Below, in pieces: positions 1 to 54,146 of a stretch of DNA of 54,146 nt. A program made the translations under genes and the position numbers. Each line of letters opens with the position of its first letter. Within the stretch, counting starts at the first letter, position 1. The stretch covers positions 1 through 54,146 of the forward strand of contig CACDOC010000005.1 in the NCBI GenBank assembly GCA_902554355.1, given 5' to 3'. Under the pieces are notes generated by a model that saw only the letters and a list, made by a program, of their open reading frames with translations, was not told where the DNA came from and did no database searches. The stretch is from an uncultured SAR86 cluster bacterium (GTDB lineage: Bacteria > Pseudomonadota > Gammaproteobacteria > Magnimaribacterales > Magnimaribacteraceae).

Positions 1-246
1 GGTCAATCTAAGTTATTGATTATATTGGTGTTTTTAATAAACCATAACCTCATAAATTCTTATATTGATAGTGAGTCTATACTTCTTGTAGACGATCTAG
101 GGTCCGAGCTGGACTTAGAGAATTTAGAGTTTGTGCTCGAACAGATTTCCAATGCCCCAAATCAGGTTATATTAACAGGAATACAAGGCGAAGATTTAGA
201 AAAAATAGTCTCAAAATTTACCAATTTTAAAAGGATTAATTTGTAA
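1..246 (+). CDS. recF: RecF DNA repair ATPase, C-terminal fragment
   Basis: The reading frame is open from base 1, so the gene is cut by the window edge and only about the last 81 residues remain. The fragment begins with GQSKLLIILVF, which matches the end of the ABC-ATPase signature region of RecF. It then carries ILLVDDLGSELD, the Walker B/D-loop segment typical of RecF (usually LLLDDxxSELD). RecF loads RecA at single-strand gaps together with RecO and RecR. The gene ends 20 bases before gyrB, and recF-gyrB is the classic order beside dnaA and dnaN. This places the window close to the origin, although dnaA and dnaN lie outside it. Confidence 0.88.
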   Translation, partial: GQSKLLIILVFLINHNLINSYIDSESILLVDDLGSELDLENLEFVLEQISNAPNQVILTGIQGEDLEKIVSKFTNFKRINL

Positions 247-266
247 ATTTATATTAAAATATATAG

Positions 267-2786
<2,520 letters not shown>

Positions 2787-2788
2787 GT

Positions 2789-3484
2789 TTAAGAATTAAG
2801 TTTTTCTTCAGTCCAGGTCCTAATTTTTTCAGCAGATAGTTTTGAATCCACTACATTAAAAGGTTGTCCTATAGAGAGTTTTATTGTCCCAGAATTCTTT
2901 AAAAATTTATGAGCAGGCCAGCACTCACCTGAATTATGACAAATAGGTAAAACTTTAACATTATTTCTTTTAGCTAACTCAAAGCTGCTTCTAGCATAAT
3001 TTCCTACCTTCCCTGCTGCTACTCGCGTTCCTTCTGGAAATAGTAAAACAAATAATCCCGATTTAAGTCTTTTTGATCCTTCATCAAGAGTTTGCACTAT
3101 AGCTTCTTTAGGCTTACTACGATTGATAGCAATGGGGTTCAATAATTTCATAGCCCACCCCCAAAGAGGGATATATAGAAGTTCCCGCTTCAAAAGAGTG
3201 CAAAGAGGATGAAAGAGGTATTGCATGGAAAAGGTTTCCCACTGACCTTGATGATTAGAGACAATGACACAAGGCTCTGTAGGAATGTTTTCCTTTCCCT
3301 CTACTACTAGTCTTATTTTGCATGTAGCATAAAGAAACCAATTTGCAAACCTTGGCCAAAAAGAAAAAAACCTCAGACGGTTATTCAGAGACATAAATGG
3401 TCCAAGCAAACAAGCCAATAAGCTCGCCAGGATTCCTGAACCTATGTATCCAATGTAAAAAATAAATGATCTTAAATAGGCCAC
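2789..3484 (-). CDS. plsC: 1-acyl-sn-glycerol-3-phosphate acyltransferase
   Basis: Transfers an acyl chain to lysophosphatidic acid to make phosphatidic acid at the inner membrane. The 231-residue protein has a hydrophobic N-terminus (residues 5-30). Its catalytic HX4D/E box is NHQGQWE at 77-83, with Glu in the acid position, and its substrate-binding box FPEGTR is at 149-154. The start is GTG. It is the last gene of a minus-strand run following gmhB (6-base gap) and ends 2 bases from the gyrB stop, so the two transcription units converge with no visible hairpin between them. The plsC-gmhB-glyS order is the usual gammaproteobacterial one. Confidence 0.93.
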   Translation of the reverse strand: MAYLRSFIFYIGYIGSGILASLLACLLGPFMSLNNRLRFFSFWPRFANWFLYATCKIRLVVEGKENIPTEPCVIVSNHQGQWETFSMQYLFHPLCTLLKRELLYIPLWGWAMKLLNPIAINRSKPKEAIVQTLDEGSKRLKSGLFVLLFPEGTRVAAGKVGNYARSSFELAKRNNVKVLPICHNSGECWPAHKFLKNSGTIKLSIGQPFNVVDSKLSAEKIRTWTEEKLNS

Positions 3485-3490
3485 TTAGAC

Positions 3491-4039
3491 TTAATGATTA
3501 AGAATGTAATCAACGGCTCGGCTCAGGTCATCAAAGCATTGTTCTTTGGGTGGGCTGTTCTCTGTTCCGTAAACCCTTTCTCCATAACCACCTTTTTTTA
3601 TTAACAAAGGAACACAACCAAATTCTCTTCCAGCCAATATGTCAGACTCCTTATCTCCAACAAAGTATTTCCCTTTTAAAGAGATGTTTAATTCATATTC
3701 AATTTCTTGCAATAGACCTATTTCAGGCTTCCTGCATTTACATTTAGATTCAGGAGCGTGAGGACAAAAGGCTATGTAGTTTATTTCTCCCCCAACCCCT
3801 ACAAGAAGTTCAATCATGTGATCATGGACTTTTTTTAGCTCTTCCTCAGATATAATTTTTTTTTCAATACAGGCCTGGTTGGTGGCAATAGCAACTTTAT
3901 ATCCGCTTGCTGTTAATCTGCCTATGGCCTCTAAGCTGCCCTCAATGGCCTCAAATTCTTCTGGACTGGTAACATAAGTCATTAGATCTACGTTAATTAC
4001 GCCATCTCTGTCTAATATGACTACTTTGTCTTCCTTCAA
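3491..4039 (-). CDS. gmhB: D-glycero-beta-D-manno-heptose-1,7-bisphosphate 7-phosphatase
   Basis: HAD-family phosphatase of ADP-heptose synthesis for the LPS inner core. The 182-residue protein opens with VVILDRDGVIN, the DxDGV/I catalytic box (Asp10 and Asp12). It also has the Cys/His zinc loop CPHAPESKCKCRKPEIG, which is diagnostic of GmhB rather than of other HAD enzymes, and the C-terminal GDKESDI motif. The frame starts at TTG with a weak ribosome site; no nearby ATG fits. It lies between glyS and plsC as in other gammaproteobacteria, implying a heptose-containing LPS core. The other heptose genes are not in the window. Confidence 0.93.
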   Translation of the reverse strand: MKEDKVVILDRDGVINVDLMTYVTSPEEFEAIEGSLEAIGRLTASGYKVAIATNQACIEKKIISEEELKKVHDHMIELLVGVGGEINYIAFCPHAPESKCKCRKPEIGLLQEIEYELNISLKGKYFVGDKESDILAGREFGCVPLLIKKGGYGERVYGTENSPPKEQCFDDLSRAVDYILNH

Positions 4040-4050
4040 AACTGGTTGTA

Positions 4051-5412
4051 TTAATTATCTATAGTTTTTTTGAAATGATCTGAAACTGAGGCTATATCCA
4101 ATCTGCTTTGCTCCATAGTATCTCTATCTCTAATGGTAACAGTTCCATCCTCAAGAGATTCAAAGTCTACAGTTATACATATGGGTGTCCCTATTTCATC
4201 ATGACGCCTGTAGTTTTTTCCTATATTCCCCGAATTCTCAAGCAAAACTCTCCCCAGGCCTAAGCTTTGAAGGGCATTTTTTAATTCTTTTGCTTTATTA
4301 ACCAAGTCTTCATTATTTTTCTTTAAGGGTATAACAGCAGCTTTAATAGGTGAAAGATGCGGTTTTAAGGACAAAACGGTCCTTTCTTTGCCATCTTCTA
4401 GCTCTTCAACCCTGTATGCTTCATTTAGAACAGCCAAAACGCCTCTTTCAACGCCTGCGGCGGGTTCTATAACGTAAGGGACTACCCATTCCTTGGTTTC
4501 AGGGTCCTGCACGGCCAATTTTGCGTTAGATTTAGTGTTTTTATCAACTTTAGCTGTAATCCTTAGTTTTGACTGGTCTCTAGTGTGTGAGCCCAGATCA
4601 AAGTCCGTTCTATTTGCTATCCCTTCAAGCTCTTCTAAACCGTGTGGGTATTTATACATAATGTCTATCGTTGCTTTCGAATAATGGGCTAATTCATTCT
4701 TAGGAACGTCTAGAAGTTCAATGCTTTTTTTATTTATGCCTTGTTTTTCCCACCACGCTACTCTTAAATCTGTCCATGTTTTATGCCATTTTTCATCTTC
4801 TCCTGGCCTAACAAAGAACTCCATTTCCATTTGTTCTAATTCTCTAACTCTAAAAATAAAGTTTCTTGGAGTAATTTCATTTCTAAATGCTTTACCAATT
4901 TGCGCAATACCAAAAGGAAGATGATGCGGAGTTGAGTCAATAACGTTTTTAAAGTTAGTGAATATTTGTTGGGCTGTTTCCGGTCTTAAATAGGCAAATG
5001 ACGATCCATCTTCTATAGGACCAACATTCGTTTTAAACATCAAATTGAATGGCCTTGGGTCAGTTAAATCATCTGAGCCGCATTCGGGGCACTTTCCGTC
5101 TTTCAGGTGGTCAGCTCTAATCCGTGCTTTACAACTTTTACAGTCTACTAGCGGGTCTGAAAAAGTTTCTTCATGACCTGATTGTTTTAACACCAACGGA
5201 TTAGTCAATATAGAAGAATCAATTCCTTCTATGTCATCTCTTTCATAAACCATTGCATTCCACCAAGCACGTTTCAAATTGTTTTTTAGCTCGACTCCCA
5301 GTGGTCCGTAATCGTAAACCCCTTGCAGCCCACCATAGATTTCATTGGTCTGGAAAATAAAGCCTCTCCTTTTACAAAGAGCTACTAACTTATCCATAGA
5401 TTCAGCTGCCAT
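4051..5412 (-). CDS. glyS: Glycyl-tRNA synthetase, homodimeric (alpha2) type
   Basis: Class II synthetase charging tRNA-Gly. The 453-residue single chain is the alpha2 type found in eukaryotes, archaea, actinobacteria and Bacteroidetes. It is not the separate GlyQ (alpha) and GlyS (beta) pair normal for gammaproteobacteria. Diagnostic features are [15 protein letters not shown] near the start and [13 protein letters not shown] in motif 1. A four-Cys zinc segment (CKSCKARI...[10 protein letters not shown]) follows, then RPETAQQIF, and [19 protein letters not shown] as motif 2. The C-terminal anticodon-binding domain carries [18 protein letters not shown]. It sits between gmhB and lpxL, the position of glyQ-glyS in Pseudomonas, so it seems to have replaced that pair in place. 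Confidence 0.96.
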
Positions 5413-5424
5413 AATAGTTATATT

Positions 5425-5438
5425 AGTAAGTGCTTACT
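5425..5438. promoter_or_regulatory. Near-palindrome upstream of glyS
   Basis: AGTAAG-TG-CTTACT forms two perfect 6-base arms around a 2-base centre, 12 bases upstream of the glyS ATG in the 40-base lpxL-glyS gap. It has the size of an operator half-site pair but no family can be named, and an AT-rich sequence can produce such arms by chance. Confidence 0.2.
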
Positions 5439-5452
5439 TCTATTTATATCCT

Positions 5453-6328
5453 TTAATTATAGATATTTTCATTACCTGCCCTTCTATATTTTTTATATTC
5501 CCAGGCATACTGTTCGGGTGCAAGCATTATACATTTTTCTAGTTCTTTATTCATTGTATCAACACCCTCTTTTGTTGTTGGGGGCATATTTAGTTGCGGA
5601 CTGAATATTAATTTGAACCCTTTGCCATTCGCCTCCCTAATACAAACCATGGAATGAATTTTTGCATTTGTCTTTTGGTGTAATTTAGATATTAGTGTCA
5701 TGGAGAGACAGTCTTGCTCAAAAAATTTTGATAACTCTCCTCCAGACAATTCAGGAACTTGATCTGATGCAATTGCAACGGCACGCCCTTCTTTCAAATT
5801 TTTAAGCAAAACTTTAACGCCAGATATATCATCTTCAACCATTCTCACCCCCATCTTTGCTCTTGCATTTTTAACATAAGAATTAAGATATTTATTTTTA
5901 ATTTCTGAATAGGGAACACAGCAATCAATTTGTTGCCCTAAATAATTAATAAGAACTTCAATATTTGCCTGGTGAGGTGTAAACACTATCAATCCTTGCG
6001 TACCTTCAGCTGACTTTAAAATATGCTCAAAACCTCTAGTTTGTATTGACATGGGCAAGTTACTTCCAGGCAGTTTCATCCACACATATCCCGATTCTAA
6101 TAAAGTAATTGAGGTTTCAATTAAGCTTTTCTTACAAAGGCTGATTATTTCCTCTTCTTCAAGTTTAGGAAAAGCAAGCCTTAAGTTAATTAAGGTAATC
6201 TTTTTATGCCTGTTGGGGGTTAGATTTAAGATAGACCCTAGAACCATTCCTAATTTATTTATGCTTTGAAGAGATAATTTTGATAAAAGTCGTAAAAATA
6301 TATAAATAAAAGCTTTATTAAGTGACAT
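5453..6328 (-). CDS. lpxL: Lipid A biosynthesis late acyltransferase (LpxL/HtrB family)
   Basis: Adds a secondary acyl chain to Kdo2-lipid IVA at the cytoplasmic face of the inner membrane. The 291-residue protein is slightly shorter than E. coli LpxL (306). The N-terminus has an amphipathic or membrane-anchoring stretch followed by NRHKKITLINLRLAFP, typical of the LPLAT/HtrB family (N-x-x-x-x-FP). The catalytic HX4D/E box is HQANIE in VFTPHQANIEVL. ASDQVPELSGG corresponds to the conserved DQ region. The gene follows trkH by 9 bases on the same strand and precedes glyS. Whether the donor is lauroyl or another chain cannot be read from the sequence. Confidence 0.87.
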   Translation of the reverse strand: MSLNKAFIYIFLRLLSKLSLQSINKLGMVLGSILNLTPNRHKKITLINLRLAFPKLEEEEIISLCKKSLIETSITLLESGYVWMKLPGSNLPMSIQTRGFEHILKSAEGTQGLIVFTPHQANIEVLINYLGQQIDCCVPYSEIKNKYLNSYVKNARAKMGVRMVEDDISGVKVLLKNLKEGRAVAIASDQVPELSGGELSKFFEQDCLSMTLISKLHQKTNAKIHSMVCIREANGKGFKLIFSPQLNMPPTTKEGVDTMNKELEKCIMLAPEQYAWEYKKYRRAGNENIYN

Positions 6329-6337
6329 TTGTTTCTT

Positions 6338-7789
6338 TTAGCTTCTCCAAAAGGCAGGAGTAAACACCAAAAGGAGGGTGAATATTTCTAACCTTCCTAG
6401 CAACATGGCTAAGCATAAGCCTAATTTAGAGGCATCATTTAGTTCTTTATAGTTGCTAGATACCTCACCTAAACCAGGCCCCAAGTTATTTAATGTAGCA
6501 CCAACTGCCGAAAAGGATGTTAAAAAGTCATTGCTTTGTGAAAGCATAAACATTAATAAAACTATAAAAATGGCCACATATAGGGAAAAGAAACCCCAAA
6601 CTGACTCTGCAACCCTGGGATCAAGCGATTTTTTGCCAAATTTAATAGACACTACAGCATTTGGATGTATTAATTTTGTTATTTCTCCAACTCCCTGCCT
6701 CATTAAGACTAAAGACCTTATCACTTTAATGCCTCCACCAGTAGATCCTGCACACGCACCTATAAATGCTGCAGATAAGAGCATAATAGGTATAAATAAT
6801 GGCCAATTAGCATAATTAGAAGTTAGATATCCTGTTGTTGTTCCTATTGATACGGCCTGAAAGACACTATCTGCCAACTTATTATCAGATATCTCCGAAC
6901 TAACATATAGAGTTAAGTAGGTGATAAATGCCGTTGTGGTTAGTATTGACAGATATAGTTTTACTTCAGAGTCATAAAAGTAATGCAATACCCTTTTTTT
7001 TGTCCAAGCAATATAGTGAAGGGCAAAGTTTATTCCTGACACAACCATGAAGACCACTGCTGTCCATCTAAGGGAGGTTTGTTCAAAAAAAGCAAAATTT
7101 GCATCATGTGTTGAAAATCCACCTATTGAAATTGTAGAAAAGGCATGACAAACAGAGTCAAACCAAGACATACCGAATATTTTGTATAAAGTTGCACACA
7201 CTATGGTCATGGTTAGGTATACGAACCAAAGAGCTTTTGCTGTTTCTGTGATTCTTGGCGTAAGTTTGGCGTCTTTCATAGGTCCAGGAGTTTCAGCTTT
7301 ATAAAGCTGCATGCCTCCTACACCCAAAAGAGGCAAGACAGCAACTGCTAGTACAATTATCCCCATACCCCCAAGCCATTGAAGAAATTGTCTGTAAAAA
7401 AGTAAAGATTTAGCCATTTCATCTAAACCTACAAAAACAGTAGCTCCTGTGGTGGTTAGACCAGATATTGATTCAAATAGTGCATCTATATAGCTAACAT
7501 CTTCTAAATTCGCCAAATAGAAGGGAATTGATCCAAAAATACCCAAAACTGTCCAAAAGAATACAGTAATAATGAATCCATCTTTGGTCCTTAAGTCGCC
7601 ATTCTTCTTTTTAGACAAGAAATACATAAGAAATCCAATAAAAAAGGTAATGAAACCGGTATATATAAAGTTATAGATATACTCTTGTTCGCCATAAAAA
7701 TAGGCCAAAAACCCTGGTATTATTTGGGCTAAACTAAAAAACATTAGGAGTGTTCCTAAGATTTTTATTGTGTAGGGCAGAAGGGGCAT
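6338..7789 (-). CDS. trkH: Trk potassium uptake channel subunit TrkH
   Basis: Integral membrane K+ translocating subunit, 483 residues, close to E. coli TrkH (483). The four pore-loop filters of the SKT superfamily are all visible: TTTGATVFV, STISIGGFST, IGTTTGYLTS and CAGSTGGGIK. About ten or more hydrophobic membrane segments surround them. It lies 5 bases downstream of trkA, the cytosolic regulatory ring subunit, forming a trkA-trkH pair. A K+ importer within this core gene block agrees with the trkA position next to fmt in other gammaproteobacteria. Confidence 0.95.
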   Translation of the reverse strand: MPLLPYTIKILGTLLMFFSLAQIIPGFLAYFYGEQEYIYNFIYTGFITFFIGFLMYFLSKKKNGDLRTKDGFIITVFFWTVLGIFGSIPFYLANLEDVSYIDALFESISGLTTTGATVFVGLDEMAKSLLFYRQFLQWLGGMGIIVLAVAVLPLLGVGGMQLYKAETPGPMKDAKLTPRITETAKALWFVYLTMTIVCATLYKIFGMSWFDSVCHAFSTISIGGFSTHDANFAFFEQTSLRWTAVVFMVVSGINFALHYIAWTKKRVLHYFYDSEVKLYLSILTTTAFITYLTLYVSSEISDNKLADSVFQAVSIGTTTGYLTSNYANWPLFIPIMLLSAAFIGACAGSTGGGIKVIRSLVLMRQGVGEITKLIHPNAVVSIKFGKKSLDPRVAESVWGFFSLYVAIFIVLLMFMLSQSNDFLTSFSAVGATLNNLGPGLGEVSSNYKELNDASKLGLCLAMLLGRLEIFTLLLVFTPAFWRS

Positions 7790-7794
7790 ACAGC

Positions 7795-9162
7795 TTATTT
7801 AGGCGCGAATGTTTCTTTTACCTGTTTTATAGCGCTTTTATCTGTTAAAAAGAGTATAACATGATCGTTCTCCCTTAAATGAACGTGATCATGCGCTATC
7901 TTCCCTTTATTGTCTCTAATAAGTGCTCCAATAGTTACCCCTTCTGGTAAGCTTATCTCGCCGAGCTCCTTTCCTATGCTGCTCGGCTTACCAGTCTTTG
8001 ATTCTTGAGCTATGGCTTCAATTGCTTCTGCAGCTCCTTTTCTTAGTGAGTGAACCCTTACTACATCTTTACCTTCAATTTCTGCCAAGAAAGTTCCTAT
8101 TGTTATTTGAGAGGGGGCTATTGCTATGTCTATTCCTTTGGTCTGCACAAGGTCTACGTAAGCGGGGTTATTAAGTATGGCAACTGTTTTGTGTGCACCC
8201 ATTTCTTTAGCCAGAAGACAGGACATTACATTGGCTTCATCGTCATTAGTTACAGCAGCAAATACATCTGTGTTTTCTACATTCTCATCATGTAATAAGT
8301 TTTTATCGCAAACATTACCTTCTAGAACAATGGAGTTTTCTAATTTTTCAGAAAGTCTTTTGGCTCTTTCATTACTAGATTCAATTATTTTAACCCTGTG
8401 ATTGCTTTCTATTCTTTTTGCCAACCTGGCTCCAATTTTGCCGCCTCCGGCAATAATAATGTTTTTATAAGGTTCTTCCTTTTTTCTCATTTCATTAACA
8501 ACCTTTGAGGCCTCTCCCTTTTTTGAAATAAAGAAGACTTCATCGTTAGCCTCAATGACAGTTGATCCAGTTGGAACTATTGATTCGCCTTTTCTAAAAA
8601 TAGCTGCCACCCTTGAATCAATCTTGGGCATGTGTTTTTTTAGGTCTCCTATCTCGTGACCAATCATGGGGCCGCCTTCAACCGCTCTTACCGCAACTAG
8701 GTTCAGTTTCCCTTGACCAAACTCCATCACTTGTAGTGAGCCAGGTATTTCTATCAACCCTTGGATATGTTCTGTAATTAGTTGTTCTGGACTAATGTGA
8801 ATATCTACCGGTATTTCACCTGAATCCATAGCCTCTTTTGTTTTACCTTTTAAGTATGAGATTTCCCTTACTCTTGCAATTGTTTTAACTGATTTATTCA
8901 ACACCTTTGCAATCATGCAGGCTACGATATTTGTTTCGTCGCTGCCCGTAACAGCCACAACCATGTCTGCTTCTTGAATGCCAGCATTAACAAGGATATT
9001 AGGATAGGAAACTTCTCCTAAAAGGGTTTTAATATCGGCCTCTTCTTCCAGTCTGTGTAGCTCCGAAGAGTTATGATCAACAACGACGAGATCGTTTTCT
9101 TGGGACAAGAGAGATGCTAGCGTACTCCCGACTGCCCCGGCCCCCAAAATAACTATTTTCAC
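7795..9162 (-). CDS. trkA: Trk potassium uptake regulatory protein TrkA
   Basis: Cytosolic nucleotide-binding gating subunit for TrkH. The 455-residue protein contains two RCK repeats. The first NAD-binding fold begins MKIVILGAGAVGSTLA (residues 1-16) and the second begins IIIAGGGKIGARLAKRI near residue 235. Each is followed by an RCK_C (TrkA_C) domain, the last one ending near HVHLRENDHVILFL. The start is GTG. The gene heads a minus-strand unit running trkA-trkH-lpxL-glyS-gmhB-plsC. A TATAAT box lies in the 66-base gap separating it from fmt. In relatives rsmB normally lies between fmt and trkA, and it is absent here. Confidence 0.95.
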   Translation of the reverse strand: MKIVILGAGAVGSTLASLLSQENDLVVVDHNSSELHRLEEEADIKTLLGEVSYPNILVNAGIQEADMVVAVTGSDETNIVACMIAKVLNKSVKTIARVREISYLKGKTKEAMDSGEIPVDIHISPEQLITEHIQGLIEIPGSLQVMEFGQGKLNLVAVRAVEGGPMIGHEIGDLKKHMPKIDSRVAAIFRKGESIVPTGSTVIEANDEVFFISKKGEASKVVNEMRKKEEPYKNIIIAGGGKIGARLAKRIESNHRVKIIESSNERAKRLSEKLENSIVLEGNVCDKNLLHDENVENTDVFAAVTNDDEANVMSCLLAKEMGAHKTVAILNNPAYVDLVQTKGIDIAIAPSQITIGTFLAEIEGKDVVRVHSLRKGAAEAIEAIAQESKTGKPSSIGKELGEISLPEGVTIGALIRDNKGKIAHDHVHLRENDHVILFLTDKSAIKQVKETFAPK

Positions 9163-9197
9163 AAGCTTTTAATAAGACACTTTAAATTTTAGGATCG

Positions 9198-9203
9198 ATT
9201 ATA
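9198..9203 (-). promoter_or_regulatory. Candidate -10 box for the trkA operon
   Basis: On the minus strand TATAAT lies 35 bases upstream of the trkA GTG, in the only sizeable gap between def-fmt and trkA. No good -35 hexamer is seen 16-18 bases upstream, so the call rests on the -10 match and its position. Confidence 0.35.
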
Positions 9204-9228
9204 GTCCTATTTCAGTTTTAGAAAATAC

Positions 9229-10179
9229 TTATTGACCATTAGAGCTAAATTTCAGGTTTTGTTTTATTGTTGCCCCATAACCTTTAACAAATTCTTGTGA
9301 AGGAACTATACCCTTGCCTTCCATTTGTATTTCATCAATTTTAATTGCACTTTCTTGCTTACAACCTACTATTAATTTTCCATCTTGCGCAATTTCTATA
9401 TAGCCAGGAGCAAGCTTTAAAGTATTGTGTGTAGTAAAGCCACTGAAAATTTTAATTCTTTTGGTTCCCAAGAAGGTAAAAGCACCATACTTAGGGTTAA
9501 GGGACCTTATTTTTCTTTCAATCTCTTCGGAAGGGAGGTCCCAGTTTATTTCTTGATCTAAAGAAGTAATTTTAGGAGCAAGGGTTGCTTTTGAGTGATC
9601 CTGTTCAACCTCTTTAATTTTTCCGCTTTCAAACTCTTCGAGAAAGTTTAATAAATTTGTTTTGCTTAGATTCACAAATTTATTTTCTATTGTGCCCAGG
9701 TTATCTTCGTCTTCAATTTTGCATTTATGTACTTCTAAGATAGGCCCTTCATCAAGACCTTCGCTCATTCGCATATAAGTTATTCCAGTCTCTTTATCTC
9801 CAGAATATATAGAATTTTCAATTGGAGCAGCCCCCCGCCAATTGGGAAGAATGGAGGCGTGAACGTTTACGCACCCCATTTTAGGAATATTTAAAACTTC
9901 TTTAGGCACTAAAAGTCCGTAAGCAACGACAAGCATTAGGTCTGGTTCAATTAACTTTAAGGCCTCTACAGTAAGTTTCTCTCTTAGGGTGCTGGGCTGT
10001 AAAACTTCAATCCTATTCTCAAGACCAACTTCTTTTACAGGAGATAGCTTTATTTGTTTACCGCGACCAGAGCGCCTGTCTGGCTGCGTCAAAATACAGC
10101 AAATTTGGTGATCGCTGGCAATCAAAATTTTTAAATGTTCAGCAGCAAATTGCGGAGTGCCTGCAAAAACTATCTTCAT
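9229..10179 (-). CDS. fmt: Methionyl-tRNA formyltransferase
   Basis: Formylates Met-tRNAfMet with 10-formyl-THF for translation initiation. The 316-residue length is normal (E. coli 315). The N-terminal formyltransferase fold starts MKIVFAGTPQFAAEHL. The catalytic region has VNVHASILPNWRGAAP, the SLLPxxRGxAP signature containing the catalytic His, followed by GITYMRMSEGLDEGPIL with the conserved Asp. A C-terminal OB-like tRNA-binding domain follows. It begins one base after the def stop, so the pair is cotranscribed and acts in sequence: Fmt adds the formyl group that Def later removes. Confidence 0.96.
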   Translation of the reverse strand: MKIVFAGTPQFAAEHLKILIASDHQICCILTQPDRRSGRGKQIKLSPVKEVGLENRIEVLQPSTLREKLTVEALKLIEPDLMLVVAYGLLVPKEVLNIPKMGCVNVHASILPNWRGAAPIENSIYSGDKETGITYMRMSEGLDEGPILEVHKCKIEDEDNLGTIENKFVNLSKTNLLNFLEEFESGKIKEVEQDHSKATLAPKITSLDQEINWDLPSEEIERKIRSLNPKYGAFTFLGTKRIKIFSGFTTHNTLKLAPGYIEIAQDGKLIVGCKQESAIKIDEIQMEGKGIVPSQEFVKGYGATIKQNLKFSSNGQ

Positions 10180-10180
10180 A

Positions 10181-10687
10181 TTATTTTGAAGCCCTTAGCT
10201 TAACCATTTTTTTTCTAATCATTTCTCTTTTCAAGTTAGAAAGAAAGTCAACCATCATCTTGCCCTCTAAGTGATCCATTTCGTGTTGTATGACGACAGA
10301 GAGTATATCTTCAGCAACCAGAGTAAACTCCTTTCCATCAATACCTAGGGCTATTATTTCAACAGCACTTGGCCTTTCAAGCTCTTCAAATATTCCGGGA
10401 ACAGATAGGCAGCCTTCAGAGTAAGATTTAATTTCTTCATTAATAATTTTATTTATTTTTGGATTAATCAACACAATAGGGTCATTTTTCTCGTTACTAA
10501 TATCTATAACGATAATTCTTTTATGAACATCAACCTGAGTAGCTGCCAACCCGATACCTTCCCCTTCATACATAGTCTCTAACATATCCTCTGTTAGTTT
10601 TATTATAGAATCATTCACCTCTTTTACAGGCTCAGCTACTGTCCTTAGCTTGGGATCAGGGAATATTAAAATTTTTAGAGTTGCCAT
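10181..10687 (-). CDS. def: Peptide deformylase
   Basis: Removes the N-formyl group from nascent proteins. The 168-residue protein carries all three motifs: GIGLAATQ (motif 1), EGCLS (motif 2, with the metal Cys) and QHEMDH (motif 3, with the two metal His and the catalytic Glu). It is the first gene of the def-fmt unit and is divergent from purE, with about 50 bases between the two starts. The C-terminus is short and Lys/Arg-rich (KREMIRKKMVKLRASK), as in type I bacterial deformylases. Confidence 0.96.
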   Translation of the reverse strand: MATLKILIFPDPKLRTVAEPVKEVNDSIIKLTEDMLETMYEGEGIGLAATQVDVHKRIIVIDISNEKNDPIVLINPKINKIINEEIKSYSEGCLSVPGIFEELERPSAVEIIALGIDGKEFTLVAEDILSVVIQHEMDHLEGKMMVDFLSNLKREMIRKKMVKLRASK

Positions 10688-10736
10688 GATTTAATTTACA
10701 TTATATTAGTATACAATTTTGCTTTTGGAGAAAATT

Positions 10737-11231
10737 GTGAGTGTAACTGTTTCAATAATAATAGGTTCCGAATCTGATTTAGAGTTGGCTAATAAATGCG
10801 CAGATACTCTAAATTCTTTGTCTATATCAAATTCAATTCAGGTTTTATCAGCGCACAGAACTCCTGGATTGCTAGAGACTCATGTAAGAGAATGTGAGAG
10901 TGGAGGCACGAAGATCTTCATTGCCATGGCAGGACTGGCCGCTCACCTGGCTGGTGCTGTAGCCTCAAAGACGGTTTTACCCGTAATAGGAGTTCCAGGA
11001 GACGGGGGCCCATTAAGCGGCATGGATGCATTACTTTCTACAGTTCAAATGCCAAAAGGCATACCTGTAGCAACAGTGGCTATAGGCTCTGCCGGTGCAA
11101 CCAACTCGGCCTTTCTGGCAGCTCAAATTTTGGGAATAGAATCAGAAGAAGTAAAAAACGCTTTAGTTAAGGTTAGGGAAGAGGGCGTAGAGACAATTAA
11201 AAAATCCAACCAAAAGCTAGCCGGTTCTTAA
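10737..11231 (+). CDS. purE: N5-carboxyaminoimidazole ribonucleotide mutase
   Basis: Purine pathway enzyme converting N5-CAIR to CAIR, 164 residues from the chosen start. GTG at 10737 was chosen because GGAG ends 6 bases before it; an in-frame TTG at 10719 has no ribosome site. Family motifs are VSIIIGSESDLELA, the active-site LSAHRTPG, AMAGLAAHLAGAVA, and MDALLSTVQMPKGIPVATVAIG. The loop PGDGGPLSG differs from the PVQSxALSG form of E. coli but the rest is class I-like. Class I enzymes normally need PurK; no purK is adjacent or anywhere in the window. It starts a plus-strand run purE-tsaC-aroE. Confidence 0.92.
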   Translation: MSVTVSIIIGSESDLELANKCADTLNSLSISNSIQVLSAHRTPGLLETHVRECESGGTKIFIAMAGLAAHLAGAVASKTVLPVIGVPGDGGPLSGMDALLSTVQMPKGIPVATVAIGSAGATNSAFLAAQILGIESEEVKNALVKVREEGVETIKKSNQKLAGS

Positions 11232-11238
11232 ACAACAA

Positions 11239-11775
11239 ATGGACTCTTTGGGTTCAGTAGTAAATTCTTTGCACGCAGGGCAAGTTATAGCTTATCCCAC
11301 TGAGGGGGTTTGGGGTTTGGGGTGTGACCCCTTTAATGAAGAGGCTATCTTAATGTTATTAAAAATGAAGGGTCGCTCAGAAAACAAAGGGTTAATTTTA
11401 ATAGGATCAGACCTTAAACAGTTTTCTGCTTTCATTGAAATTGATAAATATAAAGACAAGCTTCTGGAAAAGTGGCCTGGGCCACATACTTGGCTGGTCC
11501 CCCCCAGGGAAAACATAAGTAAATTAATTATTGGAAATAATCAAAACATTGCTTTAAGGCTCAGCTCTCACAAAGAAGTTATAGAGTTATGTGAGAAATT
11601 TGAAGGGGCACTTATTTCTTCTTCAGCCAATAAAGAAAACTCCCCGACACTAGAGTCTCCAAAACAAATTCGAGATGCTTTCCCTGGTATAAGCGTGCTT
11701 GAAGGTAACTTAGGAGGTTTAAATCATCCCTCTAAGATACAAGATCTCATTACAGGAGAAGTAATAAGAGGTTAA
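11239..11775 (+). CDS. tsaC: Threonylcarbamoyl-AMP synthase (YrdC/Sua5 family)
   Basis: Makes threonylcarbamoyl-AMP for the t6A37 modification of ANN-decoding tRNAs. At 178 residues it matches short TsaC (about 190), with no Sua5 C-terminal domain. Motifs are VIAYPTEGVWGLGCDP, the KMKGRSENKGLILI nucleotide segment (KxR), WPGPHTWLVPP and ISSSANKENSPT. The gene lies 7 bases after purE and 10 before aroE. The tsaC-aroE neighbourhood is conserved in gammaproteobacteria. The partners tsaB, tsaD and tsaE are not in the window. Confidence 0.93.
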   Translation: MDSLGSVVNSLHAGQVIAYPTEGVWGLGCDPFNEEAILMLLKMKGRSENKGLILIGSDLKQFSAFIEIDKYKDKLLEKWPGPHTWLVPPRENISKLIIGNNQNIALRLSSHKEVIELCEKFEGALISSSANKENSPTLESPKQIRDAFPGISVLEGNLGGLNHPSKIQDLITGEVIRG

Positions 11776-11785
11776 AATAATTTGA

Positions 11786-12595
11786 ATGAAAAAATTTGCT
11801 GTTATAGGAAGCCCCATAAGCCATTCTCTGTCTCCTCAGATCCATACAATTTTTGCAGAACAAAATAATGTGCAAATAAGCTACGAGGCCATAGAAGTAG
11901 AAGAAAAAGATTTTGCAACCAAAGTAGATTATTTATTCAAAGATGGATACTCGGGTCTAAACATAACACTTCCTTTAAAAGAGGCTGCATATAGTTATTC
12001 TGAAAGTACTTCGGAAAGGGCCGCACTGTCAGAGTCGGTGAATACACTTTGCTTCAGGGGGGAGTCAATTTTTGGAGATACTACTGACGGACAAGGCCTG
12101 TTAAATGATTTTGAAGAAAAAGAAATCATAGTTAAAGACTCCAAGGTAATCTTGATTGGTGCTGGTGGGTCTGCAAAAGCAATTCTGCCTAGTCTTATAT
12201 CAGCTAAACCTAAGAGTATTTGTCTTATAAATAGGACTTATAGAAATGCTGAGTTTTTAGAAAGAAAATACCAATCTACTTTTACGAATATAAGGGCTTT
12301 AGAAGTTGAAAGTGAGCTAAATGAAGATGCAGATATTGTTATAAACTCTGCTTCTGCAGGAGTTTTGCAAGAAGAATTGGTATTACCAAAGAATATTTTT
12401 GGACCCGAATCTAAAGTCTACGATCTGTCTTATTCGAAAAAGGAAACACCTTTTAATTCATATGCTAAAAAATTGGGTGTAAATGAAATATATGATGGGT
12501 TGGGCATGCTGGTTCAACAGGCAGCCTTGAGTTTCGAAATTTGGAATGAATATAAGCCCAACACGCAAAAAATTGAGCAAAAATTGAGGGCTTGA
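11786..12595 (+). CDS. aroE: Shikimate dehydrogenase (NADP+)
   Basis: Reduces 3-dehydroshikimate to shikimate in aromatic amino acid synthesis. The 269-residue protein has the substrate-binding start IGSPISHSLSPQIH and the catalytic-lysine segment LNITLPLKEAAY (usually NVTxPxK). A glycine-rich Rossmann loop LIGAGGSAKAIL follows, then INRTYRNAE, which supports NADP preference. The end DGLGMLVQQAALSFEIW matches the C-terminal quinate/shikimate signature. It closes the purE-tsaC-aroE run; coxB follows after a 124-base gap containing a promoter. Confidence 0.94.
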   Translation: MKKFAVIGSPISHSLSPQIHTIFAEQNNVQISYEAIEVEEKDFATKVDYLFKDGYSGLNITLPLKEAAYSYSESTSERAALSESVNTLCFRGESIFGDTTDGQGLLNDFEEKEIIVKDSKVILIGAGGSAKAILPSLISAKPKSICLINRTYRNAEFLERKYQSTFTNIRALEVESELNEDADIVINSASAGVLQEELVLPKNIFGPESKVYDLSYSKKETPFNSYAKKLGVNEIYDGLGMLVQQAALSFEIWNEYKPNTQKIEQKLRA

Positions 12596-12646
12596 ATAAA
12601 TTCCAATTAACCCTCAAATAGTAATTGAGAAGACAGTTAATGTTTG

Positions 12647-12675
12647 TTGTCTGAGAATTATGAATAGTTTAAAAT
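12647..12675 (+). promoter_or_regulatory. Sigma70-type promoter of the cox operon
   Basis: TTGTCT (12647-12652) and TAAAAT (12670-12675) are separated by exactly 17 bases, each matching consensus in 5 of 6 positions. A notably GC-rich segment (CAGCCGCTTTCCGGTGCCCC) follows the -10 box in otherwise AT-rich DNA. The coxB ATG lies 45 bases downstream. Confidence 0.55.
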
Positions 12676-12719
12676 ACAGCCGCTTTCCGGTGCCCCCCAA
12701 ATAATAAAATTAAAGTTTG

Positions 12720-13871
12720 ATGACTTACATAAGAAAATTAGTAACGAAGTTAGCACTAGTAACGTATTCAGCCATTCCTCTTGCGGTTTATTCCGCAGAA
12801 AATTCAGATTACAACATGCCGGTTGGTGTAACAGAAGTAAGCCAAAGCATATTTGGCCTTCATATGCTCATATTTTGGATCTGCGTGGTAATTGGGGTAA
12901 TAGTTTTCTCGATAATGTTTTGGTCCATGTGGAAGTACAGGAAGTCAAAAGGAGCAGTTGCTGCTGATTTTGATGATCACTTTTGGTTAGAAATAGGTTG
13001 GACTGTTGCGGCCACAGCGGTTTTAGTTTGGATGGCCGTTCCTTCAACTCAAGTAATGGTTCAAGCCTATGATGATGCTGAAGGTGAAATAAATATATTG
13101 GTAACTGGGCACCAATGGAAGTGGCACTATGAGTACATGGAAGATGAGGTTAGTTTTTTTAGTAACCTCTCTACCAGTCAAGAACAGATAGATAATAAAG
13201 TTCCTAAAGGAGAGTTCTATTTATCCGAAGTAGACGAACCTTTGGTTATACCAATAAATACTAGAGTAAGATTTTTAATCACTGGCAATGATGTTATTCA
13301 CTCTTGGTGGGTTCCTGATTTTGCCGTTAAACAGGACGCTATACCTGGCTTTATCAATACCGCATGGACAAATGTACCCGAGCCTGGCATTTATAGAGGA
13401 GCTTGTACTGAGCTATGTGGCATTAAACATGCTTTCATGCCGGTTGTAGTTAGGGCAGTCGAAAGAGAAGCATACGATGCCTTCATAGCAGAAAAAGTTG
13501 CTTTAGCTGAAGCAGAAAAGATGCTTACTTCAAAAGAATGGACTAAAGACGAGCTAATGGAGAGAGGCGAGAAGTTTTACGTTACCAATTGTGTGGCTTG
13601 TCACCAAGCTAATGGAAAAGGAATACCGCCTGTATTTCCTGCATTAGAAGGTAGTGAAGTGGCTTTGAATGATAGCGAGAAGCACATAGAAATTTTAATG
13701 GAAGGGATTCAAGGTTCTGCAATGGCAGCTTTTGGTGATTCGTATAGCGAGGTAGATATAGCTTCAGTTATAACTTATACCAGACAAGCTTGGTCAAACG
13801 GTGAAAATGGAGACGGAGTTATTGTCACCCCTAAAGACATTGTTGAGTACAAAAAAAGAATAGATTTATAA
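12720..13871 (+). CDS. coxB: Cytochrome c oxidase subunit II with fused cytochrome c domain
   Basis: Accepts electrons from cytochrome c at the CuA centre of an aa3-type oxidase. The 383-residue protein has an N-terminal signal/anchor (about 1-25), then two membrane segments (about 45-70 and 85-110). The periplasmic cupredoxin domain carries the CuA ligands in CTELCGIKHAFM near residues 229-240 (C-x3-C-x3-H-x2-M) plus the upstream HSWWVPDF His. A C-terminal class I cytochrome c domain starts near residue 280 with CVACH near 291. This fusion (caa3-like layout) is known in Pseudomonas. The ATG at 12720 directly follows an in-frame TTG at 12717; I use the ATG. Confidence 0.96.
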   Translation: MTYIRKLVTKLALVTYSAIPLAVYSAENSDYNMPVGVTEVSQSIFGLHMLIFWICVVIGVIVFSIMFWSMWKYRKSKGAVAADFDDHFWLEIGWTVAATAVLVWMAVPSTQVMVQAYDDAEGEINILVTGHQWKWHYEYMEDEVSFFSNLSTSQEQIDNKVPKGEFYLSEVDEPLVIPINTRVRFLITGNDVIHSWWVPDFAVKQDAIPGFINTAWTNVPEPGIYRGACTELCGIKHAFMPVVVRAVEREAYDAFIAEKVALAEAEKMLTSKEWTKDELMERGEKFYVTNCVACHQANGKGIPPVFPALEGSEVALNDSEKHIEILMEGIQGSAMAAFGDSYSEVDIASVITYTRQAWSNGENGDGVIVTPKDIVEYKKRIDL

Positions 13872-13886
13872 ATAAGGAAAAGTTAA

Positions 13887-15476
13887 ATGAGCACAGTAGT
13901 TGAAACGCACGATCACGACGGACACCACGGACCTGCGAAAGGCCTAACTAGGTGGTTGTTTACTACAAACCATAAGGATATAGGAACGCTTTATTTGTGG
14001 TTCAGTTTTATTATGCTTTTTATTGGCGGTGGCATGGCCATGGTGATAAGAGCAGAGCTTTTTCAGCCAGGATTGCAGATTGTAAATCCAGAATTTTTTA
14101 ACCAAATGACCACGAATCATGGATTGATCATGGTATTTGGAGTAATTATGCCAGCCTTTGTTGGATTAGCTAATTGGATGATACCTATGCAAATAGGGGC
14201 ACCAGACATGGCATTACCTAGGCTTAATAATCTAAGCTTTTGGCTTTTACCTATGGCGTTTGGTATCTTAATATCAACCCTCTTTATGCCAGAAGGCGGC
14301 CCTAATTTTGGCTGGACCTTTTATGCACCCTTATCCACGACTTACGCCCCTTCAACTGTTAATTACTTTATTTTTTCAGTACACGTTATGGGAGTGTCTT
14401 CAATTTTGGGGTCTATAAACATCATTACCACGATATTAAATATGAGAGCTCCAGGGATGACGCTTATGAAAATGCCTCTATTCGTTTGGAGTTGGCTAAT
14501 AACTGCTTATTTATTGATCGCAGTTATGCCAGTTCTTGCAGGCGTTGTGACAATGATGCTGATGGATATAAACTTCGGAACGAGTTTTTTTGATGCAGCT
14601 GGGGGTGGGGATCCGGTTTTATTTCAACACGTTTTTTGGTTCTTTGGACACCCGGAGGTTTATATCATGATCCTTCCTGCTTTTGGAATTGTCTCTCATA
14701 TAATTGAAACCTTTTCTAGAAAACCAATTTTTGGATACTCTTCAATGGTCTATGCTCTGGCCTCAATAGCAATCTTATCTTTTGTTGTTTGGGCCCACCA
14801 CATGTTTACAGTCGGAATGCCTCTAGCTGGAGAGCTTTTCTTTATGTATTCAACCATGCTCATAGCTATACCCACAGGAGTAAAAGTATTTAATTGGGTT
14901 GCTACTATGTTTAGAGGTTCAATGACTTTTGAAACTCCAATGTTATTTTCAATAGGATTCGTCACGCTCTTTACTATAGGTGGATTTTCAGGACTAATGC
15001 TTGCAATAGTTCCAGCCGACTTTCAATACCACGATACCTATTTTGTGGTGGCTCATTTCCATTATGTTTTAGTGCCTGGCGCACTCTTTGGAATAATAGC
15101 TGGAGCCTATTACTGGCTACCTAAATGGACTGGATATATGTATGACGAAACATTAGGTAAGTTGCATTTTTGGCTTACTTTCATCTCCGTTAACATAACT
15201 TTCTTCCCAATGCATTTTGTAGGATTAGCAGGAATGCCTCGAAGATACCCTGATTACGCTCTCCAATTCGCTGATTTTAACGCGATGATTAGCGTAGGGG
15301 CGTTCATGTTTGGAATTACTCAGCTGTTATTCTTATTCATAGTTATAAAAACCATACGATCAGGAAAACAAGCTAAACCCGAAGTTTGGGAAGGCGCAGG
15401 AGAGTTAGGTTTAGAATGGACCTTGAGCTCACCTCCTCCTTATCACTCTTTTACTGTTCAACCGGAAGTTAAGTAG
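13887..15476 (+). CDS. coxA: Cytochrome c oxidase subunit I
   Basis: Heme-copper catalytic subunit reducing O2 to water and pumping protons, 529 residues with about 12 membrane helices. Ligand motifs are visible. TTNHGLIM carries a low-spin heme a His. HPEVYIMILPAFG carries the CuB His and the cross-linked Tyr (HPEVY). WAHHMFTVGMP has the two CuB His, and VAHFHYVLV the two heme His. The D-channel/K-channel style PEVY places it in the A-type family. Preceded by AAGGAAAAG seven bases before ATG. It lies 15 bases after coxB and is followed by ctaG, the copper inserter for its CuB site. Confidence 0.97.
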   Translation: MSTVVETHDHDGHHGPAKGLTRWLFTTNHKDIGTLYLWFSFIMLFIGGGMAMVIRAELFQPGLQIVNPEFFNQMTTNHGLIMVFGVIMPAFVGLANWMIPMQIGAPDMALPRLNNLSFWLLPMAFGILISTLFMPEGGPNFGWTFYAPLSTTYAPSTVNYFIFSVHVMGVSSILGSINIITTILNMRAPGMTLMKMPLFVWSWLITAYLLIAVMPVLAGVVTMMLMDINFGTSFFDAAGGGDPVLFQHVFWFFGHPEVYIMILPAFGIVSHIIETFSRKPIFGYSSMVYALASIAILSFVVWAHHMFTVGMPLAGELFFMYSTMLIAIPTGVKVFNWVATMFRGSMTFETPMLFSIGFVTLFTIGGFSGLMLAIVPADFQYHDTYFVVAHFHYVLVPGALFGIIAGAYYWLPKWTGYMYDETLGKLHFWLTFISVNITFFPMHFVGLAGMPRRYPDYALQFADFNAMISVGAFMFGITQLLFLFIVIKTIRSGKQAKPEVWEGAGELGLEWTLSSPPPYHSFTVQPEVK

Positions 15477-15485
15477 GGGTTTATT

Positions 15486-16034
15486 TTGGAGATCAGAAAG
15501 ACAGTTAAAAATTTAATCGGCATAACCGTAGGTATGTTTGCCTTTGGCTTTGTTCTGGTCCCTTTGTACGATGTGTTTTGTGAAATAACTGGATTGAATG
15601 GAAAGATAACTGGACCAAGCTTCTTGAGCGAAGAATCTAAGGCCATAGTGGAACAAAGAGAGTTGCTCGTACAATTTATGACTCATAACAATGAGTCCAT
15701 GCCGTGGGAGTTCGACTCTGAAAAGTCTCAAATGAGGGTAGTAACTGGAAACCAATATGAAGCAATGTTTGTTTTTCATAATAAAACCAATAAACCAATG
15801 GTAGGTCAGGTTATTCCAAGCGTTTCACCTGGCAGAGGGGCCGAATACTTTCATAAGACAGAATGTTTTTGTTTTGAGCAACAATTGCTTGCGGCAGGCG
15901 AGAGAATAGAACTGCCAGTTAGGTTTATTATTGATCCGGCACTTCCTAAGGAGATCGGGTCTTTAAGTTTAGGCTATACCTTATTTGATATAACCGACAA
16001 AATAGACAGAACAAAAGATTTGGCGAAATTATAA
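15486..16034 (+). CDS. ctaG: Cytochrome c oxidase assembly protein CtaG/Cox11
   Basis: Periplasmic, membrane-anchored copper chaperone delivering Cu(I) to the CuB site of CoxA. The 182-residue protein has one N-terminal membrane helix (about residues 8-28) followed by VPLYDVFCEITGLNG, a family hallmark. The copper-binding motif CFCF occurs in KTECFCFEQQLLAAGE. The start is TTG at 15486; AGGGG ends 6 bases before it and overlaps the coxA stop (AAGTAGGGG), giving translational coupling. Its place between coxA and coxC is conserved. Confidence 0.94.
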   Translation: MEIRKTVKNLIGITVGMFAFGFVLVPLYDVFCEITGLNGKITGPSFLSEESKAIVEQRELLVQFMTHNNESMPWEFDSEKSQMRVVTGNQYEAMFVFHNKTNKPMVGQVIPSVSPGRGAEYFHKTECFCFEQQLLAAGERIELPVRFIIDPALPKEIGSLSLGYTLFDITDKIDRTKDLAKL

Positions 16035-16046
16035 GAGGAAATAAGA

Positions 16047-16964
16047 ATGTCAGAACAACCGTATTACGTTCCCGAATCTAGCAAATTGCCATTCCTTATG
16101 GCAATTACCATGTTGGTTTTCATTATAGGCTCGGCTCAGACTGTAATTAATTTAGACAACCCGGACTCCAACGCTTACTTAATACTAATAGCATTCTTCA
16201 TAATGCTATGGACGGTTATGTATTTTTGGTTTCGAGAGGTAATAAGAGAAAATCATGCTGGTTTGAATAATCCCATGCTAAAAGATTCTTATGTCTATGG
16301 AATGGCCTGGTTCATATTCTCTGAAGTCATGTTTTTCTTTGCGTTCTTTTTTGCTCTTGCTTACATCAGGAACTTTGCCGTGCCATGGCTAGGTGGAGAA
16401 GGAGAAAAAGCCATATCCAATATTTTATGGCCTGGATTTGAAGCAAATTGGCCTCTGATGATTACGCCTGATCAGGCAATTTTTGAAGGCCCAGAACAAG
16501 ACATGTCTCTAGGAACTGCCTATGCAAATGGTGGCTTAGCTGGAGTTTTAGGCTGGTTGCCATTATGGAATACAATTTTCTTACTTACTTCCAGCTTGAC
16601 CGTTCATATTGCCCACTTGGGTTTAAAGAATGGAAACAGAAGACAATTCAATATCTGGCTAGGATTAACTCTAGTTCTCGGATACTTATTTGTTTTCTTC
16701 CAAGGATTGGAGTATTACGAAGCCTATGCACACATGGGTCTAACATTGAATACAGGTATTTATGGAACAACCTTTTTCATGCTAACTGGTTTCCACGGAT
16801 TCCATGTTTGTTTGGGGGCAATAATACTAACCATAATGCTTCTAAGAAGCTTAAAAGGACATTTCACTGCAGATGATCACTTTGGCTTTGAAGCCGGTTC
16901 ATGGTACTGGCACTTTGTAGATGTGGTTTGGGTTTGCTTAGTAGCCTTCGTCTACGTAATGTAG
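16047..16964 (+). CDS. coxC: Cytochrome c oxidase subunit III
   Basis: Third core subunit of the aa3 oxidase, 305 residues, seven hydrophobic helices. The family segments SEVMFFFAFFFA, FFQGLEYYEA and the C-terminal GSWYWHFVDVVWVCLV are clear. A long periplasmic stretch at about residues 115-160 separates helices, as in other gammaproteobacterial CoxC. The ATG is preceded by AGAGGAAATAAG. It ends 1 base before the stop of the convergent DUF2909 gene, so the plus-strand unit either ends here or reads through into surf1, which lies beyond that small gene. Confidence 0.96.
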   Translation: MSEQPYYVPESSKLPFLMAITMLVFIIGSAQTVINLDNPDSNAYLILIAFFIMLWTVMYFWFREVIRENHAGLNNPMLKDSYVYGMAWFIFSEVMFFFAFFFALAYIRNFAVPWLGGEGEKAISNILWPGFEANWPLMITPDQAIFEGPEQDMSLGTAYANGGLAGVLGWLPLWNTIFLLTSSLTVHIAHLGLKNGNRRQFNIWLGLTLVLGYLFVFFQGLEYYEAYAHMGLTLNTGIYGTTFFMLTGFHGFHVCLGAIILTIMLLRSLKGHFTADDHFGFEAGSWYWHFVDVVWVCLVAFVYVM

Positions 16965-16965
16965 T

Positions 16966-17163
16966 TTAGACGCCTGGTCCAATTTGTCCGGTAAGAAAGC
17001 CATAAACAAGAGTTATAAAAAGGACAACGGCTATGGAAACTCTGACACCCAAGCTGTGTACGGTTCTTTTCGTAGAGCCGCCATCTTTAATCAGATAAAA
17101 GGCGCCCCGGAAAAGGCTTATTAGCATGGCCACTATTAGAAATAGGATAAAATACTTGATCAT
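16966..17163 (-). CDS. DUF2909-type twin transmembrane protein
   Basis: A 65-residue membrane protein with two helices (about 4-24 and 42-62) joined by a basic loop (KDGGSTKRTVHSLGVR). The pattern FLIVAMLISLFRGAFYLIKDGG...KRTVxxLxxRV is that of the small DUF2909 family found beside cytochrome oxidase genes in gammaproteobacteria. It is encoded against the cox genes, between coxC and surf1. Function unknown; a role near the oxidase is inferred from location only. Confidence 0.8.
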   Translation of the reverse strand: MIKYFILFLIVAMLISLFRGAFYLIKDGGSTKRTVHSLGVRVSIAVVLFITLVYGFLTGQIGPGV

Positions 17164-17204
17164 TTTAGAGGTGGGAATTATACACTTCGGTGCATTTAAA
17201 TGAC

Positions 17205-17900
17205 ATGAGAAACTTCAATCCAGGCAAGGCAATGACCATCTTTGTTCTCTTCTTTTTACCAGTTTTATTACTTTTAGGCTCATGGCAAATATCTAGAGGA
17301 ATGGAGAAACAAGAGATCTGGAATTTGAATAATTTGAATAAATCTTTACCAGTAATGAGTGAAGAGGAAGTTTTGTCTTTGAGTTTTGACAACGCCGTTT
17401 ATAGGTCAATATTTTTAGATGGAAGGTTTGGAGACGAGTCTTACCTTTTAGATAATAGACTTTATAAGCAGGAAGCTGGATACGAAGTTTTTTCAGTCTT
17501 TAAGACTGAAAATAATAAAACCTATCTAGTCAATAGGGGTTGGATTTCTAAAGAAGAATTTAACGACCAGGATACTTTAATAAAGTCTAGAATAACTATA
17601 GAAGGTATTTATTCACCTTTTAGAAGGTTTGGATTAAACCTTTCTAATGAAAATCCAATTACGGGGTGGCCTAAAAAAGTTCAAGAACTGACTTATGAAC
17701 AGGCAGCTTTAGAAATAGGAGATGAAGTAGAAGAGGCGGTTATTCAACTCTCAGCAGGATCCATTGGGGCTTATGAACCAATATGGTTGCCAGCAGAGTT
17801 TAAGCCTTCAAGGCACTATGGATATGCCGTCCAATGGTTTGGACTGGCATTGGTTTTAGCGGTTTCGTACATATATTTTGGTTTAAAAAGGGAAAAATGA
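17205..17900 (+). CDS. SURF1 family cytochrome oxidase assembly protein
   Basis: Membrane protein of the SURF1/Shy1 family, needed for heme a insertion into oxidase subunit I. It has 231 residues from ATG 17205; an upstream in-frame GTG at 17190 would add five. Two membrane helices flank a periplasmic domain: an N-terminal one with PVLLLLGSWQISRGMEKQ (SURF1 signature LGxWQxxRxxEK) and a C-terminal one, HYGYAVQWFGLALVLAVSYIYF (signature Y-A-x-QW). The middle carries LVNRGWI, also typical. It overlaps the next gene by four bases (ATGA). Confidence 0.92.
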   Translation: MRNFNPGKAMTIFVLFFLPVLLLLGSWQISRGMEKQEIWNLNNLNKSLPVMSEEEVLSLSFDNAVYRSIFLDGRFGDESYLLDNRLYKQEAGYEVFSVFKTENNKTYLVNRGWISKEEFNDQDTLIKSRITIEGIYSPFRRFGLNLSNENPITGWPKKVQELTYEQAALEIGDEVEEAVIQLSAGSIGAYEPIWLPAEFKPSRHYGYAVQWFGLALVLAVSYIYFGLKREK

Positions 17901-18481
17901 GTATAAGCAAAAAAAATTATGGAAGATGGGTTGCTGCCATTATATTTTTAACACCTATATTGGTTTTAATGACCAGCTCAGCGTTTTACTACGGAGGTTA
18001 CTCTCCTGAAGGTTCAGTGAATAAAGGCACTTTATTAGAAGAACCAATTCAATTGGATAGTCTGGGGCTTAAAGTTAATTCTGGGCCTTTGCTTAATGAA
18101 TTTCCTGGAAAGTGGACTATAGTTCAATTTGTTAATGGTGACTGTTTGGAGAGCTGCTGGAAGACCCTTTACTCTTCTAGGCAAATTAACATTAGGCTAG
18201 CCAAGGATAGTTCTAGAGTTGCACGGTATTTAATCTCCGTTGGCTCTAACGAACTGTCTTCGTCTACAGAAACCAAAATAAAGAATGAATATCCTTTACT
18301 GAATCAAGGAACTATAAAGTTAGAAAATACGCCCAGTAAGATCATGGAAAAACTAAAGGATTCACCATATTTACTAATAGATCCTCTTGGCAATGGGATA
18401 CTAATATATAACTCCTCTCTTCCAAGCGGTGAACTTTTGCAAGACATAAAAAAACTATTACAAAATTCTAAAATCGGATAA
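17897..18481 (+). CDS. Membrane-anchored thioredoxin-like protein with Cx3C, oxidase locus
   Basis: A 194-residue protein with one N-terminal membrane helix (about 11-29) and an exported domain. The segment KWTIVQFVNGDCLESCWKTLYSSRQI has Cys83 and Cys87 in the CxxxC spacing and position of Sco copper chaperones. The downstream LLIDPLGNGILIY strand also resembles the thioredoxin fold. It contains no histidine at all, so the third copper ligand of Sco is missing. Similar proteins sit between SURF1 and CtaA in other gammaproteobacteria without known function. Coupled to surf1 by ATGA and to ctaA by a 2-base gap. An assembly or redox role for oxidase maturation is inferred. Confidence 0.75.
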   Translation: MSISKKNYGRWVAAIIFLTPILVLMTSSAFYYGGYSPEGSVNKGTLLEEPIQLDSLGLKVNSGPLLNEFPGKWTIVQFVNGDCLESCWKTLYSSRQINIRLAKDSSRVARYLISVGSNELSSSTETKIKNEYPLLNQGTIKLENTPSKIMEKLKDSPYLLIDPLGNGILIYNSSLPSGELLQDIKKLLQNSKIG

Positions 18482-18483
18482 AG

Positions 18484-19461
18484 ATGGAAAAAATAAAAAC
18501 ACTTTCTATTCTCTCTGGCCTATTTGGAATAATTGTTGTTGGCTTAGGTGCCTGGACCAGGCTCGCCGATGCTGGTTTGGGCTGTCCTGATTGGCCAGGG
18601 TGCTATGGTTTCGTGACCATTCCAATGAGTCCTGAAGAAATAGAGATAGCAAATACAAAATTCCCTGAAACTCCGTATGAAGTAGCGAAGGCCATCCCGG
18701 AAGTGGTGCATCGTTATTTTGCTGCCACTTTAGGCTTCTTCATCGTTTGTATTTACGCATTAACTTTTCGTTATAAGGAAGTGAGCGTAAATATCAGAAA
18801 CCTTTCTTTATTCTTATTGGTTTGGGTAATTTTACAAGGAGCTTTTGGCTACTTAACAGTAAGCCTTAAATTGCTTCCTCAGATTGTGACTATGCACTTG
18901 ATGGCTGGGTTTCTGACTGTTGGCTTGTTATGGCTGTTGTATTTTAAGATCAAGGACACTTCTTTGGCAGGTCGGGAAAGTTGGAATTTCACTTCCAAAA
19001 CAAGAAGTTTATTAAATATAGGCTTACTTTTAGTAGCCATTCAGATTTTCTTGGGAGCCTGGACAAGTACAAATTATGCATCCTACTCATGTACAGAGTT
19101 CCCCTTATGCCAGGGCCAGCTTTTACCAGAAGCAAACTATAAAGATGGCTTTAATTTCTTTCAGAGTATCGGTCCAAATTATTTAGGCGGATTGTTAGAT
19201 CATGAATCTAGATTAGCAATTCATTTGTCACACAGGATTGGTGCTTTAGTGGTGACTTTATATCTATTGTTCCTTTGCTACCATTTAATCCATCTTCAGA
19301 AGACCAAATTAGCAGTTTGTCTTTTAGGCATATTAACTTTACAGGTTCTATTAGGTATATCTAATGTTGTTTTTGCTCTTCCTTTATTAGTGGCAGTAGG
19401 TCACAATTTAGGAGGGTTATTACTTATAACTTACATAGGCGTATTAAGATTTAGAGAATAA
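18484..19461 (+). CDS. ctaA: Heme A synthase (CtaA/Cox15)
   Basis: Oxidises heme O to heme A in the inner membrane. The 325-residue protein has about eight hydrophobic helices. It begins with GAWTRLADAGLGCPDWPGCYG, the strongly conserved first periplasmic segment containing paired cysteines. Heme-ligating His candidates are in PEVVHRYFAATLG, TMHLMAGFLT, LSHRIGALV and VGHNLGGLL. It precedes cyoE, whose product makes the heme O substrate, with a 3-base gap. Confidence 0.94.
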   Translation: MEKIKTLSILSGLFGIIVVGLGAWTRLADAGLGCPDWPGCYGFVTIPMSPEEIEIANTKFPETPYEVAKAIPEVVHRYFAATLGFFIVCIYALTFRYKEVSVNIRNLSLFLLVWVILQGAFGYLTVSLKLLPQIVTMHLMAGFLTVGLLWLLYFKIKDTSLAGRESWNFTSKTRSLLNIGLLLVAIQIFLGAWTSTNYASYSCTEFPLCQGQLLPEANYKDGFNFFQSIGPNYLGGLLDHESRLAIHLSHRIGALVVTLYLLFLCYHLIHLQKTKLAVCLLGILTLQVLLGISNVVFALPLLVAVGHNLGGLLLITYIGVLRFRE

Positions 19462-19464
19462 ATA

Positions 19465-20340
19465 ATGCAGCAAGTTTTTTCTTCTTGGAGAGGGTATCTG
19501 GAACTCACTAAGCCCGGAGTTCAGGCATTACTTTTTGTTTCCTGCATAAGCGGAATGTTAATAGCTTCTGATTTCAAACCCCCGTTAGAGGTTTTTGTTT
19601 TTGGACTTTTAGGAGTAAGTTTTTTAGCTGCATCTTCGGCAGTGATTAATCATATCTTTGATCAAAATATAGATGCCAAAATGGAAAGAACTTCCTCAAG
19701 ACCAATAGTGGTAGGCGCAATAAGCAACAAGCAGGCCACGATATTTTCCATTATTCTTTATGTGTTAGGTTCATGGATGCTTCTGGTCTATGCCAATTCC
19801 TTAACTTGGGTATTAACAACTTTAACTTTTATTTTTTATGGCTTTATCTATACAAGATATTTGAAGTTTATGACCAGTCAGAACATTGTTATAGGTGGAT
19901 TGGCAGGGGCCATGCCTCCACTTTTAGGGTGGACAGCTGTTTCTAATACGGTCGAGCCCAATGCACTGTTATTGGTGTTAATTGTAATGGTTTGGACTCC
20001 TCCTCACTTTTGGGCTTTAGCCGTGCATAGAGTCGAGGATTATGCAGAAGCCTCTGTACCCATGCTTCCAGTTCAAAAGGGAGTAGATTTCACGAAACAG
20101 CATATTCTCTTATATACGGTACTGTTATTTGTTTGTTCAATGCTTCCTTTCTCTGTGGGCATGTTTAACGAACTTTATTTAATTTCAGCAGCTATTTTGG
20201 GTTCAATTTTTCTTTATTACTCCATAAGATTGTTTAGGGATAAAACAAATTCATATGCCATGCCTACCTTCGCTTATTCTTTAATTTATTTAGCGCTTCT
20301 TTTTGCAGCCATGTTGTTAGACCATTACATGTACTTATGA
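19465..20340 (+). CDS. cyoE: Protoheme IX farnesyltransferase (heme O synthase)
   Basis: Membrane prenyltransferase of the UbiA superfamily making heme O from protoheme and farnesyl diphosphate. The 291-residue protein starts with the family pattern YLELTKPGVQALL. The diphosphate/Mg motif NHIFDQNIDAKMERTSSRP (NxxxDxxxD) and the second loop WTPPHFWALAVHRVEDYA are present. It supplies CtaA with substrate; the name ctaB is equally used. The last codon overlaps the sco start by four bases (ATGA). Confidence 0.95.
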   Translation: MQQVFSSWRGYLELTKPGVQALLFVSCISGMLIASDFKPPLEVFVFGLLGVSFLAASSAVINHIFDQNIDAKMERTSSRPIVVGAISNKQATIFSIILYVLGSWMLLVYANSLTWVLTTLTFIFYGFIYTRYLKFMTSQNIVIGGLAGAMPPLLGWTAVSNTVEPNALLLVLIVMVWTPPHFWALAVHRVEDYAEASVPMLPVQKGVDFTKQHILLYTVLLFVCSMLPFSVGMFNELYLISAAILGSIFLYYSIRLFRDKTNSYAMPTFAYSLIYLALLFAAMLLDHYMYL

Positions 20341-20963
20341 ATAAAGGCATTGCTTGGACGGTTCTTAGCTGCATAGCTTTTATGGCAATTATATTGTCTC
20401 TGTTTATTTCGAGAATGAATACAACCAGAGAACTAACCGAGCAAGAATACAAAGATTTAGGTGCTTATTTTATTAACCCGCCAAGACAATTAACCGGGTT
20501 TCAAATGACTAATGATCAGAACAAGGATTTTGATATCATTGATTTTGAGGGGCAATGGAATCTCCTCTTTTTCGGATTCACCTTCTGTCCTGATATTTGC
20601 CCTCTCACCATGAAGCAACTGTCCATTGTAAAAGAGGGGCTGAAAGCAGAAGCAAATAAAATAAACTTCTATCTAGTTACGGTTGATCCCGACAGGGATA
20701 GCCCAGCAAACTTAAGAACATATTTAGATAATTTTGATAATGAATTCATAGGACTGACTGGCGAAATAGACCAAATTTATAAATTTAGCACTCAAGTCAA
20801 TGCTCCCTTTTTTCCTGTGGTAAACAGTAAAGAAAAAAATTACACCGTGGATCATTCAGGAAGCTTAGTTTTAATTAACCCAGAAGGCGATTATGCTGGC
20901 TTTTTTAGAGCACCTCATGATCAGGTGAAGATCTTAAAGGCGCTTGATTCTTTATTAAATTAA
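20337..20963 (+). CDS. Sco1/SenC/PrrC copper chaperone
   Basis: Membrane-anchored thioredoxin-fold protein loading copper into the CuA centre of CoxB. The 208-residue protein has an N-terminal anchor (about 7-25). Its copper motif CPDIC is at residues 84-88 within FFGFTFCPDICPLTMKQL, and the third ligand His173 is in YTVDHSGSLVLI. The TVDPDRDSP segment is also conserved in the family. It ends the cox assembly run; the next gene follows after 16 bases. Confidence 0.95.
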   Translation: MNKGIAWTVLSCIAFMAIILSLFISRMNTTRELTEQEYKDLGAYFINPPRQLTGFQMTNDQNKDFDIIDFEGQWNLLFFGFTFCPDICPLTMKQLSIVKEGLKAEANKINFYLVTVDPDRDSPANLRTYLDNFDNEFIGLTGEIDQIYKFSTQVNAPFFPVVNSKEKNYTVDHSGSLVLINPEGDYAGFFRAPHDQVKILKALDSLLN

Positions 20964-20979
20964 TTTAAGATTCCTAGCC

Positions 20980-21255
20980 GTGAGACTCAAAAGCAACAAA
21001 ATCTTATTATTATTTGCACTGTTATCTTTATCAGGTCTTGCAGCTGATCCTTTAATCCACGCATTCGAAAGTGACGTTGAATATTCAAGTTCGGAATGCC
21101 AATTGTGTCAGACTGAAATAGCTGATACTTTAGAAGAGGATCTCCGTGAAGTCGCAGCTTCGTTTAAACAAGCTGAATTACTTTTAGAACAATTACAACT
21201 ATCTTTCCCTTTAACAGGGTTTCAAACACGCGCACCTCCTTATCTTAAATTTTAA
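20980..21255 (+). CDS. Small exported CxxC protein upstream of the metal TonB receptor
   Basis: I do not recognise a named family. The 91-residue product starts with GTG and has a signal peptide (KILLLFALLSLSGLAA, about 7-22). The mature part contains a CQLC pair at residues 40-43, an acidic helix-forming middle, and the end TGFQTRAPPYLKF. Short periplasmic proteins ending in RAPP or RGPP are often found just before TonB receptors for metals, which fits the receptor 36 bases downstream. A periplasmic metal-binding or receptor-associated role is inference. It may be cotranscribed with sco. Confidence 0.7.
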   Translation: MRLKSNKILLLFALLSLSGLAADPLIHAFESDVEYSSSECQLCQTEIADTLEEDLREVAASFKQAELLLEQLQLSFPLTGFQTRAPPYLKF

Positions 21256-21291
21256 GTAGTAACTTTTAATTTAATTTTTTAAGGAGTAAAC

Positions 21292-23565
21292 ATGAAAGTA
21301 TTCTTTTATGGGCTCATGGCGATGAGCTTAGTATTAATACAATATATAAATGCAGACGAACCTTCTCCAACAAGCAATGAAAAAGTTGAAGAGGTTGTTG
21401 TTACGGCTTCCTTTATTGACCTCAGCAAAAGCCAAATAGAAGGCACATTGCATGTGGTTGCTGGTGAAGACGTTACAAATAGCCCTACTCAAAGCTTGGG
21501 AGAAATAATAGATAATTTACTGGGAGTTTCATCTACTGACTATGGTGCGGCAGTGGGACAACCTGTAATAAGAGGCATGTCAGGATCTGGCAGAGTTAAA
21601 GTTCTTAACAATGGAATGAATAGTGCTGATGTATCAGGGATAGGAGCTGACCATATTAATGACATATGCCTTAATGAAATACAGCAGATAGAAGTAGTCC
21701 GAGGGCCTGCTTCTTTGCTTTATTCGAATGGTGCAATAGGTGGGATTGTAAACATTGTAGATGAAGCAATTCCTTCAACTGATCTGGAAACTTATATGAG
21801 AATAGGCCTAGAAACCCAATCAGTTAATGATGGAGATTCTGTTCATTTCTCAACTGGCTCTAATCTTGGAGGAGTAAATCTAACTTTTTCTGCAAAAGAT
21901 TCGCAATTTGGAAATTACGATATACCCAACGGTGCCATTATTCATTTAGAAGAGCATGATGATCACGAAGATGAAGATCATGCCGAGGAAGAGCACGAAG
22001 AAGGACACGAAGAAAATCTTGGATTTCTTGCGAATTCTGATTATGAACAAGAAACTTATAGGCTCGGTTTATCCAAAGTATCTGATTGGGGTTACATAGG
22101 AGCCTCTTTTAGAAGCGTAGAAAGCACCTATGGTATTCCTTTTCATGGTGAGGAACATGGACATGAAGAGCATGGACACGAAGAACACGAAGACGAGGAA
22201 GAGGAACATGATGAGCACGAAGGTGAAAGAATCTTTTCAGCTACCGATTCTGATGTCTTTGATTTGAAGGGCTCTTTTAACTTTGATAATGGTTTTATTC
22301 AAAATGCTGATTTTTTCTTAAGAGACTCTGATTACTCATTAACTGAGCAACACGCAGAAGAGGCCCATGAAGACGAGCATGAAGACGAGCATGAAGATGA
22401 GCATGAGGGTCACTCAGAAGGTCCCACAACTTTTAGCAATGACGCTCAAGAGTATGGTGCTACTTTTAATCTAAGCGCCATGAATAACTTAGACCAAAAG
22501 ATTGCAATAAAATCTTTAAGTGAAGAAATATCTATACTTGGCGCTGAAGCATTTATGCTTCCTGCGGACAGTGATGAAGTTACATTTGGTTATTATGCAA
22601 GCACAGATACGCCTTTCGGAAAGGTTGACCTTGGTGTTAGATATGACCGAATTTCTAGAGAAGGTTCAGTTATGCACGAAGAAGAGCATGACGAGCATGA
22701 GCATGAAGACGAGCATGAAGATGAGCATGAAGGCGAGCATGAAGCAGAGATTGATTACTTTGATAGAGATATAAACAGCACAAGCTATTCTTTAGCTCTC
22801 TCAAATGATCTTTCTGAAAACCTTTCCTACAATCTTGGTGCCTCTTATTTAGAAAGGGCACCTACATCAGTAGAACTTTTCATGAACGGAGCTCACCTAG
22901 CTACAGGAAGATTCGAAGTTGGAAATACTGCTTTAGAAACAGAAGAAGCTACTAATTATGATTTCACTTTAAATTATGAAAATGACAACTTCTTCGCATC
23001 ATTCACTTACTTTAGTAATGATATTGACAACTATATTTATCTGCAGGATGAATCTGAAGAGGAGCATGAAGAGCATGAAGAAGAAGGCGAGCACCATGCT
23101 GGTTTAATTCTTGCAAACTATCTGCAAAAAGATGCTGAATTAAATGGTTTCGAATGGGAGATAGGAAGTTCATTTGGCTTCATCAATGGCGACATGACTT
23201 TATCAGCCGGATATGATTATGTTAGAGCCGAGTTCACTGATGGAACAAATATTCCTAGAATCGCCCCTAGAAGAGCTATTTATTCTGCGGAATATGTTGA
23301 AGGAGATCTAAAAGCATTGCTAGCTTACAAGGACGTTAGTGAACAGCTCAACGTGTCTGAAGGTGAAACGCCAACAGCGGGCTATAAGATGCTGGATTTG
23401 AGAGTGACGAAAACTTTTGATATGGGAAATGACGGGTCTATTGACCTTTCAATTTTCGGAACAAACTTACTCGATGAAAAAGCTAGAAATCATACTTCAT
23501 TTGTTAAGAATGAGGTCCCTCTAGCTGGAAGAAATATTGGAGCTAAATTGGTCTATAACTTCTAG
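21292..23565 (+). CDS. TonB-dependent outer-membrane receptor with His/acid-rich loops (ZnuD-like)
   Basis: Outer-membrane transporter of 757 residues. A signal peptide (about 1-21) is followed by a TonB box (KVEEVVVTAS, 31-40). The plug domain includes QPVIRGMSGSGRVKVLNNG and IEVVRGPASLLYSNGAIGG, and the 22-strand barrel ends in Phe. Five insertions are almost pure His/Glu/Asp, at about residues 218-241, 284-312, 353-375, 461-486 and 588-603, as in zinc receptors such as ZnuD. Substrate zinc or another divalent metal is inferred from those loops and from a MerC-like gene nearby. AAGGAG lies 6 bases before the ATG. No Zur or Fur box could be recognised upstream. Confidence 0.93.
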   Translation: MKVFFYGLMAMSLVLIQYINADEPSPTSNEKVEEVVVTASFIDLSKSQIEGTLHVVAGEDVTNSPTQSLGEIIDNLLGVSSTDYGAAVGQPVIRGMSGSGRVKVLNNGMNSADVSGIGADHINDICLNEIQQIEVVRGPASLLYSNGAIGGIVNIVDEAIPSTDLETYMRIGLETQSVNDGDSVHFSTGSNLGGVNLTFSAKDSQFGNYDIPNGAIIHLEEHDDHEDEDHAEEEHEEGHEENLGFLANSDYEQETYRLGLSKVSDWGYIGASFRSVESTYGIPFHGEEHGHEEHGHEEHEDEEEEHDEHEGERIFSATDSDVFDLKGSFNFDNGFIQNADFFLRDSDYSLTEQHAEEAHEDEHEDEHEDEHEGHSEGPTTFSNDAQEYGATFNLSAMNNLDQKIAIKSLSEEISILGAEAFMLPADSDEVTFGYYASTDTPFGKVDLGVRYDRISREGSVMHEEEHDEHEHEDEHEDEHEGEHEAEIDYFDRDINSTSYSLALSNDLSENLSYNLGASYLERAPTSVELFMNGAHLATGRFEVGNTALETEEATNYDFTLNYENDNFFASFTYFSNDIDNYIYLQDESEEEHEEHEEEGEHHAGLILANYLQKDAELNGFEWEIGSSFGFINGDMTLSAGYDYVRAEFTDGTNIPRIAPRRAIYSAEYVEGDLKALLAYKDVSEQLNVSEGETPTAGYKMLDLRVTKTFDMGNDGSIDLSIFGTNLLDEKARNHTSFVKNEVPLAGRNIGAKLVYNF
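22369..22404 (+). repeat. 12-bp tandem repeat in a TonB receptor loop
   Basis: Three direct copies of GAAGACGAGCAT (last copy with one T for C) encode Glu-Asp-Glu-His units in the third His/acid-rich loop. Confidence 0.85.
22678..22746 (+). repeat. Second block of 9/12-bp His-Glu repeats in the TonB receptor
   Basis: Units of GAAGAGCAT, GACGAGCAT and GAAGACGAGCAT alternate through the fourth loop. The 12-mer GAAGACGAGCAT-GAAGATGAGCAT is identical to that of the block about 300 bases upstream. Confidence 0.8.
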
Positions 23566-23593
23566 GCCTTTAGACTAAATATTTCGTTAAATA

Positions 23594-23623
23594 AACTTAC
23601 TTAACCCCCATATAAAGTAAGTT
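23594..23623. terminator. First of two hairpins after the TonB receptor
   Basis: AACTTACTT (23594-23602) and AAGTAAGTT (23615-23623) form a perfect 9-bp stem with a 12-base loop. No U-run follows directly, so alone it is a weak terminator; it stands 7 bases before a stronger hairpin. Confidence 0.4.
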
Positions 23624-23630
23624 AAAACAA

Positions 23631-23661
23631 AAAGGCCAGGCCTAACAAAAGCCTGGCCTTT
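23631..23661. terminator. Bidirectional rho-independent terminator
   Basis: AAAGGCCAGGC (23631-23641) pairs perfectly with GCCTGGCCTTT (23651-23661), an 11-bp GC-rich stem with a 9-base loop. An A-run lies before it and a T-run after it. It lies between the convergent TonB receptor (+) and doxX (-) genes and can serve both. Confidence 0.88.
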
Positions 23662-23673
23662 ATTGTATAAATT

Positions 23674-24117
23674 CTATTTGTTGCCTTTGATGGCAAAATA
23701 GCCACCGACCAGTATTAAGAATAACTGTTCACTGGCGAACAAAACTGATCCTCTTTCTCCAAAGAATATTCCCCAATTTGAGTGAGCTATTATCATTGCC
23801 CATATCATTATGAAAAGGACAGCTCCTCCAGATAATCTTGTGATTAAATGACCGGCTTGTTCGGCTCTGCTAGCTATCAAGCCGCCGACTATTATTCCTA
23901 TGCCGGCTAACATCTCTCCCCAAGCAACCATATGTGCCATTGCTCCAGCTGCGGGAACGCCCTTTGATGCAAGCCATCCTACGAAACCTTCACCGATAGG
24001 CATCTTTCCGTAACCGTGTAAGAAAAAGGAAATTCCTAAGCCTATTCTCAAGAGCCATTCAGCCAATCCAGAAATAGGCCTTGCTATGTTATCCAGCGCT
24101 TCGTTAATTTTATCCAT
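23674..24117 (-). CDS. DoxX family membrane protein
   Basis: A 147-residue membrane protein with four helices. The first segment, LAEWLLRIGLGISFFLHGYGKM, is typical of DoxX/DoxD-like proteins (LLRxxLGxxFxxHGxxKL). A second pattern, WGEMLAGIGIIVGGL, fits the second helix. The family is linked loosely to redox stress; no activity can be assigned. It ends at the bidirectional terminator and follows the Bax-inhibitor-like gene by 3 bases, so the two are probably cotranscribed. Confidence 0.83.
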   Translation of the reverse strand: MDKINEALDNIARPISGLAEWLLRIGLGISFFLHGYGKMPIGEGFVGWLASKGVPAAGAMAHMVAWGEMLAGIGIIVGGLIASRAEQAGHLITRLSGGAVLFIMIWAMIIAHSNWGIFFGERGSVLFASEQLFLILVGGYFAIKGNK

Positions 24118-24120
24118 GTT

Positions 24121-24960
24121 TTACCCCATTGCTTCTAATAATTCTAATAATAAGTTTATAACATCAAGATAGATAGAAAAACCTATATTAAATGCTGTGT
24201 TCCAGTCGTTTATTCCGTTTGCAGAAGCTTGTTCTAGTCTGTAAAAATCATATAGTAAATAGCCTATAAAAATAATAGAACCAAAAAATCCCATTATTCT
24301 TCTAGAAACAGATGTGAAATTTATGAATATATTAAGAAGGTTCCAAATTACTAAGACAAACAACGGGATGATAAGGATATAGCCCAAAGAGGAAAAATCT
24401 ATGCCACTATAAATTCCAATTATTGCGGTCAAGAAGGTTATAAAGACAGTAAGTTTTAAAATTCTTAAACCATCATTTTCATCCATTCCAATCATAATCG
24501 CTCCAAGAATCGGTCCAAAACACATGCTGGCAACAGAGAGCACAATCATTTTAATGAAAATAGAATAATCTGTTGTAGAAATAATAGCTGTGGTACATAG
24601 GGCAATAAACCAGATAACGGATAAGTTAAAAAGTAACTTCCTCAATGGAGGCTTTTTATACTCCATCTCTATTTCAAGGTCTTTTTTGCGCTTCTTATAA
24701 GCGGATTTATCTTTGTAAAAAAGGGCATTTAATTCCGTTTCCTCTTTAAAGACCCACTTGTCATAGGCTTCTTCCTCTGCTGAAAATAAATCGAGCTCCC
24801 CGTTTTTGTTGTATCGTTTCTCAAAAACAGCACCAAAAAAAGGTTCACCAGCTAACGCGCACTCTCTAGCTCCTTGAATAAAGTGATAGCAAATCCCAAA
24901 TACTAGAGACAGTTGGCTCCCAAAAACAACAAAGGTTTTAAAGAATAAAGAAGTTTCCAT
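24121..24960 (-). CDS. Bax inhibitor-1-like membrane protein with charged N-terminal domain
   Basis: A 279-residue protein. The C-terminal part from about residue 105 holds six or seven hydrophobic helices and ends FNIGFSIYLDVINLLLELLE. This matches the BI-1/YccA family C-terminus (LYLDxINLFLxLL) with the preceding conserved Asp region YDFYRLEQ. Before it lies a first helix (about 8-26) and then a soluble, highly charged stretch (about 40-100, rich in Lys/Glu/Asp/Tyr) not found in YccA. BI-1 proteins act as pH-sensitive calcium leak channels or modulators of membrane protease FtsH in bacteria. Which applies here is unknown. The overall match is weak except at the C-terminus. Confidence 0.6.
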   Translation of the reverse strand: METSLFFKTFVVFGSQLSLVFGICYHFIQGARECALAGEPFFGAVFEKRYNKNGELDLFSAEEEAYDKWVFKEETELNALFYKDKSAYKKRKKDLEIEMEYKKPPLRKLLFNLSVIWFIALCTTAIISTTDYSIFIKMIVLSVASMCFGPILGAIMIGMDENDGLRILKLTVFITFLTAIIGIYSGIDFSSLGYILIIPLFVLVIWNLLNIFINFTSVSRRIMGFFGSIIFIGYLLYDFYRLEQASANGINDWNTAFNIGFSIYLDVINLLLELLEAMG

Positions 24961-24999
24961 ATCGGCTAAGAAGCATATACGAATTTAATATCAAAAGAA

Positions 25000-25015
25000 G
25001 TTTTTAATTAAAAAC
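25000..25015. terminator. Perfect AT palindrome after the merC-like gene
   Basis: GTTTTTAATTAAAAAC is a perfect 16-base palindrome starting 6 bases beyond the merC-like stop on the minus strand. It could fold into a weak hairpin terminator or bind a dimeric protein; AT-only palindromes also arise by chance. Confidence 0.3.
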
Positions 25016-25020
25016 AAATT

Positions 25021-25404
25021 TTAGTCATGACAAGAGCAATCTAACTCTTTGCAGGCTTGATGGTTCTTAAAGTGAGCATAGACAACTAAGATCGAGCCCA
25101 ATAAAGTTAAAGTTTTTTCTCCAAGCTCTCCTAAAATTGACTCTCCCAAAGTAACCGCTAGAAGTAAAGTAAAAAGGCCAAAAGAACCAGCTGCCAATAA
25201 ATAAGTAGTTTTATGGCTTATGAAGCCAGAGATTAGTGCATATAGACTAATAGGAATAGCTACAAACAAAATTAGGTAGTGTACAGACTCATTATCTAAA
25301 GAGACTGAAAACAGTCCAGATGTTAACAGGACAAAGGCTGGGCTGAAGAAGCAATGAATCGCACAGACAGATGATAATGTCATTGCAAACTTATCGCTAA
25401 TCAA
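25021..25404 (-). CDS. MerC domain-containing membrane protein
   Basis: A 127-residue protein with four hydrophobic helices. The N-terminal pattern DKFAMTLSSVCAIHCFFSPAFVLL matches the MerC family (DKxAxxxSxLCxxHCxxxP), where the Cys/His pair binds metal in the membrane. The C-terminus NHQACKELDCSCHD adds three Cys and two His. Free-standing MerC proteins occur with zinc-responsive genes in marine bacteria, so metal uptake linked to the TonB receptor is more likely than mercury resistance; no merR, merT or merA is seen. The frame starts at TTG; ATG at 25383 would cut into the family motif. Confidence 0.8.
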   Translation of the reverse strand: MISDKFAMTLSSVCAIHCFFSPAFVLLTSGLFSVSLDNESVHYLILFVAIPISLYALISGFISHKTTYLLAAGSFGLFTLLLAVTLGESILGELGEKTLTLLGSILVVYAHFKNHQACKELDCSCHD

Positions 25405-25506
25405 TTGGGTTTTAAAAATAATACTTAGCTCCTTCTAGTTAAATTGGGCCGTGTATATTAATAGTTTAAAAAAAAAGAGTAAATAGCCTCATTATTTTTT
25501 ATTTTT

Positions 25507-25800
25507 TTAGGTATCAATGATGTCAAAAACCCTTATAGAAGGAGCGTTTTCACACAAACCAGCTATGGTTTCTAGAGTTCCATCTTCGGTTCTGAATTTT
25601 AAATATTTATCATAATGGTCTTTGGATTCCCAGATTTCATTAAAAATCCAGTTATTTCCTTCCTCTGTGTTGTAGACTAAATCGATGTGTTTGCAACCAT
25701 CGTAATCTCTAGTCACTTTAAATGCCTCTCTGCAGATTTCTGTAAATCCTTCCCTTTCTCCATCCTTTAATTTCCCTTCAACTAAAACGCTTACTGTCAT
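25507..25800 (-). CDS. Antibiotic biosynthesis monooxygenase (ABM) domain protein
   Basis: A 97-residue single-domain protein with the ferredoxin-like ABM fold pattern: MTVSVLVEGKLKDGEREGF, then GCKHIDLVYN and WIFNEIWESKDHYDKYL. Members act as cofactor-free oxygenases on quinones or simply bind small molecules, and no specific substrate can be named. It stands alone, 60 bases downstream of the Sel1 gene start side and about 100 bases before the merC-like gene. Confidence 0.8.
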   Translation of the reverse strand: MTVSVLVEGKLKDGEREGFTEICREAFKVTRDYDGCKHIDLVYNTEEGNNWIFNEIWESKDHYDKYLKFRTEDGTLETIAGLCENAPSIRVFDIIDT

Positions 25801-25859
25801 GATTGTTTCTCCAATTTTGATATTAATAGTCTAATTGATTTAGTTGTAAGCTCAACAAA

Positions 25860-26318
25860 TCAATTTTTAGAAACCATAGAATGAGTTAAAGGCTTAGGGC
25901 AGCAAAGTTTAGCTAATGATTCTTCGAGACTAGAACTTTTATAATTTTTTAGCTTTTTAACAAAAGCTTTAGCTTCTTTATTGCCTCTCTCTGCTGAAAT
26001 TAAAAAATATTCTAATGATAAAGAGAGATCCTTCTCGGTTATTTCTCCGTTTGCATAAATGATAGCTATGTTAAAAGGAGCTTTGGAATGCCCTTGTTCG
26101 CTGGCTCTCTGATACCAATAGACTGCTTTTTCAAGGTCTTTAGCTATACCTCTGCCTGTAAAATAGTTTACGCCCGTGTTGTACTGGCTAACGGAAACGC
26201 CTTGAGTAGCTAAAGATAAGTCGTAAACAAAATCCTCTCTTTCATCTACAGCATGAATAAATGGACTTAATCCAAAAAATAGAGCCAGGCAAGTATAAGT
26301 GGTTTTCAGCGCTTTCAC
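25860..26318 (-). CDS. Exported Sel1-repeat protein
   Basis: A 152-residue protein with a signal peptide (TTYTCLALFFGLSPFIHA) and two Sel1-like repeats of about 36 residues. The clearest is AVYWYQRASEQGHSKAPFNI, followed by SLEYFLISAERGNKEA. Sel1 repeats form alpha/alpha solenoids that mediate protein contacts in the periplasm. The start is GTG. It follows the quinone oxidoreductase by 7 bases. No partner can be named from context. Confidence 0.78.
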   Translation of the reverse strand: MKALKTTYTCLALFFGLSPFIHAVDEREDFVYDLSLATQGVSVSQYNTGVNYFTGRGIAKDLEKAVYWYQRASEQGHSKAPFNIAIIYANGEITEKDLSLSLEYFLISAERGNKEAKAFVKKLKNYKSSSLEESLAKLCCPKPLTHSMVSKN

Positions 26319-26325
26319 CCAAGCT

Positions 26326-27318
26326 TTATTCCATGCTTACAACAACTTTCCCTAGTACTTTTCTTTCTTCTAGGGTCTTTATGGCTTTTGCTGATTCATC
26401 TAAAGGGTAACTTTCTGTAACAAAAGGTTTAATTTTGCCATCTGCATGAAGATCAAAAAGTTCTTTGAAGTTTTGTGCATTCTCTGCTTGGTCGATTGCA
26501 GCAAACTGTCCCCAAAATACTCCTACGATTTGGCATTCTTTAAGAAGTGTTAAGTTTAGGGGCATTTTTGGTATTCCCGCTGTAAATCCAATAACTAAGT
26601 ATTTTCCATGTCTTGCTATTGCCCTCAATGCGGGCTCAGCATAATCACCACCCACAAGATCATAAATCATATTTACACCACCTCCAGAGACTTCCTTGAT
26701 GTCATCAGAGAACTTTTTTTGTAAGTCACGATCCATATCCCTTTGATAAATTATCCCTTCATCGGCACCCTCTTTAATGCACAAATCAATTTTCTCTTGA
26801 GATGATGCTGCTGCTATGACTTTAGCGCCCATAGCTTTTGCAACATGGATAGCTGTAATGCCTAATCCGCCTCCAGCTCCAAGAACTAAAACAGATTCTC
26901 CTGCTTTTAGTTCGCCTCTTTGTTTGAAAGCGTGATAGGTGGTTCCATAATTAAGAGGAAATCCTGCGCCAGTTTGAAAGTCCATAGATTCTGGCAACGG
27001 CATTAGTTGATGTTCAGAATAAACGCCTTTTTCACGAAGACCTCCAGACCCAACGCTCCCTAATACTCTATCTCCTACTTGATGCAAAGTAACACCTTCG
27101 CCAACTGATTCAATTATGCCAGAGATTTCACTCCCAGGGCTGAATGGAAAGGGTGGTTTAAATTGATATAAACCTTGAACAATGAGCACATCAGGAAAAC
27201 TTATACCTGTTGCCTTTATATCTACTACAACCTCTCCTGGTCCAGCAACTGGTTCTTCTATTTCCTCTACTTTATGAGATTCTATCGGTCCAAACTCTTT
27301 ACATAAAAATGCTTTCAT
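26326..27318 (-). CDS. NADPH:quinone oxidoreductase, zinc-less MDR family
   Basis: A 330-residue medium-chain reductase. The GroES-like half includes PDVLIVQGLYQFKPPFPFSP and GSEISGIIESVGEGV. The Rossmann half has LVLGAGGGLGITAIHVAKAMGAKVIA, followed by GGVNMIYDLVGGDY. The catalytic-zinc cysteines of alcohol dehydrogenases are missing, which puts it with QorA-like quinone or enone reductases. Its substrate is unknown. It may be cotranscribed with the Sel1 gene downstream. Confidence 0.86.
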   Translation of the reverse strand: MKAFLCKEFGPIESHKVEEIEEPVAGPGEVVVDIKATGISFPDVLIVQGLYQFKPPFPFSPGSEISGIIESVGEGVTLHQVGDRVLGSVGSGGLREKGVYSEHQLMPLPESMDFQTGAGFPLNYGTTYHAFKQRGELKAGESVLVLGAGGGLGITAIHVAKAMGAKVIAAASSQEKIDLCIKEGADEGIIYQRDMDRDLQKKFSDDIKEVSGGGVNMIYDLVGGDYAEPALRAIARHGKYLVIGFTAGIPKMPLNLTLLKECQIVGVFWGQFAAIDQAENAQNFKELFDLHADGKIKPFVTESYPLDESAKAIKTLEERKVLGKVVVSME

Positions 27319-27370
27319 ATCGGTTTCCTTATATTCTTATATGAATAAATTAACGTTTCTTTGTAAAACG

Positions 27371-28924
27371 TCAAGATATCTTATCTAGAAATTCCTTAAG
27401 ATAATTTTCAAACTCTTTTTGATTTGAAGACTCAATTTTTTTTGTGTCTTCGATGGATTTTTTACTAGCATTAGAAAATAATTCATCCAATTTAGAACTT
27501 TTGTTCGTCATGGATTCATGGTGTTCTTTAGATAATTTATTTCCTAGATCCCTAAAAGAAAGGTCATTTGCTTCTAGATCTTCTAAAACCCGAGCACTTA
27601 AGACCTCATTTTTAGTCAAATTGTTTTTTTGGTTAGAAATGGATGGAAGCCAACTCAAACCTCGATCTTGGTGAACTTCTTTATCCATAAATTCTGCTAC
27701 CTCTTCAAGTTCAGAAAGGATCCTATTAGCTTCTTCTTTTACAAGAATTGTTTCTCCTTCAGTTTCTAACATGGCTTTATCGTCCCTTCCAGCATTGACT
27801 ATTTTTTCATGGTTTCTTTGGATTCTTAATGACTCTTCGGTATTGATTTCAGGGCTTTCTGTTACAAAACAATAAATTAAGAGCGTATCTAAAAAATTAA
27901 TTTGCTCTTCAGTTATTCCTACTGAACTGTAGGGGTTAAGATCAACGCATCTCAGTTCTAGATAATCGATTCCTTTAGAAGTAAGGATATTGATAGGTCT
28001 TTCACCAGAAGGACAAACCCTTTTGGGCCTTATAGTGCTGTAGTATTCATTTTCAATTTGAATAACAGAAGTGTTCAGCTGGACCCTTTGTTCTTGACTA
28101 AATTCACCAATTTTTTGATAGGGTTCGTAAGGTTTAATAAGCGCATTCTTAAGATCGGAACAATATTCTTCAATGCTGTTATAAGAAATATTTAAATCAT
28201 CTTGAGCCTTGCTGATATAACCCAAATCTCCCATTCTTAAAGAGGTAGCGGAAGGTTTATAAAGACCGCCAGTAGGTAGATCTTCAAGGTCGTGCTCTTT
28301 TCCTGCGACAAAAGAATTACATACTGCAGGCGAAGAACCAAATAGAAGCAAATATATCCAACCAAATCTTTTAAAGTTTCTTGCCATCCCCAAGTAAGTT
28401 TCATTCTTATACGACTGTATATCTTTGTCAGATTTAGTAGCCAGGATCTCTAAAAAGTTATCCGAGAAAGAGAAATTATAGTGAATGCCTGCAATTGCCT
28501 GCATTAAGCTTCCATATCTCTTTGCAAGACCTCTTCTATATATGGTTTTCATCATTCCTTGGTTTGAAGTGCCATAATTACCAATTGGTATTTCTTCATC
28601 CGATGCTATTGGGCAAGGCATACTGCAAGGCCAAAGCACTTCATTATCAATATTGTTGTACACAAAGACATGTAGCTCTTCCAGAAAGTCCAAGCAATCT
28701 TTAGCACTATTGAAGGTTGGAGTAATTAATTCTATGAGTGATTCAGAGAAATCAGTTGTGATATAAGGGTTGGTTAGAGCTGATCCAAGCTTAGAAGGGT
28801 GCGGAAGTTTAGAGATTTCACCTTTGACATTAACCCTTAGGCTTTCTTTCTCGATTCCTCTATTAATTAGATTTAGTTCTGGGAGAGCCTCAGATTTCCC
28901 TAAATCTTCTAAAGAAAATCTCAT
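27371..28924 (-). CDS. gshA: Glutamate-cysteine ligase
   Basis: First enzyme of glutathione synthesis, joining Glu and Cys with ATP. The 517-residue protein is the proteobacterial GshA type (E. coli 518 residues). Family signatures include INRGIEKESLRV with the metal-binding Glu, LTNPYITTDFSESLIELITP, AIAGIHYNFSFSD, TSLRMGDLGY and LELRCVDLNPYSS. It lies 13 bases after pckA on the same strand. gshB is not in the window. Confidence 0.95.
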   Translation of the reverse strand: MRFSLEDLGKSEALPELNLINRGIEKESLRVNVKGEISKLPHPSKLGSALTNPYITTDFSESLIELITPTFNSAKDCLDFLEELHVFVYNNIDNEVLWPCSMPCPIASDEEIPIGNYGTSNQGMMKTIYRRGLAKRYGSLMQAIAGIHYNFSFSDNFLEILATKSDKDIQSYKNETYLGMARNFKRFGWIYLLLFGSSPAVCNSFVAGKEHDLEDLPTGGLYKPSATSLRMGDLGYISKAQDDLNISYNSIEEYCSDLKNALIKPYEPYQKIGEFSQEQRVQLNTSVIQIENEYYSTIRPKRVCPSGERPINILTSKGIDYLELRCVDLNPYSSVGITEEQINFLDTLLIYCFVTESPEINTEESLRIQRNHEKIVNAGRDDKAMLETEGETILVKEEANRILSELEEVAEFMDKEVHQDRGLSWLPSISNQKNNLTKNEVLSARVLEDLEANDLSFRDLGNKLSKEHHESMTNKSSKLDELFSNASKKSIEDTKKIESSNQKEFENYLKEFLDKIS

Positions 28925-28937
28925 GTTTTTATCTTCG

Positions 28938-30467
28938 CTATTTAGGCCCCGCTTTAACTATTGCTTCAGCAACGTCAAATTTTTTAAAGTTTTCTTTAAA
29001 TTGGTTTACCAGCTTTTCTTCATAAGATTGGTATAAAGAGGGATCTTTCCAGTTGTTGATAGGATTTAATAATTTAGAATCAACTCCATCAACACTTAGG
29101 GGAACGTTTAAATTCATTCCTTCTACTTTCTCGGTTTCTGCATCTGCCAGCTCTCCGGATTGAATAGCGCTTATTATTGATCTAGTAACTGGTATATCAA
29201 ATCTTTTACCTGTTCCGTAGGGACCTCCTGTCCAGCCTGTGTTTACTAAATAAACATTACTACCAAACTCTTCAATTCTTTTCATCAAAAGGTCTGCGTA
29301 TACTCCAGCTGCTCTCGGAAAGAAAGGAGCCCCATAGCAAGTAGAGAATGTAGTTTTGAAGGCTTCAGTAGAACCTATTTCAGTTGATCCTACAGCTGCT
29401 GTATAGCCACTAAGGAAATGATAAGCAGCTGCCTCTTTAGAAAGTACAGATACCGGAGGTATAACGCCTGATAAATCACAAGTAAGGAAAATAACTGCAT
29501 TTGGCTCTCCTGCTGCATTTTTATCCGCTCTTTTCTCTATATGTTCCCTTGGATAAACCACTCTTGTGTTTTCAGTTAAGGAAGAATCACTGTAGTCCGG
29601 CTCTTTTGTGTTTGAATCTATGACAACATTTTCCATAACGCTTCCTTTTTTTATCGCGTCCCAGATAACAGGTTCATTTTTTTGAGTAAGGTCTATGCAT
29701 TTGGCGTAACAACCACCTTCAAAGTTAAATACAGCACCAGGACCCCATCCATGCTCATCATCTCCAATTAAGTCTCTATTAGGATCCGCAGATAAAGTTG
29801 TTTTTCCTGTTCCTGAAAGACCAAAGAATAAGCAGACCTCTCCTTCCGCACTAACGTTTGAGGCACAATGCATAGGCAAAACGTCTTTTTCAGGAAGCAG
29901 GAAGTTTTGCACTGCAAACATAGATTTCTTCATTTCTCCTGCGTAGGGCATCCCTGCAAGTAGAACCTTTTTGGAAGTAAAGTTAAGAATAACAACACCG
30001 TCACTATTTGTTTTATCAGTTTCAGGTTGGCAGACAAATTCTGGCGCACTTAGTATTTGCCATACCGTTTTACTGTTAGGGTTAAATTCATCCGGTCTTA
30101 TGAACATTTGCTTGCCAAAAAGATTATGCCAAGCCCACTCTGTTCTGATATTAACAGGAACGTAGTGTTCTAAGTGTTCGCCCACATGCAAAGTGGAGAT
30201 AAAGCTATCTTTTGAATCAAGATAGGCTTCTACTTTATTCCAAAGATTATCAAATGCTTCTGATTCAAAGGGCCGATTAACTTCTCCCCAATCTACAGAG
30301 TCTTTTGTTCCGTCATCATTAACTATAAATCTATCTAGTGGACTTCTTCCTGTTCTTTTACCAGTTTTAACAAGAAGAGCACCATTGGCCGCTATTTCTC
30401 CTTCACCTCTTTTAAGAGATTCCGAGATAAGCTCTTCAACTGATAAATTTTCAAAGATTTTTGACAT
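28938..30467 (-). CDS. pckA: Phosphoenolpyruvate carboxykinase (ATP)
   Basis: Converts oxaloacetate plus ATP to PEP and CO2, the gluconeogenic branch point. The 509-residue protein is slightly shorter than E. coli PckA (540). The P-loop is [14 protein letters not shown], followed by the kinase-2 metal site [24 protein letters not shown] and [12 protein letters not shown] are substrate-site segments typical of the ATP type. A TATAAT box lies about 40 bases upstream of the ATG, in the gap after dsbB. Its presence fits a heterotroph living on acids, peptides or lipids. Confidence 0.95.
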
Positions 30468-30503
30468 CTATTTACGGTTTAAACTGGTTATTAAATTGGC
30501 AGT

Positions 30504-30509
30504 ATTATA
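30504..30509 (-). promoter_or_regulatory. Candidate -10 box for pckA
   Basis: On the minus strand TATAAT lies 36 bases upstream of the pckA ATG in the 53-base dsbB-pckA gap. No acceptable -35 hexamer is present at 16-18 bases, so support is limited. Confidence 0.3.
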
Positions 30510-30520
30510 TAGATTAAATT

Positions 30521-31039
30521 TTATTTATGAGAATGAATTTCTTTTGCGGAAAGAAAGGATTTAGTTACGAATAAAAGTGTAATAAGAAATCCAATTAACA
30601 ACCATCCTGGTATGCTAATACCCATAAAGCTCCACAACACTTCAGCACAATTTCCATCGCCGGTAATGGCCATCATCAATACCTCTAAGAAAGGAAGGGT
30701 GTCTAAAAGATAATCTACATCCGGTGCGCAGCTCGGAACTAGTTCAGGCGGAAGACTTTGTAGGTAAAGTTGTCTTAAGGAAAGACCAATTCCAGAAAAA
30801 AGAGCAGCAAAACAAGCGATTAAGAAACCTTTATAAGCCTTTAAACTTTTAGGATTAATTAAATAGCCTAAGGCAGCAATTAATCCCAAAATCAGAACTG
30901 CCCCTCTTTGCATGTAGCAAAGCATGCATGGTTTTAGCGATAGAAAATGTTCCATAAAAAGGGCAACAGCCATCATGCCGAAGCAAATGATAAATAAAAT
31001 TCCAAATATTCTTTTAGGACTGTTAAATAAAAAATCCAT
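30521..31039 (-). CDS. dsbB: Disulfide bond formation protein DsbB
   Basis: Inner-membrane protein that reoxidises DsbA and passes electrons to quinone. It has 172 residues from the ATG at 31039, whose first base is shared with the polA stop (TGATG). Four membrane helices are visible. The first periplasmic loop carries the CxxC pair in LKPCMLCYMQRGA. The second pair lies in VPSCAPDVDYLLDTL and GDGNCAEVLWSFMGIS, as in DsbB, with the usual W after the last Cys. Its partner dsbA lies about 5 kb away at 36029. Confidence 0.92.
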   Translation of the reverse strand: MDFLFNSPKRIFGILFIICFGMMAVALFMEHFLSLKPCMLCYMQRGAVLILGLIAALGYLINPKSLKAYKGFLIACFAALFSGIGLSLRQLYLQSLPPELVPSCAPDVDYLLDTLPFLEVLMMAITGDGNCAEVLWSFMGISIPGWLLIGFLITLLFVTKSFLSAKEIHSHK

Positions 31040-33723
31040 CAATGAGCCTGATCCCAATTATTGCCTATTCCTATATCAACCTCTAAAGGAACATCTAGAT
31101 TTACTGCTTCTTGCATTGACTTGGTTAGCAGTTTCACAACTTTTTCAGTTTCCCCTTTTGGGCTATCAACAATGAGTTCATCGTGGACCTGAAGTGTTAA
31201 CTTTGCCTTTAATTTAGATTTTTTTAAGGCACTGTGAGCATTTATCATGGCTATTTTCATTATATCTGCAGCCGAACCTTGGACAGGTGCATTAATAGCA
31301 ACCCTTTCGGAAGCCTGTCTTCTAATCGCATTACTTGCATTTATGTCTCTTAAGTAAAGCCTTCTTCCAAATAAGGTTTCAATATATCCCGAATCACGAG
31401 CAAAATCTTTAGTAGATTCCATATACGCTTTTACACCGGGATATTTTTCGAAATACATGCCCATGTATTCCGCAGCTAAATTCCTATTGATGCCTAGTTG
31501 CTTCCCCAAACCGAATGCAGAAATGCCATATATAAGGCCAAAATTTATGGCCTTAGCATTTCTTCTTAAATCCGGTGTTACCTCTTCCAAGCTTACGTCA
31601 AAAACTTCACTGGCAGTTTTTGCATGAATATCTTCGCCTTGATTAAAAGCTTCTAGAAGACCTTCATCCTTAGACAAATGAGCCATGACCCTTAATTCAA
31701 TTTGAGAATAGTCTGCAGAAATAATCTTGTTTCCTTTGGTAGCTTCAAAAGCTTGTCTAATTCTTCTTCCATCTTCAGTTCTTATAGGTATATTTTGAAG
31801 ATTTGGGTCAGAAGAAGACAGACGTCCAGTTGTAGTAACTGCCTGATGAAAAGATGTATGAACTTTACCTGTATTTGAAGAGATTTGGCCAGGTAATTTA
31901 TCTGTATAGGTTGATTTAAGCTTACTTAAAGTCCTGTGCTCAAGTAGAACTTTAGGCAGTTCATATTCTTCAGCCAATTCTTGCAAAACTTTTTCATCAG
32001 TAGATGGTTGTCCACCTGGAGTTTTTTTAATTATCCGATAATTTAGTTTTTCAAAAAATATTTCTCTAAGTTGTTTTGTTGATCCAAGGTTAAACTCTTC
32101 TCCCGCTATTTCATAAGCCAATTTTTCTAATTTTTTAATCCTAGCTTCAAGATCCTTTGATTGAGAAGCCAGAATCTTTGAATTTAATTGAGTGCCGTTT
32201 TGCTCCATGTCAGAGAGTACTTCAATTAGAGGGATTTCTATTTCTTCAATTAATTTTTGCAACGGCTTTATTGCATTCAATTTCGGTTCCAGAGTTTCAT
32301 AAAGCCTTAAAGTTATGTCAGCGTCTTCTGCTGCATAGTTTGTAGCAAGGTCTAGAGGAACTTTATCAAAAGTGACCTGTTTTACTCCTTTTCCAGCAAC
32401 CTCTTCAAAGGTTGAAGTTTTATAATCCAAATAATATGAGGACAAGGCATCTAGGTTATGTCTGGTAGCAGACGCATCCAGAACGTAGCTCATCATCATA
32501 GTATCGTTCTTTATCGAGTCTATTTTTATTCCATAACGAGCAAGAATATTTCTATCAAATTTAATATTTTGACCAATAATTTTATCTTTTGCTTTTTCCA
32601 AAAAGGGCTTGAGTTTATTTATGACCACTTTTTCTTTAAGTTGAGGTACGTCTTGTTTTTCATGCCCAAATGGAATGTAAAAAGCTTTACCTGGCTCATA
32701 AGATAGAGAGACTCCAACTAGATCAGCATCCATATAATCTAATCCAGTTGTTTCTGTATCTATTGCAATAATTTTAGACTTACTGGCCAATTTGATAATT
32801 TTATCCAACTCCTTTTCTGAATTAATCATTTCGTAGTTGGTATTTAATTTTTTTGGTTTTTCTATCTGTTGCCTCGGCTCTTCTTGCAGCCAAGCCTTAA
32901 ACTCCAGTTCTTCATAAATTGCTGTTAGCCCTTCAATATCTTCTTTACCAACCTTAAGTTCTTCTATTCCGAAGGGCAGTTCAACATCTTTTTTTATCGT
33001 TACGAGGTCATGTGCTAAATTTAATGTATCAATCGAGCTTCTGAGGTTTTCTCCCACTTTGCCCCCGAGGTTCTCAGAATTTTTTATAATATTTTTAAGG
33101 TTGGTATATTCATCTAACCATTTAACTGCTGTTTTAGGTCCAACCTTTTCAACTCCGGGAACATTGTCCGATTTGTCTCCAATAAGCGCTAAATAATCAG
33201 TGATATGTTCTGGAGGCACACCAAACTTCTTTTTTACTCCAGACTCATTGAGAAGTTCTCCGGTCATAGTATTGACCACGCTTACGTTCTCGCAGACCAA
33301 CTGAGTCATGTCTTTATCTCCTGTGGAGATAACTGTATCTAGTTTTTTCTTTCTCGCTTGTTCGGCCAAAGTTCCTATTACATCATCTGCTTCTACGCCT
33401 GAAATCATGATTAACTTTATGCCCATTAGTTCTATGATTTTATGTATAGGCTCAATCTGCGAGACAAGATCTTCAGGCATGGGAGGACGATTTGCTTTGT
33501 ATTCTGGATATATTTCATGCCTAAAGGTTTTTCCTTTAGCATCAAATACTACAGCCAGGTCACTATCAGGATGATCTATAAGTATTTTTTTAATCATGCT
33601 GATTACACCCTTTATGGCACCAGTTGGCTGTTTTTTGCTATTTTCTAGAGGAGGTAAGGCATGATAGGCCCTATACAAGTAGGACGAACCGTCCACTAAA
33701 ATAATAGGGTCTTCTTTACTCAT
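31039..33723 (-). CDS. polA: DNA polymerase I
   Basis: Repair and Okazaki-fragment polymerase, 894 residues (E. coli 928). The 5' nuclease domain spans about 1-280, with DGSSYLYRAYHALPP and DDVIGTLA. The 3'-5' exonuclease domain keeps its DxE motif (AIDTETTGLDYMD), so proofreading is probably active. The polymerase domain has motif A DYSQIELRVMAHLS, motif B RRNAKAINFGLIYGIS and motif C QVHDELIVD. It overlaps the upstream FkbM gene by 8 bases and dsbB by 1. Neighbouring engB and cytochrome c4 are as in Pseudomonas. Confidence 0.97.
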   Translation of the reverse strand: MSKEDPIILVDGSSYLYRAYHALPPLENSKKQPTGAIKGVISMIKKILIDHPDSDLAVVFDAKGKTFRHEIYPEYKANRPPMPEDLVSQIEPIHKIIELMGIKLIMISGVEADDVIGTLAEQARKKKLDTVISTGDKDMTQLVCENVSVVNTMTGELLNESGVKKKFGVPPEHITDYLALIGDKSDNVPGVEKVGPKTAVKWLDEYTNLKNIIKNSENLGGKVGENLRSSIDTLNLAHDLVTIKKDVELPFGIEELKVGKEDIEGLTAIYEELEFKAWLQEEPRQQIEKPKKLNTNYEMINSEKELDKIIKLASKSKIIAIDTETTGLDYMDADLVGVSLSYEPGKAFYIPFGHEKQDVPQLKEKVVINKLKPFLEKAKDKIIGQNIKFDRNILARYGIKIDSIKNDTMMMSYVLDASATRHNLDALSSYYLDYKTSTFEEVAGKGVKQVTFDKVPLDLATNYAAEDADITLRLYETLEPKLNAIKPLQKLIEEIEIPLIEVLSDMEQNGTQLNSKILASQSKDLEARIKKLEKLAYEIAGEEFNLGSTKQLREIFFEKLNYRIIKKTPGGQPSTDEKVLQELAEEYELPKVLLEHRTLSKLKSTYTDKLPGQISSNTGKVHTSFHQAVTTTGRLSSSDPNLQNIPIRTEDGRRIRQAFEATKGNKIISADYSQIELRVMAHLSKDEGLLEAFNQGEDIHAKTASEVFDVSLEEVTPDLRRNAKAINFGLIYGISAFGLGKQLGINRNLAAEYMGMYFEKYPGVKAYMESTKDFARDSGYIETLFGRRLYLRDINASNAIRRQASERVAINAPVQGSAADIMKIAMINAHSALKKSKLKAKLTLQVHDELIVDSPKGETEKVVKLLTKSMQEAVNLDVPLEVDIGIGNNWDQAH

Positions 33724-34513
33724 TAATTAAACCTCTTTTGTAAAGTCTATTCCTTCCTGAACCCTTTTCTCTCCAAGTTTTATCTTCTACTAAGCCAGCA
33801 TTGGAAATAGAATTCTCAATGGATTTTAAGTTTTCTCTTGAGTTTTTGCCTTCAATTTCAACAAGCAAACTGTCAACTTTCTTAAGTACCTTGGTTGCGC
33901 CAGACAATATTTCTGGTTCTTTTCCATCTACATCAAGTTTGATGTGGTTAGGAGAACTAATTCCTTTAATTTGCTCCAAGTCATCTAAAGAAATGGCAAT
34001 AACGGATTGCTTGCCGCTTACATCAAATGCCCCAAATTGATTGGACGCAGAGTCAATGCTGTTGTGAGACGCCCCAGAACTTGGATCTTTCATGTAGAGC
34101 TGTAATAAATTTGTTTCTTCAGAGCCAGCGAAGCACAGGGCATCAATATATTCTTCAAGATCATTTAGTCTAATGTTTGCATTAAGTGTTGAATAGGATT
34201 CAGCTGACGGCTCTATAGACAGAACTTTATTTTTATGACCTAAAGCAGCATATAAACTAAACACACCAACGTTTGCACCTATGTCCCATAGGACTTCATT
34301 TTCATTTAAATGACCTCTTATCCATTCAAATGTTTCCGGTTCACTTCTAGTGGAATTTAAGTCTTGAGGTACCGCTCCAGGAGAATCAATTCTAAAGAGT
34401 AATTGACCTTTATCAGTTTCCATAACGTGATTAGCTTTATAAAAATTAGACAGTCTAGAATGGGTTTTTAGTCGGGTTCTTTCATTCATTCCTAAAGTGA
34501 AAAGATTGCCCAA
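33716..34513 (-). CDS. FkbM family methyltransferase
   Basis: A SAM-dependent methyltransferase of about 265 residues. The SAM site is WDIGANVGVFSLYAA, followed by VLSIEPSAESYSTLNANI. The FkbM core pattern HIKLDVDGKEPEILSGA is clear. The family O-methylates sugars, lipids or antibiotics; the target here is unknown. The start is uncertain. TTG at 34513 is given, ATG at 34489 is possible, and the frame stays open further upstream with a plausible sequence (ISKKASKLIYKLG) but no standard start codon. It overlaps polA by 8 bases, sitting between polA and engB. Confidence 0.85.
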   Translation of the reverse strand: MGNLFTLGMNERTRLKTHSRLSNFYKANHVMETDKGQLLFRIDSPGAVPQDLNSTRSEPETFEWIRGHLNENEVLWDIGANVGVFSLYAALGHKNKVLSIEPSAESYSTLNANIRLNDLEEYIDALCFAGSEETNLLQLYMKDPSSGASHNSIDSASNQFGAFDVSGKQSVIAISLDDLEQIKGISSPNHIKLDVDGKEPEILSGATKVLKKVDSLLVEIEGKNSRENLKSIENSISNAGLVEDKTWREKGSGRNRLYKRGLINE

Positions 34514-34675
34514 TTTATATATTAATTTTGATGCTTTCTTGCTTATTTTTATGCCTCTAACTTTATTCTAACTCAACAAAACTTTTTTAAATAAAGATTA
34601 ATAAATCTGAACTTTTTGTAAAGGTAAATGTCTTATATATGTAGGGTAAATAATTAAAAAACTCTAGTCCGCAAG

Positions 34676-34709
34676 AAAGCTTCGAGTAGCCCCAAATGCT
34701 CGAAGCTTT
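34676..34709. terminator. Hairpin terminator at the end of engB
   Basis: AAAGCTTCGAG (34676-34686) pairs perfectly with CTCGAAGCTTT (34699-34709), an 11-bp stem with a 12-base loop. On the minus strand the stem starts inside the engB stop codon and is followed by TTTCTT, so it fits as the engB terminator. Confidence 0.75.
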
Positions 34710-35317
34710 TACTCATCTAAGAGACCCATAATTGTCTCTATTAGTTCATTAACTCCTTCTTTGGTTTTAGCAGAAGTTATTAGAACAAAGTATTTTGTCG
34801 AAAGCCCTTCAAGTTCGTTAATGGCTAGAAGCTGTTCTTGCGATGCTTTGTTTTTAGATAATTTATCTGATTTATTTAAGAGAACGATTAAAGGTAGATT
34901 ATTCGCTTCACACCAATTGATTAAGGTAAGGTCGTCTTCCTTGAGAGGGTGCCTGATGTCCATAATTATCACTAAGGCCTTTAAACATTTTCTTTTGTTT
35001 AAGTAATTATCGATACTAACACCCCAATCTGCCCTGATTGACTTAGATACTTTCGCATACCCATATCCTGGCAGGTCAATTATTTTAAATTGCTTATTTT
35101 TATCGATCTCAAAAACATTAATAGACTGAGTTCTTCCTGGGGTTTTACTCGTCTTAGCCAGCTTCTTATTATTGGTTATCGCATTTAAAACACTTGATTT
35201 ACCGCAATTAGATCTTCCACAAAAGGCAATCTCTGATCCAGCGTCTTCAGGAAGGCTCTCGAATGAGGGGTAGCTACCAATAAAAGTAGAATTTTCTAAG
35301 AAATTACGACTAACCAT
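34709..35317 (-). CDS. engB: Ribosome biogenesis GTP-binding protein EngB/YsxC
   Basis: Small TRAFAC GTPase for 50S subunit assembly, 202 residues. G1 is GRSNCGKSS, G3 is IDLPGYGYAKVSK, G4 is LLNKSDK and G5 is ITSAKTKEG. G2 lies around KTPGRTQSINVFE. The length and the DLPGYGYA signature are specific to EngB. It is divergent from the cytochrome c4 gene with 81 bases between starts, as in Pseudomonas. Confidence 0.96.
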   Translation of the reverse strand: MVSRNFLENSTFIGSYPSFESLPEDAGSEIAFCGRSNCGKSSVLNAITNNKKLAKTSKTPGRTQSINVFEIDKNKQFKIIDLPGYGYAKVSKSIRADWGVSIDNYLNKRKCLKALVIIMDIRHPLKEDDLTLINWCEANNLPLIVLLNKSDKLSKNKASQEQLLAINELEGLSTKYFVLITSAKTKEGVNELIETIMGLLDE

Positions 35318-35357
35318 ATGAAAAATATAAATTAAGGAATGGCCTTAAAGGTTAGTA

Positions 35358-35363
35358 TATAAT
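35358..35363 (+). promoter_or_regulatory. Candidate -10 box for cytochrome c4-dsbA
   Basis: A perfect TATAAT lies 35 bases before the cytochrome c4 ATG and is followed by the GC-rich run GTCGCCGCG. The -35 region is poor (AGGAAT at 17 bases). Confidence 0.45.
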
Positions 35364-35398
35364 GTCGCCGCGTCACTTCATACAACATGAATTTATAA

Positions 35399-36022
35399 AT
35401 GAGATTTAAGTTTTTATTTATTTTTATATCTTTTACCTTACTTATGGGAGCAGGAGATGCGCCCACTATAAACGAAAAAGGAGACCCTGAATCAGGGAAG
35501 CAATTGGTTGCTACCTGTGCCGCTTGCCACGGTGCAGATGGAAACAGTTTAGCTGGTATCTGGCCTTCTTTAGCGGGTCAAAACTATAAATATCTTCTAA
35601 AGCAGTTAAGGCTTGTAAAGTCGGGCGAGAGGGAAATAGTTGAAATGATTGGGCAGTTGGACAATCTTAGTGACCAAGATTTAAAAGATATATCCTCCTT
35701 TTATTCAAGTCAAAATAACAGGATAGGTCAGGTAGAAAAAGATAAACTTGAATTAGGTAGAAAGCTTTATTACTCCGGTAATCTAGATAAAGGAGTACCT
35801 GCTTGCACTGCTTGCCATTCGCCAAGAGGCCTAGGCAATGCACCTGCGGCTTATCCTTTGTTGAGTGGCCAACAACCCGATTATGTAGCAAAAGCTTTAA
35901 GAGATTATAGATCGGGCGAAAGACAAAATGAGGATCCTTCAAAAATTATGGTAGCCATAGCTTATAAGCTTGATGACAACGAAATAGAAGCCTTATCAAG
36001 CTTTGTTCATGGACTACACTAA
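35399..36022 (+). CDS. Diheme cytochrome c4
   Basis: Periplasmic electron carrier with two class I heme domains, 207 residues after a short signal peptide (about 1-19). Heme sites are CAACH at residues 40-44 and CTACH at 136-140. Likely distal Met ligands lie in VEMIGQL and SKIMVAI. The segments GxWPSLAGQ and YPLLSGQQPDY are characteristic of c4. It probably feeds electrons to the aa3 oxidase encoded at 12.7-17 kb. dsbA follows after 6 bases, and the polA-engB-c4-dsbA order is conserved. Confidence 0.92.
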   Translation: MRFKFLFIFISFTLLMGAGDAPTINEKGDPESGKQLVATCAACHGADGNSLAGIWPSLAGQNYKYLLKQLRLVKSGEREIVEMIGQLDNLSDQDLKDISSFYSSQNNRIGQVEKDKLELGRKLYYSGNLDKGVPACTACHSPRGLGNAPAAYPLLSGQQPDYVAKALRDYRSGERQNEDPSKIMVAIAYKLDDNEIEALSSFVHGLH

Positions 36023-36028
36023 ACCGTT

Positions 36029-36697
36029 ATGCTTTCTAGAACTTTAGCAACAACATTAATAACGCTTATTCTTTTTTCTTGCTCAAGTGAGGACAGCTCA
36101 GTAACTGAGGCAGTAAAATCTAATGAAAAATATAGGCAAGGGGTTCATTACGAAGTTATTGATAACCCTACCACTGTAAGAGACCCTTCGAAAGTTGAAG
36201 TAATTGAGGTCTTCTGGTTTGGGTGCAATCATTGCTATGCCCTAGAGCCCTATCTAGCGAGATGGAAAAAGGATATGCCTGGAGGGGTAAATTTTTCTAA
36301 ATCACCAGCTACTTGGAATGAGGTTTTAAAAACTCATGCCAGGATTTACTACACCGCCAAGGCGCTTGGTATAGAGCAACAATTTATACCTGCTGCTTTT
36401 AATACAATACAGAATGAAAGAAGGATGCTAACTGGCAATACCGAACTAGAATATTTCTTTAAAGGATTTGGCGTTGATAGAGAAAAGTATAAATCTGTCA
36501 CTAAGTCTTTCGGAGTAACTAATGCCGTGGATCAAGCCGATAAAAGGATGAAACAATGGGAGATAACTGGGGTTCCAGTTCTTATTGTTAATGGAAAATA
36601 TCGAGTCGGTGCTTCCAGGGATGTTAGGACAGATCAATTGTTTGATGTAGTAAATTTTCTAATAGAAAAAGAGAAGAAATATACTGCAGCTAATTAG
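36029..36697 (+). CDS. dsbA: Thiol:disulfide interchange protein DsbA, possibly a lipoprotein
   Basis: Periplasmic oxidant introducing disulfides, 222 residues. The active site is CNHC (Cys66, Cys69) in EVFWFGCNHCYALEP, and the cis-Pro loop is ITGVPVLIVNGKYRV. CNHC differs from E. coli CPHC by one residue. The signal sequence ends LILFSCSSEDSS, which could be a lipobox with Cys18 (Phe at -2 is unusual), implying attachment to the membrane. It works with DsbB at 30521. Cytochrome maturation and the Cys-containing oxidase assembly factors in this window would depend on it. Confidence 0.92.
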   Translation: MLSRTLATTLITLILFSCSSEDSSVTEAVKSNEKYRQGVHYEVIDNPTTVRDPSKVEVIEVFWFGCNHCYALEPYLARWKKDMPGGVNFSKSPATWNEVLKTHARIYYTAKALGIEQQFIPAAFNTIQNERRMLTGNTELEYFFKGFGVDREKYKSVTKSFGVTNAVDQADKRMKQWEITGVPVLIVNGKYRVGASRDVRTDQLFDVVNFLIEKEKKYTAAN

Positions 36698-36699
36698 TT

Positions 36700-37518
36700 T
36701 TGAATAAATTTCCTGTTTGTCCGATATTTATACCAGCCAACAGGCTGGAATGGATTGATAAAACTTTTGATAAAGGAGCGGATGCCGTAATTATAGATCT
36801 AGAAGATTCTGTGCCAATTGATCAAAAGGTTGAAACTAGAACCAATCTACTTTCCTACATAGAAACAAAAGATTTTGATAAAACTATTTTAATAAGAGTT
36901 AACCCTCTTGATACAAAATTTGGTGAAGATGATATTAGTTTGCTCTCAGATGTCTCTTCAAAGATTGATGCCTTTATTCTGCCTAAAATAGAAGAAGCGG
37001 ATTTACTAAATGATCTTCCTAAAAATTTAGTTGTTTTAGTTGAAACTCCTAAAGCGGTGAAAAATTTAGGTCAATTAGCCTGTCATGAAAATGTTATCGG
37101 TATTGCTTTGGGCGGAGCTGATCTTAGCGCAACTCTTGGAGCTGATATGAGTTGGGACTCTTTATTATTTACCCGGTCAGCAATAATAATAGAGGCAGCC
37201 ATTAACGGTTTGTTCACAATAGATAGTCCGTTTATGAATATAGAAGATATATCTTCTTTAAAAAGAGAAGCGGGTCTGTCTAGCGGCCTGGGTTTTGATG
37301 GTAAGGCCGCCATCCATCCAGATCAGATAGAGTCCATAACCAAATCTTTTTTACCTGACGCGAAGGACATTGAAGAGGCCAAAGAAATTTTAAAAGCATT
37401 TAATTCAAGTAAAGAAGCTGTAATAGCCCATAAGGGAAAGATGATAGATATGCCAATAGTTCTTTCCATGGAAAAGAGGTTAAAGCTTGTGGGAATAGAC
37501 CCTAAAAATATAGACTGA
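36700..37518 (+). CDS. HpcH/HpaI aldolase family, CitE-like acyl-CoA lyase
   Basis: A 272-residue TIM-barrel enzyme of the citrate lyase beta/malyl-CoA lyase family. Metal and substrate residues are visible: PANRLEWID, AVIIDLEDSVP (Glu-Asp), ILIRVNP (Arg), VVLVETPKAV (Glu) and ALGGADLSATLGAD (Asp). The end includes GFDGKAAIHPDQIE. No citD, citF or citC neighbours exist, so it is not citrate lyase. The frame starts at TTG 3 bases after dsbA. It pairs with the MaoC gene 17 bases on, a pairing seen for citramalyl-CoA lyase and itaconyl/mesaconyl-CoA hydratase. That specific activity is inference. Confidence 0.85.
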   Translation: MNKFPVCPIFIPANRLEWIDKTFDKGADAVIIDLEDSVPIDQKVETRTNLLSYIETKDFDKTILIRVNPLDTKFGEDDISLLSDVSSKIDAFILPKIEEADLLNDLPKNLVVLVETPKAVKNLGQLACHENVIGIALGGADLSATLGADMSWDSLLFTRSAIIIEAAINGLFTIDSPFMNIEDISSLKREAGLSSGLGFDGKAAIHPDQIESITKSFLPDAKDIEEAKEILKAFNSSKEAVIAHKGKMIDMPIVLSMEKRLKLVGIDPKNID

Positions 37519-37534
37519 CGTTTAGGAGAAGAAA

Positions 37535-38053
37535 ATGGTAAAGAAAGTAAAAGAAATTGCACCAGGCAGGTATAGAGAAAGCTTTGGACGATACTATGAA
37601 GAGTTTGTCGTGGGAGATGTTTATGAACATAGACCTGGACGAACAATAACTCAAACGGACAACATTTGGTTTACTTTATTAACTATGAATCAGCACCCCC
37701 TTCACATTGATGAAGAGTATGGGAAAGGAACAGAATTTGGAAAAACCTTAGTGGTTAGTCCTTTTACAATAGCTCTGATGGTCGGCATGAGTGTTAGTGA
37801 TGTAAGTCAAAAGACAGTGGCTAATCTTGGATGGACAGACATTAAAATGACTCATCCGTTATATGTAGGTGATACCTTGTATGCTGAGTCTGAAGTTGTA
37901 GAAAAACGAGAGTCAAAATCTAGGCCCGACGAAGGTATAGTAACTGTAAAAACAATTGGAAAAAACCAAGACGGTGTCGAAGTGGCTTCATTTTTGAGGT
38001 CTGCATTAATACCAAAAGAAGGCAAAGCAGTAGAAGATAAAATAGATTATTAA
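37535..38053 (+). CDS. MaoC-like acyl-CoA hydratase
   Basis: A 172-residue hotdog-fold hydratase. The hydratase 2 active-site pattern is TITQTDNIWFTLLTMNQHPLHID, with the Asp and His of the family (D-x-x-x-F...N-x-x-PxHxD). VVSPFTIALMVGMSVSD and HPLYVGDTLYAESEV follow. AGGAG lies 8 bases before the ATG. It resembles the stand-alone hydratases for mesaconyl- or itaconyl-CoA that accompany CitE-like lyases. Substrate not proven. Confidence 0.85.
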   Translation: MVKKVKEIAPGRYRESFGRYYEEFVVGDVYEHRPGRTITQTDNIWFTLLTMNQHPLHIDEEYGKGTEFGKTLVVSPFTIALMVGMSVSDVSQKTVANLGWTDIKMTHPLYVGDTLYAESEVVEKRESKSRPDEGIVTVKTIGKNQDGVEVASFLRSALIPKEGKAVEDKIDY

Positions 38054-38061
38054 TTTTCAAT

Positions 38062-38089
38062 TTGCGATAACTCTTTTTTTTGATATAAC
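38062..38089 (+). promoter_or_regulatory. Promoter of the oxygenase-synthetase-nitroreductase genes
   Basis: TTGCGA (38062-38067) and TATAAC (38084-38089) are 16 bases apart, and TGA precedes the -10 hexamer, giving an extended -10. It lies in the 73-base gap after the MaoC gene, 38 bases upstream of the oxygenase ATG, which has GGGGGAG as ribosome site. Confidence 0.5.
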
Positions 38090-38126
38090 TGTAATCCTGT
38101 AAAGTCTATAGGGGGAGTAGATAATT

Positions 38127-39488
38127 ATGAGTCGAAATTTATTTGATGCGAGTAAAGTGGATGAAACCGCATGGCATCTTCAGGGAAATTGGGCACCAGT
38201 AAAGGAAGAACTAACGGTTTCTGATTTAGAAGTTAAGGGAGAAGTCCCAAAAGAAATCAACGGTCTTTATGTTAGGAATGGAATGAATCCTAGATCTGGA
38301 TTCAGTGACCATTGGTTTTTTGGTAACGGAATGCTTCATGGATTTAATTTTGAGAATGGGAAAGTCAGTTATAAGAATAGATATGTAAGAACGCCTTACT
38401 ACGAAAAAGATCTCGATATTATTAGTTCATTTGGAGATTTAAGTGCATCTCCAGCGAATACACACATAATTAAGCACGCTGATAGATTTTTGGCGCTGGA
38501 AGAAGCCCACCTTCCTTGGGAGGTAGATGAAAAGCTAGATACAAAAGGAGCTTATGACTTTTCGGGCAAGCTAAAAGGAGCTATGACCGCTCATCCAAGA
38601 ATCTGCCCAAAGACAGGAGAGCTCTTGTTTTTCTCATATTCCATGATGTCAGAGCCATATCTAACTTACTACAGAACAAATCCTTTAGGCGAGTTAGTTC
38701 AAATAGAGCCCATTGAATTACCAAGAGCCGTCATGATGCATGACTGGAACATCACTGAAAATCACGTTGTATTTATGGACCTTCCTATTATTTCTGATAT
38801 GAATCTAGCAGTTGAAACCGGCTCACCTTTTGGCTTTAAACCAGAATTCGGAGCAAGGTTGGGTGTAATGCCAAGAGAAGGTTCAAACTCAGATGTAAGA
38901 TGGTTTGATATTGACCCTTGTTATGTTTTTCATCCTCTTAATTCCTACGAAGAGGGAAATAAAATTATTTTACATGTCTGTAGACAGCAAGAAGCAATGG
39001 TTGGAGGCTTTCAAGATATATATGGAGGTGAGACAACCGTAGCAAGACTTTGGAAGTGGACAATAGACCTAGAGCTAGGTTCTGTGAAAGAAGAACAAAT
39101 AGATGATGCTCCTTGTGACTTTCCAAGAATTGATGATCGAAGAATAGGTCTTAAGAACGACTATGGTTACTTTACGACCTTAGAAACTGAGGTAGACACG
39201 TTAACAATAGGAAGACATTTGCTTAAATATGATTTAGTTAACAACAAAAGGTTAACTCACGACTTAGGCGAAAACGTCACAGGAGGCGAAGCCTTGTTTG
39301 TTCCGAGAAGTTCAGATTCTGCAGAAGATGATGGGTGGGCAATTAGCTTGGCCTATGAAGCAGAAACTGATAGATCCAAGCTATTAATTATTGATTCACA
39401 AGATTTTGAGGCTGCTCCAATAGCTGAAATATACACTCCTCAAAGAGTACCAAACGGAGCTCATGGGAGCTGGATAAGCAACGATTAA
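38127..39488 (+). CDS. Carotenoid/stilbene cleavage oxygenase (RPE65 family)
   Basis: Non-heme iron dioxygenase with a seven-bladed propeller, 453 residues. The four iron ligands can be placed: His156 (TAHPRICP), His205 (MMHDWNIT), His269 (CYVFHPLN) and His446 (GAHGSWI). The N-terminal INGLYVRNGMNPRSG and HWFFGNGMLHGF segments are typical. The family cleaves C=C bonds in carotenoids, apocarotenoids or lignin-derived stilbenes. It is unrelated to Blh, which makes retinal for proteorhodopsin in many marine bacteria. Co-directional genes for an acyl-CoA synthetase and a nitroreductase follow at 14-base and 13-base gaps, suggesting further breakdown of the products. Confidence 0.92.
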   Translation: MSRNLFDASKVDETAWHLQGNWAPVKEELTVSDLEVKGEVPKEINGLYVRNGMNPRSGFSDHWFFGNGMLHGFNFENGKVSYKNRYVRTPYYEKDLDIISSFGDLSASPANTHIIKHADRFLALEEAHLPWEVDEKLDTKGAYDFSGKLKGAMTAHPRICPKTGELLFFSYSMMSEPYLTYYRTNPLGELVQIEPIELPRAVMMHDWNITENHVVFMDLPIISDMNLAVETGSPFGFKPEFGARLGVMPREGSNSDVRWFDIDPCYVFHPLNSYEEGNKIILHVCRQQEAMVGGFQDIYGGETTVARLWKWTIDLELGSVKEEQIDDAPCDFPRIDDRRIGLKNDYGYFTTLETEVDTLTIGRHLLKYDLVNNKRLTHDLGENVTGGEALFVPRSSDSAEDDGWAISLAYEAETDRSKLLIIDSQDFEAAPIAEIYTPQRVPNGAHGSWISND

Positions 39489-39502
39489 AAAGGAAAGTTT
39501 AT

Positions 39503-41131
39503 ATGGAAATACAATACGCTTCAGTTTGGGAAAAAAACTCCGATGCCATACCAGATCAGATAGCTCTTATCTGTGATGACAATGAGGTCAGTTGGAAGGA
39601 TTTTGATGATAGAGCTGCAAAGTTAGCAACTTTATTGGATGAGAATGGCCTTGGTGATGATTCGAAGGTAGGTCTTTATTTGCACAACTCCAACGAATAT
39701 TTAGAAGCTCAGTATGCTGTCTTCAAAATCAAAGGCGTCCCCATTAATGTAAATTATCGTTATAAGGAAGAAGAGTTAGTTTATTTGTTAGACAATTCAG
39801 ATTCCGAAGCCTTGTTTTATCAGGGCTGTTATGCGGACCAAGTAAGTGCAATCAAAGACAAGCTTTCTAAGGTAAAAGTGTTTATTCAAGTTGATGACGG
39901 CACTTCCGATACTCTAGATTTCTCTGTTGATTATGAAACAAGCATTCAAAGTAATTCTCCCATGGAGAGAATAGAAAGATCTGGCGAAAATATTTATATG
40001 CTTTACACGGGAGGCACAACTGGTATGCCTAAAGGTGTAATGTATCAGCATGAAGGACACCTCAGTGCAATGCTAAATACTGCTGGCGCTTGGGGTCTTA
40101 TTCCTATCCAAGAAAAGGTTGATATAGAAGCCCTGTCCAAGGTAATCAAAGAAAATGGAGAATCTAATAATCTACCTGTAAGCATTCCTGCTTGTCCATT
40201 AATGCACGGAACAGGTATGTGGCTTGGGGCAATGATACCTCTGCTTGCTGGCGGATGCGTGGTTACCATTCCGCAATTGGGGTTTGATCCTGACTTACTA
40301 TTCAGAGAAACAGAAAGGAGAAAGGCTAATAATCTTGTAATAGTCGGAGATGCCTTTGCTAAGCCTATGTTGGATGCTTTAGACAAAGCAAAAAATGAAG
40401 GTAAGCCGTATAACCTAGAATCTGTAAATAACATTATCTCTAGCGGTGTGATGTGGAGTTCAGAAGTTAAAGATGGATTGCTTAAGCACAACGATATGAT
40501 CTTAGTAGATGCCATGGGTTCTACTGAGGGAGGCATGGGGTCTTCAGTGGCTTCTAGAGATGCACCGGCTCCAACTGCTAAGTTTGTCTTAAATCCTGGA
40601 GTAATAGTCATTACTGATGAAGGAGAACATGTTGAGCCAGGATCAGGAAAAATGGGGAAAATAGGAACGAGTGGTTTAGTTCCCTTAGGTTATTTTAAAG
40701 ATGAAAAGAAATCCGCAGAAACTTTTAAAGAATTTGAAGGGATTAGATATAGTTTTCCAGGAGATTACGCAACGGTAGAAGCAGACGGGACTATTACTCT
40801 TCTTGGAAGAGGAAGTAATTGCATAAACACTGCTGGAGAAAAAGTTTATCCTGAAGAAGTGGAAGAAGCTGTAAAAAGGCATCCAAATATTTTTGATTGT
40901 TTAGTTGTGGGTCTTAAAGATGACAGGTTTGGTCAAAGGGTAGTTGCATTGGCTTCATTTCAAGATGAAAATCAGGTAGAAGAACAAGATTTAATTGCCT
41001 TCACCAGGGAGCACTTGGCTGGCTATAAGCTACCAAAGCAAGTTTTATTTGTTCCTGAGGTAATGAGAGCTCCTAACGGAAAAGCAAATTATAAGTGGGC
41101 TAAAGAAACTGCTGAAAAGGAATTAGGTTAA
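39503..41131 (+). CDS. Acyl-CoA synthetase (ANL superfamily)
   Basis: ATP-dependent acid:CoA ligase, 542 residues. The phosphate loop YTGGTTGMPKG is at about 168-178. DAMGSTEGG is the A5 motif, GDYATVEADGTITLLGRGSNCINTAGEKVYPEEVEE spans A7-A8, and the catalytic lysine is near 527 in PNGKANYK. The sequence fits the group of FadD3-like or long-chain/terpenoid ligases found in actinobacteria and gammaproteobacteria. The substrate is unknown; position after the oxygenase suggests a cleavage product acid. GGAAAG precedes the ATG. Confidence 0.9.
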   Translation: MEIQYASVWEKNSDAIPDQIALICDDNEVSWKDFDDRAAKLATLLDENGLGDDSKVGLYLHNSNEYLEAQYAVFKIKGVPINVNYRYKEEELVYLLDNSDSEALFYQGCYADQVSAIKDKLSKVKVFIQVDDGTSDTLDFSVDYETSIQSNSPMERIERSGENIYMLYTGGTTGMPKGVMYQHEGHLSAMLNTAGAWGLIPIQEKVDIEALSKVIKENGESNNLPVSIPACPLMHGTGMWLGAMIPLLAGGCVVTIPQLGFDPDLLFRETERRKANNLVIVGDAFAKPMLDALDKAKNEGKPYNLESVNNIISSGVMWSSEVKDGLLKHNDMILVDAMGSTEGGMGSSVASRDAPAPTAKFVLNPGVIVITDEGEHVEPGSGKMGKIGTSGLVPLGYFKDEKKSAETFKEFEGIRYSFPGDYATVEADGTITLLGRGSNCINTAGEKVYPEEVEEAVKRHPNIFDCLVVGLKDDRFGQRVVALASFQDENQVEEQDLIAFTREHLAGYKLPKQVLFVPEVMRAPNGKANYKWAKETAEKELG

Positions 41132-41144
41132 AGAGGTAAAAATC

Positions 41145-41804
41145 ATGGATGTAAGTGAAGCTGTAGATTCCAGGAAATCAATTAGAGCATTTTTGGAAAC
41201 ACCTGTAGATGATTTATTAATTAAAGAACTATTAGAAAAATCTTCACGCGCAGCTTCTGGAGGAAATTTACAGCCTTGGAAAATATATGTAATTAATGGC
41301 GAAACAATGAACAGTTTCCATAAATTTCAGTCAGAATGGACAGAGCCTGAAACACCTGCATACGCGATCTATCCAGAAAACCTCAAAGAACCTTATAAGA
41401 CTTCTAGGTATGAGGTTGCTGATGATATGTATTCTTTGCTTGGAATCGCACGGGAAGACAAAGAAGAAAGGTTTAAACAAGTATTGAAGAACTATGAGTT
41501 TTTTGGAGCGCCATCAGCTTTCTTTTGTTTCGTAGACAGACAAATGGGCAGACCTCAATGGTCTGATTTAGGAATGTTTCTTCAAACGTTTATGTTACTA
41601 GCTAGAGAAGTTGGTCTAGATACATGCCCTCAAGAAGCATGGGCAATGAAGCAAGAAAGTGTAACTGCCTTCGTAGAAGCTCCAGAAGAGTTAATGCTTT
41701 TTTGTGGCATGGCCATAGGTTATCAAGATGTATCTGAGAAGGTTAACGAGCTAAGAACTACTAGACGACCAATTGAAGACTGGGCAACCTTTATTCAAAA
41801 ATAA
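41145..41804 (+). CDS. Nitroreductase family protein
   Basis: An FMN-dependent oxidoreductase of 219 residues. Typical elements are the FMN-phosphate Arg/Ser in SRKSIRAFLETPVD, ASGGNLQPWKIYVING, and PQWSDLGMFLQTFMLLAREVGLDTCPQ. GMAIGYQD near the end is also characteristic. Family members reduce nitro groups, quinones or enones. It is the third gene of the oxygenase cluster and converges on the ThDP enzyme gene with 5 bases between stops. Confidence 0.88.
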   Translation: MDVSEAVDSRKSIRAFLETPVDDLLIKELLEKSSRAASGGNLQPWKIYVINGETMNSFHKFQSEWTEPETPAYAIYPENLKEPYKTSRYEVADDMYSLLGIAREDKEERFKQVLKNYEFFGAPSAFFCFVDRQMGRPQWSDLGMFLQTFMLLAREVGLDTCPQEAWAMKQESVTAFVEAPEELMLFCGMAIGYQDVSEKVNELRTTRRPIEDWATFIQK

Positions 41805-41809
41805 GAAAA

Positions 41810-43357
41810 TTAAATAACTATTTCAATAAGGCTTGGGCCTTCAGAGCTTATTCCATCTGAAAAGGCTTTGTGGAACTCTTCGACAGTTAGTGTTTGTTTA
41901 GCCGGCACACCTAAAGACTCTGCCAGAGAAACCCAATTTATTTCTGGATTGTCTAAAGAAAACATAGAAGTGGCTCTATCTCCTGTTCCTAGGGCCCCAA
42001 CTCTATCTAGTTCAACTTTTAAAATAGCGTAAGCTCTATTAGAAAAAATAATGTTAGTTACATTCAGGCTCTCTCTGGCCTGTGTCCATAAAGATTGTAT
42101 TGTGTACATAGCTCCTCCATCGCCATGCAAACAAATTACTGGCCTATCGGGTGAAGCAATTGCAGCCCCAGTTGCCAGAGGCAGTCCTTGACCAATAGAG
42201 CCTCCTGTTAAAGCTAGCCAATCTAAAGGTTTTGCATTCCATGCATGTGGTGTAACAAAAAAACCAGAGGTTGCAGCCTCATCTGAAACAATAGCTTCTT
42301 CAGGCAGTAGTCCAGTGAAAAGGGCACCAAGATTTTCAGGATTCAGTTCGCCTGACGTGGGCATATCTATCTTGCCGTCAGGAATTAAATGCTTATCAAT
42401 TTTTAACCCTTTGAACATTTCGTTTAGAGCGTTTAAAGCATATTTCCCATCTTGAAAAGCAGAAGCCACTTCAATAAGCTCTGCATTTTCAGGCGATAAG
42501 AAGCTCTTTTTTCCAGGGTAAGCGAAAAAAGAAACAGGTGGTCTTGTTCCAATAAACACTATAGATTCAACTCCGCTTAAAAATTCTTCAGCAAGTTCAG
42601 CAAAATAAGGAATCGGCTCTACTTTAGTAATCCCAACCCCTCTACGATGTCTTTTGACAAAAGTGTCTGTTGCTAGTCTGCATCCACAAGCAGAAGCAAT
42701 TTTTCCAGCCAATGTAACTGATTCTTCATCTAAAAAATTGCCTCCTATATAAAGCATAGAATTTTTACCGGATGAAAGAGATTTAAATGCCTGATCAATC
42801 AATTGGTCATCTACTTTTAAAGGTCCTTCTATTTCTAGTTTAGGGCCTATATTTTCTGTCTCTCCCCAAGCACAATCAGCAGGAACAAGCATGGTAGCAA
42901 TTTGGCCAGGGAACTTATGTGCAGCTTGCCATGCTTCTGATCCTAGTTGGCTTAGGTCGTCCGGTGAAGAACTTCTTCCTACCCAGTCAGAACTAGCTTT
43001 GGCTAAACCATCTAAATCAGAAGTTAAAGGAGCATCATATTGGAGATGGTAAGTAGCATGGTCACCTACAATATTTATCATGGGTGTCCTGGCTTTCTTT
43101 GCGTTATGTGTATTAGCAAATCCATTACCGAAACCTGGACCCAGATGGAGCAAATTAGCAGCCGCTTTGCCAGACATTCTCGCGTAGCCGTCAGCAGCTC
43201 CTGTGACAACACCTTCAAATAAACCTAGCACAGGCCTTACTTCGGGATGGTGATCTATAGCTGCAACCAGATGCATTTCTGAGGTTCCAGGATTAGCAAA
43301 AACAACTTCCAAACCATTGGCTATCAAAGTTTTTAGTAGAGCATCAGCAGAATTCAT
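41810..43357 (-). CDS. ThDP-dependent decarboxylase/acetolactate synthase-like enzyme
   Basis: A 515-residue thiamine diphosphate enzyme. The N-terminal Pyr domain has VVFANPGTSEMHLVAAID and the catalytic Glu in LGLFEGVVTGAADGYARM. The middle domain follows, and the C-terminal PP domain carries the ThDP motif HGDGGAMYTIQSLW...NIIFSNRAYAIL (GDG-x-N). The arrangement, with NLLHLGPG matching the active-site His region of benzoylformate decarboxylase, suggests a 2-oxoacid decarboxylase. Such proteins are often labelled acetolactate synthase large subunit, but no small subunit gene is nearby. The substrate is unknown. Arginine codons are mainly AGA, like the host. Confidence 0.85.
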   Translation of the reverse strand: MNSADALLKTLIANGLEVVFANPGTSEMHLVAAIDHHPEVRPVLGLFEGVVTGAADGYARMSGKAAANLLHLGPGFGNGFANTHNAKKARTPMINIVGDHATYHLQYDAPLTSDLDGLAKASSDWVGRSSSPDDLSQLGSEAWQAAHKFPGQIATMLVPADCAWGETENIGPKLEIEGPLKVDDQLIDQAFKSLSSGKNSMLYIGGNFLDEESVTLAGKIASACGCRLATDTFVKRHRRGVGITKVEPIPYFAELAEEFLSGVESIVFIGTRPPVSFFAYPGKKSFLSPENAELIEVASAFQDGKYALNALNEMFKGLKIDKHLIPDGKIDMPTSGELNPENLGALFTGLLPEEAIVSDEAATSGFFVTPHAWNAKPLDWLALTGGSIGQGLPLATGAAIASPDRPVICLHGDGGAMYTIQSLWTQARESLNVTNIIFSNRAYAILKVELDRVGALGTGDRATSMFSLDNPEINWVSLAESLGVPAKQTLTVEEFHKAFSDGISSEGPSLIEIVI

Positions 43358-43430
43358 AAACTTATTATAAACCTATGATTTTGAGCCTACTTTCAGGGTG
43401 TCTTAAGACTCCTTCGTTAGCTCTGCTCCT

Positions 43431-43455
43431 GTTAATTTTCAACAAAGAAATTAAC
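43431..43455. terminator. AT-rich hairpin after the amidohydrolase
   Basis: GTTAATTTTC and GAAATTAAC pair with one bulged base around a 6-base loop, beginning 3 bases beyond the amidohydrolase stop on the minus strand. It is short and AT-rich, so termination is uncertain. Confidence 0.3.
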
Positions 43456-43458
43456 TGT

Positions 43459-45093
43459 CTAATGTCGAAGCACCTGACCTGCGCGAGCACCAGTAGCTTC
43501 TCCATCAAGGACATTGACTTGACCGTTGACGATCGTTGCTTTGAAGCCACGTGACTTCTGGATGTATCGCGGTGCGTCACCAGGAAAGTCATTTACTAAT
43601 ACAGGTTGTAACTCAGTTACCTCTTCCGGGCTAAACACATTAATGTCTGCCTTCATTCCTGCTTTTAGAATGCCTCGGTCGTTGAGACCTATCACTGCTG
43701 CTGGATCGGCTGTCATTCGCTTTATAGCCTGAGGAAGGGTAAATACCCCAGTCTCACGCACATAATGAGAGAGTATGAAACTAGCCCAACCTCCATCCAT
43801 AATTTGAGAAACATGCGCACCAACATCACCAAGCCCAGGAATTAGATGTTCGCTTGCGAAGAGATCGCCTTGCTCTTTCAGATTACCTCCAAACATGCGC
43901 CAATTGAACAGACCACGGCCTTGACTATCTCTTGATAAACGTAAAAAAGTTTCAGACCAGTGTTCAGAAGCTGATTTTGATAACTCGATCAGATTTTGCG
44001 CAGAGTTGTGGTCGGGTATCTCGTCGAGGCCCAGAAAGTAGACTTTTTGTAGAGGGATATGACAAGATTTCGGTTCGCGCGCTTCTGCCACTAGAGCCTT
44101 ACAAAAAGTTTCATTATTGATGGCTTCCAATCTAGCGTTAAAATCTTTTTCTCGTAATTCATCCCACGTTGGACCTTGTATAGGAATGCCCGATTGGAGG
44201 CCAAACATGAAGCCAGATCCACGTGTATGACTGATGGCAGTGATATTACGTCCCTCCAAATTCATTTCGTTAAGATGTTTAGCAGCAACAGCTCCAGACC
44301 CTTCTTCACCTGAACAACCATAACTAAACAAGACCCTACTTCCTTCTGTTTCTGCAACCGACTTCATCACTTCAAAATCCGCACCAACGAGTTGCATTAA
44401 ACCATCCCGAGGTCCGACAACCTTTGCAATCTCTACAAGTTCAGAACACTCAGCAAAGGTTCCTGGAATTGGACGACCATCTGGAGCCTTATGTGGTTCG
44501 TAACGATTTGTAGAGAATCCAACTGCACCGTCTTTCATTGCTTTTTCTACAATTTCCACCATCTGCTGTTTTTCAGCCTCTGTTGCTTGGTCATCAAAAG
44601 ATCGATCACCCATAACATAATAGCGAACAGCGGAATGACCCACGAGACCAGCAACATTTAGCGAGGGTTTAAGTTCTTCCAACATATCGAGGTACTGACC
44701 ATAGTGCTCCCAATTCCAAGGTAGTCCGGAGAGAATAGCTTGCTTAGGAATGTCCTCTACTGTTTCCATCATGCCAGCGAGAATTTCAACATCATCAGGC
44801 TTACAAGGAGCAAAAGTGAGGCCGCAGTTCCCAATCAAAGCTGTGGTGACACCATGCCAGCAAATAGGAGTCATTTCAGGGTCCCAGCCAATTTGAGCAT
44901 CTAGATGAGTATGAATATCTACAAAACCAGGGGTGACAGTCCTTCCTTCAGCATCAATTATTTCTTTTGCGTTCGATTCAATTGAACCTATTTCTTTAAT
45001 TTCTCCATCATGAACAGCAACGTCACCTACGAAAGAGTCATTACCTGTTCCATCTACTATCGTTCCGTTCTTAATTAAAAGATCATATTCCAT
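43459..45093 (-). CDS. D-aminoacylase-type amidohydrolase, probably acquired
   Basis: Metal-dependent hydrolase of the amidohydrolase_3/N-acyl-D-amino-acid deacylase group, 544 residues. The start is ATG 45093, with AGAGGGGAAAA just upstream; an in-frame ATG at 45126 lacks a site. It begins YDLLIKNGTIVDGTGND. The metal site is FVDIHTHLDAQ, with ALIGNCGLTFAPC supplying the bridging Cys region, and GLVGHSAVR and GLGDVGAHVSQ supply the His and Asp. The true substrate is unknown. Arginine codons that I sampled are CGN in 12 of 13 cases, whereas flanking genes use AGA, and the gene looks richer in GC. Both suggest recent transfer. A tRNA-Arg gene lies 39 bases upstream. Confidence 0.88.
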   Translation of the reverse strand: MEYDLLIKNGTIVDGTGNDSFVGDVAVHDGEIKEIGSIESNAKEIIDAEGRTVTPGFVDIHTHLDAQIGWDPEMTPICWHGVTTALIGNCGLTFAPCKPDDVEILAGMMETVEDIPKQAILSGLPWNWEHYGQYLDMLEELKPSLNVAGLVGHSAVRYYVMGDRSFDDQATEAEKQQMVEIVEKAMKDGAVGFSTNRYEPHKAPDGRPIPGTFAECSELVEIAKVVGPRDGLMQLVGADFEVMKSVAETEGSRVLFSYGCSGEEGSGAVAAKHLNEMNLEGRNITAISHTRGSGFMFGLQSGIPIQGPTWDELREKDFNARLEAINNETFCKALVAEAREPKSCHIPLQKVYFLGLDEIPDHNSAQNLIELSKSASEHWSETFLRLSRDSQGRGLFNWRMFGGNLKEQGDLFASEHLIPGLGDVGAHVSQIMDGGWASFILSHYVRETGVFTLPQAIKRMTADPAAVIGLNDRGILKAGMKADINVFSPEEVTELQPVLVNDFPGDAPRYIQKSRGFKATIVNGQVNVLDGEATGARAGQVLRH

Positions 45094-45132
45094 AATTTTC
45101 CCCTCTTTAACCAAAGTATACCTCAAGATTTA

Positions 45133-45207
45133 TGGGCTAGACAGGATTTGAACCTGTGACCTTCTGCTCCGGAGGCAGACGCTCTATCCTGACTGAGCTA
45201 CTAGCCC
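45133..45207 (-). tRNA. tRNA-Arg (anticodon CCG)
   Basis: The minus strand folds into a full cloverleaf of 75 nt. The acceptor stem is GGGCTAG/CTAGCCC and the D stem GCTC/GAGC. The anticodon stem TCTGC/GCAGA has loop CTCCGGA, so the anticodon is CCG, which reads CGG. The T stem is ACAGG/CCTGT with loop TTCAAAT, and the discriminator is A. The 3' CCA is not encoded (TAA follows), so it must be added after transcription. It lies between the amidohydrolase and glutaryl-CoA dehydrogenase genes. Confidence 0.96.
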
Positions 45208-45255
45208 ATTAGGGATTATATGCCTCTTATTTCTATTTTATTAATACATTAGCCC

Positions 45256-45264
45256 TGATATGAT
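45256..45264 (+). promoter_or_regulatory. Extended -10 promoter for glutaryl-CoA dehydrogenase
   Basis: TGATATGAT provides TG plus one base before TATGAT, an extended -10, 31 bases upstream of the ATG at 45296. The -35 region is weak (TTTTAT). Confidence 0.35.
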
Positions 45265-45295
45265 CCACTTTCTTTAAAAGTTAAGCGGGGCATTT

Positions 45296-46477
45296 ATGGC
45301 AGGCAACTCTTGGAAATCGATAAATTGGAAAGACCCTTTCTTATTGGAACAACAACTAACAGACGATCAACGTTTAGTTAGAGACACCGCACATCAATTT
45401 GGTCAAGAAAAGCTTTTGCCTGGAGTCCGGGAGGCCTTTAGAAAAGAGGAAACTGACTCAAATATCTTTAAAGAAATGGGCTCTTTGGGTCTTTTAGGTT
45501 CAACTATTCAAGGATACGATTGTCCTGGCGTTGATTACATGAGTTACGGCCTTATCGCCAGAGAGATAGAGAGGGTTGATTCAGGATACCGTTCTATGAT
45601 GAGCGTTCAATCTTCATTAGTTATGTATCCAATTTACGCTTTTGGTTCCGATGAGCAGAAAGAAAAATATTTACCCGCCCTTGCTACGGGTGAGTCCATA
45701 GGTTGTTTTGGTTTAACAGAACCTGACTATGGCTCTGATGCAGGTGGCCTTATTACAAGAGCCAAGAGCGTTAAAGGTGGTTATTCTATTTCTGGAGCAA
45801 AAATGTGGATATCAAATAGCCCGATCGCAGATGTGTTTATAATTTGGGCGAAAAATGATGAGGGCAAGATAAAAGGGTTTATTCTAGAAAAAGGAATGGA
45901 GGGATTAAGCGCTCCTAAGATTGAAGGTAAGTTAGCTTTAAGAGCATCAATAACTGGTCAAATAGTAATGGAAGACGTTTTTGTAGGTGAAGATCAGATG
46001 CTACCAAACGTTGAGGGCTTAAAAGGACCTTTTAGTTGTTTAAACAATGCTAGATACGGCATTGCTTGGGGGGCTTTAGGTGCGGCAGAGACTTGTTGGC
46101 ACACAGCAAGGGATTACGTAATGGATAGAAGACAATTTGATAAACCTTTAGGTGCGAACCAACTTATTCAGCTTAAATTGGCAGACATGCAAACTGATAT
46201 AAGTATAGGTCTTCAAGGTTGTTACAGAGCGGGGCAATTGATGGATGACAATAATATTTCCCCAGAATTAATCTCTTTGATTAAAAGGAACTCTACAGGG
46301 AAAGCATTAGACATAGCTAGACAAGCAAGAGACATGTTAGGAGGAAATGGAATTTCTGATGAATATCCAATTATGCGTCATATGGTAAATTTAGAGGTGG
46401 TAAATACTTACGAAGGCACCAACGACATCCATGCTCTAATTCTAGGAAGAACACAAACAGATATACCGGCTTTTTAA
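45296..46477 (+). CDS. gcdH: Glutaryl-CoA dehydrogenase
   Basis: FAD-dependent acyl-CoA dehydrogenase converting glutaryl-CoA to crotonyl-CoA in lysine and aromatic degradation. The 393-residue length is typical. [17 protein letters not shown] is the family signature, [16 protein letters not shown] and [20 protein letters not shown] are specific to glutaryl-CoA dehydrogenases, and the catalytic Glu is in [23 protein letters not shown] lies just before the ATG. No electron transfer flavoprotein genes are in the window. Confidence 0.9.
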
Positions 46478-46518
46478 ATTTAGTTTAATTCGCACAAGAC
46501 TAAGGAAATTACTTGTTT

Positions 46519-46524
46519 TATAAT
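46519..46524 (+). promoter_or_regulatory. Candidate -10 box for cytochrome c5
   Basis: A perfect TATAAT lies 31 bases upstream of the ATG and is followed by GCGCGTGGCC, a strikingly GC-rich start region. No convincing -35 box is visible. Confidence 0.4.
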
Positions 46525-46555
46525 GCGCGTGGCCTGACCTACTAATATTAAATAT

Positions 46556-46969
46556 ATGAAATATCAAAGGTTATTCTTAATAATATTAACAACTTTTATC
46601 CTTAGTTTAGGTGCGTCTGAAGCTAAGAAAGCTATTGAAAAAAGAATAGCTCCTGTTGGATCAGTTTGCGTAGAGGGAGAAGAATGCGCTAAAGCAGTTG
46701 TAACAACAGTAGCATCTTCAGCTTCAGGAATAAGGTCTGGAGAAGAGGTTTATAATAATGCCTGTGCCACTTGTCATAGTATAGGATTAGCTGGTGCACC
46801 TAAGTTTGCAGATTTAGCTTCCTGGGGAAGCAGGCCTGATGAAGGAATTGAGCATTTAACCGAACAAGTTAAGAACGGGCTGAATGGCATGCCTCCTATG
46901 GGTATGTGTATGGATTGTGCAGATGAAGAATTAACTGCTGCTGTTCAGTATATGTTGGATAGCCTCTAG
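46556..46969 (+). CDS. Cytochrome c5 family monoheme protein
   Basis: A 137-residue exported cytochrome with a signal peptide (about 1-23) and one heme site, CATCH, in YNNACATCHSIGLAGAPKF. The c5 hallmarks follow: NGLNGMPPMGMCMDCADEEL, with the axial Met and the extra cysteine pair CMDC forming a disulfide. A linker with two further cysteines (CVEGEEC) lies before the heme domain. It probably serves as an oxidase electron donor. Its stop shares CTAG with the stop of the convergent yigB gene. Confidence 0.92.
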   Translation: MKYQRLFLIILTTFILSLGASEAKKAIEKRIAPVGSVCVEGEECAKAVVTTVASSASGIRSGEEVYNNACATCHSIGLAGAPKFADLASWGSRPDEGIEHLTEQVKNGLNGMPPMGMCMDCADEELTAAVQYMLDSL

Positions 46970-47661
46970 AAATTTTTTTCTAATACCGACTCAAACTCAT
47001 TCCATTTTGAAAATTCCACTACGGAGATTTCTTTTATTGGCCACTCACCTCCAGATTCATTAAACCAAATAGGATTAATTCCACAATCAAAGCTTCCTTG
47101 TACATCGTTAATAGGATGATCTCCTACATGACAAATTTCATTGGCTTTTAAGCCTGTTTTATCGATAACAGCTTCAAACATTATAGGATCTGGCTTATGC
47201 GCGTTTAAGTCTGCAGCAGAAAAACAATAATCAAATAAATAATCTATCCCTATAATTTTTAGGTCTGCGTTTCCATTTGTTACGACGCCAAGCGAATATT
47301 TTTCTTTAAGCAATTTAAGTGTATCAATAACACCATCGTAAAAAGTTACAGTATTTCTTCCTTTAAAATATATATCAAAAGCCTCTTTGGCCATTTCCTC
47401 TGATTCTTCTTTTTTATAACCTGCCCTAATATTTAGTTCGTAGAACATTAACCTTCTTAATTCCGATATCTGATTCATTAGGTTAGGGTTATTTTTTATC
47501 AATTCATCCCTTATTTCTATTACATCTTTAGTGCCTAAGAGTGTGGCAGTTCCAGGATAGTTTTCTTTAATCCATTCATTTGTAACTTCTTCAGCCTTCA
47601 TGATGTTCGGCATTAAGGGCCAAAGAGTGTCATCAAGATCAAAAGAGATTGATTTAATCAT
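46966..47661 (-). CDS. yigB: HAD-family phosphatase YigB-like
   Basis: A 231-residue HAD subfamily IA hydrolase. The nucleophile box is ISFDLDDTLWPL, with TNGNAD (motif 2 Thr), AHKPDPIMF (motif 3 Lys) and HVGDHPINDVQG (motif 4). YigB of E. coli dephosphorylates FMN or the ribityl-uracil phosphate of riboflavin synthesis. The assignment here rests on similarity and on the xerC-yigB neighbourhood. The start is ATG 47661 with AAAGGGGAAAG upstream; it overlaps the end of xerC by 8 bases. Confidence 0.85.
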   Translation of the reverse strand: MIKSISFDLDDTLWPLMPNIMKAEEVTNEWIKENYPGTATLLGTKDVIEIRDELIKNNPNLMNQISELRRLMFYELNIRAGYKKEESEEMAKEAFDIYFKGRNTVTFYDGVIDTLKLLKEKYSLGVVTNGNADLKIIGIDYLFDYCFSAADLNAHKPDPIMFEAVIDKTGLKANEICHVGDHPINDVQGSFDCGINPIWFNESGGEWPIKEISVVEFSKWNEFESVLEKNF

Positions 47662-48562
47662 TAGCTTTCCCCTTTTTAGCTCTTGGGTGAGATTGATCAT
47701 AAACTTTAGATAAATGCTGAAAGTCCAATTTAGTATAAATTTGAGTTGTGCCTATATCGGAATGACCTAGCATTTCCTGGATCGCTCTTAAGTCCCCACT
47801 TGACTCTAATACGTGACTAGCGAAAGAATGTCTAAGCATGTGAGGGTTAATTCCAGGCAAGCCTCTCATTACGCACAATTTCTCTAACCTAAGTTGAACC
47901 GATCTTGGTGAAATTCTATGACCTTTGTTGTTTAAGAATAGGGCCTCAGTTTCAGTTTGTTTAGTTTCTAAAAGCTCTTTTCTATACAACAACCAATCTC
48001 TAATAGATTGAATGGCTTTTTTTCCAACAGGTACGTCTCTTGTTTTTTTTCCTTTTCCTACAACTCTGCAGATACGCTCCTTAATGTCCAAACTATTTAA
48101 ATCTAGATCGCAAAGTTCTGATAACCTTAGTCCGGATGAATACAATAATTCCGCCATGGCCTTATCCCTTACTTCGAACATTCCTTCTGGTTTAAAATCC
48201 AACAACCTTTGTACCAAGTCAGCATCCATAGCTTTGGGTAAGAGGTTGGGCGATTTAGGTGAGCTAATATTTTCTGCAGGACTTTTATCAATGATTCTTT
48301 CTTGCAGAAGGTAGTTAAAGAAACTCCTGTAAGATGAAAGTATTCTCTGGATGCTTCTAGGGCTTAATCCCCTTCTTCTTTCTTTATTTGCGTACGAACG
48401 AATATCACTCTCTTTAACATCTTTCCATGAATCGATATTTGATCCCGATAAAAATTCTGATAATTTATATAAATCTCTTTTATAACTATTGGATGTGTTA
48501 TTTGAAAGTTGTTTTACTGTCTCTAGATAAGCTAAGAAATCATTTATCTTTTCTTTTAGCAT
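47654..48562 (-). CDS. xerC: Tyrosine recombinase XerC
   Basis: Chromosome dimer resolution recombinase acting at dif with XerD, 302 residues. The SAM-like N-terminal domain is FLAYLETVKQLSNNTSNSY and the rest is catalytic. Active-site residues are visible: Arg in LLYSSGLRLSEL, Lys in VVGKGKKTRDVP, HxxR in HMLRHSFASHVL, His in LGHSDIGTTQ and Tyr in IYTKLDF. The DUF484-xerC-yigB setting supports XerC over XerD or an integrase. dif is not recognised in the window. Confidence 0.94.
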   Translation of the reverse strand: MLKEKINDFLAYLETVKQLSNNTSNSYKRDLYKLSEFLSGSNIDSWKDVKESDIRSYANKERRRGLSPRSIQRILSSYRSFFNYLLQERIIDKSPAENISSPKSPNLLPKAMDADLVQRLLDFKPEGMFEVRDKAMAELLYSSGLRLSELCDLDLNSLDIKERICRVVGKGKKTRDVPVGKKAIQSIRDWLLYRKELLETKQTETEALFLNNKGHRISPRSVQLRLEKLCVMRGLPGINPHMLRHSFASHVLESSGDLRAIQEMLGHSDIGTTQIYTKLDFQHLSKVYDQSHPRAKKGKAND

Positions 48563-49225
48563 TTAGTAATTATTTCTTTCTATTAGATTGGCTAGAACTT
48601 GTGCTACGAATTCAAGAAACATGGAATCGTAGTCATCGGAGTATACACCTTCCTTTTTTGAACCAAGAGCTAGCAAGCCAGGGCAATCTGGACTCTTTAT
48701 AGGAACTAAAATGCATTCCACAATTCCAGATTTCTTTTTAAAAATATAATCAGCTTCTTTTTTATTGATAGGACCACAATATATATCCACGGCATTATAT
48801 TTTTTACCAAAAACGCCGTGAGCCTCTTTGGGGTCTACAATTCTCCCTTTTGGAAGGTTTGAGTTTTCTCTAAAAAATAATAATTTACATTTATCGGCTT
48901 GGAATTTACCTTCAAAACGCCTTTCCGTAAGTGAAATAATATCTATAGAATTTTTGCATAAGATCAGGTCTAAAATTAAATCTTTAGTTCTTAAAAAGAT
49001 ACTTTCGTTATTTTTAGCAATTTCTATTAGCCCAAGAAGATTATTTGATGTGGAGTTATAGTTTTCTCTAAGTAATTCAACCTGCTTTTGTATTAATGAG
49101 ACCGCACCACCCGTTTCATGCACAATCTCTAACGCATTCAAGATATGTGAATTTTTAGATAGGAAATCTGGGTTGAGCAAGAGAAATTGTTCTACCTCTT
49201 TCTCGTTTAAAGCTTTCTTGGTCAT
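48563..49225 (-). CDS. DUF484 family protein
   Basis: A 220-residue protein with the DUF484 pattern: EVEQFLLLNPDFLSKNSHIL at the start, then GGAVSLIQKQVELLREN and a GAF-like domain ending in LALGSKKEGVYSDDYDSMFLEFVAQVLANLIER. The family sits between dapF and xerC across gammaproteobacteria; its role is unknown. It overlaps dapF by four bases (ATGA) and abuts xerC. Confidence 0.9.
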   Translation of the reverse strand: MTKKALNEKEVEQFLLLNPDFLSKNSHILNALEIVHETGGAVSLIQKQVELLRENYNSTSNNLLGLIEIAKNNESIFLRTKDLILDLILCKNSIDIISLTERRFEGKFQADKCKLLFFRENSNLPKGRIVDPKEAHGVFGKKYNAVDIYCGPINKKEADYIFKKKSGIVECILVPIKSPDCPGLLALGSKKEGVYSDDYDSMFLEFVAQVLANLIERNNY

Positions 49226-50052
49226 TGAATCGTCACGTTTATTTCTTTAATAAACTCTGCTTTGCCTCTAGCTGTTATTTGTTTACCCTCTGTATTGTAA
49301 TCTATAAATATACTTCCTTTCTTAAAGTTGACTTTAACAGGCGCTTCAACAACATTATCTTGTAATGCAATTACAGCAGCTGCACAGGCACCACTTCCAC
49401 AAGCTAAGGTTATTCCAGCTCCTCTTTCAAACACACTAAGGTCCATTTCATTGTTAGAAATAATTTTTCCAACGCCTAAATTAATACCTTCTGGAAACCA
49501 ATCACTATCTTGTAATGCTTGGCCTATTTCCTCTAAAGGGATTCCTTTATTTAGCTCCTTGAAAATAACCGCATGCGGGTTTCCTAAATCAATCACACCA
49601 AGTTCAATTTCTTGATCGTTAAATGTTATCACATGCTTGTGGTTAGAATTTTCAGGAGGCAAATTATCTTTAATTTCTAGGTTTTCTGGATTTGTGAATT
49701 TCACGGAATACTCTCCATTGTGATGACCCTTTAAATGCCATAAACCTCCCAAAGTACTTACTAATAACTCTCTGTTAGCAATTAGCCCCTCATCTTGTAC
49801 AAATTTAGTAAGGCACCTGGCACCATTTATGCAGTTCTTAGCTATAGAGCCATCTTTATTGTAGATTTCTACAGCTAGATCTACATCAGGACTTTCGGGA
49901 GGAAGAATGCTAATCAGTTGATCAAATTCCACACCTTCTATTTTAGAAATTTTTACAATCTCTTTAGAAGAAAGGTTTAAATCTTCTCTTAGCAGATCAA
50001 CTAAGGCAATAATATTCCCTAAACCAGAATAAATATAAAGCTTTAGCTCCAT
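49222..50052 (-). CDS. dapF: Diaminopimelate epimerase
   Basis: Interconverts LL- and meso-diaminopimelate for lysine and peptidoglycan. The 276-residue protein keeps both catalytic cysteines: Cys74 in NCINGARC and the second in LACGSGACAAA. It departs from the family at normally fixed sites: the first motif is CINGARC where E. coli has CGNGARC, and the start reads YSGLGNIIALVD where GLGND is usual. It is still likely active. lysA precedes it by 3 bases and uses its product. Confidence 0.92.
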   Translation of the reverse strand: MELKLYIYSGLGNIIALVDLLREDLNLSSKEIVKISKIEGVEFDQLISILPPESPDVDLAVEIYNKDGSIAKNCINGARCLTKFVQDEGLIANRELLVSTLGGLWHLKGHHNGEYSVKFTNPENLEIKDNLPPENSNHKHVITFNDQEIELGVIDLGNPHAVIFKELNKGIPLEEIGQALQDSDWFPEGINLGVGKIISNNEMDLSVFERGAGITLACGSGACAAAVIALQDNVVEAPVKVNFKKGSIFIDYNTEGKQITARGKAEFIKEINVTIQ

Positions 50053-50055
50053 GGT

Positions 50056-51294
50056 TTATAAATTTTTCTCAAGAGCAATTGACTCCTCAAAACTCTGTCT
50101 TTTTTTGATTATTTTAGCTGAAGAGCCATCAACGATTATTTCTGGCACTGAAAGTCTTGAATTATAATTAGAGCTCATTACAGAACCATAGGCTCCAGTA
50201 TCCATAAACGCAATTAAGTCACCTTGAGAAATATTCAATTCTCTTTCTTTGGCTAACACATCAGCACTTTCACATACAGGGCCAACTATCTCATACAGTC
50301 TTCCATCAGAATCGCTTTTTCTTATTTCTTTTACTTCATGCCAAGAATCGTAAAGAGCTGGCCTCATTAAATCATTCATGCCTGCATTTATGATGGCAAA
50401 GTTTTTATAATCGGTTAATTTCATATATTCAACCTTTGCTATTAAAGCTCCAGCAGCACCAGTTATCGATCTTCCGGGTTCTAAGATCAAATGAAGATTT
50501 AATGATTCTATTTCTTTAGAAATTTCTGAAATTAAAGATTTAGGGTCACCAGGAATTTCATCTTTATAAGTAATACCTAAACCACCTCCGACATCTAAGA
50601 AATTTATATCATGCCCGTCATTTAAGAGTAATTTATGAGCAGTTAATAAATGTTCCAGGCTTTTCATAATTAAACTGTTATCAGAAATTTGCGATCCAAT
50701 GTGGCTAGCTAAACCAGTAATTTTAATAAACTCCCTGTTCTTAGCTTTTAGAGATATGTTTTTTAAAGTTTCAGTGTCCACACCGAACTTTGAAGTCTTA
50801 AGCCCAGTTTCAATGTACTTATGAGAGCCTGTTGGGATGTCTGGATTAATCCTAATTGAACACTTAGTTTCTTTATTTAATGTTTCAGATATAGATATTA
50901 TTCGGTCAAATTCATCTTCCGACTCTATGTTTATAGAAAGAATCTCTTCATTTATTGCAAGTTCAAGCTCTTCTGAAGACTTGGCCACACCAGAAAAAAC
51001 TACTCTTTTTGGATCTGCTCCAGCTTCAATACAACGTTTTAATTCATTTCCAGAAACTACATCAAATCCAGAACCTAACTGAGCAAGCCTTTTAAGTATA
51101 TGAATATTCGAGTTTGCTTTAACTGCATAACAAATCAGATCACCTTCTCTTAAGGCGTCAGCATACTTATTAAAATTCTTCTGAATTCTAGAACCGGAAT
51201 AAATGTAAGCCGGAGTGCCATATGTATCCGCAATTTCTGCAATAGGCAAATCGTCTACGTATAATTGCCCTTCCTTTTCGTTAAATCCTTCCAT
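50056..51294 (-). CDS. lysA: Diaminopimelate decarboxylase
   Basis: PLP enzyme making lysine from meso-diaminopimelate, 412 residues (family about 415). The PLP lysine is in ICYAVKANSNIHIL, the glycine-rich phosphate loop is DVGGGLGITY, and EPGRSITGAAG follows. The substrate Cys is in GPVCESADVL, and GAYGSVMSSNYN closes the site. Its first 14 bases overlap the lptM coding end. The lptM-lysA-dapF order is conserved. Confidence 0.96.
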   Translation of the reverse strand: MEGFNEKEGQLYVDDLPIAEIADTYGTPAYIYSGSRIQKNFNKYADALREGDLICYAVKANSNIHILKRLAQLGSGFDVVSGNELKRCIEAGADPKRVVFSGVAKSSEELELAINEEILSINIESEDEFDRIISISETLNKETKCSIRINPDIPTGSHKYIETGLKTSKFGVDTETLKNISLKAKNREFIKITGLASHIGSQISDNSLIMKSLEHLLTAHKLLLNDGHDINFLDVGGGLGITYKDEIPGDPKSLISEISKEIESLNLHLILEPGRSITGAAGALIAKVEYMKLTDYKNFAIINAGMNDLMRPALYDSWHEVKEIRKSDSDGRLYEIVGPVCESADVLAKERELNISQGDLIAFMDTGAYGSVMSSNYNSRLSVPEIIVDGSSAKIIKKRQSFEESIALEKNL

Positions 51295-51409
51295 AGATAT
51301 TTAGACTAATTTCCGCTTCACTAGGAAGGCTTAGAGGAACCTTATTACCACATGAAGCGGTAAGAACTGTTAATAAAATTAATGTTAAGGTTATTAATAG
51401 AGGTCTCAT
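51281..51409 (-). CDS. lptM: LPS-assembly lipoprotein LptM (YifL)
   Basis: A 42-residue lipoprotein. The signal peptide ends in a lipobox LTASC with Cys20, followed by GNKVPLSLPSE. This matches the CGxKGPLxLP segment of LptM, a small lipoprotein that helps oxidative maturation of the LptD-LptE LPS translocon. It lies between argH (4-base gap) and lysA (14-base overlap), the position of lptM in gammaproteobacteria. AGGTAAG lies 4 bases before the ATG and overlaps the argH stop. The second family Gly is replaced by Val here. Confidence 0.85.
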   Translation of the reverse strand: MRPLLITLTLILLTVLTASCGNKVPLSLPSEAEISLNIYGRI

Positions 51410-51413
51410 AATC

Positions 51414-52814
51414 TTACCTATTTGCTATAACTTTTTTTGCAGTATTTATTTCCTTTTTTACCCGCGAAGGAGCTGTACCGCCTACCAGTGTTCTAGAATT
51501 AATTGATTTTACGGGGTCTAAATAATAATTTACGTCTTCAGAGATTAATTTAGAAAACTTTCTTAATTCTGAGATTTCTAGTTCAAAAATTTGGACGCCT
51601 TTAGACTCAGCGAAAGCTACTATTTTCCCAACTGTTTCATGGGCTTTCCTGAAAGGCATAGATTTGTCCACAAGGTAGTCTGCTAAATCTGTTGCTGTTA
51701 TTTGTCCGAGCTTACAATCTGCTTCAAGCTTTTTTATATTTACTTTCATATCTTTAATAAGCAGAGCAAGTAGAGCTAAACTATCATTCGTATAATCTAC
51801 ACTCCCAAAAATGAATTCTTTGTCTTGTTGTAAATCTCTGTTGTATGAGAGTGGTAAATTCTTCATTAAAGATAGTAATCCCATTAAGTTTGCTACTGTC
51901 TTTGAAGAGCCTCCTCTTATTAACTCTGCAACATCTGGATTCCTTTTTTGAGGCATGATTGAAGACCCAGTGCAAACCTCATCAGATAAATGAACGTATT
52001 CAAATTGTGAGGAAGACCATAAAACAATTTCTTCACAAATTCTTGATAAATGTATACCAAGAATAGAAAGTGATGAAGCAATCTCTATGACAAAGTCTCT
52101 ATCGCTTACAGCATCAATGGAGTTCCTAGATAAACTCTGAAAACCAAGTTTCTTCGCTAAGAAACTTCTATTAATTTTGTATCTAGACCCTGCTAAAGCA
52201 GCTGAGCCCAAGGGAAGTACACTCATCCTATTTTTTGCATCGATGAGTCTCATGTAGTCTCTTTCTAACATTTCGTACCAAGCCATCAAGTGATGCCCAA
52301 ATGTGACGGGTTGAGCTATTTGTAAATGAGTGAAGCCTGGCATAATTGAAGCAATATGCTTCTCTGCCTGCTTAATAATGTTTTTTTGTAAATAAGTTAT
52401 ATTTTTTAAAGATTCATCAATCTTTATGTTTAGATACATTCTTAGATCAGTTGAAACTTGATCATTCCTAGATCTGCCTGTATGTAGCTTTTTAGCAGCA
52501 TTTCCAGCTTTTTTAGCTAAAGCTGATTCAATATTCATGTGGACATCTTCTAGGCCTTCTTCCCATTCAAACTTATCGCTTTTTATTTCCGAAAGAATCT
52601 TAACTAGGCCTTTTTTAATTTTTTGGAACTCCTTTGGACTAATAACCTTGGCTTGTTTCAGAGCTTCCGCGTATGCAATCGAGCCCTTTATATCTACTTC
52701 ATAAAGTGCTTTATCTATATCTATGGATGAAGTGTAGGATTTGGTGAGGCTATCATTCCCTTCTTCAAATCTTCCTCCCCATAAAGGGTTTACTGTATCT
52801 TTATTCTTGGCCAT
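51414..52814 (-). CDS. argH: Argininosuccinate lyase
   Basis: Cleaves argininosuccinate to arginine and fumarate. From ATG 52814 the protein has 466 residues and begins NPLWGGRFEEGNDSLT, the usual ArgH start. An in-frame ATG at 52862 would add 16 residues and lies 3 bases after the ahcY stop, so the start is not certain. Signatures are DVHMNIESAL, LHTGRSRNDQVSTDLR, GFTHLQIAQPVTFGHH and the fumarase-superfamily loop GSSIMPQKRNPD with the catalytic Ser. ahcY lies upstream on the same strand. Confidence 0.95.
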   Translation of the reverse strand: MAKNKDTVNPLWGGRFEEGNDSLTKSYTSSIDIDKALYEVDIKGSIAYAEALKQAKVISPKEFQKIKKGLVKILSEIKSDKFEWEEGLEDVHMNIESALAKKAGNAAKKLHTGRSRNDQVSTDLRMYLNIKIDESLKNITYLQKNIIKQAEKHIASIMPGFTHLQIAQPVTFGHHLMAWYEMLERDYMRLIDAKNRMSVLPLGSAALAGSRYKINRSFLAKKLGFQSLSRNSIDAVSDRDFVIEIASSLSILGIHLSRICEEIVLWSSSQFEYVHLSDEVCTGSSIMPQKRNPDVAELIRGGSSKTVANLMGLLSLMKNLPLSYNRDLQQDKEFIFGSVDYTNDSLALLALLIKDMKVNIKKLEADCKLGQITATDLADYLVDKSMPFRKAHETVGKIVAFAESKGVQIFELEISELRKFSKLISEDVNYYLDPVKSINSRTLVGGTAPSRVKKEINTAKKVIANR

Positions 52815-52865
52815 AAGTAGGTTTCTTAAAACTAGGATTTGGAGGGCTTCCTCCTTACCCATCCC

Positions 52866-54146
52866 TCAATATTTATAGATATCAGACTTAAACGGTCCTT
52901 CTTCAGGGACATTTATGTAATCAGCCTGTTCTGAAGACAGCTTAGTCATTACTCCTCCAAAACCTTCTACCATATAAGAAGCAACTTCTTCGTCTAACTT
53001 CTTAGGAAGTACTTCAACTTTAATAAGCTCTTTTTTTGTATCTTCATCATTTACTTGGGCAAATTTCTTTTCATAGAGATACATCTGGGCTAAAACTTGA
53101 TTTGCAAAAGACCCATCCATTATTCTTGAAGGATGCCCAGTAGCGTTTCCTAGATTTACCAACCTTCCTTCTGAAAGAAGGATCAAATAGTCTTCACTAT
53201 CTAGATTAGGAGATTCGTTAGCTTTAGTATCTCTGAAGATTTTATGAACTTGAGGTTTAACTTCTTCCCAAGCCCAATTATCTCTCATAAATTGGGTATC
53301 TATCTCCGTATCAAAATGTCCGATGTTGCAAACTACAGCCCCTTTTTTTAAAGCTTTTAACATATGCTTATCACAAACTTTATAATTTCCAGTAGTGGTA
53401 ACAATTAAATCTGTATCTTCTAATAAATCTTTGTTTATAGATTTCTCGTCATTGTTGTTTACGCCATCTATATAAGGTGAAACAACTTCATACCCATCCA
53501 TGCAAGCCTGCATTGCACATATGGGGTCAATTTCAGTAACACGAACAACCATACCTTCTTGCTTTAAGCTTTGTGCTGATCCTTTTCCGACATCCCCGTA
53601 CCCAATGACTAAAGCCTTTCTTCCTGCTAAGAACATGTCTGTTCCTCTTTTAATCCCATCATTAAGGCTATGCCTAGTTCCGTACTTATTGTCGTTTTTA
53701 GATTTTGTAACTGAGTCATTAACATTTATCGCAGGCACTTTTAACTCACCCTTTTCAATCATTTCATTAAGGCGAACCACGCCAGTAGTAGTTTCTTCTG
53801 TTATGCCATGAATGTGTTCTAGTATCTCAGGATACTTTTCATGAGCCATTGCCGTTAGGTCTCCTCCGTCATCGAGGATCATATTTGCATCCCAGGGCTT
53901 TCCTTCAAACAATATTGTTTGCTCGATACACCAGTTAAATTCTTCTTCAGTTTGGCCCTTCCAAGCAAAGACAGGTACTCCAGAATCAGCTATCGCTGCT
54001 GCAGCATGGTCTTGAGTTGAAAAAATATTACACCCTGACCACCTCACTTCAGCGCCTAACGCAGTTAGTGTTTCTATAAGAACAGCTGTTTGAATAGTCA
54101 TATGAATACAGCCAAGAATCTTAGCCCCCTTTAATGGCTGTTCTGA
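52866..54146 (-). CDS. ahcY: Adenosylhomocysteinase, N-terminus cut by window edge
   Basis: Hydrolyses S-adenosylhomocysteine to adenosine and homocysteine. The frame stays open to the last base with family sequence ([14 protein letters not shown]) before the first ATG at 54101, so the true start is beyond the window; 426 residues are visible. Motifs are [27 protein letters not shown], the NAD loop [15 protein letters not shown] and GHFDTEID. The end is FKSDIYKY. It recycles the SAH made by methyltransferases such as the FkbM enzyme here. Confidence 0.96.

Follow-up and report, generated by a model that had tools for sequence, protein, structure and literature searches.

A candidate zinc-acquisition gene set combining a ZnuD-like receptor, a small CxxC protein and a CxxHC-type MerC in SAR86 bacteria

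SAR86 are widespread small-genome bacteria of the surface ocean. The window analysed here, a stretch of 54,146 nucleotides of SAR86 DNA (contig CACDOC010000005.1), carries at positions 20980–25404 genes for a small exported CxxC protein, a TonB-dependent receptor and a MerC-family membrane protein. The locus raises the question of which metal these proteins handle, and by what route. We favour, with a probability of roughly two in three, a zinc-acquisition set that works without ZnuABC: the receptor would capture the metal, the CxxC protein would handle it in the periplasm, and MerC would carry it inward. The link of the set to zinc is strong, while zinc transport by MerC is something that we infer.

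The locus, its receptor and the small CxxC protein

The three genes were found within 4.5 kb, as the initial annotation had described, together with the terminator that it had placed between the receptor and MerC genes (Table 1). Terminator-like sites numbered six in the region, compared with 3.4 in shuffles. Since MerC lies on the opposite strand, with the DoxX and Bax1-I genes between it and the receptor, the three genes do not form one operon in the window. A search for known RNA families found one tRNA in the window.

Table 1. Features of the locus, with positions counted from the first letter of the window
Feature	Position	Strand	Remarks
SCO1/SenC gene	20337..20963	+	16 bp upstream of small protein; cytochrome-oxidase assembly run; context
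Small exported protein, 91 aa	20980..21255	+	GTG start, hydrophobic N-terminus, H27 ... C40-x-x-C43 ... RAPP at C-terminus
ZnuD-like TonB-dependent receptor, 757 aa	21292..23565	+	ZnuD best by profile, PDB sequence and fold
Asp120-His121 of plug	21649..21654	+	aligned with ZnuD Asp99-His100; at least 90% conserved in 30 rows
His/Asp/Glu run 1, residues 220-241	21949..22014	+	predicted extracellular loop
His/Asp/Glu run 2, residues 285-312	22144..22227	+	predicted extracellular loop
Glu352	22345..22347	+	aligned with ZnuD Glu340; invariant in 30 rows
His/Asp/Glu run 3, residues 354-377	22351..22422	+	predicted extracellular loop
His/Asp/Glu run 4, residues 462-486	22675..22749	+	predicted extracellular loop
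His535	22894..22896	+	aligned with ZnuD His499; at least 90% conserved in 30 rows
His/Asp/Glu run 5, residues 586-604	23047..23103	+	predicted extracellular loop
Terminator-like hairpin, 13 pairs	23631..23661	- (strand flagged)	between convergent receptor and DoxX genes
DoxX-family gene	23674..24117	-	context, outside proposed set
Bax1-I family gene	24121..24960	-	context, outside proposed set
MerC-family membrane protein, CxxHC (zinc-linked) branch, 127 aa	25021..25404	-	TTG start; PF03203 87.2 bits
Cys/His-rich MerC C-terminus (C118, C123, C125, H126)	25027..25053	-	20 SAR86 rows: C118 invariant, others at least 90%
C14-x-x-H17-C18 motif, first helix of MerC	25351..25365	-	invariant in 61 rows of alignment A3

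The receptor scored 213.2 bits with the ZnuD profile NF038289, below the curated cut-off of 950, and is therefore named ZnuD-like and not ZnuD itself. When the PDB was searched with its sequence, ZnuD was the best match (122.7 bits; next best 48.1), and with the receptor family profile it was the sole match at E up to 1e-50 (363.7 bits). Comparison of folds again placed ZnuD first (4rdt, Z 46.6, 586 residues at rmsd 1.8, with 26% of the aligned residues identical), followed by OprC as the next kind (Z 39.1). The zinc ligands of ZnuD are given as Asp99, His100, Glu340 and His499 in the portion of PMC6288298 consulted. With the ligand numbering matched to the alignment by an offset of 14, counted by hand, all four positions aligned with D120, H121, E352 and H535 of the receptor.

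The five His/Asp/Glu loops noted earlier in the receptor are present as five long runs. Each lies between an odd-even strand pair of the AlphaFold model (mean pLDDT 74.6, with low confidence in the loops), and from the strand order and the topology of TonB receptors the runs are predicted to face the extracellular side. Like the zinc piracy receptor ZnuD of Neisseria (NF038289; PDB 4rdr, 4rdt, 4rvw), the protein has a plug-and-barrel fold with the four zinc ligands aligned; it differs in its profile score far below the cut-off, its low identity and its very long His/Asp/Glu runs, and also in that no ZnuA was found in the SAR86 order. As to the metal, for which copper, iron and vitamin B12 had been named as competitors, ligand conservation and fold favour zinc over all three.

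In an alignment of the small CxxC protein (A1, 17 rows), H27, C43 and RAPP were invariant, and C40 was present in 16 of the 17 rows. A second alignment, A2, leaves out the A1 rows L012, L018 and L021, the last of which (from G055) is without the first Cys of CxxC. In 21 of 22 SAR86 neighbourhoods the CxxC gene immediately precedes the receptor; the receptor of G056 is without it. Among 80 named MerC loci, which partly duplicate the genomes of our G series, 16 have the receptor as the immediate upstream neighbour of MerC, in the same orientation, and in 11 of those the CxxC gene comes first; this order of three appears under the record titles SAR86, Woeseiaceae and Hellea. Co-occurrence of the families, proposed at the outset as a check, was thus borne out. 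In L247 and L256 the CxxC gene adjoins ZnuA, zur and a Zur box. Three A2 rows were drawn from L200, L216 and L218, so recovering these loci (as L241, L242 and L243) is no independent evidence.

The small protein resembles the DUF2946 (PF11162) family of exported Cys proteins in its size, export, H...CxxC region and R-x-P-P end. It gave no match to DUF2946 at E up to 1, however, and is coupled to a ZnuD-like receptor. Its homologue in L216 matched DUF2946 weakly (E 0.0069, below cut-off).

The CxxHC branch of MerC and its zinc context

The MerC-like protein with Cys and His at both ends was confirmed as such: its PF03203 score exceeds the gathering cut-off of 27.6 bits, and the C14-x-x-H17-C18 motif and the Cys/His tail are both present. 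Outside the SAR86 order we examined 60 gammaproteobacterial loci, which are 60 of the 61 MerC matches at E ≤ 1.4e-17; one on a short contig (G103) was omitted, and about 40 weaker matches (E > 1.4e-17) fall outside the set. The CxxHC motif was found in 42/42 zinc-type loci and in 0/18 mercury-type loci. Alignment A3 omits the SAR86 rows with CxxNC (L111, L123, L128) and also L181, which is still counted among the 42.

Cys14, His17, Cys18, His42, His64 and His111 are conserved in CxxHC MerC. Mercury-operon MerC belongs to the same Pfam family and has aligned Cys18, Pro22, His64 and Gly76 in common with it, but the mercury-type rows differ at Cys14, His17 and His111, and the window branch has in addition the conserved His42 and the Cys/His tail. 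In the tree a branch with support 100/100 sets the 18 mercury-type rows apart, and the window protein falls among the CxxHC rows. A merA motif was found at 11 of the 18 mercury-type loci versus none of the 42 CxxHC loci, which have Zur and zinc genes nearby instead. No mer gene was present among the eight neighbours of the window MerC that were scanned. Judged by its sequence, motif and neighbours, the MerC of the window is a member of a CxxHC branch distinct from mercury-operon MerC. Foldseek returned no match for the MerC model at E ≤ 0.001; a structural aligner matched it to helical bundles (best Z 12.6), and such model-based matches say nothing about function.

At least one zinc sign (Zur box, zur gene or ZnuD-like receptor) was found at 28 of the 42 CxxHC loci compared with 0/18 for the mercury type; the other 14 CxxHC loci had none of the three. 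A Zur box with at most one mismatch occurred at 17/42 (reversed-pattern control 1/42; mercury-type 0/18), a zur gene within 2.5 kb at 16/42, each scoring higher with the Zur than with the Fur profile (mercury-type 0/18), and a ZnuD-like receptor nearby at 6/42 (mercury-type 0/18). The gene runs are informative. L179 reads box-DUF1826-ZrgA-zur-MerC-PRA-CH and L190 reads box-DUF1826-MerC; in L193 a CxxHC MerC follows a CobW-type fragment of 95 aa that has a perfect box. L200 has a box-CxxC-receptor run and also a perfect box 574 bp before a ZrgA-zur-MerC run, although the mechanical operon-head walk scores this locus as boxless.

DUF1826 and COG0523 are described as occurring in Zur-regulated clusters (PMC2770081, in the part available). 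CxxHC MerC resembles the known Zur-controlled zinc operons (ZrgA, COG0523/CobW, DUF1826) in that it stands in runs with ZrgA, zur and DUF1826; the difference is that most SAR86 genomes searched show Fur only. Among the matches listed for the open-access literature searched, seen in part and including PMC6103462, PMC4176598, PMC2770081, PMC6288298, PMC9431628, PMC10393844, PMC12193353 and PMC4771312, with subscription papers outside its scope, MerC was not named as a member of Zur-controlled zinc operons, nor was a link between MerC and Zur found. The whole word MerC is absent from PMC11481552.

Over the class, ZnuA was present in 16/35 genomes with CxxHC MerC versus 228/330 others (Fisher p 0.008, uncorrected for relatedness), a modest anticorrelation. 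Because 16 of the 35 also have ZnuA, MerC does not always replace ZnuABC.

Zinc routes and Zur in the SAR86 order

Neither ZnuA nor ZIP was found in any of 61 genomes of the SAR86 order, 26 of them near complete; the ZnuA search was positive in 11 of 14 control genomes. Among the near-complete genomes, 25 have the receptor and 23 have MerC, and the three without MerC mean that it is not the sole way in. An Nramp-like protein above cut-off was found in 24 of the 61 genomes. A match was present in only 9 of the 26 near-complete ones, so Nramp does not provide the general route.

One genus of the order, that of G056, was found to have Zur, and most SAR86 genomes searched, including that of the window, showed Fur only. 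In the latter the set is therefore probably expressed without zinc control. The genome of the window, which is 51% complete, yielded one FUR-family gene, best matched by Fur, and no Zur gene. Zur boxes, which the initial annotation had proposed to look for, were found in SAR86 relatives with Zur as well as at the CxxHC loci described above, but not near these genes in the window, where the box GTTATNNNATAAC with at most one mismatch occurs at two sites (2.5 expected). Given the lack of a nearby box and of a Zur gene in the genome as found, zinc-dependent induction need not be expected here.

In G056 and G059 the second FUR gene was best matched by NCBIfam Zur, at 122 and 106 bits respectively, which is below the cut-off of 167. 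G056, a single contig, contains two perfect TGTTATNNNATAACA boxes compared with an expectation of 0.37 based on the dinucleotide content of 43 kb of its sequence. One lies 5' of the receptor and the other abuts the ATG of a MerC-like gene, which is divergent (PF03203 21 bits, below cut-off) and is not the orthologue of the window MerC; the canonical MerC of G056 has no box at up to one mismatch. In SAR86 genomes with Zur, boxes were seen to precede the receptor, either by itself or paired with the CxxC gene, as well as MerC or MerC-like genes. Box-bearing relatives with Zur include G056, G059 and their kin, L273, L247 and L256. There are exceptions: in L286, which has Zur, the region upstream of MerC shows no box at up to two mismatches; for L281, which has a box, the genome yielded no FUR-family gene; and for L295, also with a box, its 0.8 Mb yielded Fur only. 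Two further FUR-type genes are present in the Woeseiaceae-titled genomes of L312 and L336.

One-mismatch boxes were no commoner than the reversed pattern (8 vs 11 in G056, 7 vs 7 in G059), and hence only perfect sites, or sites at these genes, were used. L327, L334 and L340 have in common a site with two mismatches, 262 bp before MerC, which was treated as chance. When the regions preceding 22 receptor, 23 MerC and 7 second-receptor genes were scanned with simple Zur and Fur patterns, the scan returned the G056 receptor site and two looser GTTA-TAAC matches, upstream of MerC in L115 and L129, and no Fur-type site.

A proposed zinc pathway and its alternatives

The receptor ligands and fold, the coupling of the CxxC gene and the Zur context in relatives uphold the suggestion of a zinc set with outer-membrane capture. 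By analogy with ZnuD, the receptor would take Zn2+ through its acidic and His-rich loops and the four-ligand plug/barrel site, and TonB energy would drive it over the outer membrane. The exported H...CxxC...RAPP protein, whose gene coupling is observed, may then receive or buffer periplasmic Zn2+. The CxxHC MerC, a small helical membrane protein, would take Zn2+ into the cytoplasm instead of ZnuABC or ZIP. This last step is modelled on the MerC of mer operons, described as moving Hg2+ inward in the part of PMC12193353 available, with the zinc regulon indicated by context in relatives, where such genes carry Zur boxes if Zur exists.

Such a pathway would couple an outer-membrane zinc receptor of known type to a protein filed under mercury resistance, and could explain the zinc supply of bacteria without the usual inner-membrane zinc pumps; the set makes the SAR86 route testable. 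We hold at even odds the broader proposition that CxxHC MerC, at about 130 aa, is a minimal importer of zinc at the inner membrane, Zur-controlled in many gammaproteobacteria, which with a ZnuD-like receptor and a dedicated CxxC protein replaces ZnuABC/ZIP across the SAR86 order. If it is such an importer, much of the marine mercury resistance surveyed by the MerC family would be zinc uptake. The analysis gives a predicted zinc role to a family whose annotation is mercury resistance, and the motif that splits its two branches matters for gene surveys and Zur regulon maps.

It is also conceivable, though rather unlikely, that the set serves zinc while MerC is an accessory of zinc starvation (a metal sensor, a sparing factor or a partner of a transporter), an Nramp-like or other carrier crossing the inner membrane. 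The coexistence of ZnuA with CxxHC MerC, the Nramp-like proteins and the near-complete SAR86 genomes without MerC are in keeping with this, but the patchy occurrence of Nramp, the position of the uptake gene ZrgA within the Zur-boxed MerC run of L179 and the inward carriage of Hg2+ described for mer-operon MerC argue for MerC as the importer.

We consider it improbable that the CxxC protein and the receptor serve as a pair to bring in copper for the adjacent cytochrome c oxidase, with MerC unrelated. The pair begins 16 bp after SCO1, closing the oxidase-assembly run in the genus of the window, and OprC ranks second among the kinds of protein that match the receptor in fold. However, of the 22 neighbourhoods only 6, all of them from genera g1 and g6, have such a run before the pair, and the remaining 16 have other genes there. 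The TonB-copper model gave the receptor 37.9 bits versus 213 for ZnuD, relatives have Zur boxes, and the four zinc ligands are conserved. Copper supply to the oxidase was accordingly rejected as the main reading, on the rarity of the oxidase link and the conservation of the zinc ligands.

Ordinary mercury resistance, with MerC near the receptor by chance, agrees with the Pfam family name and with the many different places that MerC occupies in SAR86 genomes, but is highly improbable and largely refuted by the tree and the gene context.

The ZnuD-like receptor and its CxxC neighbour

The window, placed in the SAR86 order, is contig C5 and measures 54,146 bases; the genome it comes from amounts to 1.17 Mb and is 51% complete. 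Gene calls confirmed the positions of the three neighbouring genes that the initial annotation had proposed as a zinc/divalent-metal acquisition set. The gene for the small CxxC protein lies 16 bp downstream of a SCO1 gene and 36 bp upstream of the receptor gene, and MerC, on the opposite strand, lies behind DoxX and Bax1-I genes.

Positions of the genes in the window and at three other loci
Feature	Sequence	Position	Strand
Small exported CxxC protein	C5 (window)	20980-21255	+
ZnuD-like TonB receptor	C5 (window)	21292-23565	+
MerC-family protein	C5 (window)	25021-25404	-
MerC-like gene with perfect box, just behind tRNA-Leu	L137 (G056)	1117-1606	
Nramp-like gene	G059:C1	8111-9196	
ZnuD-like receptor in pieces in several reading frames, 5′ of MerC	L307	3748-5897	

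When the receptor was searched against solved structures, ZnuD was the top match (122.7 bits; runner-up, the colicin I receptor, 48.1), and a 30-row family profile matched only a ZnuD chain at E ≤1e-50 (363.7 bits). ZnuD (4rdt) was also the closest fold to the predicted structure (mean pLDDT 74.6) on structural alignment (Z 46.6, rmsd 1.8, 586 residues), followed by the copper transporter OprC (Z 39.1) and then by haem and B12 transporters. The zinc ligands of ZnuD are Asp99, His100, Glu340, and His499, as named in an excerpt of PMC6288298. With a chain offset of 14, counted from the alignment, D120, H121, E352, and H535 of the window receptor aligned with these four in the profile alignment. 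E352 was invariant in the 30 rows and the other three were each at least 90% conserved. Judged by its sequence and fold, the receptor is ZnuD-like, with a conserved predicted zinc site. We kept the label 'ZnuD-like' because the curated NCBIfam ZnuD model gave 213 of 950 bits, below its cut-off. The five His/Asp/Glu runs fall between strands 3-4, 5-6, 7-8, 11-12, and 15-16 (our own count from the predicted structure), by TonB-receptor topology the predicted extracellular side.

The receptor gene is coupled to the CxxC protein. An ORF ending in RAPP stood directly 5′ of the receptor in 21 of 22 SAR86 neighbourhoods, genome G056 being the exception; the 22 comprise the window, 20 receptor regions and a MerC region in which the receptor was also present. 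In the alignment of the CxxC protein (17 rows), H27, C43, and RAPP were invariant and C40 was present in 16. When its profile was run on 370 gammaproteobacterial genomes, 29 matched at E ≤0.01, 24 of them beyond the SAR86 order. These outside genomes gave 25 CxxC loci, of which 22 are independent, since L241-L243 are the sources of three profile rows. A Zur-type box with at most one mismatch was found at four (L241, L247, L256, L257), a ZnuD-like receptor at four (L241, L247, L251, L267), and an adjoining MerC at two (L242, L243); L247 and L256 had a zur gene among the neighbours and also a ZnuA match. Many weaker profile matches resembled DUF2946-type proteins 5′ of other outer-membrane-like genes, so the border of the family is not sharp.

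The CxxHC branch of MerC

A Pfam search of 370 gammaproteobacterial genomes found MerC in 86. Gene context was taken for 60 of the 61 strongest matches beyond the SAR86 order, 42 of which were picked, blind to context, by a profile made from SAR86 MerC alone. The CxxHC motif was present in all 42 and in none of the remaining 18. In an unrooted tree of few columns and many open forks, a branch supported at 100/100 set these 18 mercury-type rows apart. In the CxxHC alignment (61 rows; one class row and the three CxxNC rows of SAR86 were left out), C14, H17, C18, P22, H111, and N114 were invariant. CxxNC replaces CxxHC in the MerC of SAR86 genus g12 (L111, L123, L128).

The CxxHC branch is tied to Zur and zinc genes. 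A box of the TGTTATNNNATAACA type with at most one mismatch occurred no more than 300 bp 5′ of MerC or of the head of its operon at 17 of the 42 loci, against 1/42 for the reversed-pattern control. Within 2.5 kb of MerC, there was a zur gene at 16/42 loci and a ZnuD-like receptor at 6/42; for all 16 zur genes the Zur profile (two rows) outscored the Fur profile. At least one of these three signs was seen at 28 loci and none at 14. At mercury-type loci, each was absent (0/18), and 11/18 carried a merA motif. A Pfam scan of selected neighbours gave the run box-DUF1826-ZrgA-zur-MerC-PRA-CH at L179, and Pfam scans gave box-DUF1826-MerC at L190, a perfect box followed by a 95-aa CobW-type fragment and MerC at L193, and ZrgA-zur-MerC-PRA-CH at L200, where a box-CxxC-receptor unit stands apart, 3 kb further along. 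As the partners of MerC in these runs are zinc-shortage genes, uptake rather than efflux is argued for.

Each part is of a known kind. Among the open-access papers searched, we found neither this combination nor a zinc assignment for CxxHC MerC. In the accessible portions, the Zur regulon table of PMC6103462 includes TonB receptors, PMC2770081 shows COG0523 and DUF1826, and the string 'merc' occurs in the main text of both only in the name Merchant.

Proposed zinc uptake, and Zur, in SAR86

Neither ZnuA nor ZIP was found in the 61 SAR86-order genomes (controls positive in 11/14 and 8/14). The receptor was present in 51/61 and MerC in 44/61; among the 26 near-complete genomes, the counts were 25 and 23. 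The CxxC protein would hand zinc on, and MerC may move it inward. A strict replacement of ZnuABC/ZIP by MerC is opposed by three observations: ZnuA also occurs in 16/35 CxxHC-MerC genomes beyond the order, MerC was not found in three near-complete SAR86 genomes, and an Nramp-like protein scored above cut-off in 24/61.

FUR-family genes were present in 55/61 genomes; the only two with a second one above cut-off, G056 and G059, belong to the same genus. That of G056 scored ~100 bits to 7dh7 and to E. coli Zur 4mtd, and below 40 to Fur chains. In both genomes the second protein terminates in GxCxxC and its best NCBIfam model is Zur, yet below the cut-off; by sequence these genes are Zur-like. Most SAR86 probably run the set without Zur. 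G056 is a single contig, estimated to be 92% complete. The perfect box occurred in it twice against 0.37 expected: once 5′ of the receptor, and once directly adjoining the ATG of the MerC-like gene, which is divergent (21 bits, under the Pfam cut-off). G059 had a one-mismatch box just 5′ of the CxxC gene; its Nramp-like gene lies ~1.6 kb 5′ of the CxxC-receptor pair. L282, L288, L289 (G059 itself), and L295 shared a two-mismatch palindrome ~20 bp 5′ of MerC; Zur is present in three of the four genomes, and the remaining one, L295, comprises just 0.8 Mb. The Woeseiaceae-titled L273 had a one-mismatch box and Zur. At five SAR86 loci of receptor-MerC order (L276, L298, L299, L301, L310), no box was seen and only Fur was found.

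Gene order across named MerC loci

Among 80 named MerC loci (55 titled SAR86), the receptor was directly 5′ of MerC on the same strand in 16, at 45 to 394 bp, and a second receptor took this place in four more. The CxxC protein came first in 11 of the 16, titled SAR86 (5), Woeseiaceae (3; 260 to 388 bp before MerC), Hellea (2), and uncultured gamma proteobacterium (1). Of the other five, four were cut by a contig end and L307 had its receptor in pieces, through a broken gene or assembly errors. The MerC-receptor link is recurrent and not constant, since elsewhere in SAR86 MerC occupies many other places.

MerC 52-56% identical to that of the window occurred in six Alphaproteobacteria-titled records (Hellea, Rhodospirillaceae, OCS116; L284-L286, L290, L291, L314), two with the CxxC-receptor pair in front; either gene transfer or mis-binned contigs would account for these. 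A second, larger TonB receptor (~865 aa) often followed the ZnuD-like one in SAR86 families f2 and f4 (L098, L099, L101, L105, L106, L109, L122). MerC lay between the two receptors at L109, and directly 3′ of the second at L122, L294, L303, L345, and L346.
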